Assembly (NCBI GenBank): GCA_013812395.1
Contig: JACCTL010000136.1
Location: forward strand, 1-38,959
Reading direction: 5' to 3'
Source: Euzebyaceae bacterium
GTDB taxonomy: Bacteria; Actinomycetota; Nitriliruptoria; Euzebyales; Egibacteraceae
Length of the DNA: 38,959 nt
The position numbers and the translations under genes are program-made. Shown here one piece after another: positions 1-38,959 of this stretch (its first letter is position 1; the number at the start of each line of letters is the position of its first letter). The notes beneath the pieces are model-generated. The model had not been told where the DNA came from and did no database searches. It saw nothing but the letters and a program-made list of their open reading frames with translations.

Positions 1-1046
1 GGCGCGACCAGCACAAGCCGCGGGTCGCGCTGGCCGACACCAATCGCCACGGCCACCGCCATGCCCAACGCCACCAGCACGACGAACAGCAGTTGCACGC
101 GCAGCTGCGGTATCCGCCACAGGTAGCGCAACTCTCGAGCTGCGGCGGCACCGGTGCGGTTGCGCGGCAGGAAGCCCACCACCCTGGGAAACAAGGGGGC
201 GTCGCGTAGCACGCCTCGGCCGACTGCTTCGCTGCCGACGGCGGTGTTCTCCAATCCCCGTAGCCACCAGCGGGCCAGTGCGCCGACCAGGAGCGCGGCG
301 GCGGCCAGCCATAGCAGTGCTGGTAGAAGGCGCCCGGTCGCAGCCTCGACGATGGCACTGCCGGCCCAGCCTGACGGCAGCCAGCGCAGGACGCCGGCAG
401 CCTGTTCGGCGAGGGTCAGCAGCTGGCCGCCTTCGGCATCGAGGTCGCCGAAGTTGAACAGCAGGTTGGGTAGCTGCGCCAAAGCGGCCACCGCGATGCC
501 GAGGAACGCCGCCGAGAAGGCCGCGACATCCCGGCCACGGCGGCTGCGCAGCCGGGAGGACAACGCCGTCGCCAGCGCCCTCGACCCGACGATGCAGACG
601 GCGAACTGCGCGAGCACAGCGGCCAGGACGATTGCGGCGCCGAGTCCAAGGGGGGAGAAGCCCGCGACCACGCCGGTCAGCGCCAGCAGGGTCGCCAGCG
701 GACCGATGCCGATCGACGAGGCCGCTGCCAGTCCCACGGCCAGCTGGCGACGGCTCAGGGGCAGGAGACGCAGCCGCAGCGGGTCGAGAGTCTCGTCCAG
801 CCCGAAGGCCAGCAGCGGCACCAGCAGCCAGCCGAGCGTCAGCACCGTCAGCGCCAGCAGCAGCACGGTCGGCGCCAGCTCGGCCAAGTCATCGCGACGC
901 CCCAAGGCCGTGAAGCCCACCGCAGCCAAGACAGCGATCGGCAAGGCGTACAGGGCGCCGAACACTGTGGCGATCACCTGCTGCCAGCCGCGCCGCAGGC
1001 CGTTGCGCAGCAGCGACAGCTTCAGCCGGATGAAGAGCCGAGCCAC
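1..1046 (-). CDS. ABC-2-type transporter permease (partial, C-terminus beyond window)
   Basis: Integral membrane partner of the ATPase encoded just upstream. Reading from a GTG at 1046 the frame stays open to the window edge for about 348 residues, beginning VARLFIRLKLSLLRNGLRRG. Several long hydrophobic stretches rich in Leu/Ala/Val alternate with Arg-rich loops, as in the large actinobacterial ABC-2 permeases. An AGAAGG ribosome site lies 6 bases before the GTG. The start overlaps the end of the ATPase gene by 25 bases, so the two are almost certainly co-translated. Substrate unknown; export of a drug, lipid or polymer is typical of the family. The 3' end is missing because the window begins here. 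Confidence 0.8.
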   Translation of the reverse strand, partial: MARLFIRLKLSLLRNGLRRGWQQVIATVFGALYALPIAVLAAVGFTALGRRDDLAELAPTVLLLALTVLTLGWLLVPLLAFGLDETLDPLRLRLLPLSRRQLAVGLAAASSIGIGPLATLLALTGVVAGFSPLGLGAAIVLAAVLAQFAVCIVGSRALATALSSRLRSRRGRDVAAFSAAFLGIAVAALAQLPNLLFNFGDLDAEGGQLLTLAEQAAGVLRWLPSGWAGSAIVEAATGRLLPALLWLAAAALLVGALARWWLRGLENTAVGSEAVGRGVLRDAPLFPRVVGFLPRNRTGAAAARELRYLWRIPQLRVQLLFVVLVALGMAVAVAIGVGQRDPRLVLVA

Positions 1047-1804
1047 CGCAGCCCTTCTGGACCGGCCACCTCGTCGGCGCCTACCAGCGACACGAAGGCG
1101 TCCTCCAGCGATCCGTTCCCGCGCACCTGCTCCAACGGTCCCAAGGCCACCAGCCGGCCGGCGTGTAGCACGGCGACGGTGTCGCAAAGCCGCTCCACCA
1201 ACTCCATGACGTGGCTGGAGAAGATCACCGTGCCGCCGTTGGCGCGGTGCTGCTCCAGCACCGCCCGGAGCGTGCGAGCGCTGACCGGATCGATGGCCTC
1301 GAACGGCTCGTCGAGGAACAACACGCGCGGCGCGTGCAGCAGCGCAGCGGCCAGCGCCACCTTTTTGCGCATCCCGTGGCTGTAGTCCACGACCAGCGTG
1401 CCCTCCGCCTCGGTGAGGCCGAGCACGTCGAGCAGCTCTTCGGTCCGCTGCGCCACGGTGGCGGCCGGCATGCCGCGTAACAGCCCGGAATAGGTCAGTA
1501 ACTGTCGACCCGTCAGCCGATCGAACAGCGCCACGTCCTCCGGCAGGACGCCGATCCGCCGCTTGGCCTCCAGTGGATCGAGCCACACGTCGACGCCCTC
1601 TACCTCGGCCGACCCGGCGTCGGGACGTAGCAGCCCGGTGACCATCCGTAACGTGGTGGTCTTGCCGGCGCCGTTGGGACCCACCATGCCGAAGAACGAG
1701 CCGCGCGGTGCCGCCAGGTCCAGCGAATCGACCGCGACCTTGGTCCCGTAGACCTTGCGCAAGCCGCAAACACTGAACGCGGCGTCTTCCGCTTGTGCTG
1801 TCAT
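1022..1804 (-). CDS. ABC transporter ATP-binding protein (ABC-2 exporter type)
   Basis: 260-residue nucleotide-binding subunit that powers the adjoining permease. Walker A is GPNGAGKTT at residues 42-50. The signature region is a variant, YSHGMRKK, followed by Walker B LFLDEPFEAIDP and the switch His in FSSHVMELVERL. The C-terminus is short, as expected for CcmA-like ABC-2 ATPases. I start at the ATG at 1804 (MTAQAEDAAF) rather than at upstream in-frame codons, because those would lie inside ffh; a GAGGCG ribosome site precedes the ATG and the ffh stop is only 4 bases upstream. It is therefore probably transcribed with ffh, with no functional link implied. Substrate cannot be told from sequence. 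Confidence 0.9.
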   Translation of the reverse strand: MTAQAEDAAFSVCGLRKVYGTKVAVDSLDLAAPRGSFFGMVGPNGAGKTTTLRMVTGLLRPDAGSAEVEGVDVWLDPLEAKRRIGVLPEDVALFDRLTGRQLLTYSGLLRGMPAATVAQRTEELLDVLGLTEAEGTLVVDYSHGMRKKVALAAALLHAPRVLFLDEPFEAIDPVSARTLRAVLEQHRANGGTVIFSSHVMELVERLCDTVAVLHAGRLVALGPLEQVRGNGSLEDAFVSLVGADEVAGPEGLRWLGSSSG

Positions 1805-1808
1805 CGCC

Positions 1809-3326
1809 TCAGCGGCGCTTCTTGCGCTTGCGCTTCGGCACGGTCTTGTTGCGGGGGCGCCCAGCGGCCGGCCCCGTCGAGCCGGCGCCCACCCCCTCCA
1901 GCCCCCCGAAGCCACCGGCGCCACCCATGCCGCCGCCCATGTCCCCGAGCCCCGGGAAGCCGCCCCCCGGGAACCCGCCGCCGAGCTGACCGGCGAGATC
2001 AGGGTCGTTTCGCAGCTGGCGCATCGCCTTCATGCCCTTGGCGCCGCCGAGGGATTTCATCATCTTCTGCATCTGTTCAAAACTGCGCAACAGCTCGTTG
2101 ACTTCTTGCGAGCTGCGTCCCGACCCCGCCGCCACGCGCTTCTTGCGCTTGCCGTTGAGCAACTTGGGATTGCGGCGCTCCTCGGTGGTCATCGAATGAA
2201 TGATGCCTTCCACCCGGTTGAGTTGGCCGTCGTCGAGGTCGACGTCCTTGAGCGCTTTGCCCATGCCGGGAACCATCCCGAGCAGCCCTTGCAGCGGGCC
2301 CATCTTGCGCAGCTGCTGCATCTGGGACAAGAAATCTTCGAGGGTGAACTCCGCGGCCAGCAGTTTGGACTGCACCTGCTCGGCCTGCTCGGTGGTGTAA
2401 ACGTCCTCGGCCTTCTCGATGAGTGTGAGAACGTCGCCCATGCCGAGTATGCGCCCCGCCATGCGGTGGGGGTGGAAGGCCTCGAACTCGTCGAGCTTCT
2501 CCCCGATCGACGCGTACTTGATCGGCCGGCCTGTGACCTCGGCCACCGACAGCGCCGCCCCGCCGCGCGCGTCTCCGTCCAACTTGGACAGGATCACGCC
2601 GGTAAAGTCGACGGCCTCCTGGAAGGCCTTGGCGACGGTGACGGCCTCCTGGCCGATCATCGCGTCGATGACGAACAGCGTCTCGACCGGCTCGACGGCG
2701 GCTTTGATGGCCGTCGCCTGATCCATCAGCTCCTCGTCGACGTTGGTACGCCCGGCGGTGTCGACGATGACCACGCCCGCCCCGAGCCGCCGGGCCTCGG
2801 CGACCGCCTGACGCGCCACCGCCACCGGATCGCCCGACTCAACCGGCGCGTACACCGGGACGCCGACCTGCTCGCCGAGCACACGCAGCTGCTGCACGGC
2901 GGCGGGACGCTGCAGGTCGCAGGCCACCAGCAACGGCTGGCGACCCTTCTTGCGCAGCAGCCTGGCCAATTTCCCGGCGGCGGTGGTCTTGCCCGAACCT
3001 TGCAAGCCGGCCAGCATGATGACCGCGGGCGAGCGGCTGCCGAGATCCAACGGCGCTGACTGCTCGCCGAGGATGCGGACGAGCTCGTCGTGCACGATCT
3101 TGATGACCTGCTGGCCGGCGTCCAGCGCCGCGCTGACCTCGGTCCCGACGGCGCGTTCCCGGATGCGCGCCACGAATGTGCGGACGACCTTGAAGTTGAC
3201 GTCGGCTTCCAGCAGTGCAAGGCGGATCTCCCGCAGCGCCTCGTCGACCTGCTGTTCGGTGAGCTTGCCGCGGCCGCGCAGGCCGGCGAAGACGGCGTCG
3301 AGCCGGTCGGAAAGCGCGTCGAACAT
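1809..3326 (-). CDS. ffh: Signal recognition particle GTPase Ffh
   Basis: Protein subunit of the signal recognition particle, which with 4.5S RNA delivers nascent membrane proteins to FtsY. The 505 residues show the N-domain helices, the G1 loop GLQGSGKTT at 107-115, CDLQRPAA, DTAGR and the SKLDGDARGG closing motif. A Met-rich M domain follows (SQMQQLRKMGPL, EQMQKMMKSL) that binds signal peptides and RNA. After that comes an unusually Gly/Met-rich tail (GGGFPGGGFPGL) and a basic end (KRKRKKRR). Start is the ATG at 3326 (MFDALSDRLDAV), which fits the family; in-frame codons further upstream would run into the divergent aldo/keto reductase gene. AGGATCA is the likely ribosome site. The exporter ATPase gene follows 4 bases downstream. 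Confidence 0.97.
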   Translation of the reverse strand: MFDALSDRLDAVFAGLRGRGKLTEQQVDEALREIRLALLEADVNFKVVRTFVARIRERAVGTEVSAALDAGQQVIKIVHDELVRILGEQSAPLDLGSRSPAVIMLAGLQGSGKTTAAGKLARLLRKKGRQPLLVACDLQRPAAVQQLRVLGEQVGVPVYAPVESGDPVAVARQAVAEARRLGAGVVIVDTAGRTNVDEELMDQATAIKAAVEPVETLFVIDAMIGQEAVTVAKAFQEAVDFTGVILSKLDGDARGGAALSVAEVTGRPIKYASIGEKLDEFEAFHPHRMAGRILGMGDVLTLIEKAEDVYTTEQAEQVQSKLLAAEFTLEDFLSQMQQLRKMGPLQGLLGMVPGMGKALKDVDLDDGQLNRVEGIIHSMTTEERRNPKLLNGKRKKRVAAGSGRSSQEVNELLRSFEQMQKMMKSLGGAKGMKAMRQLRNDPDLAGQLGGGFPGGGFPGLGDMGGGMGGAGGFGGLEGVGAGSTGPAAGRPRNKTVPKRKRKKRR

Positions 3327-3359
3327 GAGCAGTGATCCTGTCGGGGTGGCGGGTTGGAG

Positions 3360-3365
3360 AGTGTA
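3360..3365 (-). promoter_or_regulatory. Putative ffh -10 element
   Basis: On the minus strand TACACT (TAnnnT) lies 34 bases upstream of the ffh ATG, which would give a short leader holding the AGGATCA ribosome site. No convincing -35 is visible. Inference from motif and position only. Confidence 0.35.
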
Positions 3366-3428
3366 GCGGGGCAAGCTATGCGCTCGCCGGGCGGGTTGTG
3401 CGCTCGGTGGGCCGGGTAGACCGCGGCC

Positions 3429-4286
3429 ATGCAGACCCGAATGATCGCAGGCCATAGCGTCAGTGCCATCGGCTTGGGTGCCATGCCCATGTCGCTGGAG
3501 GGGCGCCCCGACGAGCGGCAGTCCCTGCGTACGATCCACGCGGCGCTGGGCGCCGGCGTCACCCTGATCGACACCGCCGATGCCTACTGCACCGGCGCAG
3601 ACGACGTCGGTCACAACGAGCGGCTCATCGCCAAGGCGCTGTCGACGTGGTCAGGCGACCCCGACGATGTCCTGGTGGCGACCAAGGGGGGTCACACCCG
3701 AACCAGCAACGGCTCCTGGCAGGTGGACGGCCGCCCCGAGCACCTCAAGAAGGCCTGCGAAGCCAGCCTCAAGGCGCTGGGCACCGAGGTGATCGGCCTC
3801 TACCAGTTCCACCGGCCCGACCCGGACGTCGCGTACGCCGAGTCCGTCGGTGCTCTGGCCGAGTTGCAGGCCGCCGGCAAGATCCGCCTGGCCGGCGTGT
3901 CCAACGCGTCGGTGGAACAGATCCGCGAGGCCATGAACATCCTGCCGTTGGCCAGCGTGCAGAACGAGTACTCCCCCGCCTTCCGAGGGTCAGAGGAGGA
4001 GCTGCTGTTCTGCGCCGAGCATGGCATCGCCTTCCTGCCGTGGAGTCCGTTGGGTGGCGCTGGCACGGCGGGTGATCTGGGCGATCACCATGCCGCTTTC
4101 GACACGGTCGCCGAGGAGCGCGGGGTCTCACCGCAGCAGGTGGCCCTGGCCTGGGAGCTGGCCAAGGCGCCCGAGGTCATCCCCATCCCCGGTGCCACTC
4201 GACCCGAGACGATCACCGACAGCTTGCAAGCGGCCGACCTGGAGCTCACCCCCGACGACCTGGCGCGGCTCGACGTCCTGAGCTAG
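3429..4286 (+). CDS. Aldo/keto reductase
   Basis: 285-residue NADPH-dependent oxidoreductase of the AKR superfamily with a TIM-barrel fold. The catalytic tetrad is readable: Asp and Tyr in DTADAYCTGADDVGHNERL, Lys in VATKGGHTR and His in YQFHRPDPDV. GVSNAS and the cofactor segment PIPGATRPETITDSL are typical of the family. Substrate cannot be assigned; the closest general type is the single-domain AKR that reduces small aldehydes. Divergent from ffh with 102 bases between. A TAGACC element lies 6 bases before the ATG and no Shine-Dalgarno is evident, so the message may be leaderless. Convergent with the WYL gene downstream. Confidence 0.93.
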   Translation: MQTRMIAGHSVSAIGLGAMPMSLEGRPDERQSLRTIHAALGAGVTLIDTADAYCTGADDVGHNERLIAKALSTWSGDPDDVLVATKGGHTRTSNGSWQVDGRPEHLKKACEASLKALGTEVIGLYQFHRPDPDVAYAESVGALAELQAAGKIRLAGVSNASVEQIREAMNILPLASVQNEYSPAFRGSEEELLFCAEHGIAFLPWSPLGGAGTAGDLGDHHAAFDTVAEERGVSPQQVALAWELAKAPEVIPIPGATRPETITDSLQAADLELTPDDLARLDVLS

Positions 4287-4288
4287 GG

Positions 4289-4317
4289 CCGCTGACCTGC
4301 GGGAACGTCCTCAGCGG
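4289..4317 (+). terminator. Hairpin after the aldo/keto reductase gene
   Basis: A perfect 7-bp inverted repeat, CCGCTGA ... TCAGCGG, with a 15-base loop starts 3 bases after the stop codon. No T-tract follows, so termination is uncertain. The rest of the gap to 4484 is noticeably AT-richer than its surroundings and I see no gene in it. Confidence 0.35.
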
Positions 4318-4484
4318 ACCGCTACGGCTTGCTATCCCCAAGGGTCTTCGTGGTGATGGCCTCTGGACTCGCGATCAATCATCTATAGCTCTGGTTGAAC
4401 CTTAGTGCTTCGAGAGTCGACTCCTTGCTGACCAGCGCTTTTACCGTGACCAGCTAGCCTCGACCATAACTTTATGACGGCAGA

Positions 4485-5366
4485 TCAGTCCGGATTGTGC
4501 TCGATCTGGCCGGGCAGGAGCCGCAGCCGGCCGATGCGGTCCACGGCGAACGTCCGCTCCCCGGCGCGCAGGTGACAGTAGCCACGCAGCAGGTCGTCGC
4601 GGAAGGACCACGGGTCCACCACCCGATCGGTGGCGGCGCCGCCACGCGAGGACGCGAAGTACTCCAGGCGCACCTGGCGGCTCTCCGCAACCGCGCGGTC
4701 GAGCAGCCCACGAATGGCGCGCGGACCGACCGCGTCCTCGGCTGTGCCTGGTAGCGCCGGCTCTTCGCGAACGGCGGTGACCGCCAGGTCGTCGGCCAGC
4801 GGGATGCCGGCCGCACGTAGTGCCGCACTGACGGCTCGGTCGGACCGCTGTGACACGGCGACCGTTGGCGCAATCGCTCGCAGCCCCGCCGGCCCAACCG
4901 TCAGGGCGCGATCCAACGTTGCGATCACGTTCGCCACGACGACACAGCGGATGGCTTGTACCTGCAAGGACCCGTCCTCTCCCCCGGTGTCGACCGCCAG
5001 ATCCAAGGTCAGGTCGAGCCAGCCGCTGCGGGCCTCCTCAGTGACGTGCACGACACCCTCGTCGGACACAGCCACCAGCGCGCGGACCTGCAGCCAGTCA
5101 AGCGGAGGTGGCAGGGTGCCGTGACCCCACCACCCACGCCCTAGCAGGGTTTCGACGTCGGCCGGGCCGTCCTGTGCCAGGCGCACGAACGCCGTACGCG
5201 CGCCCTCGGGAGCCCGGTCGAGGGCTGTGCGCACGGTGCCGTACGCCTGTAGCAACTCGGCCAGGCGGCGCGCCGCCACAGCGCGGTTGGCGGGAGGGTC
5301 GTCGATGCCCAGGAGGCGCAGTGCCTGCCGCACATCGTCGGAGCGCAGCTTGTCCACTCCCGCCAC
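4485..5366 (-). CDS. WYL-domain / helicase-associated-domain protein
   Basis: 293-residue protein. The C-terminal third (VRLEYFASSRGG, VVDPWSFRDDLLRGYCHLRAGERTFAVDRIGRLRLL) is a WYL domain, an SH3-like ligand-sensing fold found in bacterial transcription factors. The N-terminal part (LRSDDVRQALRLLG, ARTAFVRLAQDGPADVETLLGRG) resembles the winged-helix helicase-associated domain seen in actinobacteria. I choose GTG 5366, because GAGGAG lies 9 bases before it and it starts 4 bases after the ftsY stop; the longer frame starts inside ftsY. It should be co-transcribed with smc and ftsY. Role unknown; nucleic-acid-responsive regulation is the likely general function. Confidence 0.8.
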   Translation of the reverse strand: MAGVDKLRSDDVRQALRLLGIDDPPANRAVAARRLAELLQAYGTVRTALDRAPEGARTAFVRLAQDGPADVETLLGRGWWGHGTLPPPLDWLQVRALVAVSDEGVVHVTEEARSGWLDLTLDLAVDTGGEDGSLQVQAIRCVVVANVIATLDRALTVGPAGLRAIAPTVAVSQRSDRAVSAALRAAGIPLADDLAVTAVREEPALPGTAEDAVGPRAIRGLLDRAVAESRQVRLEYFASSRGGAATDRVVDPWSFRDDLLRGYCHLRAGERTFAVDRIGRLRLLPGQIEHNPD

Positions 5367-5370
5367 CGGT

Positions 5371-6684
5371 TCACGCTCCTCGGGGCGGCATGCCACTGCG
5401 CTGCTGGTCCAGGTCGCCCGCCGCGACGTCGCCGCCTGCTTCGACGTCTTCGACGTGAACCTCCTGGGCAACCTGGGAGAACAACGCGTCCACGAAGGCG
5501 TCCGGGTCGAAGTCGGCGAGATCCTCGACGTCCTCGCCCAAGCCAACGAGCTTCACCGGCAGGCCCAGCTGGCGTTGGATCGCGATAACGATCCCGCCCT
5601 TGGCGGTGCCGTCCAGCTTTGTCAGCACCACGCCCGTGACCGCAACAGCTTCCGTGAACGCCTTAGCCTGTGCCAGCCCGTTCTGCCCGGTGGTCGCGTC
5701 CAGCACGAGCAGCACCTCGTCACACGGACCGGCGTCGCGTTCAAGCACACGCTTGACCTTGGACAGCTCGTCCATCAGCGCCCGCTTGTTCTGCAGCCGG
5801 CCCGCCGTGTCCACCATCAGCAGGTCGGCGCCGTCGGCCTTGGCCGCCTGCCAGCCGTCGAAGGCCACGGCGGCGGGGTCGGCGCCCGAGGCCTGCCGCA
5901 CCACGCGCGCCCCCGAGCGCTCACCCCACAGCTGCAGCTGCTCGGATGCGGCGGCGCGGAAGGTATCGGCGGCCGCCAGCACAACCGTCTCGCCGGCTGC
6001 CGCCGACCGGGCGGCGAGCTTGCCAATGGACGTGGTCTTGCCGGTGCCATTGACGCCGGTCACCAGCCAGACCGACGGTCCCGACGGGCGCCGGTGCAGG
6101 GATCGGTCCGACACCGACAGCTCCAGGCGCAGGACCTCCTTGAGCAGGGCCAGCGCCTGGTCACCGGTACGCACGCCCTCGGCCCGAGCTCGGTCGCGCA
6201 ACCCCTCGACGAGCTCCATGGTCGCCTCGACGCCGACATCGGCCGCGATCAGGGACTCCTCCAGGTCCTCCCAGACTTCCTCGGTCAGCCCTCGGCGGAA
6301 GATTGAGGCGATGTTGCCCCCGAGCGATCCGCGGGCTCGGCCGAGCCGCAGCTGGAAGCGTTCGCGAGAGGACAAGGGCGCCCGCGCCACAGGCTCAGCC
6401 ACCCCAGGCTCAGCGACCTTGGGCTCGCCGATCTCGGGTTCGGCGGCTGGCGGTTGCGCCACCTCGGGTTCGAGGACCTCCGGCCCTGCGACATCGAGCC
6501 CGGCGGCATCCAGACCCGCCCCGGGGTGTCCGCCGACATCAGGCTCGCGGGCCCTGACGGCGTCCAGTGTCTGGTCGTCCAGCGGCGGTCGACCACGGCG
6601 CCGGTTGCGCACGAAGCCGACGAGCAGCCCCACCAAGAAGATCAGCACAACCCCGGCGGCAATCAGAATCTCGAGCAGTTCCAT
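5371..6684 (-). CDS. ftsY: Signal recognition particle receptor FtsY
   Basis: 437-residue SRP receptor GTPase that docks SRP-ribosome complexes at the membrane. The first 25 residues (MELLEILIAAGVVLIFLVGL) form a transmembrane anchor, followed by a basic stop. Residues 45-105 are an acidic Pro/Glu linker with near-repeats such as EPEVAQP, EPEIGEP and EPKVAEP. The NG domain follows, with GVNGTGKTT at 210-218, DTFRAAASEQL, DTAGR, TKLDGTAKGG and GLGEDVEDLADFDP. About 33 residues extend beyond the usual C-terminal helix (VHVEDVEAGGDVAAG). It begins 27 bases after smc ends and is 4 bases before the WYL gene. The smc-ftsY pairing is common in Gram-positive bacteria. Confidence 0.97.
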   Translation of the reverse strand: MELLEILIAAGVVLIFLVGLLVGFVRNRRRGRPPLDDQTLDAVRAREPDVGGHPGAGLDAAGLDVAGPEVLEPEVAQPPAAEPEIGEPKVAEPGVAEPVARAPLSSRERFQLRLGRARGSLGGNIASIFRRGLTEEVWEDLEESLIAADVGVEATMELVEGLRDRARAEGVRTGDQALALLKEVLRLELSVSDRSLHRRPSGPSVWLVTGVNGTGKTTSIGKLAARSAAAGETVVLAAADTFRAAASEQLQLWGERSGARVVRQASGADPAAVAFDGWQAAKADGADLLMVDTAGRLQNKRALMDELSKVKRVLERDAGPCDEVLLVLDATTGQNGLAQAKAFTEAVAVTGVVLTKLDGTAKGGIVIAIQRQLGLPVKLVGLGEDVEDLADFDPDAFVDALFSQVAQEVHVEDVEAGGDVAAGDLDQQRSGMPPRGA

Positions 6685-6711
6685 GCCGCCAGTATGCAGG
6701 CGTGCGGCTGG

Positions 6712-9700
6712 TCAACGGGCGGCCGGTACCGCCTCAGTCAGCCGCTGCGAGACCACGGTGGAGACCCCGTCGGTACGCATCGTGATGCCGTACAAGCAGT
6801 CGGCGATCTCCATCGTGCGCTGCTGATGGGTGACGATGATCACCTGGCTGGTGGAGCGGAAGTCGGTCACGAGGTCCAGGAGCCGTTGCAGGTTGACGTC
6901 GTCCAGCGCTGCCTCGACCTCGTCGAGCACGTAGAAGGGCGAGGGCCGAGCCGCGAAGATCGAGAACAGGACCGCCAGGGCGGTCAGGGAGCGCTCGCCG
7001 CCCGACAACAGTGACAGCCGCTTGACCCGCTTGCCCGCCGGGCGTGCTTCGACGTCCACCCCACTGGCGAGCAGGTCGCCGGGATCGGTGAGGAACAGCC
7101 GACCTTCGCCGCCAGGAAACAGTCGCGGGAATATCCGCTGGAAGTGCCCGGCCACATCGGCGAACGCCACAGCGAACACCTCGCGGATGCGCTCGTCCAC
7201 GGCTTCGATCACCGTGAGCAGGTCGCGCTTCGATGCACGCAGGTCCTCCAGCTGACCGGTGAGGAAGCGGTGGCGCTCTTCCAGCTGCTGGAACTCCTCC
7301 AGCGCCAGGGGGTTGATCGTGCCGAGCAGGCCCACCTTGCGCACGAGCCGCTCCTCGTCCTCGGCGAGGCTGTCGGCGCGCTGGTCGCCTCCCGCCAGCG
7401 GCCCTTCCTCGGGCGTTGCACGGGCGTGGCGCAGCGCCGCATTCGGGTCGACGCCGAGGTCGTCGCGCAACCTTGCGGTGACCGCCTCCAGGGCATGCCG
7501 CAACTCCTGGCGTGCGAGATCCTCGCGGTGGCGTGACTCGCGCACGGTCGCGATCTCCTCGTCACGCTCGCGGATGCTCATACGCACCACACCCAGCTGC
7601 CGCTGCTGCTCGTCACGGGCCCGCTCAACGAGCTGCCGCTGGTGGGCGGCGTCCTGTGACGACGACTCGGCGCGTGCCAGCGCGGCTGCAGCCAGCGCCG
7701 CCAACTCGCCGCAGCGCTGGATGGCGGCCAGCCGGCGGCGGCGGCGTTCCTCCCGCTGCGCCAGCGCCTGCTCGACCGCGTCGGCTTCTGCCCGCAGCCC
7801 GGCGATGCGCCGGCCGAGCTCGTCGGCGCGCTGATCGACCGCCCCCGCCGCCAGCCTGGCTTGGACCTCACGTTCGCGGGCGGCCGTCAGCTCGTCGTCG
7901 AGCCGCTCGGCTTGGACGTCACCGCCCGGCTCTTCGCTGCCCGGCTCTGCGTCCGCCGGTGCTTCGCCCGCCGACTCGACCGGATCTGACGCATCGGCAT
8001 CCCGAGGCGGAACCGGCACCCCATCCCTGAGGGATCTTTCCCCGGCCGGCGGAACCGGCACCCCATCCAAAAGGGATCCTTCCCCGGCCGGCGGAACCGG
8101 CGCCCCATCCCGGAGAGATTCATCCCAAGCCTCGAGCTGCGCCAGCCGCTGTTGCCGGCTGGCGACCTCCTGCTCCAAGTCGGCTTGCTGGCCGGTCAGC
8201 ATCGCCAGCTCGCGCTCGCAGGTCTGTAGCTCCTTGCCGAGCCGCTTGAGTCGTTCAGCCGCGGATGTGATCAGGCCGTCAGACTCTTGCATGGCCACGG
8301 TGGCAGCCTCGAAGTCACGCTGCGCCGCCTGCAACTGTCGATCGGCTCCAGCCACCGCACCCTGCGCGCGCGGCAACTCGTCAGCAACGTCGGCCAGCTG
8401 CGCCTCGGCTTGTTCGGCGGCCTCCCGCGACAGCACCGCGCTGGCGGCGGTCGCCGACCCGCCGGACCACCCTCGCGGTCCCGCAACCTCGCCGTCCTTA
8501 CTGACGAAGACCAGCCCGGGGAACCGCTGTGCCAAGTCGGCGACGGACGCCCCGGTGTCGGCGAGATAGACGCCCTGCAGTCCCCGCGCCAGAGCGGCCA
8601 GCACTCCCGGCTCCGCGTCCAACGCCTCCACCAACGGGGTGGCGGCCTGGTCGGACAGGTCAGGAGCCTCGACCGGCTCACCGCCGTCCGCACCGGCAGC
8701 GACTAGCAACAGTGTCCGACCGTGACGGTTGGCGCGCACGAAATTGATCGCGGCGGTCGCGGCAGCTGGTGAGTCCACGATCAGGGCATCACCGAGCGGT
8801 CCGAGGGCGGCGGCAACGGCCCTCGCCTGCCCCTCGGTCACGCGGACATGGTCGACCAGCGGGCCGACCACCCCGGCAACAGCGCCGGAATCCGCCGCGA
8901 CCAGCAGCGCCGAACTGCCCCCGGTGGCCTCCCGGCCAGCGGCATGCAACGCGTCAACACGAGCCTCCAGCGACGCCCGGCGCCGCTCCAGGTCCCGCTC
9001 GTGGCGGGTCGCGGCGTCAGCCTCGTGCCGGCGGCGTGCCAAGAGTTGCTCCGCGGCCGTCAGCCGCTCGGACAGCGCCACCGTCTGCCGATCCAGGCGC
9101 TGGATTTCGGCCCGCACAGCGTCCCCGTCGCTGGCCAACTCAGCGCGACGGGCCGCAGCACCGGACACCTGGCTAGCCAGACGCCCCTCCTCACCGGCCG
9201 CCTGGGCGATCGTCGACTGCAGCGCCGACACCTGTGCCTCCCAGCGCAGCCGGCGCTCTCGCGCCTCGGCGCGGCGTCGCGCCTCGGCGGCCGCGGCTTG
9301 CTCGTGGGCGCGACGGCGCTGCTCGGCGAGCTGACGCTTGGCCACCGCCGAGTCCAGCACGCTGCGCGCCGCCATGCGCTCCTGTTCGACCCTTGCGGCC
9401 GCCTCCTGGTCCACGCCCGCCTGTGCCCGCAGCTGGGCGGGGTCCCGGCCGGCGACAGGCTCCTCGACCGCCTCCACCAGGCCGCGCCGGCGCTCGTCGA
9501 TCCGTTCACCCAACCCGCGGAAGCGTTCGGCCTGGTTGGCCAGACGAAAGTGGGTCTGGCCGATGTGCTGGGACTGGGGATCAAGGTCGGCTAGGACCTG
9601 CTCGATCGCCGCCTCGTTGGCGCGGGCGACGACCAGCTGCGATTCCAGCTGTTGCAGTTGTGTGTCGGACTCGACGACCCCGGCACGGTCTGCGTCCCAG

Positions 9701-10458
9701 CGAGAGGTCAACTCGTCCAGCGTTCGCAGCGCCAGCGTGATGCGGACCTCGCGCAGCTTGGCTTGCAGTTCGACGTGCTTGGCCGCCGCTTCGGCCTGGC
9801 GCTCCAGGGGTCGCAGATTGCGGCGCAGCTCGCGCAGCACGTCGGTGAGCCGCTCGACGTGGGCGTCCATCTGCGCCAACTTGCGCACCGCTCGTTCCTT
9901 GCGGCGCCGGTGCTTGAGGATGCCCGCGGCCTCCTCGATGAACGCGCGACGATCCTCGGGCCGGGAGTTGAGGATCGCGTCGAGTTGGCCTTGGCCGACG
10001 ATCGTGTGGTTCTCGCGCCCCAGCCCCGTGTCGGACAGCAGCTCCTGGACGTCGAGCAGGCGGCAGGCGACCGAGTTGATCGCGTAGTCGTTCTCCCCTG
10101 AGGCGAACATCGACCGCGAGACAGTGACCTCGCTGAACTCGATGGGCAGGGTGGCCGCCGGGAGCGGCGCGCCCTCGGCGCCATGGCCGTCGGGAACGGT
10201 GTTGTCGATTGTGATCTCGACGGCGGCTCGCCCGAGGCCGGGCTTTCCCCGCGATCCGGCGAAGATGACGTCGGACATCGACCCGCCTCGCAGGCTCTTG
10301 GCGGAGTGGCTGCCCAGCACCCAGGCGAGCGCATCGACGACGTTGGACTTGCCCGACCCGTTGGGCCCGACGATGACGGTGATGCCGGGCTCGAAGGTCA
10401 GCTCCGTCTTCTCAGCGAACGACTTGAATCCGCGCAGGGTCAGCGAACGCAGGAACAC
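6712..10458 (-). CDS. smc: Chromosome partition protein SMC
   Basis: 1248-residue condensin ATPase that compacts and segregates chromosomes with ScpA/ScpB. The N-terminal head carries Walker A GPNGSGKSN (31-39) and RGGSMSDVIFAGS. Two long Arg/Glu/Ala-rich coiled-coil arms flank a hinge at about 510-680. The C-terminal head has LSGGERSLTALAVLFSIF and FYVLDEVEAALDDVN. I prefer the GTG at 10458 (VFLRSLTLRGFKSFA), matching the usual M-L/Y-L-K-S-L start, over an in-frame ATG at 10488; neither has a clear ribosome site. The second arm contains an atypical insert of about 75 residues: three 14-residue repeats, then a Pro/Asp/Glu stretch (see 8006-8131). First gene of smc-ftsY-WYL. Confidence 0.96.
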   Translation of the reverse strand: MFLRSLTLRGFKSFAEKTELTFEPGITVIVGPNGSGKSNVVDALAWVLGSHSAKSLRGGSMSDVIFAGSRGKPGLGRAAVEITIDNTVPDGHGAEGAPLPAATLPIEFSEVTVSRSMFASGENDYAINSVACRLLDVQELLSDTGLGRENHTIVGQGQLDAILNSRPEDRRAFIEEAAGILKHRRRKERAVRKLAQMDAHVERLTDVLRELRRNLRPLERQAEAAAKHVELQAKLREVRITLALRTLDELTSRWDADRAGVVESDTQLQQLESQLVVARANEAAIEQVLADLDPQSQHIGQTHFRLANQAERFRGLGERIDERRRGLVEAVEEPVAGRDPAQLRAQAGVDQEAAARVEQERMAARSVLDSAVAKRQLAEQRRRAHEQAAAAEARRRAEARERRLRWEAQVSALQSTIAQAAGEEGRLASQVSGAAARRAELASDGDAVRAEIQRLDRQTVALSERLTAAEQLLARRRHEADAATRHERDLERRRASLEARVDALHAAGREATGGSSALLVAADSGAVAGVVGPLVDHVRVTEGQARAVAAALGPLGDALIVDSPAAATAAINFVRANRHGRTLLLVAAGADGGEPVEAPDLSDQAATPLVEALDAEPGVLAALARGLQGVYLADTGASVADLAQRFPGLVFVSKDGEVAGPRGWSGGSATAASAVLSREAAEQAEAQLADVADELPRAQGAVAGADRQLQAAQRDFEAATVAMQESDGLITSAAERLKRLGKELQTCERELAMLTGQQADLEQEVASRQQRLAQLEAWDESLRDGAPVPPAGEGSLLDGVPVPPAGERSLRDGVPVPPRDADASDPVESAGEAPADAEPGSEEPGGDVQAERLDDELTAAREREVQARLAAGAVDQRADELGRRIAGLRAEADAVEQALAQREERRRRRLAAIQRCGELAALAAAALARAESSSQDAAHQRQLVERARDEQQRQLGVVRMSIRERDEEIATVRESRHREDLARQELRHALEAVTARLRDDLGVDPNAALRHARATPEEGPLAGGDQRADSLAEDEERLVRKVGLLGTINPLALEEFQQLEERHRFLTGQLEDLRASKRDLLTVIEAVDERIREVFAVAFADVAGHFQRIFPRLFPGGEGRLFLTDPGDLLASGVDVEARPAGKRVKRLSLLSGGERSLTALAVLFSIFAARPSPFYVLDEVEAALDDVNLQRLLDLVTDFRSTSQVIIVTHQQRTMEIADCLYGITMRTDGVSTVVSQRLTEAVPAAR
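8006..8131. repeat. Tandem 42-bp repeat (x3) inside smc
   Basis: Units begin at 8006, 8048 and 8090 with GGCGGAACCGGC followed by (A/G)CCCCATCC. The first two are nearly identical along their length and the third has diverged at its far end. In frame they encode 14-residue units of the form SLxDGxPVPPAGE at about SMC residues 776-817. The unit is exactly in frame, so SMC stays open. Proline-rich units cannot belong to a continuous coiled coil. Confidence 0.9.
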
Positions 10459-10524
10459 GGGGCGAGTGTAACCAGTGCCTGGGGCCATTCCCGGGAGGCG
10501 AGACGCTGTCGGCGGACACAGTAA

Positions 10525-10545
10525 AGCGGCCCGCTCGGGGCCGCT
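10525..10545 (-). terminator. Rho-independent terminator of the coiled-coil gene
   Basis: Read on the minus strand, AGCGGCCC-CGAGC-GGGCCGCT forms a perfect 8-bp stem with a 5-base loop, followed by TTTA. It lies 20 bases past the stop of the small coiled-coil gene and would insulate that gene from smc downstream. Confidence 0.7.
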
Positions 10546-10565
10546 CCAGGTGGTGCAGCAGTGGG

Positions 10566-10742
10566 TTAGCGGGAGAGTGCGACCTGGATATTATCCTCGT
10601 GCAGCGCCTCGGCGAGGCGTTCGTTCTCCGCCCGCGCTCGGTCCAGCTCCGCCTGTAACTCGGCTACTCGCGCGCGCAGCGCGGTCACCTCGGCGATGAG
10701 GCGGTAGGGACGGTGGTCCCAGGATCCGACGAGCGCCTTCAT
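10566..10742 (-). CDS. Small coiled-coil protein, function unknown
   Basis: 58 residues starting MKALVGSWDHRPYRLI. Nearly all of the rest is a predicted coiled coil with heptads of Leu/Ala/Val (ALRARVAELQAELDRARAENERLAEAL), ending DNIQVALSR. I choose the ATG at 10742, because GGAGGAGGT lies 5 bases upstream; the in-frame codon 30 bases earlier has no such site. It is a self-contained unit with its own strong promoter, a hairpin in the leader and a terminator, and is not part of the smc operon. I do not recognise the family. A DivIVA-like or other oligomerising role is possible, but nothing in the sequence decides it. Confidence 0.75.
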   Translation of the reverse strand: MKALVGSWDHRPYRLIAEVTALRARVAELQAELDRARAENERLAEALHEDNIQVALSR

Positions 10743-10757
10743 GCCAACCTCCTCCGC

Positions 10758-10781
10758 GCCGGTGCGCAACAAGACACCGGC
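10758..10781 (-). promoter_or_regulatory. Leader hairpin before the coiled-coil gene
   Basis: GCCGGTG and CACCGGC form a perfect 7-bp inverted repeat with a 10-base loop in the 5' leader. Its 3' arm ends two bases before the GGAGGAGG ribosome site (reading the minus strand). The position would let the stem influence ribosome access or transcript stability; that role is inferred. Confidence 0.45.
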
Positions 10782-10834
10782 TGGGTTATCGATTGCAGCG
10801 CCACACGTCGGGGCGCTGTGCGATTCACGAATGC

Positions 10835-10864
10835 ACTATAGCCGTTTACGCCAGCTGCTGGCAA
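10835..10864 (-). promoter_or_regulatory. Sigma70-type promoter of the coiled-coil gene
   Basis: On the minus strand TTGCCA (10864-10859), an 18-base spacer and TATAGT (10840-10835) make one of the best housekeeping-type promoters in the window. The start point would be near 10828, giving a leader of about 85 bases that contains the hairpin at 10758-10781. Confidence 0.6.
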
Positions 10865-10914
10865 GCCCCTATCGCGAGCCGCACCCCGCCCACAGAGCCG
10901 CCTGATCGGCTGGC

Positions 10915-10926
10915 TACGCTGGACGC
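10915..10926 (+). promoter_or_regulatory. -10 element giving a probable leaderless hydrolase mRNA
   Basis: TACGCT (TAnnnT) ends exactly 6 bases before the ATG at 10927 and there is no Shine-Dalgarno sequence. That spacing places the transcription start at the start codon. Leaderless mRNAs are common in actinobacteria; no -35 was recognised. Confidence 0.4.
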
Positions 10927-11922
10927 ATGCCTGTCGTGCGCCGCCTGTTGACCGCGACGTCCGCGCTCGGCGCGTTGATCGGCGTAGGTGCGACATGGGT
11001 GGCCTCCCGCCCTCGGCCAGACCTTGCCGACCCGACGGTGCCCGACCCGCCACCGGGTCTGCCTCCCGCCCGGATCGTGGCCGTTCCGGGACACGGCGAG
11101 CTGTTCGTCCGTGAAGCCGGCCCCGCCGACGGCCCGCCGGTGGTCCTGCTCCACGGGTGGATCTACCCGGCGGACCTGACCTGGTGGACCTGCTACGGCC
11201 CGCTGGCGGCGACCGCTCGTGTGATCGCGATGGACTACCGCGGGCACGGTCGCGGGCCACGCCCAGCCAAACCGTTCCGCCTCGCCGACGCCGCCGACGA
11301 CGTCGCCGCCCTGCTGCGCCACCTCGACGTATCGCCTGCCGTGGCGGTCGGCTATTCGATGGGCGGTCCGGTGGCGCAGCTGCTATGGCAACGCCACCCG
11401 GGCCTGGTCCGGGGTCTCGTGCTGTGCGCCACCAGCTCGACGTGGACCGCGAGCCCGCGTATGCGCTGGGGATGGCGTCTCATCGGCATCTTCCAGGTGC
11501 TATTGCGGGTCATCCCCCGCCACTGGTGGGAGCGCCTGTACTACGCCCAGGCCACCGGCCAACTCCCGGTGCCGATCTCCCAGATGATCAACCCTGACAC
11601 GCCACGAGAGCTCCTCGAGCTGCTGCCCTGGATCATCGCCGAACTCGATCGCGGCAGCGCCGAGGACGTGGCCGAGGCAGGCCGCGAGCTCAGCCGCTAC
11701 GACGCCCGCGGTTGGCTGGCGACGGTCGATGTGCCCGCCGCGGTCCTGGTGACCACGCGCGACAGCCTTGTGCCGGTGGACCATCAGCGCGACCTGGCCG
11801 CCCGGATTCCCTTTGCCCGGACGTTCGACGTGGACGGCGACCATGATGTGGTCATCGCCCGGCCCGAGATCTTCGTGCCGCAGCTGTTGGCCGCTGTCCG
11901 TGCCGTTCTCGACGCCAGCTGA
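10927..11922 (+). CDS. Alpha/beta hydrolase, membrane-anchored or secreted
   Basis: 331 residues. The N-terminus (MPVVRRLLTATSALGALIGVGATWVAS) reads as a signal anchor, followed by a Pro-rich linker. The hydrolase fold then shows the oxyanion segment LLHGWIYPADLTWW, the nucleophile elbow GYSMGG, a probable acid in TTRDSLVPVDHQ and the catalytic His in DGDHDVV. Substrate is not predictable; esterase or lipase activity outside the cytoplasm is the best general guess. No operon partner: the next gene lies 180 bases on. It belongs to the small accessory block separating smc from the Fpg-like gene. Confidence 0.88.
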   Translation: MPVVRRLLTATSALGALIGVGATWVASRPRPDLADPTVPDPPPGLPPARIVAVPGHGELFVREAGPADGPPVVLLHGWIYPADLTWWTCYGPLAATARVIAMDYRGHGRGPRPAKPFRLADAADDVAALLRHLDVSPAVAVGYSMGGPVAQLLWQRHPGLVRGLVLCATSSTWTASPRMRWGWRLIGIFQVLLRVIPRHWWERLYYAQATGQLPVPISQMINPDTPRELLELLPWIIAELDRGSAEDVAEAGRELSRYDARGWLATVDVPAAVLVTTRDSLVPVDHQRDLAARIPFARTFDVDGDHDVVIARPEIFVPQLLAAVRAVLDAS

Positions 11923-12031
11923 ACGGCCGCTCGAAGCTTCGTGCCCAGCTCCGTGCCGTCATCTGCGCCGTGCGCCACGCCGGCTGAGATGCCGCCGCTG
12001 CACTGATACTGCTCGAAACCCCACCGATCAC

Positions 12032-12049
12032 TGTGGATCTATGTCCACA
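12032..12049. promoter_or_regulatory. Inverted repeat upstream of the HNH gene
   Basis: TGTGGA-TCTATG-TCCACA is a perfect 6-bp inverted repeat with a 6-base spacer, centred about 62 bases upstream of the DUF222/HNH start codon. Possible second operator; no family is recognised. Confidence 0.35.
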
Positions 12050-12096
12050 ACCTCGATCGATCTCCTGCCTGCTTGTCGCACCCTTGCGGTAGGTTA

Positions 12097-12112
12097 TCGA
12101 ACATGAGTTCGA
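12097..12112. promoter_or_regulatory. LexA (SOS) box over the DUF222/HNH start codon
   Basis: TCGAAC-ATGA-GTTCGA is a perfect palindrome matching the actinobacterial LexA consensus TCGAACnnnnGTTCGA. The ATG of the DUF222/HNH gene forms the middle of the site. SOS boxes upstream of 13E12-type genes are known in mycobacteria, so DNA-damage control of this gene is the natural reading. Confidence 0.85.
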
Positions 12113-13481
12113 GTGCAGCAGTCGTCGAGTGGCCGACCGTCGGGGCGGGGTGTCTTGGCGGGTTGGACGACGCTGGGCTGCTGGCGCACCTGGTCCAGGT
12201 CGTGCGGCGGCTGGGCGCCAACCCGCTGTCGGCGGCGGTCGATGACGACGCGTTGACCGCGTCAGTGACGGTGTTGCATCGGGTAGAGACGATGGTCGCG
12301 GCCGAGAAGCTGCGCCGCACCGGCAAGGTCGACGCTCGCAAGGCGTACGTGGGCAGAGCCATGTCCACCGCCGACTGGGCGGCATCACGACTGGGCCTGA
12401 CCCGCGGGGAAGCAAAGACCGCCACGGCCACCGCGACAGCGCTCGCCGAGTTGCCGGCGACCGCCGCGAAGCTGGCCGACGGCCGCATCGGCGTGGGGCA
12501 GGCGGCGGTCGCGGCAAGGGCGTTGGAGGAACTGCAACGGGCTCAGGAAGCCGCTGGCACACAGGGCTGCCCACCGGCCGACGACAACGACGCGGCTGGC
12601 GCCGAAGTGGCGGAGGCCGCCGTCGCCGCCGAAGCCGCAGAGGCTGCCCGTGCCGCGTTGGACGCGCTGGTCGCCGAACACGCCGGCGGTGAGGACCGCG
12701 GCCGGCTGCGCCGGCGGTTGGATGACTGGCAGTCCCGCAACGGCCACCAGGTGCTGGGTGACCGGCAACGCCGCGCGTTCGCTCGCCGACACGCCTGGCT
12801 CGGCGCCGACCCCGGTGACAGCGACGGCATGCTGCGCCTGGAAGCCCGCCTCGACGCCGTCAGCGGGGCCACCGTCCGCGCCGCACTCGAACCCCTCGCC
12901 CGCCCCCCACCCGAGCCGACGACCCCCGCAGCCAAGGGCAACGCCTCGCCGACGCCCTCGTCGCGCTCGCCGAATTGGCGCTCAACCACGGCGACCTGCC
13001 ACAAACCGCGGTTGCCCGACCCCACGTGCTACTGATCACCACCCCCAACGCACTGCACCGCGTGCCTGACGCTGACCCGTCGCTGCTCGACGGCGTCGGA
13101 CCGGTGTCGCCCGACACCGCCCGGCAGATCTGCTGCGACGCCGACATCACCCCCATCACCGTCCGCAACGGCGCCATCCTCGACGTCGGGCGCAGCCGCC
13201 GTGAGCCCACCGCAGCGCAACGCAAAGCCGTCATCGCCCGCGACCAGACCTGCGTCGGTTGCGCCGCCCCCGCCGTCCGCCGCCAGATCCACCACATCCG
13301 CTGGTGGCGCCACCACGGCACCACCGATCTGGACAATCTCACCCTGCTGTGTTGGTCATGCCACCACAACGTGCACCACAACAACTGGACCATCACTCGC
13401 AAACCCGACGGCCGCTACACCGCCCAACCACCCGGCCGACCCGACCCGCCCGACCTCACCGACCACCGACATAGCACCTGA
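12103..13481 (+). pseudogene. DUF222 / HNH-endonuclease protein (13E12 type), frameshifted
   Basis: The 5' part encodes a DUF222 domain (LDDAGLLAHLVQVVRRLG, VETMVAAEKLRRTGKVDARKA, MSTADWAASRLGLTRGEAKT) and continues into LEARLDAVSGATVRAALEPL. The matching C-terminal half is one frame away: QGQRLADALVALAELALNHG, then CVGCAAPAVRRQIHHIRWW, TDLDNLTLLCWSCHHNVHH, a zinc-bound HNH nuclease. The switch must fall at about 12895-12940, in C-rich DNA (runs of 6 and 5 C). It is equivalent to loss of one base. The upstream frame runs on as nonsense to a TGA at 13035. The cause could be a real mutation, a sequencing slip in the C-run or a programmed -1 shift. Start ATG 12103 sits in an SOS box. Confidence 0.85.
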
Positions 13482-13488
13482 TCCGCCA

Positions 13489-13508
13489 CCCCGACTCATC
13501 CGTCGGGG
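13489..13508 (+). terminator. Terminator hairpin after the HNH gene
   Basis: CCCCGAC-TCATCC-GTCGGGG is a perfect 7-bp GC stem with a 6-base loop, starting 8 bases after the HNH stop codon. Only TATT follows, so it is a weak-tract terminator. From 13509 to 13725 I see no convincing gene. Confidence 0.55.
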
Positions 13509-13725
13509 TATTGGCCTGCGCCGTGCGGGCGTACGTCACCGCATGCCAGCCACCCGAACCCCGTTGGGCGGGGCAACACTCCCGTGCCATGCACGTGGCG
13601 AAGAAAGCGCCCGGCCGCACCGAGGCCAGCAGTGCCATCACGATCAAGCCGAGTCAGGATTCGGCGAACCAAGCCGGACCCAAGTCAGCATGCCTGACCC
13701 CGGGGAGCGGCCTTGCCAGTTGACG

Positions 13726-14556
13726 CTATGTCTGGCAGTTGGCGCAGAAGTAGGAGTCGTGGCCTTCGACCGCCCCCCGGTGGATCGGCTGACGGCAGCG
13801 CCCGCAGGCCTCGCCCTCGCGGCCGTAGACCTTGATGAACTCGCTGGACTCGGTGTCGAAGTCGTCGTCGTCGAACTCCGGGGTCGCCTCGGTAGCCCCA
13901 CCCTGCTTGACGGCCTCGAACAAGACCTCCAGCACCGCCCGGTACAGGCGGCGGACCTCCTGGCTGGACAGGCCGGCCGACGAGCGCTGGCCCGACAAGC
14001 CCGATGCCCACAGGATCTCGTCGGAGTACAGGTCACCTAGCCCCACCACGAAGGTGTCGTCGATGAGCACCAGTTTCAGGGGCGCGTCACGTTCCCGCAG
14101 CTGCTGGCTGAACGCGGGCCAGGTGAAGGTCTCGGTCAGGGGGTCGATGCCGCCGGGCACCAGCTCAGGCAGGTTCGGCACCTCGTCGCGGGCGACGACG
14201 TACAGCTCGCCGTCCTTGGCGGGATCGACCATGTGCAAGGCCCCACCCGTGGTGAACGTCGCCACCACCGGCGTGGTCTTGCCAGCCTCGGCGGTCGCGA
14301 TCTCCCGCACGAGATTGCCCTGCGTCCCCAGGCGGACCACCAGTGCCGCTCCCTCGTCGAGCTCGAGCACCAAACTGGTGCCGAGGCGCACGATCGACTC
14401 GATCCGGCGGCCGGTCAGCGCCTTGATGAACGCAGGACGGTTGCGGTGACGGGCGACGACTGCGGTGGTCTTGACGGTAACGTCCTTGACGCGCTTGCCC
14501 ACGAGGTCGCGCTCGAGGGTCTTGCGGATGACCTCGACCTCGGGCAGCTCGGTCAC
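13726..14556 (-). CDS. Fpg/Nei-family protein lacking the catalytic residues
   Basis: 276 residues with the overall plan of formamidopyrimidine-DNA glycosylase: TELPEVEVIRKTL at the N-terminus, a helix-two-turn-helix region and a C-terminal zinc finger with Cys 251, 254, 271 and 274. The working residues are altered. The N-terminal proline nucleophile is Thr2 (GTG ACC), the Lys of the RxxK-Y segment is Thr60 (VRLGTSLVLEL), the intercalating Met is Thr78 (RLGTQG), DPRRFG is DPAKDG, GNIY is GDLY (174-177), and the zinc-finger Arg is absent (EGHDSYFC). GGAGGA precedes the GTG. It follows rnc, where mutM normally sits. Probably a DNA-binding or regulatory derivative rather than an active glycosylase. 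Confidence 0.85.
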   Translation of the reverse strand: MTELPEVEVIRKTLERDLVGKRVKDVTVKTTAVVARHRNRPAFIKALTGRRIESIVRLGTSLVLELDEGAALVVRLGTQGNLVREIATAEAGKTTPVVATFTTGGALHMVDPAKDGELYVVARDEVPNLPELVPGGIDPLTETFTWPAFSQQLRERDAPLKLVLIDDTFVVGLGDLYSDEILWASGLSGQRSSAGLSSQEVRRLYRAVLEVLFEAVKQGGATEATPEFDDDDFDTESSEFIKVYGREGEACGRCRQPIHRGAVEGHDSYFCANCQT

Positions 14557-14604
14557 CTACGTCCTCCGGACGCTGGGGGGCATGACGCCGGCGCGAGCGG
14601 GATG

Positions 14605-15321
14605 TCAGGCCTCCTCGTCGCTGGGCGCGGACCCTACCGCCAAACGCTCCACCAAGGCACCATAGGCGTGCTCTGCGGCTGCCTGCTCGGCTTCCTTCTT
14701 GGACCGCCCGTGCCCGCTGCCAGCCACGTCACCGTCCACCGACACCCTGGCGGTGAACTGCTTGGCGTGGTCGGGGCCCTCTTCGGTGAGCTGATAGACC
14801 GGCAGCGTCGCCAACTGACCGGCCGTCAGCTCCTGCAGCGAGGTCTTGTAGTCCAGCGACGTCCGCCGGGTGGCGATCTCGTCGAGCAGGTCGCCGAACA
14901 GCCGACCGATCAGCTCGGAAGCGACTCCCTGACCGCCGTCGAGATACACCGCGCCCAGCACCGCCTCCATGGTGTCGGCGAGGATCGAGTCCTTGTCACG
15001 GCCCCCGGACTGCTCCTCGCCGCGGCCGAGCAGCACCTCCTCGCCGATCGACAAGGCGCGGGCGACCTCGGCGAGGCTGTGCGCGTTGACCGCCGCCGCC
15101 CGGATCTTGGCCAGACGTCCCTCGCTGGCCTCCGGGAAGCGCAGGTAGATCCATTCGGTGACGACGATGCCCAGGACCGCGTCGCCGAGGAACTCCAAGC
15201 GCTCGTTGGTCGGCAACCCGCCCGCCTCGAAGGCATGGCTGCGATGGCTCAAGGCCAAACGCAGCAGGTCGGGGTCGCCAAAGGCGACCTGAAGGGCCTG
15301 CTCGAGGCGGCTGCTGCTCAT
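14605..15321 (-). CDS. rnc: Ribonuclease III
   Basis: 238-residue double-strand-specific endoribonuclease that processes rRNA and other structured transcripts, acting as a dimer. The signature NERLEFLGDAVLG begins at residue 39. The second acidic cluster is in DKDSILADTMEAVLGAVYLDGG, and a C-terminal dsRNA-binding domain runs SLDYKTSLQELTAGQL to GRSKKEAEQAAAEHAY. I choose the ATG at 15321 (MSSSRLEQAL); the in-frame upstream extension is Arg/Gly-rich and unlike the family. The ATG overlaps the stop of a 45-codon ORF (ATGA), so translation may be coupled to it. Upstream gene is plsX; the Fpg-like gene follows after 48 bases. Confidence 0.96.
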   Translation of the reverse strand: MSSSRLEQALQVAFGDPDLLRLALSHRSHAFEAGGLPTNERLEFLGDAVLGIVVTEWIYLRFPEASEGRLAKIRAAAVNAHSLAEVARALSIGEEVLLGRGEEQSGGRDKDSILADTMEAVLGAVYLDGGQGVASELIGRLFGDLLDEIATRRTSLDYKTSLQELTAGQLATLPVYQLTEEGPDHAKQFTARVSVDGDVAGSGHGRSKKEAEQAAAEHAYGALVERLAVGSAPSDEEA

Positions 15322-15455
15322 GGCCGCCCCGCACGGGCGGTGGCTGCCATCGGCTCGGCCGTCCATCCGACCGAGGCCGCTGCCGCCGGCGCGGCGTCAG
15401 GCAGGCCACCGCCAGGTGGCTTACCGCCGTCCGTAGCCGGTGCCAATGTCGTCAT
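15318..15455 (-). CDS. Small ORF (45 aa) translationally coupled to rnc
   Basis: ATG at 15455, preceded by a perfect GGAGGTGA Shine-Dalgarno 4 bases upstream. It encodes MTTLAPATDGGKPPGGGLPD and then an Ala-rich segment ending TARAGRP. The TGA overlaps the rnc ATG as ATGA. The product is low-complexity Ala/Pro/Gly with no domain I recognise. It occupies the gap between plsX and rnc, where many bacteria have acpP, but is no acyl carrier protein: there is no DSL motif. It may be a leader peptide setting rnc translation, or a spurious ORF with a fortuitous ribosome site. The ribosome site and coupling are seen; the role is inferred. Confidence 0.5.
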   Translation of the reverse strand: MTTLAPATDGGKPPGGGLPDAAPAAAASVGWTAEPMAATARAGRP

Positions 15456-15487
15456 GTGTCACCTCCACCACCCACTCGGTGCACTGC

Positions 15488-16360
15488 TTAAGCGCTGAGG
15501 TGCCGCTCCACCCGACGCCACAGCCCCGCGCCGGCGACAGCGGCAGCGGTGCGCACCGCCGCGGCCACCGCCGAGGCGTCAGCGGCGCCATGGGCGACCA
15601 GCACCTCGCCGGCCACACCCAACAGGACGGCGGCACCTGCGGTGTCGCCGCTGTCGCCGGCCATGGCCTCCAGCGTCTTCAGGAACACGTTACCGGTGAA
15701 GCCGTCGGTGATGACGACGTCCGCCCGTGCCGCCAGCACGGCTGCCGGCTCGACGTTGCCGACGAACCCGTCGCTGCCGTGCAGCAACGTGAAGGCATGC
15801 CTGACCAGCGCGGTGCCCTTGCCCGCCTCGCTGCCCACGTTGAGCAGCCCCACCGATGGTGCGGCACAGCCTCGCGCTTGGGCGTACGCCGTCGCCATGC
15901 GCGCGTAGGCCACCAGCGCCTCGGGCCGCGGGTCCGGGCTCCCCCCAGCGTCGGCGAGCACGACGTCTCCCGCAGGGGTGGGCAGCACTGCGGCAAGCAC
16001 CGGGCGACGCACGCCCCGCACGCGGCCAAGACTCAGCAGGGCGGCGACCAGCGTTGCCCCGGTGGAACCGGCCGACACCATTGCGTCGGCCTGACCGGAG
16101 GCCACTAACCCTGCAGCCACGCGGACGCTGGCCGTGCGCTTGTTACGCAGCGCCATCACGGCCTCGTGCATGCCGACGACCTCGTCGGCGGCGGCGATAG
16201 GTAGGCGCCCGGCGGCCCCGGCGCGCTGCAACTCGGCGGTCAGCATGTCAGGCGTGCCGACCAACACAACGTCCAAGCCGGCATCGGCCGCCAACAGCGC
16301 CCCTGCGACAGTCGCGGTGGGGGCGTGGTCGCCGCCCATCGCATCCAGCGCGACGCGCAT
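15488..16360 (-). CDS. plsX: Phosphate acyltransferase PlsX (short form)
   Basis: Converts acyl-ACP to acyl-phosphate for phospholipid synthesis, working at the membrane with PlsY. MRVALDAMGGDHAP, MRNK-type segment ALRNKRTASVRVA, MVSAGSTGATLVAALLSLGRV, GLLNVGSEAGKGT and VITDGFTGNVFLKTLEAM are clear family motifs. It has 290 residues instead of the usual 320-345. The missing part lies between VFLKTLEAM and AAVLLGVAGEVLVAHGAADA, where other PlsX proteins have a helical segment. Start ATG 16360 fits the family N-terminus. L32 lies 40 bases upstream, the common rpmF-plsX order. The C-terminal HLSA stop is 32 bases before the small ORF. Confidence 0.92.
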   Translation of the reverse strand: MRVALDAMGGDHAPTATVAGALLAADAGLDVVLVGTPDMLTAELQRAGAAGRLPIAAADEVVGMHEAVMALRNKRTASVRVAAGLVASGQADAMVSAGSTGATLVAALLSLGRVRGVRRPVLAAVLPTPAGDVVLADAGGSPDPRPEALVAYARMATAYAQARGCAAPSVGLLNVGSEAGKGTALVRHAFTLLHGSDGFVGNVEPAAVLAARADVVITDGFTGNVFLKTLEAMAGDSGDTAGAAVLLGVAGEVLVAHGAADASAVAAAVRTAAAVAGAGLWRRVERHLSA

Positions 16361-16400
16361 CGACCGCTGCGGTGGAGGCCGCTGCCGAAGAGAACCGGGT

Positions 16401-16583
16401 TTACTCCTCGACCGCCACGACCTGCCGGCCGGCGTAGTGGCCGCACACGCCGCACACCGTGTGCGGGCGCAACGCCGATCTGCAGCGAGCACAGCTGGCG
16501 CTGGCCGGTGCGGCGGTCCGCAGCCACTGCGCCTTGCGGTGGCGGGTGCGGGAGCGGGACTTTTTGCGCTTTGGAACAGCCAC
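16401..16583 (-). CDS. rpmF: 50S ribosomal protein L32
   Basis: 60-residue component of the large ribosomal subunit. The N-terminus MAVPKRKKSRSRTRHRKAQW is diagnostic. The zinc-ribbon Cys pairs (CARC and CGVC) are kept, so this is the zinc-binding form rather than a Cys-free stress paralogue. It lies 27 bases after the DUF177 gene and 40 before plsX, forming the widespread DUF177-rpmF-plsX run. Confidence 0.97.
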   Translation of the reverse strand: MAVPKRKKSRSRTRHRKAQWLRTAAPASASCARCRSALRPHTVCGVCGHYAGRQVVAVEE

Positions 16584-16610
16584 GAGGAGGGTCTCCTTCT
16601 ACAGGGTGCG

Positions 16611-17132
16611 TCAGTCCGGCAGGCGTAGCCCCTCCAGGGCCGCCCAGCGGGAGTCGGTGGTGTTCTCCATACAGCCGCAGACGCTCTCGTTGCGGTCACT
16701 GCCGCACTCGGGGCACAGCCCCCGGCAGTCTTCGGTGCACAGCGAACGCAGCGGGACCGCTGGCACGAGGGCGTCACGCAGCAGCGCGTCGAGGTCGAGC
16801 ACCCCGTTGGCGTAGGTGTACCCGGGCTCCAGCTCGGCGTGGGGGTCGTCGGCGGCGGCGAACAGCTCCACCACGTCGGTCTCGACCGGCTCGGTCAGCG
16901 CAACCAGGCAACGTGCGCAGCTCATGCGCAGCGGCGCTGTCAGGGTCGCCCGCACCAGCAGCCCGTCCACGACGCTTTCCACCACGCCGCTCAGTTCCAG
17001 GGGCCCAGTGACCTCGGCCAGCTGCAGCTGCAGGTCGTCGAGAGCGGTGAGGAGCAGATCCAGGCGCCGTGAAGCGCCCGGCCGGTCGATGAGGTCGGCG
17101 ACGTTCAGGATTCGATCGTCAACAGCAGTCAT
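16611..17132 (-). CDS. DUF177 (YceD-family) protein
   Basis: 173 residues of the YceD/DUF177 family, linked in other bacteria and plastids to 23S rRNA or large-subunit maturation and nearly always encoded before rpmF. The conserved region LRMSCARCLVALTEPVETDVVELF carries the first Cys pair; the second pair is CRGLCPECGSDRN near the C-terminus. I start at ATG 17132 (MTAVDDRILNVADLID); an ATG 6 bases earlier is equally possible. Neither has a Shine-Dalgarno. The 179 bases upstream, to the SepIVA-like gene, hold no gene; a TAGAGT lies there on the minus strand but without a matching -35. Confidence 0.92.
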   Translation of the reverse strand: MTAVDDRILNVADLIDRPGASRRLDLLLTALDDLQLQLAEVTGPLELSGVVESVVDGLLVRATLTAPLRMSCARCLVALTEPVETDVVELFAAADDPHAELEPGYTYANGVLDLDALLRDALVPAVPLRSLCTEDCRGLCPECGSDRNESVCGCMENTTDSRWAALEGLRLPD

Positions 17133-17311
17133 GAGCATTGGATATGAGTCGAGACGCACGGCGGCACACGCCCTAGATGCGGGGAGGCGCCACTCTAGCA
17201 TCAGGGTCCGGGGAGGGGCAGGGCGTACGGGGGCGGCCAGCCGACCTGTTCCGCGACGGCCGCAGCTGCCGCGACGACCAGTTTCCGCCGTGGAGCTTGG
17301 CCGGTCCGCGC

Positions 17312-17851
17312 TCAGCCCTCGTGGTCATACAGCCGGCGGGAGCCGTTGCCAGCCTTGCCCTGGGCCTCGTCCAGCCCGTCGTCGGTGACGGCCAACTCGT
17401 CGCTGGCCAGACGCCCGCGCAGCCGCTCGCGGCCGTTCTCTACGGCCTTCATCGTCTTGGCCAAAACGATCTCGAAGTTGGCAAGCCGGCCATCGACGTA
17501 GTCCTCTGCCTCCAAGCGCAGCACCCGCGCCTGCTCACGGGCTTCGTCGACCACACGTTCGGCTTGGCGGGCAGCGCCGCGCGCGACCTCCGTCTCGCTG
17601 ATCAGCCGATCGCGGTGAATCTGGGCGTCGGCCATGATCCGCTCGCTGTCGCGTTCGGCCTGTTCCAGCAGCTCGTCGCGCTCCTTGATGATCCAGCGGG
17701 ACTGACGCAGCTCCTCGGGCAGATGGTTGCGCAGGTCGACCAGGAGCTCGTCGAATTGGCTGCGGTTGACCATCACGGAGGCCGACAGCGGCACGGGCCT
17801 GGATTCGGCCAGCAGCTGCTCCATCCGGGCGATGTACGCCTCGACGTCCAC
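17312..17851 (-). CDS. sepIVA: SepIVA-like DivIVA-family coiled-coil protein
   Basis: 179 residues. The N-terminus MDVEAYIARMEQLLAESRPVPLSASVMVNR is followed by LDLRNHLPEELRQSRWIIKER and a long coiled coil (DELLEQAERDSERIMADAQ, AARQAERVVDEAREQARVLRLEAEDYVDGRL). The sequence type and position between coaD and DUF177 match mycobacterial SepIVA (Rv2927c), a DivIVA-like protein at the septum and pole that is needed for division and envelope synthesis. Older annotations of such genes as ATP synthase subunit B-like reflect only the coiled coil. Stop codon TGA at 17312; coaD ends 38 bases upstream. The identification rests on similarity and synteny. Confidence 0.75.
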   Translation of the reverse strand: MDVEAYIARMEQLLAESRPVPLSASVMVNRSQFDELLVDLRNHLPEELRQSRWIIKERDELLEQAERDSERIMADAQIHRDRLISETEVARGAARQAERVVDEAREQARVLRLEAEDYVDGRLANFEIVLAKTMKAVENGRERLRGRLASDELAVTDDGLDEAQGKAGNGSRRLYDHEG

Positions 17852-17889
17852 GGCACGGGTCCTTTATGGCTCGATGGGGGGCTAGCGTC

Positions 17890-18363
17890 TCACAGATGCT
17901 CGGCGAGCCGGTCGACCACGGCGGAAGGGACGAAGTCGGTGACGTCCCCGCCGAACCGGGCCACCTCCTTCACCAGGGAGGAGGAGAGAAAAGAATATAT
18001 CGGGCTTGTGGTCATGAAGAATGTCTCCACGTCGCCGAGGTGGGAGTTCATCTGCGCCATCTGCAATTCGTACTCGAAGTCGCTGACCGCCCGCAGGCCC
18101 TTGACGATCACGGTGACGCCACGCTGGAGGCAGAAGTCGACCAGCAATCCGTCGAATGCGGCGACTTCCACGTTGTCCAGGTCGGCGACGACCTCGTTGA
18201 GCAGGTCCAGCCGCGTGTCGACGTCGAACAGCGGCTGCTTGCCGGCGTTTCGCAGGCAGGCCACCAGCAGCCGGTCGAAGCGCGAGGAGGCCCGCCGGAT
18301 GACGTCGAGGTGGCCGTTGGTCACCGGATCGAAGCTGCCGGGGCAGACCGCGGTGACGGTCAT
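17890..18363 (-). CDS. coaD: Phosphopantetheine adenylyltransferase
   Basis: 157 residues, the usual CoaD size. Adenylates 4'-phosphopantetheine to dephospho-CoA, the penultimate step of coenzyme A synthesis; hexameric in known cases. The nucleotidyltransferase motif is GSFDPVTNGHLDVI, with T/HxGH as TNGH. VKGLRAVSDFEYELQMAQMN and the second nucleotide motif SSSLVKEVARFGGDV follow. The ATG at 18363 overlaps the rsmD stop by 4 bases (ATGA), so the two are translationally coupled, the standard rsmD-coaD order. Confidence 0.97.
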   Translation of the reverse strand: MTVTAVCPGSFDPVTNGHLDVIRRASSRFDRLLVACLRNAGKQPLFDVDTRLDLLNEVVADLDNVEVAAFDGLLVDFCLQRGVTVIVKGLRAVSDFEYELQMAQMNSHLGDVETFFMTTSPIYSFLSSSLVKEVARFGGDVTDFVPSAVVDRLAEHL

Positions 18364-18932
18364 GGCATGGTCGCTTCGACGACGCGCAGGTAGAGCAACA
18401 TCGTGTCACCGTAGGAGCGCAGGCGCTCTTGCGCCAAGAACGTCGGCAGCCCCGCGGCGGGGTCGGGCCCTCGCCGGTCCCGTTCGACGACCGCCAGGGC
18501 GCCGACGGCGAGCCCTCCCGCGTCGCGCAGGGCAGCCAGCAGATCGCCGACCGCGGCAGTGTCCAAGGCGTAGGGCGGGTCGCACAGCAGCAGGTCGAAC
18601 GGACCGCCTGCCGGGCGCCGACAGAAAAGTGCGGCGTCGGTATGGACCACCTGCCCGGCAGGGGCCACGCCCGCCCGGCGCAGGTTCTGGCGGATCGCCG
18701 CCACCGCCCGCGGGGCCTGCTCGACGAAGGTTGCGCGCACCGCGCCACGCGACAAGGCCTCGATGCCAAGCGCCCCCGAGCCGGCGAACAGATCCAGGAC
18801 GGCGGCGCCGGGCACCGCAGCGCTGATGGAGCTGAACAGGGCTTCTCGCACCCGGTCGCTGGTCGGGCGGGTGTCCCGGCCGGCTGGGGCGGTCAGCCTG
18901 CGGCCACGGGCCGTTCCGGCGATGACGCGCAC
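18360..18932 (-). CDS. rsmD: 16S rRNA (guanine966-N2)-methyltransferase RsmD
   Basis: 190 residues. Methylates G966 of 16S rRNA using S-adenosylmethionine. Seen: MRVIAGTARGRRL start, RPTSDRVREALFSSI, the SAM-binding LDLFAGSGALGIEALSRGA and the catalytic DPPY in LLLCDPPYALDT. Begins 3 bases after recG stops and overlaps coaD, so recG-rsmD-coaD reads as one transcription unit. Confidence 0.96.
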   Translation of the reverse strand: MRVIAGTARGRRLTAPAGRDTRPTSDRVREALFSSISAAVPGAAVLDLFAGSGALGIEALSRGAVRATFVEQAPRAVAAIRQNLRRAGVAPAGQVVHTDAALFCRRPAGGPFDLLLCDPPYALDTAAVGDLLAALRDAGGLAVGALAVVERDRRGPDPAAGLPTFLAQERLRSYGDTMLLYLRVVEATMP

Positions 18933-18935
18933 GCG

Positions 18936-21089
18936 CTAGCCCGTCTCCAGCGCCGCGAGCCGCTCGTCGCCGTAGCGCCGGCGAACCTCCGCCGCCAGCA
19001 GCGGGTGACCGGCGAGGTCCGGGTCAGAGGCCACCAGCTCGCGAGCGTCCTCCCGGGACCGCACGACCCACGGAAAATCGCGCACCAACTTGGCCAGCTT
19101 CAGGTCGGGCAGCCCCGACTGGCGGGTGTCGAACAGGCTGCCCTCACCCCGCAACTCCAGGTCGGTCTCGGCCAGCCGGAAGCCGTCGGTGGTGGCGGCC
19201 ACCGCCGCCAACCGCGGGCTGTCCCCCTCGTCGTCGCTGGCCGCCGACGAGAACAGCACGCAGTAGCTGCGGGCGGTCCCCCGTCCCACCCTGCCCCGCA
19301 GCTGGTGCAGCTGGCTGATGCCGAAGCGATCGGCGTCCTCGATGATCATGACCGTCGCTTCCGGCACGTCGACGCCGACCTCGATAACGGTCGTGGCCAC
19401 CAGCACCTGGGCGGCGCCGGAACGAAACGCCTCCATCGCCGCATCGCGCTGGACGCCGCTGAGGCGCCCGTGCACCAGCGCCACGCCAAGGTCTGCAAAG
19501 ACCTCGTCGGCCAGACGGCGGTGGACGTCCTCGGCGGCGGCCACGTCCAAGGCCTCGGACTCGCTGACCAGCGGGCACACCACGTACACCCGCTCACCCG
19601 CGGCGACGCGCTCACGAACGAAGTCATACAACCGTGCGCGACGCGGCGACGCGCTGGGCAGTACCCGGGTCACCACTTGCTGGCGACCGGGCGGCAACTC
19701 GTCGAGGACGGTCACGTCCAGGTCGCCATACAGGGTCAGGGCCAGGGAGCGCGGGATGGGCGTGGCCGTCATTACCAGCACATCGGGGCTGCGGTCGTCG
19801 GTGCGCTTGTCGCGCAGGCGGGTGCGGTGCTCGACGCCGAAGCGATGCTGCTCATCGACCACGACGACACCGAGGGCATCGAAGGCGACGACGTCCTCTA
19901 AGACCGCGTGGGTGCCGATCAGCAAGCCGACGTCACCGACGGCCAGCTCGGCCAGCAGGCCGCGGCGCCGGCGCAGGGCGGTGGAGCCGGTCAGCAGTTC
20001 CAGCCGGGGACCGGCGGGTGCATTGACGCCCAAGGGCGCCAACAAGGCGGTGAAGGTACGCAGATGCTGCTCGGCCAGCACCTCGGTAGGCGCCATCAGC
20101 ACCGCCTGGTGTCCGTGATCCAGCGCGCACAGCATGGTCCAGGCGGCGACCAGGGTCTTGCCGGAACCCACGTCGCCCTGCAACAGGCGGTGCATCGGCT
20201 TGGCCGCCGCCAAGTCGGCGCCGATGCCGTCGAAGGCCCGCGACTGGGCGCCGGTCGGAGGAAAGGGAAGCCCCGCCAGGAACCGCTCGGCCAAGCCCCC
20301 TGCCAGCGGCGGTTGCGCCAGCCCGACCGCCTCGGACTCCAGGCGGTGGCGGCGCTGCTGGAGACCGACCTGCAGGCTCAGCAGCTCGTCGTAGACCAGG
20401 CGGTCGCGCGCCGCGCCGACCTCGTCGAGGCCGGCCGGACGGTGGATGCGCCGCAGCGCGGTGTCCAGGTCGAGCAGCCCGTGACGCCGGCGCAGTTCGA
20501 TCGGCAGGTAGTCGGGTAGGAAGCCCAGGCCCTGCAGTGCGGCCGTGGCGTAGCGGGCGATGCGTGCCGACGGCAGCGCCTCGGTGGCGGGATAGGTCGG
20601 CTGGATACGGTCAGTCTCGTCGGGCGCCTCACCCTCCTCGAGCACCACGAGCTTGGGGTTGCGGACCTGCAACGCCGAGCGGAACCGCTCCAGCGTCCCG
20701 CTGACGGCCACGCGCGTGCCGGCGGGGGTCTGGCGCGCCCGCCACTCCTGGTTGAAGAACGACGCCTCGACCCGGCCGCCACCGTCGTCGACGACCTGCG
20801 CCTTGGCGATGGTCAGGCGCCGGCCGCGCGGCCGGATCACGTTCCAACGACCGATCGTCCCGACGATGGTCACCGGCTCGCCCAGCGGCGCGTCGGCCAG
20901 CGCGACCTGCTCACCGATGTCGCGGTAGCGTCCCTGGTGCGGATAGTGCTCCAGCAGGTCGCGCACGGCGACGATGCCCAGCGCGCGCTCGAGGGTCGTC
21001 GCGGCGCGGCCGGTGACGCCCTCGACGCTGCTCACCGGTGCGGCCAGCCACGCCTGCGCGTCGGTGGTAACTGCGGTGCCCACCGTCAT
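18936..21089 (-). CDS. recG: ATP-dependent DNA helicase RecG
   Basis: 717-residue branch-migration helicase that reverses stalled forks and processes Holliday junctions. An N-terminal wedge/OB domain (GEPVTIVGTIGRWNVIRPRG) is followed by the helicase core: Walker A LLQGDVGSGKTLVAAW, MAPTEVLAEQHLRTF, DEQH box VVVDEQHRFGVEHR, TATPIPRSLALTLYGDLD, and LVATTVIEVGVDVPEA with HQLRGRVGRG. I start at ATG 21089 (MTVGTAVTTDAQAWL), which gives a normal N-terminus; a TTG 9 bases earlier is the only alternative. No strong ribosome site. Divergent from rpmB with 173 bases between. Confidence 0.96.
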   Translation of the reverse strand: MTVGTAVTTDAQAWLAAPVSSVEGVTGRAATTLERALGIVAVRDLLEHYPHQGRYRDIGEQVALADAPLGEPVTIVGTIGRWNVIRPRGRRLTIAKAQVVDDGGGRVEASFFNQEWRARQTPAGTRVAVSGTLERFRSALQVRNPKLVVLEEGEAPDETDRIQPTYPATEALPSARIARYATAALQGLGFLPDYLPIELRRRHGLLDLDTALRRIHRPAGLDEVGAARDRLVYDELLSLQVGLQQRRHRLESEAVGLAQPPLAGGLAERFLAGLPFPPTGAQSRAFDGIGADLAAAKPMHRLLQGDVGSGKTLVAAWTMLCALDHGHQAVLMAPTEVLAEQHLRTFTALLAPLGVNAPAGPRLELLTGSTALRRRRGLLAELAVGDVGLLIGTHAVLEDVVAFDALGVVVVDEQHRFGVEHRTRLRDKRTDDRSPDVLVMTATPIPRSLALTLYGDLDVTVLDELPPGRQQVVTRVLPSASPRRARLYDFVRERVAAGERVYVVCPLVSESEALDVAAAEDVHRRLADEVFADLGVALVHGRLSGVQRDAAMEAFRSGAAQVLVATTVIEVGVDVPEATVMIIEDADRFGISQLHQLRGRVGRGTARSYCVLFSSAASDDEGDSPRLAAVAATTDGFRLAETDLELRGEGSLFDTRQSGLPDLKLAKLVRDFPWVVRSREDARELVASDPDLAGHPLLAAEVRRRYGDERLAALETG

Positions 21090-21262
21090 AGGGTCCAAGT
21101 CTAGGAGGGGGGTGCCCGCGCGAAGGGCTGGCCCCGCGGGGTTGCGTGGCTGGCGGCGTGGTGGCGGCTGCGTTAGCCTTGAGTTCGTTCGCCGCTGGAC
21201 GGCATCTGCTCATGTGCGCGCCACGGCCACCCAGGATTCTTCCGACCAACTGCGAGGCACTG

Positions 21263-21466
21263 ATGGCCGCCGTCTGCGAGATCTGCGACAAGCGACCGCA
21301 TTTCAACTACCAGGTCAGCTTCTCCCACCGCCGCTCGAAGCGGAAGTGGAGCCCCAACGTGCAGCGCATCCGCATCTGGGATAACGGCGGGGTGCGCCGT
21401 GCCTCGGTGTGCACGTCGTGCATGAAGGCCGGCAAGGTGCAGCGCCCGCCGCAGCGCACCGCCTGA
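21263..21466 (+). CDS. rpmB: 50S ribosomal protein L28
   Basis: 67-residue large-subunit protein. MAAVCEICDKRPHFNYQVSF, SHRRSKRKWSPNVQRIRI and the closing CTSCMKAGKVQR show a complete L28 with both Cys pairs (CEIC and CTSC), i.e. the zinc-binding form. ATG 21263 is preceded by GAGG 7 bases upstream. In-frame codons further 5' would add an Arg/Pro-rich extension not seen in L28. A TAGCCT at 21174-21179 could be the -10 of its promoter; no -35 is clear. The recG/rpmB divergence is common in actinobacteria. Confidence 0.96.
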   Translation: MAAVCEICDKRPHFNYQVSFSHRRSKRKWSPNVQRIRIWDNGGVRRASVCTSCMKAGKVQRPPQRTA

Positions 21467-21498
21467 CGGCCCGACTGGGCGTCAACGCCGACCGCGGC

Positions 21499-22167
21499 CT
21501 ACTCAGAGGGCTGCAGGAACTCCAGGTCGGTGGCCCGGTAGCTGCGCACGACCGTGCCGCCGAGGCGTTCCTCCATCTCCAGCATGATCCCCGACGGCTG
21601 GTGCCAGGTGCTGACTCGCACCAACGGCAGCCGTTCCTCGCCCCGGCAATCCGACAGGCCCTGGCTCGCGCAAGTCGCGGTGGTGGCCAGCACGAGTGAG
21701 TTCACGTCCCCCGTCGGGACGCCGAGTCGCTGCGCCACAGCCGGCGCACGCTCGCGATCGACCACGGCTCCGGCACTGCGCAACCCGGCAACGCCACGCA
21801 TCCGCAGGTAGTCGTTGGGCATGGCTGGCTGCCCGGGTTCTAGCCGGTCGAACTCGGTCAACTCGCCGCAACCGGCAAGGCCTTCCAACATCACCCCGTC
21901 GGGTCGCTTGATCGTGCAGGTTCTCAACTCACCCCAGACTCCCTCGTTGCGCCAGTCGCTCCAACTGTCGCCACGAAACACGTACTCTCCGCGCGCGAGT
22001 TCACTGTCCAGCCGGTCGACGCTCAACGTTGCAAACTGATACGCCACGCGCACGGGCCACGTATCGGACGCCGCAACAACCGGTCCAGCGCCGATGTTCG
22101 TAGCAAGCAGCGCGCCGAGGCACACCGCGGCCAGCACGATGGTCACTCGCAAACGTTGACCATGCAC
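21499..22167 (-). CDS. Secreted protein, function unknown
   Basis: 222 residues. The first 34 (MHGQRLRVTIVLAAVCLGAL and on to GPVVAAS) form a clear signal peptide with a probable cleavage after an Ala-rich site, so the mature protein is extracytoplasmic. Four Cys (RTCTIK, LAGCGEL, ATCASQGLSDCRG) could pair as two disulfides. I recognise no domain. It converges on rpmB with only 32 bases between stops and lies 38 bases after thiD, possibly read through from thiL-thiD, but a role in thiamine metabolism is not implied. Confidence 0.75.
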   Translation of the reverse strand: MHGQRLRVTIVLAAVCLGALLATNIGAGPVVAASDTWPVRVAYQFATLSVDRLDSELARGEYVFRGDSWSDWRNEGVWGELRTCTIKRPDGVMLEGLAGCGELTEFDRLEPGQPAMPNDYLRMRGVAGLRSAGAVVDRERAPAVAQRLGVPTGDVNSLVLATTATCASQGLSDCRGEERLPLVRVSTWHQPSGIMLEMEERLGGTVVRSYRATDLEFLQPSE

Positions 22168-22205
22168 AGGGCAAGCCTATTCCCCGACGCCGGCAGGTTC
22201 CCGCG

Positions 22206-23021
22206 TCAACGTCGGCGCCACCCGTGGTCGACCGGCCCGATGCCGCTGCCCAGTCGCAGGCCGTGCTCGATGGAGCCCGTGACGTAGGCCTTCGCGGCAC
22301 GCACGGACGCCTCCATGCCCTCGCCGTGGGCGAGCTGCGCTGCGATCGCCGAGGCCAGCGTGCAGCCGGTGCCGTGCGTGTCGCTGGTCGGTGACCGAGG
22401 CGCGGTGATCGTCACCTCCCGCTGACCGTCGAAAAGCAGGTCGATCGCGTCGTCGCCGCGCAGGTGGCCGCCTTTGACCAGCACCCATCGCGGGCGCGGC
22501 GCGCCTCCCTCCGGCCGCATGAGCTCCAGGACCGCTTCGGCCGCGGCTCGCAGGTCACCGGCCGACCGGACCTGCACCCCGGTCAACACCTTGACCTCGC
22601 CGAGATTGGGGGTGACCACGTCGGCCAGCGGCAGGATGTGCTCGCTGAGCGCCCCGACCGCCTCGGGGCGCAGCAGCGGGTCCCCGTGCTTGGAGGCGCA
22701 CACTGGGTCCACCACCAGCGGCCGCGCGCCGTGGGCGCACAAGCCCTCGGCAACCGCCTCGATGATCGCCGCACTGGACAGCATGCCGGTCTTCACCACG
22801 TCCGCGCCGATGTCGCCGAGCACCGCATCGATCTGCGCGCGCACGAACGCCGGCGGGACCTCGTGGACGCCGTGCACGCCAACCGTGTTCTGGGCGGTGA
22901 GCGCGGTCAGCGCGCTCATTCCGAACACGCCGAGCTCTTGGAGGGTCTTGAGGTCGGCCTGGATGCCGGCGCCGCCTCCCGAGTCCGACCCCGCGACCGT
23001 CAGCACCCGAGGCAAGCTCAC
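22206..23021 (-). CDS. thiD: Hydroxymethylpyrimidine/phosphomethylpyrimidine kinase
   Basis: 271-residue ribokinase-family enzyme that phosphorylates HMP and then HMP-P for thiamine synthesis. Seen: [61 protein letters not shown] and the anion-hole/catalytic motif [16 protein letters not shown] choose GTG 23021 because GGAG lies 7 bases before it and it overlaps the thiL stop as GTGA; a TTG 27 bases earlier has no such support. The coupling to thiL is typical. No TPP riboswitch was recognised upstream. Confidence 0.94.
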
Positions 23022-23989
23022 GCCGGCTCCGGACGGTAGTGATCCCAACCCAGGCCGGCGAGATCACGGGTGCTGCCATCGGCGAGCAGAAGGCGTGTCG
23101 CGGGTGGACCCTGGCCGACCTCTCCGACGACCATCCCGCCAACGTCGGCGGCGATGGCCTGGGCGCGGTCTCCGGGCACGGCCGCGAGCAGCGCGTAGTC
23201 GTCCCCGCCGCCGCAGACGAAGTCCAGCGGATCCCGGCCGAGGGCGATGGCCGCCGCAACCACGCCGTCGGCGACGGGTAGCGCGTCGGCGTGGACCGTC
23301 GCGGAGACATCCGACGCCGCGCAGACATGGCCGAGATCCGCGCCGAGGCCGTCAGAGACGTCGATCATCGCCGTGGCCCCGAGCTCGGCCAGACGGCCTC
23401 CCGCCTCGACGTGCGCCTCGGGCCGGCGGTGCAGCGCCAGCAGCAGCTCGTCGGGCTGCAAGCCTTTGCGGTCCTGCGCCAGGGCGGCGGCCGGCCCGCC
23501 GAGCGTCCCCACCACCAACAGCCGTTCGCCGGGACTCGCCCCGGAGCGGCGCACCGCCCTGGCGACATCCACGTCACCGAGCACGGTCACCGACAGCGCC
23601 AGCGCGTCGGCGGCGACGGTGTCGCCACCCACCAGGCGCAGACCCCAGCGCCGGCAGGCTTCGTCCATCCCGGCATACAGGGCTTCGACGTCGGCGGCGG
23701 GCACGTCTGACGGCCGGCACAGTCCGACCACCGCGACCGTCGGTGCAGCACCCATGGCGGCGATGTCGCTGACGTTGACGGCGACGGCCTTCCACCCCAC
23801 GTCACCCAGCGAGGACAGGTCGCGGCGGAAGTGCACGCCCTCGACGAGGACGTCCACGGCGATGCACACCCCGCGGCCACCGACCTCGACGACGGCGGCG
23901 TCGTCGCCATGCCCGACGATCAGCCCGTCGCCGTCCTGCGCCAGGAACGGCGCGAGCCGCCGGATGAGGTCAAACTCCCGCTCGGTCAT
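23018..23989 (-). CDS. thiL: Thiamine-monophosphate kinase
   Basis: 323 residues. Phosphorylates thiamine monophosphate to the active cofactor TPP. The PurM-like fold shows [50 protein letters not shown], the glycine-rich [24 protein letters not shown] and [14 protein letters not shown] 23989 ([12 protein letters not shown]) matches the family; AGGA inside the adjoining 26-bp element, 9 bases upstream, may serve as ribosome site. The frame stays open far upstream, but that part lies antisense to the AsnC-domain gene and is not coding. Forms an operon with thiD. Confidence 0.95.
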
Positions 23990-23997
23990 AATCGTGC

Positions 23998-24023
23998 GTC
24001 CTACCGCTTCGCTACATGAGGAC
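23998..24023. repeat. 26-bp dispersed element, copy 1
   Basis: Begins GTCCTACCGC and ends ATGAGGAC. The ends GTCCT and AGGAC are inverted repeats whose centres lie 21 bp apart. It lies 8 bases upstream of the thiL ATG (minus strand). Copies 2 and 3 are at 27923-27948 and 34317-34342, differing from this one by two bases each. In the minus orientation it ends TAGGAC. Promoter, operator or leader structure are all possible. Confidence 0.85.
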
Positions 24024-24039
24024 CGGCAGCCAGTATCGC

Positions 24040-24064
24040 GGGCGCAACTAGCGCCCGTTAGGCT
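24040..24064 (+). promoter_or_regulatory. Putative promoter with overlapping operator for the AsnC-domain gene
   Basis: GGGCGC-AACTA-GCGCCC (24040-24056) is a perfect 6-bp inverted repeat. Two bases later comes TAGGCT (24059-24064), a TAnnnT -10 element. The repeat would cover the -10/-35 spacer, a usual place for a repressor. The leader would be about 27 bases and includes AAAGGA. Confidence 0.4.
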
Positions 24065-24097
24065 GCCGCGATCCCAGCGAGCGAAAGGACATCCACG

Positions 24098-24331
24098 GTG
24101 GTCTCGGCGTACATCCTGATCCTGACCCAGGTCGGCAAGGCGGCGCAGGTCGCCGCGGCGGTGTCCGATATCGAGGGCGTCGAGGCCGCCGAGGACGTCA
24201 CCGGGCCCTACGACGTGATCGTGCGGGCCAAGGCCAACGACGTCGACGAACTCGGCCGACTGGTGGTGGCTCGCATCCAGGCGATCGATGGCATCGACCG
24301 GACCCTGACGTGCCCGGTCGTGCACCTCTAG
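24098..24331 (+). CDS. Stand-alone Lrp/AsnC ligand-binding (RAM) domain protein
   Basis: 77 residues from GTG 24098 (MVSAYILILTQVGKAAQVAA), ending TLTCPVVHL. The whole protein is the ACT-like alpha/beta RAM domain of Lrp/AsnC regulators, with VEAAEDVTGPYDVIVRAKAN being the characteristic core; there is no helix-turn-helix. Such SraA-type proteins bind amino acids and oligomerise, and may modulate full-length Lrp proteins. AAAGGA precedes the start by 9 bases. Divergent from thiL, across copy 1 of the 26-bp element and a palindromic operator candidate. Confidence 0.9.
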   Translation: MVSAYILILTQVGKAAQVAAAVSDIEGVEAAEDVTGPYDVIVRAKANDVDELGRLVVARIQAIDGIDRTLTCPVVHL

Positions 24332-24387
24332 CCAGTCCGCACCAAGCCCGCCCGCGCTCAAGCAGGCGCTGGCGGTAGGGCGCCGGC

Positions 24388-25491
24388 TCAAGGGGCGTAG
24401 CGGGCCTCGCTGCGCGCGGCGTCCAAGGCCAGGTCCAGCAGCCGCCGGATCAACGCCGGGTACTCCAAGCCCTGGGTCCGCCACACGTAGGGGAACATCG
24501 ACACCGGCGTGAACCCAGGGATGGTGTTGATCTCGTTGACCAGCACCTGTCCGGTCGCCTCGACGTAGAAGAAGTCGACCCGCGACATACCCCGCGCCCC
24601 TATGGCCAGATACGCCTCGCGGGCGTAGCGCCGGCATGTCTCAGCGACCTCGGCGGGCAGGTCGGCGGGGCAACGCAGCACCAACTCGTCGTCGAGGTAC
24701 TTGCCCTCGAAGTCGTAGAACTCGCGGGTCGTGGTGATCTCGCCTGGCGGTGTGACCTCGATGTCGCTGTTACCGATCACCCCGCACTCGACCTCGCGCA
24801 CCCCCTCAAGGCCGGTCTCGACGATCGCCACCCGGTCAAATCCGAACGCCTCGTCGATCCCCTCGATCAGGTCACCACGCGACATGCACTTGCGGATGCC
24901 GATCGACGACCCCTGCCGCGCCGGCTTGGTGAACAGCGGGTAGCACAGCGCCGCTTCGATGTCATCGAGCACCGCGCCGCGATCGGCGTCCCACAGCTGG
25001 CGGCGCACAGCCAGGTAGTCCACCTGGGGCAGACCTCGCGCGGAGAACACGTTCTTCATCTGCCGCTTGTCGATGCCGACCGCCGAGGACGCAACGTCGG
25101 CGCCGACATAGGGCACGCCGCACGAGCTGAGCAGCCCCTGCACCGTCCCGTCCTCGCCGTAGGGACCGTGCAGCACGGGGAAGCAGACGTCCACCGGACC
25201 CACCTCCTCGCCGTTGAACCCGTCGACGAAGCGCACCAGCCGGGGGCCCTTGCGGGTCTGCACAAGTCCCACGGTGTCGCCACCATCGGGCACACTCGGC
25301 AGGACGCCGGGGGCGGTGTCGCCGACCCCGTCGACCAGCGTCCAGCGGCCCTCCCTCGTGATGCCGACAGTGGTTACGAGGTAGCGCTCGTCGTCCAGCG
25401 CGGCCAGCACCGAGCGCGCGGACAAGCACGACACCTCGTGTTCGGCGGAGCGGCCGCCGAACAGCACGAGGACGCGGATGCGGGTCGTCAC
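24388..25491 (-). CDS. ddl: D-alanine--D-alanine ligase
   Basis: 367 residues. Makes the D-Ala-D-Ala dipeptide of peptidoglycan; cytoplasmic, target of cycloserine. The ATP-grasp layout is complete: LFGGRSAEHEVSCLSARSV, FPVLHGPYGEDGTVQGLL, the glycine loop LFTKPARQGSSIGI, VECGVIGN, and the metal site SRVDFFYVEATGQVLVNEIN with NTIPGFTPVSMFP. The GTG start at 25491 overlaps the gpsA stop (GTGA), so the two are coupled. The Y/F residue that sets depsipeptide specificity cannot be assigned by eye. Confidence 0.96.
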   Translation of the reverse strand: MTTRIRVLVLFGGRSAEHEVSCLSARSVLAALDDERYLVTTVGITREGRWTLVDGVGDTAPGVLPSVPDGGDTVGLVQTRKGPRLVRFVDGFNGEEVGPVDVCFPVLHGPYGEDGTVQGLLSSCGVPYVGADVASSAVGIDKRQMKNVFSARGLPQVDYLAVRRQLWDADRGAVLDDIEAALCYPLFTKPARQGSSIGIRKCMSRGDLIEGIDEAFGFDRVAIVETGLEGVREVECGVIGNSDIEVTPPGEITTTREFYDFEGKYLDDELVLRCPADLPAEVAETCRRYAREAYLAIGARGMSRVDFFYVEATGQVLVNEINTIPGFTPVSMFPYVWRTQGLEYPALIRRLLDLALDAARSEARYAP

Positions 25492-26507
25492 GGGCCACCC
25501 TCCAGTCCATAGAACTCGGCCTTAGGGTCGCGGGCCATCAACGCGCGCACCATGTCCTTCGGATCCATGCCGTCGCGGACCACCTTGACCACGTGCGCGA
25601 CGATGGGCATCTCGACGCCGCGCTCCTCGGCGATGGTGAGGATGGCCGCCGACGACTTCACGCCCTCGGCCACCATGTTCATCTCCGCGGTGATCGCGTC
25701 CAGCGACCGACCCCGCCCCAGCTGCTCGCCGACGTGGCGGTTGCGTGACTGGCGGCTCATGCAGGTCGCGACGAGGTCACCCATGCCGGCCAGACCAGAG
25801 AAGGTCAGGGGGTTGCCGCCGTGCGCCATGCCGAGGCGGGTCATCTCGGCCAGTCCCCTGGTGATCAGCATCGCCTTGCTGTTGTCGCCGAAGCCCATCC
25901 CGTCGCCCATCCCAGCGGCCAGCGCCAGGGCGTTCTTGATGGCGCCGCCCAGCTCGACACCCACGACGTCGGGGTTGGTGTAGACGCGGAAGTAGGGGGT
26001 GTGGCTCATGGCCTGGACCCGACCCGTGACGGCGCTCTCCGGCCCGGCCGCCACGGTCGCACCGGGCAGGCGGCGAGCGCACTCCCTGGCCAGGTTGGGA
26101 CCGGAGACGACGACGCAGCGACCGTAGGGGACGTCGAGCACTTCGCGGATCACCTGACTGGCGCGCTGGTGGGTGGACAGCTCGATGCCCTTGATCAGGC
26201 TCACGTAGATGCCGTCGCGCGGGACGCGATCCAGCCAGGCCGAGAGACTGTCGCGCAGCACATGGGACGGCATCGCCAGTACCACGACCTCGGCGCCGGT
26301 CAACGCCTCCTGCGCATCGGCGGTGGCCTGCAGCGACGGGTGGAGCTCGGTGTCGCCCAGATAGTCAGGGTTACGGTGGTCAGTGTTGATGACCTTGGCG
26401 ACCTCGTCGCGTCGCGCCCACAGCACGGCGTCCTCGCCGGCATCGACACACATCTGGGCGAACGCCGTTCCCCAGGAACCGGCGCCCATGACCGCGACCT
26501 TGCCCAT
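25488..26507 (-). CDS. gpsA: Glycerol-3-phosphate dehydrogenase (NAD(P)+)
   Basis: 339 residues. Reduces dihydroxyacetone phosphate to sn-glycerol-3-phosphate, the backbone for phospholipids. The N-terminal Rossmann motif is VAVMGAGSWGTAFAQM. The C-terminal helical domain includes GGAIKNALALAAGMGDGMGFGDNSKA with the catalytic Lys, and TFSGLAGMGDLVATC. I start at ATG 26507, with AGGAAGG about 8 bases upstream; earlier in-frame codons add a low-complexity stretch. Coupled to ddl. Supplies the substrate that the PlsX/PlsY route acylates. Divergent from cofC, as in the gpsA/fbiD pair of mycobacteria. Confidence 0.96.
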   Translation of the reverse strand: MGKVAVMGAGSWGTAFAQMCVDAGEDAVLWARRDEVAKVINTDHRNPDYLGDTELHPSLQATADAQEALTGAEVVVLAMPSHVLRDSLSAWLDRVPRDGIYVSLIKGIELSTHQRASQVIREVLDVPYGRCVVVSGPNLARECARRLPGATVAAGPESAVTGRVQAMSHTPYFRVYTNPDVVGVELGGAIKNALALAAGMGDGMGFGDNSKAMLITRGLAEMTRLGMAHGGNPLTFSGLAGMGDLVATCMSRQSRNRHVGEQLGRGRSLDAITAEMNMVAEGVKSSAAILTIAEERGVEMPIVAHVVKVVRDGMDPKDMVRALMARDPKAEFYGLEGGP

Positions 26508-26636
26508 CCTCACGCCTTCCTGCCTGCCCCCACCGCCGGGAGTGTAGGCAGCGGCCTCACCCTCGGTCCCGCGACGTTGTCGCTCTGGCGTTGACAGCGT
26601 CGCGGGACTTCGGGTCGGAGCGCGTGGTAGTCGCAT

Positions 26637-26648
26637 TACAGTGATCGC
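26637..26648 (+). promoter_or_regulatory. -10 element giving a probable leaderless cofC mRNA
   Basis: TACAGT (26637-26642) is followed by 6 bases and then the ATG at 26649, with no Shine-Dalgarno. The geometry is the same as before the hydrolase gene at 10927. A TTGACA at 26591 is too far away to be its -35. Confidence 0.4.
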
Positions 26649-27254
26649 ATGTGGCACGCCGAGCCGGGCGGCATCATCGCGATCGTGCCGCTCAAAGCGC
26701 TGAACGCGGCCAAGGGTCGTCTCGCGACCGTTGTCGATCCGGAAGGGCGGCGTCGTGTCGTCGGCCGGATGCTGCGCGCTGTCCTGTCAGCCTGCCGAGC
26801 TTGCGGGTCGGTGACCGACGTGCTCGTCGTCGCCGGGGACGAGGCCGCTGCCCGCCTGGCCATCGCGGCGGGGGCACGTGCCCTGGTCGAGCCCGAGCCA
26901 GGCCTGGACGCAGCCATGGCGGCTGCGGACGCGGCGACCGTGCAGGCACGGGCGACCCTGGTGGTGGCCGCCGACCTGCCGCTGGCCACCGGCGCGGACC
27001 TCGACCGGGTATTCGCGGCGGCGCCTGGCCGTGACGCGGTGGTGGTGGTGGCTCCGACCCGTGACGGTGGCACGGGCGCCTTGCTGCGGAGGCCACCAGG
27101 CGTCATCGTCACCACCTACGGACCCGGGTCGGCGGCGGCACACCTGCGCGGAGCGGCTGCCGAGGGGGTGCGCGGGATCCGGGTGGAGGTGGCGGGACTC
27201 GCCCACGACGTCGACACCCCGGCGCACCTCACGGCGGAGCTGCTCGGTCCCTAG
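26649..27254 (+). CDS. cofC: 2-phospho-L-lactate/phosphoenolpyruvate guanylyltransferase (F420 synthesis)
   Basis: 201 residues, called fbiD in mycobacteria. It activates phosphoenolpyruvate or phospholactate with GTP at the start of coenzyme F420 assembly. Seen: IIAIVPLKALNAAKGRLATVV (nucleotide-binding loop with LK and K-GRL), VLVVAGDEAA, LVVAADLPLATGADLDRVF as the DLP metal motif, and VVVVAPTRDGGTGALLRRPP. The partner genes for F420 (fbiA, fbiB, fbiC) are not in this window. Divergent from gpsA. Its 3' end overlaps, tail to tail by 26 bases, the secreted-protein gene on the other strand. Confidence 0.9.
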   Translation: MWHAEPGGIIAIVPLKALNAAKGRLATVVDPEGRRRVVGRMLRAVLSACRACGSVTDVLVVAGDEAAARLAIAAGARALVEPEPGLDAAMAAADAATVQARATLVVAADLPLATGADLDRVFAAAPGRDAVVVVAPTRDGGTGALLRRPPGVIVTTYGPGSAAAHLRGAAAEGVRGIRVEVAGLAHDVDTPAHLTAELLGP

Positions 27255-27885
27255 CTCCGGCGACTGGCTCGGAATCGCCGAGCTGGTAGCTGCCTTCTTG
27301 GGGTTGACCCTGCTGGCGCACGGGAACTTGGATCGCGTGGTCCCCCAGCCGTTGCGGCTGCAAGACGACGTCATGCGGCAAGCGGGCCCCGGCCGACGCA
27401 TCGACACTGACGACGTTGTTCGTGACCTTGATCTGGCCCCGCCCGTCGCTACGGCGGGCGGACTCGTAGCCATCAGGGACGAGGACCGCGAAGGTCGCCG
27501 TGTCGCCGGTGCGCAGCCGCAATGGCAGCCCGTGGTCGCGCACGTCGGACGGCCGCGCGCACTTGGCGTTCGCGACATCGCCGCCGTCGGCTGCCGCCAT
27601 GACCGCGATGATGCACAGCTCGCCGTCGGCGTTGGTTGCAACGTAGTGGCGAACGAAATGGCGAAGGTCGCCTTCCCGGCGGAGCAGGCGCGCGCTGTCG
27701 GGTAGCAGCTGGGCTTCGTTCAGACCGTCGGCCACGGCGGCCGGCAGCGCATCGTCCGTGGTCGCTTCCCTCGCCAGAGCGCCGACCACGTCGGCTGGAG
27801 CGGGCTCGTTCCAGTCCGCCGTTGCCAGGATGGCAAACCCGGTGAGGGCCAATGCGCGGAGGACCCACTTCGACTTGATCACCAC
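27229..27885 (-). CDS. Exported protein, function unknown
   Basis: 218 residues from GTG 27885 (MVIKSKWVLRALALTGFAILATA), a signal peptide or short N-terminal anchor. The mature part has a segment around GELCIIAVMAAADGGDVANA and LPLRLRTGDTATFAVLVPDGYESA, which could be a beta-rich domain, and one Cys pair (ELCIIA, AKCARP). I recognise no family. GAGG precedes the start. Its last 26 bases overlap cofC tail to tail. Copy 2 of the 26-bp element lies 37 bases upstream of the start. Confidence 0.7.
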   Translation of the reverse strand: MVIKSKWVLRALALTGFAILATADWNEPAPADVVGALAREATTDDALPAAVADGLNEAQLLPDSARLLRREGDLRHFVRHYVATNADGELCIIAVMAAADGGDVANAKCARPSDVRDHGLPLRLRTGDTATFAVLVPDGYESARRSDGRGQIKVTNNVVSVDASAGARLPHDVVLQPQRLGDHAIQVPVRQQGQPQEGSYQLGDSEPVAGARDRAAPP

Positions 27886-27922
27886 AGCGCCTCGTTGTTG
27901 ATCGCCTCACACCTGATCTTGT

Positions 27923-27948
27923 GTCCTACCGCTTCGCTACTTCAGGAC
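27923..27948. repeat. 26-bp dispersed element, copy 2
   Basis: Identical to copy 1 except for TTC in place of ATG before the closing AGGAC (two changes). The GTCCT/AGGAC ends and the CGCTTCGCTAC core are kept. It lies 37 bases upstream of the minus-strand exported-protein gene, 15 bases from the putative -35 of the divergent cold-shock-like gene. Confidence 0.85.
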
Positions 27949-27962
27949 CGGTGAGCGCAGCT

Positions 27963-27990
27963 TTGTGGCCGGGCGGCGCACGACTAGGCT
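27963..27990 (+). promoter_or_regulatory. Putative promoter of the cold-shock-like gene
   Basis: TTGTGG (27963-27968), a 16-base spacer and TAGGCT (27985-27990), ending 36 bases before the ATG. The same TAGGCT hexamer is the -10 candidate of the AsnC-domain gene. Confidence 0.45.
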
Positions 27991-28026
27991 CAGGCGGCCA
28001 CCGATCGGCCACGCCAGGAGCACGGT

Positions 28027-28233
28027 ATGCCCCAGGGCACCGTCAAGTACTTCAACATCGAGACCAACACGGGCACCGTGCTGACCGACGATCAGACCGA
28101 ACTGCCTGTTGACGCCGAAACCTTCGCCGCCTCAGGCCTTCTCGAACTGCGGCTGGGACAACGCGTGCGCTTCACCGTCCACGGCGACGGCGATGACCGC
28201 CAGGTGCGGGACCTGACGATCGCCAGCCTGTAG
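28027..28233 (+). CDS. Divergent cold-shock-domain-like protein
   Basis: 68 residues, normal CspA length. The first strand MPQGTVKYFNIET and the closing LRLGQRVRFTVHGDGDDRQVRDLTIASL follow the cold-shock fold. The nucleic-acid face is gone: RNP1 (KGFGFI) reads TNTGTVL at about 13-19, and RNP2 (VFVHF) reads LPVDAETF at about 26-33, so the aromatic stacking residues are lost except Tyr8/Phe9. AGGAG lies 7 bases before the ATG. A fold relic with a new binding function is more likely than a classic RNA chaperone. Monocistronic. Confidence 0.75.
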   Translation: MPQGTVKYFNIETNTGTVLTDDQTELPVDAETFAASGLLELRLGQRVRFTVHGDGDDRQVRDLTIASL

Positions 28234-28332
28234 AGCCTCGGCGGCGTCGGCGGCTCACCTCGGCAGTCGGCGTCAGGGCCGCTCCGGGCCGGGCGCGTGA
28301 GCGCTCGGCGGCGGTGGTCGGCGCCTGGGAGT

Positions 28333-28704
28333 TCAGGCCGTCTTGCGGGCCGCCTTGCGCCCGGCCGACTTCTTCGCGGTGGCCTTCTTCGCCGTGGACT
28401 TGCTGCCAGCGACCTTCCTGGCCGTGGACTTCTTGGCGGTGGACTTTGTCGCCGCCTTGCGAGCCGTCGACTTCTTCCCCGTCGAGCGTCCAGCCGTCTT
28501 CTTGCCGCCAGATGTCGACTTCTTGGCGGTCGCCTTCTTCGTCGCCGACTTCTTGGTCGCCGACTTCTTGGCCGGTGACGCCGCCTTGCCGGCTACCTTC
28601 CTCGTTGCCGATGCAGCCTTCTTCCCTGCGGTCGATTTCTTCGTACCGCTCTTGCTAGCGGTAGCCTTCTTCGTGCCGGTCGCCTTCTTGCCCGTTGCAG
28701 CCAT
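28333..28704 (-). CDS. Lysine-rich histone H1/HupB-tail-like protein
   Basis: 123 residues built almost wholly of Lys, Ala, Thr, Ser and Gly in short repeats (KKSATKKSATKKATAKKST, AKKSTARKVAGSKSTAKKA, AARKTA). This matches the C-terminal tail of actinobacterial HupB and eukaryotic-type H1, which binds DNA non-specifically and compacts it. No HU core domain is present, and none is encoded in any frame just upstream. It lies close to cofC, roughly where mycobacteria have hupB. ATG 28704, preceded by AAGAGA. The antisense open frames are by-products of the repeats. A nucleoid protein is the natural reading; the full HU gene may be elsewhere. Confidence 0.85.
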   Translation of the reverse strand: MAATGKKATGTKKATASKSGTKKSTAGKKAASATRKVAGKAASPAKKSATKKSATKKATAKKSTSGGKKTAGRSTGKKSTARKAATKSTAKKSTARKVAGSKSTAKKATAKKSAGRKAARKTA

Positions 28705-28718
28705 GGTGTCTCTTTTCT

Positions 28719-28736
28719 GCGCCCGTCTGTGGGCGC
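28719..28736 (-). promoter_or_regulatory. Leader hairpin before the lysine-rich gene
   Basis: On the minus strand GCGCCC-ACAGAC-GGGCGC is a perfect 6-bp stem with a 6-base loop, 14 bases before the start codon and just ahead of AGAAAAGAGA. It is not followed by T residues in that direction, so it looks like a 5'-leader structure and not a terminator. Confidence 0.4.
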
Positions 28737-29062
28737 GGTCGTCACAGCGCTGCTGCGCAATTGCCGGGTTGGATGCCGCTCAGGTGCACGGCAACTTCGA
28801 CATACGGGTCGAGCAGTCGCTCGACAACCATCCACGACGGCCGCCGCGACGCAGCAGGAACGGCGCGCGACGACCGCTGCTGCGGTGCACCGATCGCTCG
28901 TTGTGCCACCACGACTCCCAACGGCCTGCGCCGGACGGATCCGACGCTTCGCAATCGCGACATTACTCAACTCGATGGCATGCAGGCAATGACCCGTGAC
29001 GGTGCCGCTTCATCGAATGGCCACAACCTTCTCCCGCCGCGGGGCTGAAAACGATCCGCCGG
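28737..29062. other. Intergenic, no gene recognised
   Basis: About 325 bases between the lysine-rich gene and the small membrane protein, divergently placed. No convincing coding frame with a ribosome site, no RNA gene and no HU core. It should hold the promoter of the lysine-rich gene, but I could not settle on one. Confidence 0.6.
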
Positions 29063-29075
29063 TAGCATGGCGGCG
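29063..29075 (+). promoter_or_regulatory. -10 element giving a probable leaderless membrane-protein mRNA
   Basis: TAGCAT (29063-29068) is followed by 7 bases and the ATG at 29076. The upstream in-frame ATG at 29067 lies inside this element. No ribosome site is visible. Confidence 0.35.
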
Positions 29076-29492
29076 ATGCAGACAAGGCTGGCAGACGGCG
29101 AGCGAGTAGGCCGTGGCTCCGCCACTGCGGCTACGGTCATCGGCTGGCTGTCGGGCGTACTGTCGGCCGGCACGGTCCTCATGGCACTCGCGCACGCTGG
29201 GCTGTCACTGCCGTTGCTGTCGGCCCTGGGACCTGGTGGCGATCGCGCCGTCCCGCCGGCGGCCATCGCCTTTGGCGTCCTTGCTGTCCTGGCCGCGGTC
29301 GTCGCCGCCGGCGTATTCGCCCGGCGATCGTGGGCATGGGCGCTCGGCCTGGTCGTGCACGCACTGACGGTGTTCGGGGCAGCCACCCCGTACCGTGGAC
29401 CGGTCAGTCTGGTCGGCATCCTGTTGAGCCTGACCGCCGTGGCCGTCCTGCTGTCGCGGCCGGGCCGCACCGCCTTGCTGCCCCGGCACTAA
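29076..29492 (+). CDS. Small membrane protein, four predicted TM helices
   Basis: 138 residues from ATG 29076; ATG 29067 is an alternative but would sit in the likely -10 element. After a polar N-terminus (MQTRLADGERVGRGS) come about four hydrophobic helices: about 18-42 (TVIGWLSGVLSAGTVLMALA), 60-82 (AIAFGVLAVLAAVVAAGVFA), 85-101 (WAWALGLVVHALTVFGA) and 108-128 (SLVGILLSLTAVAVLLS). The tail is basic. No domain recognised; generic actinobacterial integral membrane protein. Confidence 0.75.
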   Translation: MQTRLADGERVGRGSATAATVIGWLSGVLSAGTVLMALAHAGLSLPLLSALGPGGDRAVPPAAIAFGVLAVLAAVVAAGVFARRSWAWALGLVVHALTVFGAATPYRGPVSLVGILLSLTAVAVLLSRPGRTALLPRH

Positions 29493-29529
29493 CTTCCACG
29501 ACCGTGCGTCGCCAGCCTAGTCAACGACC

Positions 29530-29569
29530 GTTGCGAGCCCCAGTCGCAACACCTCGACGCTGCTACCCT
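29530..29569 (+). promoter_or_regulatory. Operator-promoter candidate of the ABC-F gene
   Basis: GTTGCGA-GCCCCAG-TCGCAAC (29530-29550) is a perfect 7-bp inverted repeat spanning 21 bp, a size usual for TetR- or MarR-type dimers. It overlaps the expected -35 region of TACCCT (29564-29569), a TAnnnT -10 element. The start would be near 29576, giving a leader of about 150 bases. Confidence 0.5.
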
Positions 29570-29637
29570 TTCGTCGTCGACGCGCCGCCGGCGTCGAGCT
29601 CAACCGCAGGACCACCCGAGCCATTGGAGAGGCCGTC

Positions 29638-29676
29638 ATGGCCGACCTGACGAGGGGCGCTACCAGCGCCTGCTGA
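29638..29676 (+). CDS. Leader peptide ORF (12 aa) before the ABC-F gene
   Basis: ATG 29638 with GGAGAGG 5 bases upstream encodes MADLTRGATSAC and stops at 29676, 48 bases before the ABC-F start. The main ABC-F ATG itself has no Shine-Dalgarno. Antibiotic-resistance ABC-F genes are often controlled by ribosome stalling on such leader ORFs; the peptide overlaps the first hairpin of this leader. Function inferred. Confidence 0.5.
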   Translation: MADLTRGATSAC

Positions 29677-29699
29677 CCCAAGCGCGGCACCGGCCGCGT
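29656..29699 (+). promoter_or_regulatory. Paired hairpins, possible attenuator of the ABC-F gene
   Basis: Stem 1: GGCGCT-ACC-AGCGCC (29656-29670), inside the leader ORF. Stem 2: CGCGGC-ACCG-GCCGCG (29683-29698). A ribosome stalled on the leader ORF would melt stem 1 and could change folding downstream. No T-tract, so translational rather than transcriptional attenuation is more likely. Confidence 0.4.
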
Positions 29700-29724
29700 C
29701 GGCATCGACCTCGCGGATGTCTCC

Positions 29725-31356
29725 ATGCTCACCTTCTCTGGCGTCTCCAAGTCCTTCGACGCGCGCCCGGCTCTGGTCGACGTAACGCTGTCAGTCGCCG
29801 CCGGTAGCCGCACGGCGGTCGTTGGCGTGAACGGCTCGGGCAAGACAACGCTGTTGCGGTTGGCTGCCGGCGAGCTGGATCCTGACCGAGGCAACGTGTC
29901 GCTGCCAACCGGGGCGACCGTGGCCTACGTGCCACAGGACTACGGCATCGTCGCGGCCGCGACCGTCGAGCAGTACCTGAAGCTGCGTGCCGGGGTGCTC
30001 GGCATTGAGCACGAGTTGCACGCGCTGGAGGGGGCGGTGGCCGCCGGCGACGAGGTGGCCGCGGCCGCATACGCCGATGCGCTGGACCGCTACGCCGCCG
30101 TCGGCGGCTACGAGATCGACGGCCGCGTGCAGCGAGCGCTGGCGGCGTTGCAGCTACCAGCCGCGACGCTGCCACGCCCCCTCGGAGAGCTGTCCGGCGG
30201 CCAGCAGGTACGCGTTGGCCTCGCCGGGATCCTCGCTTCGCGCTTCGACCTGTACCTGCTGGACGAGCCGACCAACAACCTGGACCTGATCGCCTTGGAG
30301 CTGCTCACCGACTTCGTCGCAACCGCGGACGCGACGTTCCTGCTGGTGTCTCACGACCGGGCGTTTCTCGACGAGACCGCCAACAGCATCATCGAGATCG
30401 ACGAGCACAGCCACACCGCGGAGGCATTCGGCGTGTCGTTCGCCGAGTACCGGCAGACTCGGGCACGGCTGCTGGCCACCCAGTCGGCTCGCTACCGCGC
30501 CTACCTCGACGAGGTCGCGCGCTTGCAAGGCTCCATCCGTACGAAGCGGACCAGTGCCGCGCGAAGGACGGACAACCGGCCGCCGCGCGATGGCGACAAG
30601 ATGCAGCGCGACTTCCTCACCGAGCGCGCAGCGACCGGCGCCGGCAAGTCGGTGCGCGCGCTGGAACGCCGACTGCAACGCCTGGAGGCGGTGGCCGAGC
30701 CGCGCACCGGCTGGGAGCTGCGCCTGTCGCTGGCCGCGACGAGCCGTAGCGGCGACCTGGTGGTGGAGGCGGACAACGTCGTCAAGACCTACGGGCCGTT
30801 CAGGCTTGGTCCACTGGCGCTGGCGGTGCACTGGCGCGACCGACTGGCATTGCTGGGCCACAACGGCGCCGGCAAGAGCGTGTTGATCGGGTTGCTGACG
30901 GGTGCGGTCAAACCTGACTCCGGCACGGTCCGCCGTGGACCGGGCGTGCGGGTCGGTGTGCTGCAGCAGGGTGGCGCGGATCTCGCCGGACGCGGTTCCG
31001 GCCTGGCGACGTTCCTGGCCGCCGTGCCCACGACTGAGGCCGACGCACGCACGCTGCTGGCGAAGTTCGACCTGGGTGCCGACCACGTGCTGCGCGGCGT
31101 CTACAGCTACTCCCCAGGCGAGCGCTGCCGCCTCGGACTGGCGATCCTGATGGCCAAGGGTGCCAACTGGTTGGTGCTCGACGAGCCGACCAACCACCTC
31201 GATCTGGAAGCGCAGGAGGAACTGGAGCAAGCGCTGACCGGCTTCGACGGCACGCTGCTGATGGTGTCGCACGACCGCGAGTTCCTGGAACGCATCGGCA
31301 TCACCCGCCGCGTCGAGCTGGCCGACGGGCAGTTGCTCAACGACGTCCCGGCCTGA
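29725..31356 (+). CDS. ABC-F family ATPase (ribosome protection type)
   Basis: 543 residues with two ABC domains and no membrane part. Domain 1: GVNGSGKTTLLRL, signature LSGGQQVRVGL, LLDEPTNNLDL. An interdomain linker of basic coiled coil (IRTKRTSAARRTDNRP, VRALERRLQRLEAV) follows. Domain 2: GHNGAGKSVLIGL, signature YSPGERCRLGL, LVLDEPTNHLDL. Soluble duplicated ABC proteins of this kind bind the ribosomal E site; the group includes antibiotic-resistance factors and housekeeping translation factors. A resistance role is suggested by the palindromic operator, leader ORF and hairpins upstream, but is not proven. Start ATG 29725 lacks a ribosome site. Not part of a transporter operon. Confidence 0.92.
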   Translation: MLTFSGVSKSFDARPALVDVTLSVAAGSRTAVVGVNGSGKTTLLRLAAGELDPDRGNVSLPTGATVAYVPQDYGIVAAATVEQYLKLRAGVLGIEHELHALEGAVAAGDEVAAAAYADALDRYAAVGGYEIDGRVQRALAALQLPAATLPRPLGELSGGQQVRVGLAGILASRFDLYLLDEPTNNLDLIALELLTDFVATADATFLLVSHDRAFLDETANSIIEIDEHSHTAEAFGVSFAEYRQTRARLLATQSARYRAYLDEVARLQGSIRTKRTSAARRTDNRPPRDGDKMQRDFLTERAATGAGKSVRALERRLQRLEAVAEPRTGWELRLSLAATSRSGDLVVEADNVVKTYGPFRLGPLALAVHWRDRLALLGHNGAGKSVLIGLLTGAVKPDSGTVRRGPGVRVGVLQQGGADLAGRGSGLATFLAAVPTTEADARTLLAKFDLGADHVLRGVYSYSPGERCRLGLAILMAKGANWLVLDEPTNHLDLEAQEELEQALTGFDGTLLMVSHDREFLERIGITRRVELADGQLLNDVPA

Positions 31357-31417
31357 CTCGGGGCATCCACAACACGGCAGAAATCAACCCGTCCTCGTGA
31401 CACACCTTACCGTCATA

Positions 31418-31433
31418 CTGAACACATGTTCGA
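31418..31433. promoter_or_regulatory. Second SOS-like (LexA) box, no clear target gene
   Basis: CTGAAC-ACAT-GTTCGA contains the perfect core GAACnnnnGTTC; only the outer left pair departs from the TCGAACnnnnGTTCGA consensus. An ATG (31426) lies in its middle and would start MFESGDRRW, as in many 13E12 genes, but the frame then runs antisense through the two tRNA genes and resembles no protein. Confidence 0.55.
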
Positions 31434-31500
31434 GTCCGGCGACCGCAGGTGGGTACGGGTGCAGAAGCGCATGGAGTCAGTGGCCCCACCGACTTCGCTT

Positions 31501-31518
31501 CTGAGGGCAACCTCTCAG
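31501..31518 (-). terminator. Possible terminator after tRNA-Glu
   Basis: On the minus strand CTGAG-A-GG-TTG-CC-CTCAG pairs as a 7-bp stem with one bulged base and a 3-base loop, 9 bases past the tRNA CCA end. No T-tract follows. Weak evidence. Confidence 0.3.
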
Positions 31519-31526
31519 TTGTGTAC

Positions 31527-31602
31527 TGGTAGCCTCGAGGGGATTCGAACCCCCGTTACCGCCTTGAGAGGGCGGCGTCCTGGGCCGCTAGACGACGAGG
31601 CC
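31527..31602 (-). tRNA. tRNA-Glu (anticodon CUC)
   Basis: 76 bases including an encoded CCA. Acceptor stem GGCCTCG pairs with CGAGGCT (G1-U72 wobble), then discriminator A and CCA. D-arm includes TCTAGCGGCCCAGGA, the anticodon stem-loop is CCGCC-CTCTCAA-GGCGG with CTC at 34-36, and the T-arm is GGGGG-TTCGAAT-CCCCT. It lies 4 bases after tRNA-Gln and surely shares its promoter. Reads GAG codons, frequent in this GC-rich DNA. Confidence 0.95.
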
Positions 31603-31606
31603 GCAG

Positions 31607-31678
31607 CTCGGGGGGAAGGACTCGAACCCTCAATAACTGGACCAGAACCAGTCGTGTTGCCGTTTACACCACCCCCGA
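31607..31678 (-). tRNA. tRNA-Gln (anticodon CUG)
   Basis: 72 bases without encoded CCA (CTG follows the discriminator G). Acceptor stem TCGGGGG pairs with CCCCCGA. The anticodon stem-loop is ACTGG-TTCTGGT-CCAGT with CTG at 34-36, and the T-arm contains GGTTCGAGTCC. Its neighbour tRNA-Glu does encode CCA, so the cell must have a CCA-adding enzyme. gltX downstream suggests the GatCAB transamidation route for charging, which cannot be confirmed here. Confidence 0.95.
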
Positions 31679-31690
31679 AGGGCGGACCCA

Positions 31691-31720
31691 ACGGTAGCAG
31701 CCGCCACCGCCAGCCTCCAA
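31691..31720 (-). promoter_or_regulatory. Promoter of the tRNA-Gln/tRNA-Glu pair
   Basis: Minus strand TTGGAG (31720-31715), 18-base spacer, TACCGT (31696-31691), ending 12 bases before the mature tRNA-Gln 5' end. It lies in the 60-base gap between gltX and the tRNA pair. Confidence 0.55.
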
Positions 31721-31738
31721 CCCACGACCGCCGTCGGA

Positions 31739-33256
31739 TCAGCCGACCAAGGACTGGGCCGCCCGGATGCGGGCCAATACCAGCTCGCGATCCAGCAGGG
31801 CCAGCGTCTCGGGCAGCGGCGGGCTCACCGCGGACCCGGCGACGGCCACCCGCACGGGTTGAAAGGTCTTGCCGCGACCCAGCTCCAGGTCGGCCGCCAC
31901 GCCGTCAAGCGCGCCAAGAATCGCCTCGGCGTTCCACTCGCCGACATCGGCCAACACCCGCTCGGCGGCCTGGAGCACGTCACCGGCACGGCCCTTGAGA
32001 TGTTTGGCCACGGCCGCTTCGTCGAACACGACGTCGTCGCGGAAGCAGAACGCCACCAGCGGCTCGGCCTCGGCCAGGGTCTGGATGCGCTCGCGCAGCA
32101 GCGGCGCCAAGCCGAGCAGCAGGCGCTGCTGTTCGGGTAAGGCAGGCTCGTCAACCAGCCCAGCGTCGTGCAGGTAGGGCTGCAGGCGCTCGGCGAGCTC
32201 GGCGTCGCCGAGCTCCTTGATCCGGTCGCCGTTCATCGCGCGCAACTTGGCCGTATCGAAGAGCGCGGGGTGGCGCCCGACTCGGTCGAGGGTGAACCGG
32301 TCGATCAGCTCGTCGACGGTGAACCGCTCGGTGGTGGCGTCATACGACCAGCCGCACAAGGCCAAAAAGTTGACCAACACTTCGGGCAGAAAGCCTTGCC
32401 GGCGGAACTCGTCGATCGCCACCGAGCCGTGGCGCTTGGACAGCGGCTTGCGGTCCTCGCCCACCAGCAACGGCTGGTGGGCGAACACCGGCGGCACGGC
32501 GTCGGCGGGGCGGCCCGGGTAGGCGTTGTCCGCCAGCGCCCGGTCCAGCAGGTCGTCGGCGAGCAGCAGGTTGTACAGCAGCAGTTGACGAGGCGTCGCC
32601 GACAGCAGGTCCTCCCCGCGGCTGACGACGTTGATACCCATAGCGAGGTCGTCCACGGCGTTGGCGAGGTAGTAGGTCACCGAGCCGTCCGCACGTTGCA
32701 CCACGAAGTCGGCGATGTCGGCCCACGCGAACTCCACGGGCCCGCGGATGAGATCGGTGAAGCCGACCGAGCCCTCGTCGGGCGTACGGATGCGGACCAC
32801 CGGCTCGCGGCCCTCCGCCAGGAACGCCTCACGCTGTTCGTCGGTCAGGTTGCGGTGCCCGCCGCCGTAGCCGGGGGGCCGCCCTTCCCGCTGCGCAGCC
32901 TCGCGTTCGGCGGCAAGCTCGGCGGGAGTCTCGTAGGCATCGTAAGCCCCGCCGGCCTTCAGCAGCGCTGCCACCACCGCCGCGTACAGCGCGGTCCGCT
33001 CGCTCTGGCGGTAGGGCCCGTGCGGGCCTTCCACTTCGGGGCCCTCGTCCCAGTCCAGGCCGAGGAACCGCATCGCCTCGACCATCCCTTGCATGGACTC
33101 GTCGGTGACCCGCTCGGCGTCGGTGTCCTCGATGCGGAACACGAAGGCGCCGTTGTCGTGACGGGCGGCCAGCCAGTTGTACAGCGCCGCGCGGGCGCCG
33201 CCGACGTGCAGCCAGCCGCTGGGCGCGGGGCAAAAGCGAGTGCGGGTCACGGGCAT
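31739..33256 (-). CDS. gltX: Glutamate--tRNA ligase
   Basis: 505-residue class I aminoacyl-tRNA synthetase. The HIGH motif is APSGWLHVGGARAALYN near the N-terminus and the KMSKS equivalent is PLSKRHGSVAI. NWLAARHDNGAFVFRIEDTD is a strong family mark. Charges tRNA-Glu and, if non-discriminating, tRNA-Gln; the C-terminal anticodon-binding part does not allow that choice by eye. ATG 33256. tRNA-Glu and tRNA-Gln lie just downstream on the same strand, an arrangement also seen in mycobacteria. Confidence 0.97.
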   Translation of the reverse strand: MPVTRTRFCPAPSGWLHVGGARAALYNWLAARHDNGAFVFRIEDTDAERVTDESMQGMVEAMRFLGLDWDEGPEVEGPHGPYRQSERTALYAAVVAALLKAGGAYDAYETPAELAAEREAAQREGRPPGYGGGHRNLTDEQREAFLAEGREPVVRIRTPDEGSVGFTDLIRGPVEFAWADIADFVVQRADGSVTYYLANAVDDLAMGINVVSRGEDLLSATPRQLLLYNLLLADDLLDRALADNAYPGRPADAVPPVFAHQPLLVGEDRKPLSKRHGSVAIDEFRRQGFLPEVLVNFLALCGWSYDATTERFTVDELIDRFTLDRVGRHPALFDTAKLRAMNGDRIKELGDAELAERLQPYLHDAGLVDEPALPEQQRLLLGLAPLLRERIQTLAEAEPLVAFCFRDDVVFDEAAVAKHLKGRAGDVLQAAERVLADVGEWNAEAILGALDGVAADLELGRGKTFQPVRVAVAGSAVSPPLPETLALLDRELVLARIRAAQSLVG

Positions 33257-33305
33257 GGGCAGGCTCCTCGACTCCGGGCCGGAACCGACCTAAGGCTAGC
33301 GGCCG

Positions 33306-33530
33306 TCAATGCCGTGACTTGTGATGGTGGCCCGTCAGCGACTGGCTCAGGGTCACGCCGCGCCGCTTGGCCAGGAACGCCTGGGCGCCGAGGAACACGG
33401 CCGCGAAGAACACCCCGCGGATCAACCTGGACTCGAACGACCGGTCGTCGCCAACCAGGCCGAAGAACCAGGCGTAGGTGAACGCGATCACCGCCGCCAG
33501 CGCGAGCAACGACAGCCCGCGACGCAGCAT
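33306..33530 (-). CDS. Small membrane protein (two TM helices)
   Basis: 74 residues, MLRRGLSLLALAAVIAFTYAWFFGL at the N-terminus and a second hydrophobic stretch GVFFAAVFLGAQAFLA, ending with a His/basic tail GHHHKSRH. The ATG overlaps the FAH-family stop codon (TGATG), so the two are translated together. No family recognised. Lies 49 bases before gltX. Confidence 0.75.
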   Translation of the reverse strand: MLRRGLSLLALAAVIAFTYAWFFGLVGDDRSFESRLIRGVFFAAVFLGAQAFLAKRRGVTLSQSLTGHHHKSRH

Positions 33531-34294
33531 CAGGTGTCGGCCGCGACCAGGTTGGTCAGCTCACCGATGCCCTCCACCGAGACGCTGACCTGGTTGCCGT
33601 CACGCAACTGCCCGACGCCGGCCGGCGTGCCCGTCAGCAGCACGTCGCCGGGCAGGAGCGTCGTGAACGCGGCGCAGTAGGCCACCAGCTGCCCCACGCT
33701 GAACAGCAGATCCGCCGTCGACCCGTCCTGGCGGATCTCGCCATCGACCGTGCAGCGCACCGCCAGCCCGGCGGCCGGGTCAAGCTCGGTCTCGATCCAC
33801 GGACCCAACGGGCAGAAGGTGTCAAAGCCCTTCCCGCGGGTCCACTGGCCGTCGCTGCGCTGCAGGTCGCGTGCTGTCACGTCGTTGGCGCAGGTGTAGC
33901 CCAGCACCGCACCGAGGGCGTCTTCGACCGCAACCTTGCGGGTCAGGCGCCCGATGACGACCGCCAGCTCGGCCTCGTGCTGCACGTCGTTAGACAACGC
34001 GGGCAAGCGGATGTGCTCGCCGGGCCCGATGACCGAGGTCGCGGGCTTGAGGAAGATGAGCGGTTCGGCTGGCACCTCGTTGCCCAGCTCGGCCGCGTGC
34101 TGAGCGTAGTTGCGCCCGACACACAGCACCTTGGAGGGCAGCACCGGCGCGAGCAGCCGCACGCGATCCAGTGGCGCCACGTGGTCGGTCAGCTCGAAGG
34201 GGGCGAACGGGTGGCCGTCGATTGCGACGACGACGCCGTCGCGCAGGAGGCCGAAGGCGGGCCCGTCGGGGCGGGCGACACGGACCAGACGCAT
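33530..34294 (-). CDS. Fumarylacetoacetate hydrolase (FAH) family protein
   Basis: 254 residues. The family hydrolyses, decarboxylates or isomerises beta-keto or enol acids with a divalent metal. Metal ligands appear in VQHEAELAVVIGR and CANDVTARDLQ, with KVLCVGRNYAQHAAELG, GKGFDTFCPLGPW and LLTGTPAGVGQL typical of the FAHD/HpcE group. Substrate unknown; oxaloacetate decarboxylase, acylpyruvase or isomerase activities occur in close relatives. The same gene lies next to gltX in mycobacteria. Copy 3 of the 26-bp element ends 22 bases before its ATG. Confidence 0.93.
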   Translation of the reverse strand: MRLVRVARPDGPAFGLLRDGVVVAIDGHPFAPFELTDHVAPLDRVRLLAPVLPSKVLCVGRNYAQHAAELGNEVPAEPLIFLKPATSVIGPGEHIRLPALSNDVQHEAELAVVIGRLTRKVAVEDALGAVLGYTCANDVTARDLQRSDGQWTRGKGFDTFCPLGPWIETELDPAAGLAVRCTVDGEIRQDGSTADLLFSVGQLVAYCAAFTTLLPGDVLLTGTPAGVGQLRDGNQVSVSVEGIGELTNLVAADT

Positions 34295-34316
34295 GCCGCG
34301 ACGCTACCAGGGTCAC

Positions 34317-34342
34317 GTCCTACCTCTGCGCTACATGAGGAC
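34317..34342. repeat. 26-bp dispersed element, copy 3
   Basis: Same ends GTCCT and AGGAC. The core reads CTCTGCGCTAC where copy 1 has CGCTTCGCTAC, two differences. It lies 22 bases upstream of the FAH gene and 7 bases after the zinc-ribbon gene stop, so here it is between two co-directional genes. Confidence 0.85.
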
Positions 34343-34349
34343 AGCGGCG

Positions 34350-34622
34350 TCACTCGCCGAGGCGGGACAGCCACGCCTCGGCGGCCCCCTCCAGCGCCTC
34401 GGCGAGCTGCTCCTCGCCGTCGAGGTCCGGCTCCTCACCGCAGGCGTGACAGGCGGCGGCGGCCAGCTGCGCGTCGGCGTGGGCGACGGCGACCCCGACG
34501 CTGCCACCTTCGCCGGGACGCACCTGCAACGCGACATCGCGCAGCACGACCTCTGCCTCCAAGGCGTACTCGCCGCAGTTGGGGCAGGGCAGATCAAGCC
34601 ACACCGCTTCGTCGACCATCAC
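34350..34622 (-). CDS. Small zinc-ribbon protein, function unknown
   Basis: 90 residues (or 89 if ATG 34619 is used instead of GTG 34622). LDLPCPNCGEYALEAE and ACHACGEEPD give two Cys pairs, a zinc ribbon. The rest is acidic and Ala-rich, ending EGAAEAWLSRLGE. No family recognised. Lies between map and the FAH gene on the same strand; it may be transcribed with map. Confidence 0.75.
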   Translation of the reverse strand: MMVDEAVWLDLPCPNCGEYALEAEVVLRDVALQVRPGEGGSVGVAVAHADAQLAAAACHACGEEPDLDGEEQLAEALEGAAEAWLSRLGE

Positions 34623-34688
34623 AGCCTGCGTTCCCTTCGGCCGCCATGCGTAGTCGTCGGCGTGTCGGCGGACGCGCTTCGCCTGCCG

Positions 34689-35501
34689 TCAGCCGGCGAG
34701 GAGGGCGGCTGACCGTTCGGCCTCGTCGGCACGGGCGGTCAGCACGACCGGGCCGTCCTCAGTGACGGCGACGGTGTGCTCCCAGTGAGCGGCGATCTGT
34801 CCGTCCAAGGTTTCCGTGGTCCAACCGTCCTGCATGGTCCGCCATGCGGGCGCGCCGAGGGTGAACATCGGCTCGATGGCGAACACCAGACCCGGCTTGA
34901 GGCGCATCCCGCGGCCAGGACGACCACAGTTGAGGATGAACGGGTCTTCGTGCAGCCGCCGACCGATACCGTGGCCGCCGAGGACATGGCCGTCGTGCTC
35001 GGCAATAACGCCGTAGCCGCGCGCCGACCCCACCTCGCCGATGGCGGCTGACACGTCACCCAGGCGGTTGCCGACCACCAGCGCGGTGATGCCCCGCCAC
35101 ATCGCCTCGCGGGTATCGTCGACCAGGTCCGCGACGGCATCCGGGACACAGTGCCGTCCGCCGACGATGGTGGTCCACGCCGAATCAGCGTGGTATCCGT
35201 CGAGCAGCACGCCGCCGTCGATGCTGAGGACGTCTCCGGTGCGCAAGGTCACGTCGTCGGAAGGGATGGCGTGCACGATCTGGTCGTTGATCGAGGTGTT
35301 CAGCGTCGCCGGATAGCCGCGGTAGCCCTTGAAGGACGGCAGCGCGCCACACCGGAGGATCTGTAGTTCAGCGATCCGGTCCAACTCGCCCGTCGTGACT
35401 CCTGGCTGCGCGACGCCTGCGAGTAGCTCATGCACCGCGGCGAGAACGCGACCTGCCGTTGCCATCAACTCGATCTCGGCGGGCGACTTTCGAGTGACCA
35501 T
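34689..35501 (-). CDS. map: Methionine aminopeptidase (type I)
   Basis: 270 residues. Removes the initiator Met from nascent proteins. The pita-bread metal ligands are in place: first Asp in LSIDGGVLLDGYHADSAWT with the second Asp, the His in LGGHGIGRRLHEDP, and Glu in AIEPMFTLG and in EHTVAVTEDGPVVL. NDQIVHAIPS carries the conserved active-site His. ATG 35501 follows GGGAGG by 6 bases. No adk/secY neighbourhood, so this is one of the extra MetAP copies usual in actinobacteria. Confidence 0.95.
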   Translation of the reverse strand: MVTRKSPAEIELMATAGRVLAAVHELLAGVAQPGVTTGELDRIAELQILRCGALPSFKGYRGYPATLNTSINDQIVHAIPSDDVTLRTGDVLSIDGGVLLDGYHADSAWTTIVGGRHCVPDAVADLVDDTREAMWRGITALVVGNRLGDVSAAIGEVGSARGYGVIAEHDGHVLGGHGIGRRLHEDPFILNCGRPGRGMRLKPGLVFAIEPMFTLGAPAWRTMQDGWTTETLDGQIAAHWEHTVAVTEDGPVVLTARADEAERSAALLAG

Positions 35502-35644
35502 GGTGCCTCCCTGGCGCTTGCGGGACTCGGTGGCACCGGCTCTGCCGAGCTACCGGCATCATGGCAGCGGACAGCCGCTTCCGCCACCGCGGCCTAGGGC
35601 TGCATCGAGCTACCGGCCTGATCCATATCCGGTTGGGGCTACCA

Positions 35645-36558
35645 CTAGGTCGGGGGCGCCTCCTGCGGCACCATGCGCCGGCCGCTCACCCGCGACAGGA
35701 CCACGACGGCGCTCAAGATCAGCGCGCCGCCAACCATCTGACCGGGAGTAACCGTCTCGCCGAGCACCATCGCCGCCAACACCACCGTGACCAGCGGCTC
35801 CAGCGCCGAGATGGTCGACGCGTCGGCGGGGCCGACCCGTTGCAGGCCGGCGAAGAAGGTGCCGATGGCCAGCACCGTGGACACCAGCGCCAGCGCCGCG
35901 ACCGCCGCCCAGCCGCCGGCGTCGCCGGGAAACGGTGGTCGCTGCACGACGGTGAGCACCGTGTACACCAACGCCGCCGTCGAGATGATGACCGTCGTGG
36001 ACGCCACCGCGCCGGCGTGCGGCGTCACCCGCGACCCCACGATGATGTAGCAGGAGTAGAACATCGCCGAGGCCAGCGCCATGGCGATGCCCAGCGGGGT
36101 GCCGCCACTCGCCTGTCCCACGGTCAGCGCCGAACCGGCCAGCGCAGCCAGCAGCGCAAGCAGGCGCACGCCGGTGATCCGCTGGCGCAGGAAGGTCGCC
36201 GCCAACACGGCCACGATGGCGGGGTAGACGTACAGCAGCAGCGACGCCAGCGACGCCGGGATCAGCTGCGCGGCGGTGAAGAAGGTGAACGACTGCCCGA
36301 CATAGCCGATGCCACCGAGCGCCATCAGCGCGAGCAGCACGCGGCCGCGGGGCAGGCGTTCGCGCCGCAGGACCAACAGCCCGACCATGCACACCGCCGC
36401 GATCACAAAGCGGGCCGCGAGCACCGCGATGGGGTCCGCCCCCGAGGCGTAGGCCGTCTTGGCGAAGATCGCCAGCGCTCCGAACGCCGCCGCGGAGACG
36501 ACGACCAGCGCGACGCCAGTCAGGTGGTCAGAACGCCCTTGCCGCGGGACCTGGCCAC
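35645..36558 (-). CDS. EamA-family (DMT superfamily) transporter, start uncertain or frameshifted
   Basis: About 300 residues with ten predicted TM helices in two EamA repeats (GVALVVVSAAAFGALAIFAK, LALVSTVLAIGTFFAGLQRV, ISALEPLVTVVLAAMVLGE). Likely exports an amino acid or other metabolite. The coding frame shows no usable ATG, GTG or TTG before the first TM helix. A GTG at 36558, 5 bases after the ilvE stop, opens another frame (MARSRGKGVLTT) that stops at 36520, just where the EamA frame reads LTGVALV. A single missing base near 36523 would join them. Either the gene is frameshifted, or it starts at CTG 36523, or the base is a sequencing error. Confidence 0.75.
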
Positions 36559-36563
36559 CGTCG

Positions 36564-37484
36564 TCAGCCGTTGACGTAGTCGAGCATGTAGTCGTACTTG
36601 GGCTCCTTGCCCTTGACCACGGCGAAGAACAGGTCCTGCAGCTGCTTGGTGATCGGTCCGGGCGCGCCGATCTCGCGGTCGTCGACCGAACGCATCGGCA
36701 CGACTTCGGCCGCGGTGCCGGTGTAGAAGGCCTCGTCGGCGGTGTACAGATCATGGCGCAGCAGCGTCGTCTCCGCGAACGGGATGTCGAGGTCACCCGC
36801 GAAACGGATCACCGCGTCGCGGGTGATGCCTCGCAGTACGCCCTGTGACAGCGGCGGGGTGAGCACCACGCCGTCGCTGACGATGAACACGTTCTCGCCG
36901 GGGCCCTCGGACACGTAACCGTTCTCGTTGAGCAGGATCGCCTCGTCGTAACCGGCCTTGATGGCCTCGACCTTGGCCAGTGCAGAGTTGATGTACACCC
37001 CGCAGGCCTTGGCGCCCGTCGGGATCATGTTGGCCCCGATCCGCTGCCACGACGACACCTTGGCCCGGACGCCGTTTACAAGGCCCTCCTCGCCTAAGTA
37101 GCTGCCCCAGGGCCACACCGCGATCGACACCGACACTCGCGACGGCAGGGGGTTCAGACCCATCTCGCCGTAGCTGAGGTAGACCAGCGGCCGGATGTAA
37201 CAGGACTCCGGGCCGTTCACGCGGATCAGCTCGCGGGTGGCGTCCATCAGCTCGTCGACGGAATAGGGCACGTCCATCTGCAGGATGGCCGCCGACCGGT
37301 GTAAGCGCTCCATGTGCGCGCGGTGATGGAAGATCGCCGGGCCGCGATCCGTGGCGTAGGCACGCACGCCCTCGAAGGCGCCCCAGCCGTAGTGCAGGGT
37401 TGGGGTCAGGATGTGCACTTTGGCGTCGTCCCAGTCGACGAACTCGCCATCCATCCAGATCTTGGCCATCTTCGTGATCGGCAT
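36564..37484 (-). CDS. ilvE: Branched-chain amino acid aminotransferase
   Basis: 306-residue PLP enzyme of fold type IV, the length of E. coli IlvE. Catalyses the last step of Leu, Ile and Val synthesis and the first of their breakdown. Seen: KIWMDGEFVDWDDAKVHILT, LHYGWGAFEGVRAY, YIRPLVYLSYGEMGL, the PLP Lys in PTGAKACGVYINSALAKVEA, and NENGYVSEGPGENVFIV. I choose ATG 37484 because AAAGGAG lies 9 bases before it; an in-frame GTG 27 bases earlier has no site. EamA follows after 5 bases. A perfect 16-bp palindrome lies 36 bases upstream. Confidence 0.95.
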   Translation of the reverse strand: MPITKMAKIWMDGEFVDWDDAKVHILTPTLHYGWGAFEGVRAYATDRGPAIFHHRAHMERLHRSAAILQMDVPYSVDELMDATRELIRVNGPESCYIRPLVYLSYGEMGLNPLPSRVSVSIAVWPWGSYLGEEGLVNGVRAKVSSWQRIGANMIPTGAKACGVYINSALAKVEAIKAGYDEAILLNENGYVSEGPGENVFIVSDGVVLTPPLSQGVLRGITRDAVIRFAGDLDIPFAETTLLRHDLYTADEAFYTGTAAEVVPMRSVDDREIGAPGPITKQLQDLFFAVVKGKEPKYDYMLDYVNG

Positions 37485-37519
37485 CGGTCCCGGCTCCTTT
37501 GTGAAGGTCACGGCGTGTG

Positions 37520-37535
37520 GTCGTCACGTGACGAC
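37520..37535. promoter_or_regulatory. 16-bp perfect palindrome upstream of ilvE
   Basis: GTCGTCACGTGACGAC is self-complementary over its full length with no spacer and has a CACGTG core. It lies 36 bases before the ilvE start, where a repressor could block or a structure could form. No matching regulator gene is nearby. Confidence 0.5.
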
Positions 37536-37790
37536 TTGTTGCGGATCGGCGAGGGCGGCCCAATACACGTGCCGATCGGTGCCGTCGAGTATCCCATGCA
37601 CGGGCCGTGGCTCGCAGCCGGATCCGCCAAGCCATCGGGGCGCCAGAGTCGGGGGCGATGCTGGCCGCGTACCGCTCCAGCCGCCCTTCCACGGCCTGCA
37701 GTGGCTGGCGCATGCCGGGCAGGAAGCGGTAGCCCATTCCGGCCGGCCGGGCGGGTCGGCGAGGCGCGTTCCTGTGACAGGATGCTGGCG
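37536..37790. other. Intergenic between ilvE and the acetyltransferase
   Basis: With the ilvE leader this makes a 306-base gap between divergent genes. No coding frame is convincing. A second CACGTG occurs at 37566-37571. Just before the acetyltransferase, ACAGGAT offers an AGGA ribosome site (8 bases from the ATG) or a poor -10. Nothing else recognised. Confidence 0.6.
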
Positions 37791-38312
37791 ATGACGGCAC
37801 TCCCCCCGCCAACGCTGCATGGCACCGCGACCGTGTTGCGCCCCATCGCCCAGCACGACGCCGAGGCGCTGGCCAAGATCCTGGCCGAGCCCGAGGTCGC
37901 GGCGTGGTGGCCTGCCTACGACGCGGAACGGGTGCGCAGGGAGCTGATCGAGGCACAAGGACCCGTGGTGTTCGTCATCGAGGCCGACGGTGAGGTGATC
38001 GGATCGATCCAGTACTTCGAGGAGCCGTCGCCCGACTACCGTCACGCCAGCATCGACATCTTCATCGCCACTGCGCATCACGGGCGCGGCCTCGGGGCTG
38101 ACGCCATCCGGACGATGGCCCGCTACCTGGTCCACGACCGAGGGCACCACCGGCTCGCCATCGACCCGGCCGTGACCAACGTGCGCGCAATCCGCAGCTA
38201 CCAGCGCGTCGGCTTCCACCCGGTGGGCGTGATGCGACGGTACGAGCGAAACGCTGATGGCGAGTGGCAGGACTGCCTGCTGATGGACGCGCTGGCGCAA
38301 GATCTGCACTGA
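37791..38312 (+). CDS. GNAT acetyltransferase, aminoglycoside AAC(6')-I-like
   Basis: 173 residues. LRPIAQHDAEALAKILAEPEVAAWWPAYD, FVIEADGEVIGSIQYFEE and IDIFIATAHHGRGLGADAIRTM (acetyl-CoA loop), then IDPAVTNVRAIRSYQRVGFHPVG, follow the order of aminoglycoside 6'-N-acetyltransferases of the AAC(6')-Ib group, including the WW pair. Many chromosomal relatives acetylate other amines, so resistance is only possible. Start ATG 37791 has AGGA 8 bases upstream; an ATG 9 bases earlier is the alternative. No operon partner. Confidence 0.85.
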   Translation: MTALPPPTLHGTATVLRPIAQHDAEALAKILAEPEVAAWWPAYDAERVRRELIEAQGPVVFVIEADGEVIGSIQYFEEPSPDYRHASIDIFIATAHHGRGLGADAIRTMARYLVHDRGHHRLAIDPAVTNVRAIRSYQRVGFHPVGVMRRYERNADGEWQDCLLMDALAQDLH

Positions 38313-38556
38313 GCCATGCTTCCGGTGGCCGAGCCCCTCGACCTTCCCGAAACTACGGCAACCGACTCGCACGTTGGCGTGGTCGCCCGTGCCCCGGTGA
38401 CAGTCCGGAATCCCGCTGAGGCTGTGTCATCCGGGATTGACCGGCTACCCAGACAGCCCATAGGATCGCGGTAGCGCCTGTCGCGGGACAGGCCAGGGAG
38501 CGGGCTTGGCGGTGATGGATCGCGGCCCCCCTTTGGCGGACATGGAAGGGATGCTC

Positions 38557-38910
38557 ATGGCTGAGCGAACAGACCCCACGAAGATACAGACCGCGCTACG
38601 GCTGGAGTTGGCGAAGGCGGTCGCCGGTCGCGAGTTCCCCGACGACGTCGTCGCCTCGGTCACCAAGCAGCTCGTCTTCGCCCACGAAAAATGGCCCATC
38701 CACCGGATCGACGTGTGCGTCTACGGCATCTGCATCGACCGATTCGTTCCAGTCGATCGGTACCGCGAGGTGCTGGAGGTCCTGCTCACTGACGACCTGC
38801 CGATCCGCAAGGTCGAGCTGTTCCCCTGGGGCATCATCGACTGGGACATCGTGCAGATCCGCGTCGAGCAGAAGATCCCCGAGCTGGCTGGTCTCACGAG
38901 GGGTCACTGA
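38557..38910 (+). CDS. Conserved-looking protein, function unknown
   Basis: 117 residues from ATG 38557 (MAERTDPTKIQTALRLELAK), with GGAAGG upstream; in-frame codons up to 51 bases earlier are possible but lack a site. The middle, FAHEKWPIHRIDVCVYGICIDRF, and the end, VELFPWGIIDWDIVQIRVEQKIPELAGL, have alternating hydrophobics like a compact alpha/beta domain. No signal peptide or TM segment. I do not recognise the family. The 243 bases before it hold no gene; the 49 bases after it to the window end show nothing. Confidence 0.7.
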   Translation: MAERTDPTKIQTALRLELAKAVAGREFPDDVVASVTKQLVFAHEKWPIHRIDVCVYGICIDRFVPVDRYREVLEVLLTDDLPIRKVELFPWGIIDWDIVQIRVEQKIPELAGLTRGH

Positions 38911-38959
38911 CCGGCTCGGGCTTCCTCTCGCAGCGCATCGTCCACGTCCATCCGACGCT

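Follow-up and report, generated by a model that had tools for sequence, protein, structure and literature searches.

A Catalytically Degraded MutM (Fpg) at the rnc-smc Locus of an Actinobacterial Lineage, with Signs of a Retained Polar Surface

Introduction

Bacterial Fpg, or MutM, is a textbook repair enzyme, which makes use of first-shell residues that are conserved throughout the Fpg family, i.e., Pro2 and Glu3, which are catalytic, and Lys60, Asn174, and Arg264 (B. stearothermophilus, or Bst, numbering), which hold the phosphate of the damaged base (PMC3188539). Variation on this plan has been described as a zincless finger of Fpg/Nei (PMC9266487). The nearest precedent for a relative which does not excise at all is AlkD2, a structurally intact, non-excising homologue belonging to another superfamily (PMC4433238). 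In the open-access literature searched, subscription papers falling mostly outside of it, no bacterial Fpg/Nei subfamily was described as non-catalytic, which is not proof of novelty, and precedents were found only in other superfamilies.

Considered here is a MutM homologue from a 38,959-nucleotide stretch of Euzebyaceae DNA (Actinomycetota, Nitriliruptoria; GCA_013812395.1, contig JACCTL010000136.1, positions 1 to 38,959), referred to in its entirety as ‘the window’. The genome is a metagenome-assembled one (MAG) and is 71% complete. An earlier note, made from the sequence of the window, had viewed this homologue as a catalytically dead Fpg that is kept by selection for another role. In the following, ‘class’ denotes the window's own class, from which 46 sequences were compared, and copies are described as ‘dead’ or ‘degraded’ where catalytic residues have been replaced.

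The Gene and Its Product

The gene spans 13726..14556 on the minus strand, encodes 276 amino acids, and starts with GTG, with GGAGG found 6 bases upstream. Its constant upstream neighbour, rnc (RNase III), lies at 14605..15366 (minus strand), such that the description of a full-length, well-started gene adjoining rnc was accurate. Downstream, as in the ancestral rnc-mutM-smc order, is smc (6712..10488, minus strand), though here with two opposite-strand genes in between. Between smc and the degraded gene is a DUF222/HNH (13E12-type) gene, at 12073-13481 on the plus strand, which looks frameshifted, that is, it consists of two overlapping frames, with the DUF222 N-terminal part at 12073-13035 and the remainder plus HNH at 12975-13481.

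Both Fpg domains are matched by Pfam (Fapy_DNA_glyco and H2TH), and the protein scores 199.5 bits against the fpg equivalog TIGR00577, narrowly below the cut-off of 203.3. The AF2 model has a pLDDT of 91.7 and is placed by Foldseek on Bst MutM (1R2Y) with a TM of 0.87, its sole low-confidence stretch (pLDDT <50) being residues 223-236. These fall where 8-oxoG was formerly recognised, i.e., in the one-time recognition loop of residues 219-242 (13831..13902, minus strand), which is now an acidic linker. The finger (13729..13806, minus strand) retains all four of its cysteines, C251, C254, C271, and C274. The Cys4 finger remains, and the Fpg/Nei fold is predicted to remain.

Loss of Catalytic and DNA-Contacting Residues

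Alignment to the E. coli and Bst Fpg proteins bears out every replacement that had been listed. The nucleophile, Pro2, is Thr2, within an N-terminus that reads MTEL and which retains Glu3 (14545..14556, minus strand). Lys57 (E. coli numbering; Lys60 in Bst) is T60, and the intercalation triad (Met77/Arg112/Phe114 in Bst; M74/R109/F111 in E. coli) is T78, A113, and D115. DPRRFG reads DPAKDG; GNIY reads GDLY, with Asn169 (Asn174 in Bst) becoming D175; and the phosphate-contacting Arg259 of the finger (Arg264 in Bst) is H266. To these may be added loss of His71 (now R75), which had not been listed. Besides the four zinc cysteines, retained residues include Glu3 and Glu6, these two being the exceptions to replacement of all of the first-shell catalytic and phosphate residues. 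Assembly error as the source of these changes is ruled out by a second MAG (G001), whose copy, L034, displays the same residues at 93% identity.

The losses are common to the whole class, the earlier note having asked whether a clade shares them, and so are not recent events affecting one gene. Considering P2, E3, E6, K57, N169, and R259, on average 1.5 of 6 are retained across the 46 class sequences versus 5.9 of 6 in 28 active copies from the phylum (ones filling the same place in the search, with those fetched with flanks being rnc-linked) and 6.0 of 6 in 10 second Fpg copies. Residue 2 is Thr in 20 class sequences, Leu in 19, Ser in 5, and Met and Pro in one each, with Thr2 or Ser2 common within the window's order. 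Glu3 is lost from 25 of the 46, and only rarely is Lys60, Asn175, or Arg266 kept.

Thr2 by itself was rejected as a sign of enzyme death, since removal of Met leaves the primary amine of such a Thr available, as with Thr2 of T4 endonuclease V or Val2 of NEIL3. The claim of catalytic death is based instead upon K60, N175, R266, H75, and the intercalation triad all being lost together, and upon Leu2 in place of Thr2 in much of the clade. A glycosylase or AP lyase of altered chemistry, with the Thr2 alpha-amine, or instead that of the initiator Met, attacking a different lesion, would be consistent with the Thr2/Ser2 of the window's order, with Glu6 retention, with the nucleophilic N-terminal Thr and Val just cited, and with rnc-linked MutM copies of families f12 and f48 that start at Met in the Pro position but are otherwise intact. 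A Thr2-amine enzyme nevertheless is made unlikely by Leu2 in 19 of 46 sequences and by the near-universal absence of Lys60, Asn175, and Arg266; with Glu3 so often missing, the triad gone, most of these positions variable, and the protein negatively charged, we view altered chemistry as very improbable. The f12/f48 copies themselves (L078, L079, L205, L206, L208, and L209; MELPEVE, with the likely initiator, ATG or GTG, in the place of Pro2) possibly represent a natural, Pro-less, active Fpg, one in which Met1 would supply the N-terminal amine.

Judged from sequence, the rnc-linked copy has lost the known catalytic equipment, Glu3 and Glu6 excepted, as well as its DNA face.

Descent and Locus

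A close orthologue of the window gene is present in every class relative that is at least 90% complete. Among 20 loci whose flanks were fetched, whether the copy was active or dead, the FPG gene adjoins rnc in all 20, smc falls within the fetched stretch in 19 (the exception, L164, being an active copy), and the wider order rsmD-coaD-rnc-FPG-smc is seen in most. Degraded copies, from five groups, are found at 14 of the fetched loci, and at all 14 the gene occupies the rnc-FPG-smc slot. The window gene itself occupies the mutM slot of rsmD-coaD-rnc-mutM-smc and is placed by the tree among rnc-linked MutM proteins, as expected of a MutM orthologue. Given a slot that is constant across active and dead copies, the dead gene is the descendant of mutM, with the working Fpg being the other copy. 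The window gene is best read as its lineage's own rnc-linked mutM, passed down vertically and converted to a pseudoglycosylase.

The Second Fpg

A normal Fpg, which the earlier note had proposed searching for, does exist in the window's genome. This protein, L001, is fully canonical (MPELPEVESVRRQLAP, Lys, HLGMTG, DVRRFG, GNIY, and the finger Arg). The genome also encodes a Nei-type protein, L003 (MPEGHTIH).

Loss of catalysis is linked more generally to presence of a second Fpg. Outside of the class, a canonical, DVRRFG-type Fpg is found elsewhere in 20 of 20 tested genomes possessing a degraded rnc-linked copy, though frame-broken in two of these (G134 and G164, both f6 genomes), versus in 0 of 21 tested genomes with an intact rnc-linked copy; within the class the second Fpg is found in 11 of 13 tested genomes, and within f75 alone the split is 5 to 4 (presence with degraded versus absence with intact), all being counts from related genomes and so not independent trials. 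The frame-broken sequences are L189 (G134:C6) and G164:C3:133037-133364, for which assembly error or real loss are both possible.

G049 (78% complete) has a dead Fpg only. In G022 (96% complete) the single H2TH-family protein is the dead one, which is also zincless but for which an Fpg fold is still predicted (pLDDT 90.7, TM 0.85). MutY-like proteins remain in G022, scoring below the mutY cut-off as they do in all relatives tested, and whole loss of 8-oxoG repair there is unsupported given their presence.

In two f17 genomes (L155 in G086; L193 in G100), rnc is followed by a tandem Fpg-like pair, the degraded copy plus a gene of another subfamily (HLSLGGR, GVGNAWSDD). Duplication within this pair as the origin of the dead copy was rejected, as the neighbouring copy is of that different subfamily.

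Purifying Selection

Across seven genome pairs, dN/dS of the dead gene is 0.11-0.25 (Nei-Gojobori), versus 0.07-0.24 for rnc and 0.05-0.23 for the active Fpg in the same pairs. For the pair that includes the window's own genome, the dead gene has the lowest value of the three. The dead gene is full length in relatives, and its invariant sites persist at 38-65% identity. It is held, that is, by purifying selection as strictly as is a working gene, and the claim of selection rather than decay is sustained, with values far from the neutral figure. Decay was rejected based on this similarity to rnc and to intact Fpg. What are seen are the attributes of a pseudoenzyme: purifying selection, absence of catalytic residues, and an active paralogue alongside.

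The gene could instead be a relic, a dying leftover kept by its operon position, i.e., because of polarity or of translational coupling that links rnc to smc. The run of genes is operon-like and once-universal residues have drifted, but polarity would leave amino acids unprotected, and this explanation is difficult to reconcile with a dN/dS as low as that of rnc, with full length, with sites that remain invariant at such divergence, or with survival of the dead protein in G022, from which every other member of the family has been lost. We consider it hardly credible.

An Abandoned DNA Face and a Conserved Stripe

Mean net charge is -10 for the class's dead proteins versus +7.5 for active rnc-linked copies and +8.9 for the second Fpg. 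Excluding the loop, whose own charge averages -7.7 for the class and -2.1 for rnc-linked copies that are active, the corresponding values are -2.9, +8.8, and +10.4. The mean pI of the dead proteins is near 5.5. Proteome-wide acidity, as with salt adaptation, was rejected because the intact Fpg copies found in this class are basic. First-shell contacts of the DNA-binding face are free to vary, with positions now variable in the class including the catalytic and DNA-contacting 266, 113, 60, 75, 78, and 115. One suggestion of the earlier note, a DNA-binding or repair-scaffold role exercised via the Fpg DNA face, is consequently not supported as worded: the face in question has been scrambled, and the protein has turned acidic while the class's intact Fpg stays basic. 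Catalytic loss and retention under selection are supported, as are the sharing of these changes by a clade and the presence of a normal Fpg at another place in the genome.

Other positions, by contrast, are held tighter than in active enzymes, Q199, W146, R206, E210, K217, R202, R255, and R253 among them. A nine-site set, picked after looking, consists of W146, Q199, R202, R203, R206, E210, K217, R253, and R255. All nine are present in 46 of 46 class members, and eight or nine in f6 and f17 as well as in seven dead copies of f65, f68, f88, and f75; close active relatives average 7.7, and every other kind of Fpg about 2. Six of the nine fall within helix 198-217 (13906..13965, minus strand). 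There Q199, R203, R206, E210, and K217 lie at 141-179 degrees from the hydrophobic side, with R202 at approximately 119, forming what is, given those angles, an invariant stripe on the helix's polar face.

An out-of-sample set of 17 lineage-specific sites, overlapping but not identical to the nine, was chosen from comparison of the class with far Fpg only and then scored in the seven dead copies of other groups. Retention there is 0.82 for the lineage-specific sites, 0.29 for 13 active-site positions, and 0.53 for all sites, versus 0.89, 0.98, and 0.76, respectively, in active sisters. As gauged by conservation, then, one polar surface has been retained while the DNA face was lost.

This stripe may be interpreted in more than one way. 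It could form a new nucleic-acid-binding face, with R202, R203, R206, K217, R253, and R255 contacting RNA or non-B DNA, perhaps along with RNase III, and the old lesion groove abandoned. Such binding would be in keeping with six of the nine positions being both basic and invariant in an otherwise acidic protein, and with rnc as constant neighbour. E210 and W146 are equally invariant, however, and a mean pI near 5.5 is also not what would be anticipated, such that we hold a new binding face to be rather unlikely. The stripe may also be turned inwards, against the finger, as a packing feature of the lineage. On a further reading it would be nothing more than such a feature, and the retained function would be some other property of the fold, e.g., weak binding of AP sites or branched DNA without excision. 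AlkD2, a retained homologue of a glycosylase that does not excise and binds DNA weakly (PMC4433238), supplies a precedent, and the stripe sites are indeed common to active relatives; retention of the DNA face below that of the average site (0.29 versus 0.53), together with an inverted charge, renders this further reading quite improbable.

Probable Repeated Losses

Degraded copies outside of the class were sought in a survey of the phylum plus a class survey around one outlier, with groups given as family codes. They are found in three places on the tree. The window's class is grouped with f6 and f17; a second place holds f65, f68, and f88; and the third is a portion of f75, the remaining members of which are intact. 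Parsimony on the tree gives at least 3 changes of state, though starred branches alone force no more than one, and losses of catalysis probably have been independent between groups. The losses are alike, with the Asn of GNIY becoming Asp or Pro and with the Lys, Met, Arg, and Phe drifting. Copies from f6 keep Pro2, and in some cases Lys57, and look intermediate between active and dead.

Zinc ligands are lost as well in f3 (L029, L041, L042, L046, and L053), in one f4 member (L115), and in f65/f68. R253 and R255 persist where the adjoining finger Cys has been replaced (DARSR, SPRSR, SLRSR). The degraded copies without finger cysteines, which have been lost several times, include L089, L093, and L094 as well, with the two arginines in between persisting throughout.

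Separately, a widespread actinobacterial Fpg-like subfamily (L213-L216, L218-L221, L223, and L224) retains Pro2 and Lys57 but displays HLSQGGR/FGTER/GIGRGYSDD instead of HLGMSG/DPRRFG/GNIYADE, along with a changed finger Arg. L111 (G098, f15) retains Pro2, Lys57, Asn169, and the finger Arg, with DPRRFG as DQTGFS and HLGMSG as QLKIGG.

Interpretation

The explanation that we favour, with a probability of roughly 0.55, is that this pseudoglycosylase has been kept for an older, non-catalytic contact made by the stripe, W146, and R253/R255. Under that explanation rnc-linked MutM in this group of actinobacteria would already have possessed a second, non-catalytic job prior to dying as an enzyme, one in which the helix 198-217 stripe (Q199, R202, R203, R206, E210, and K217), W146, and R253/R255 contact a partner. 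Once another Fpg had taken over excision, only the stripe contact would have been maintained. The stripe's function would have been present while the enzyme was still active. Against the explanation, close active relatives share most stripe sites by descent. The dead protein probably does have a second job. RNase III or SMC, as constant neighbours, might be the partner, but this is a guess from position alone.

More broadly, and only tentatively, the MutM of the rnc-smc locus may be bifunctional, with its excision half dying whenever another Fpg takes over and the older stripe role kept, as may have occurred about three times on the tree. Repeated catalytic loss in combination with an otherwise invariant surface would imply a second function that is hidden in active enzymes too, and it supplies specific residues to mutate. 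There is also a warning, in that what these organisms encode at the mutM locus is something other than their working Fpg.

Comparison with Known Systems

With bacterial Fpg/MutM (TIGR00577; 1R2Y) the window protein shares a predicted fold, the H2TH domain, the finger, and a genomic slot. It differs in that first-shell residues other than Glu3 and Glu6 are replaced, in being acidic, and in scoring below the equivalog cut-off. Within the same superfamily, NEIL3, with Val2, and the zincless-finger NEIL1 and plant Fpg indicate that such proteins can do without Pro2 or without zinc ligands. NEIL3 and zincless Fpg/Nei nevertheless keep Glu3, the Lys, and contacts with the damaged phosphate, and are active enzymes. 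AlkF and AlkG, of HEAT-like repeat fold, are likewise relatives of a glycosylase that lack alkylpurine excision and are kept beside an active paralogue. So too is AlkD2 (PMC4433238), of the same HEAT-like repeat type. The fold of these latter three is unrelated, however, and they are without a DNA-recognition helix, whereas the window protein's fold is complete and it is the active site which has been hit. Furthermore, unlike with AlkD2, AlkF, or AlkG, it is the dead copy that occupies the ancestral locus in the window's lineage.
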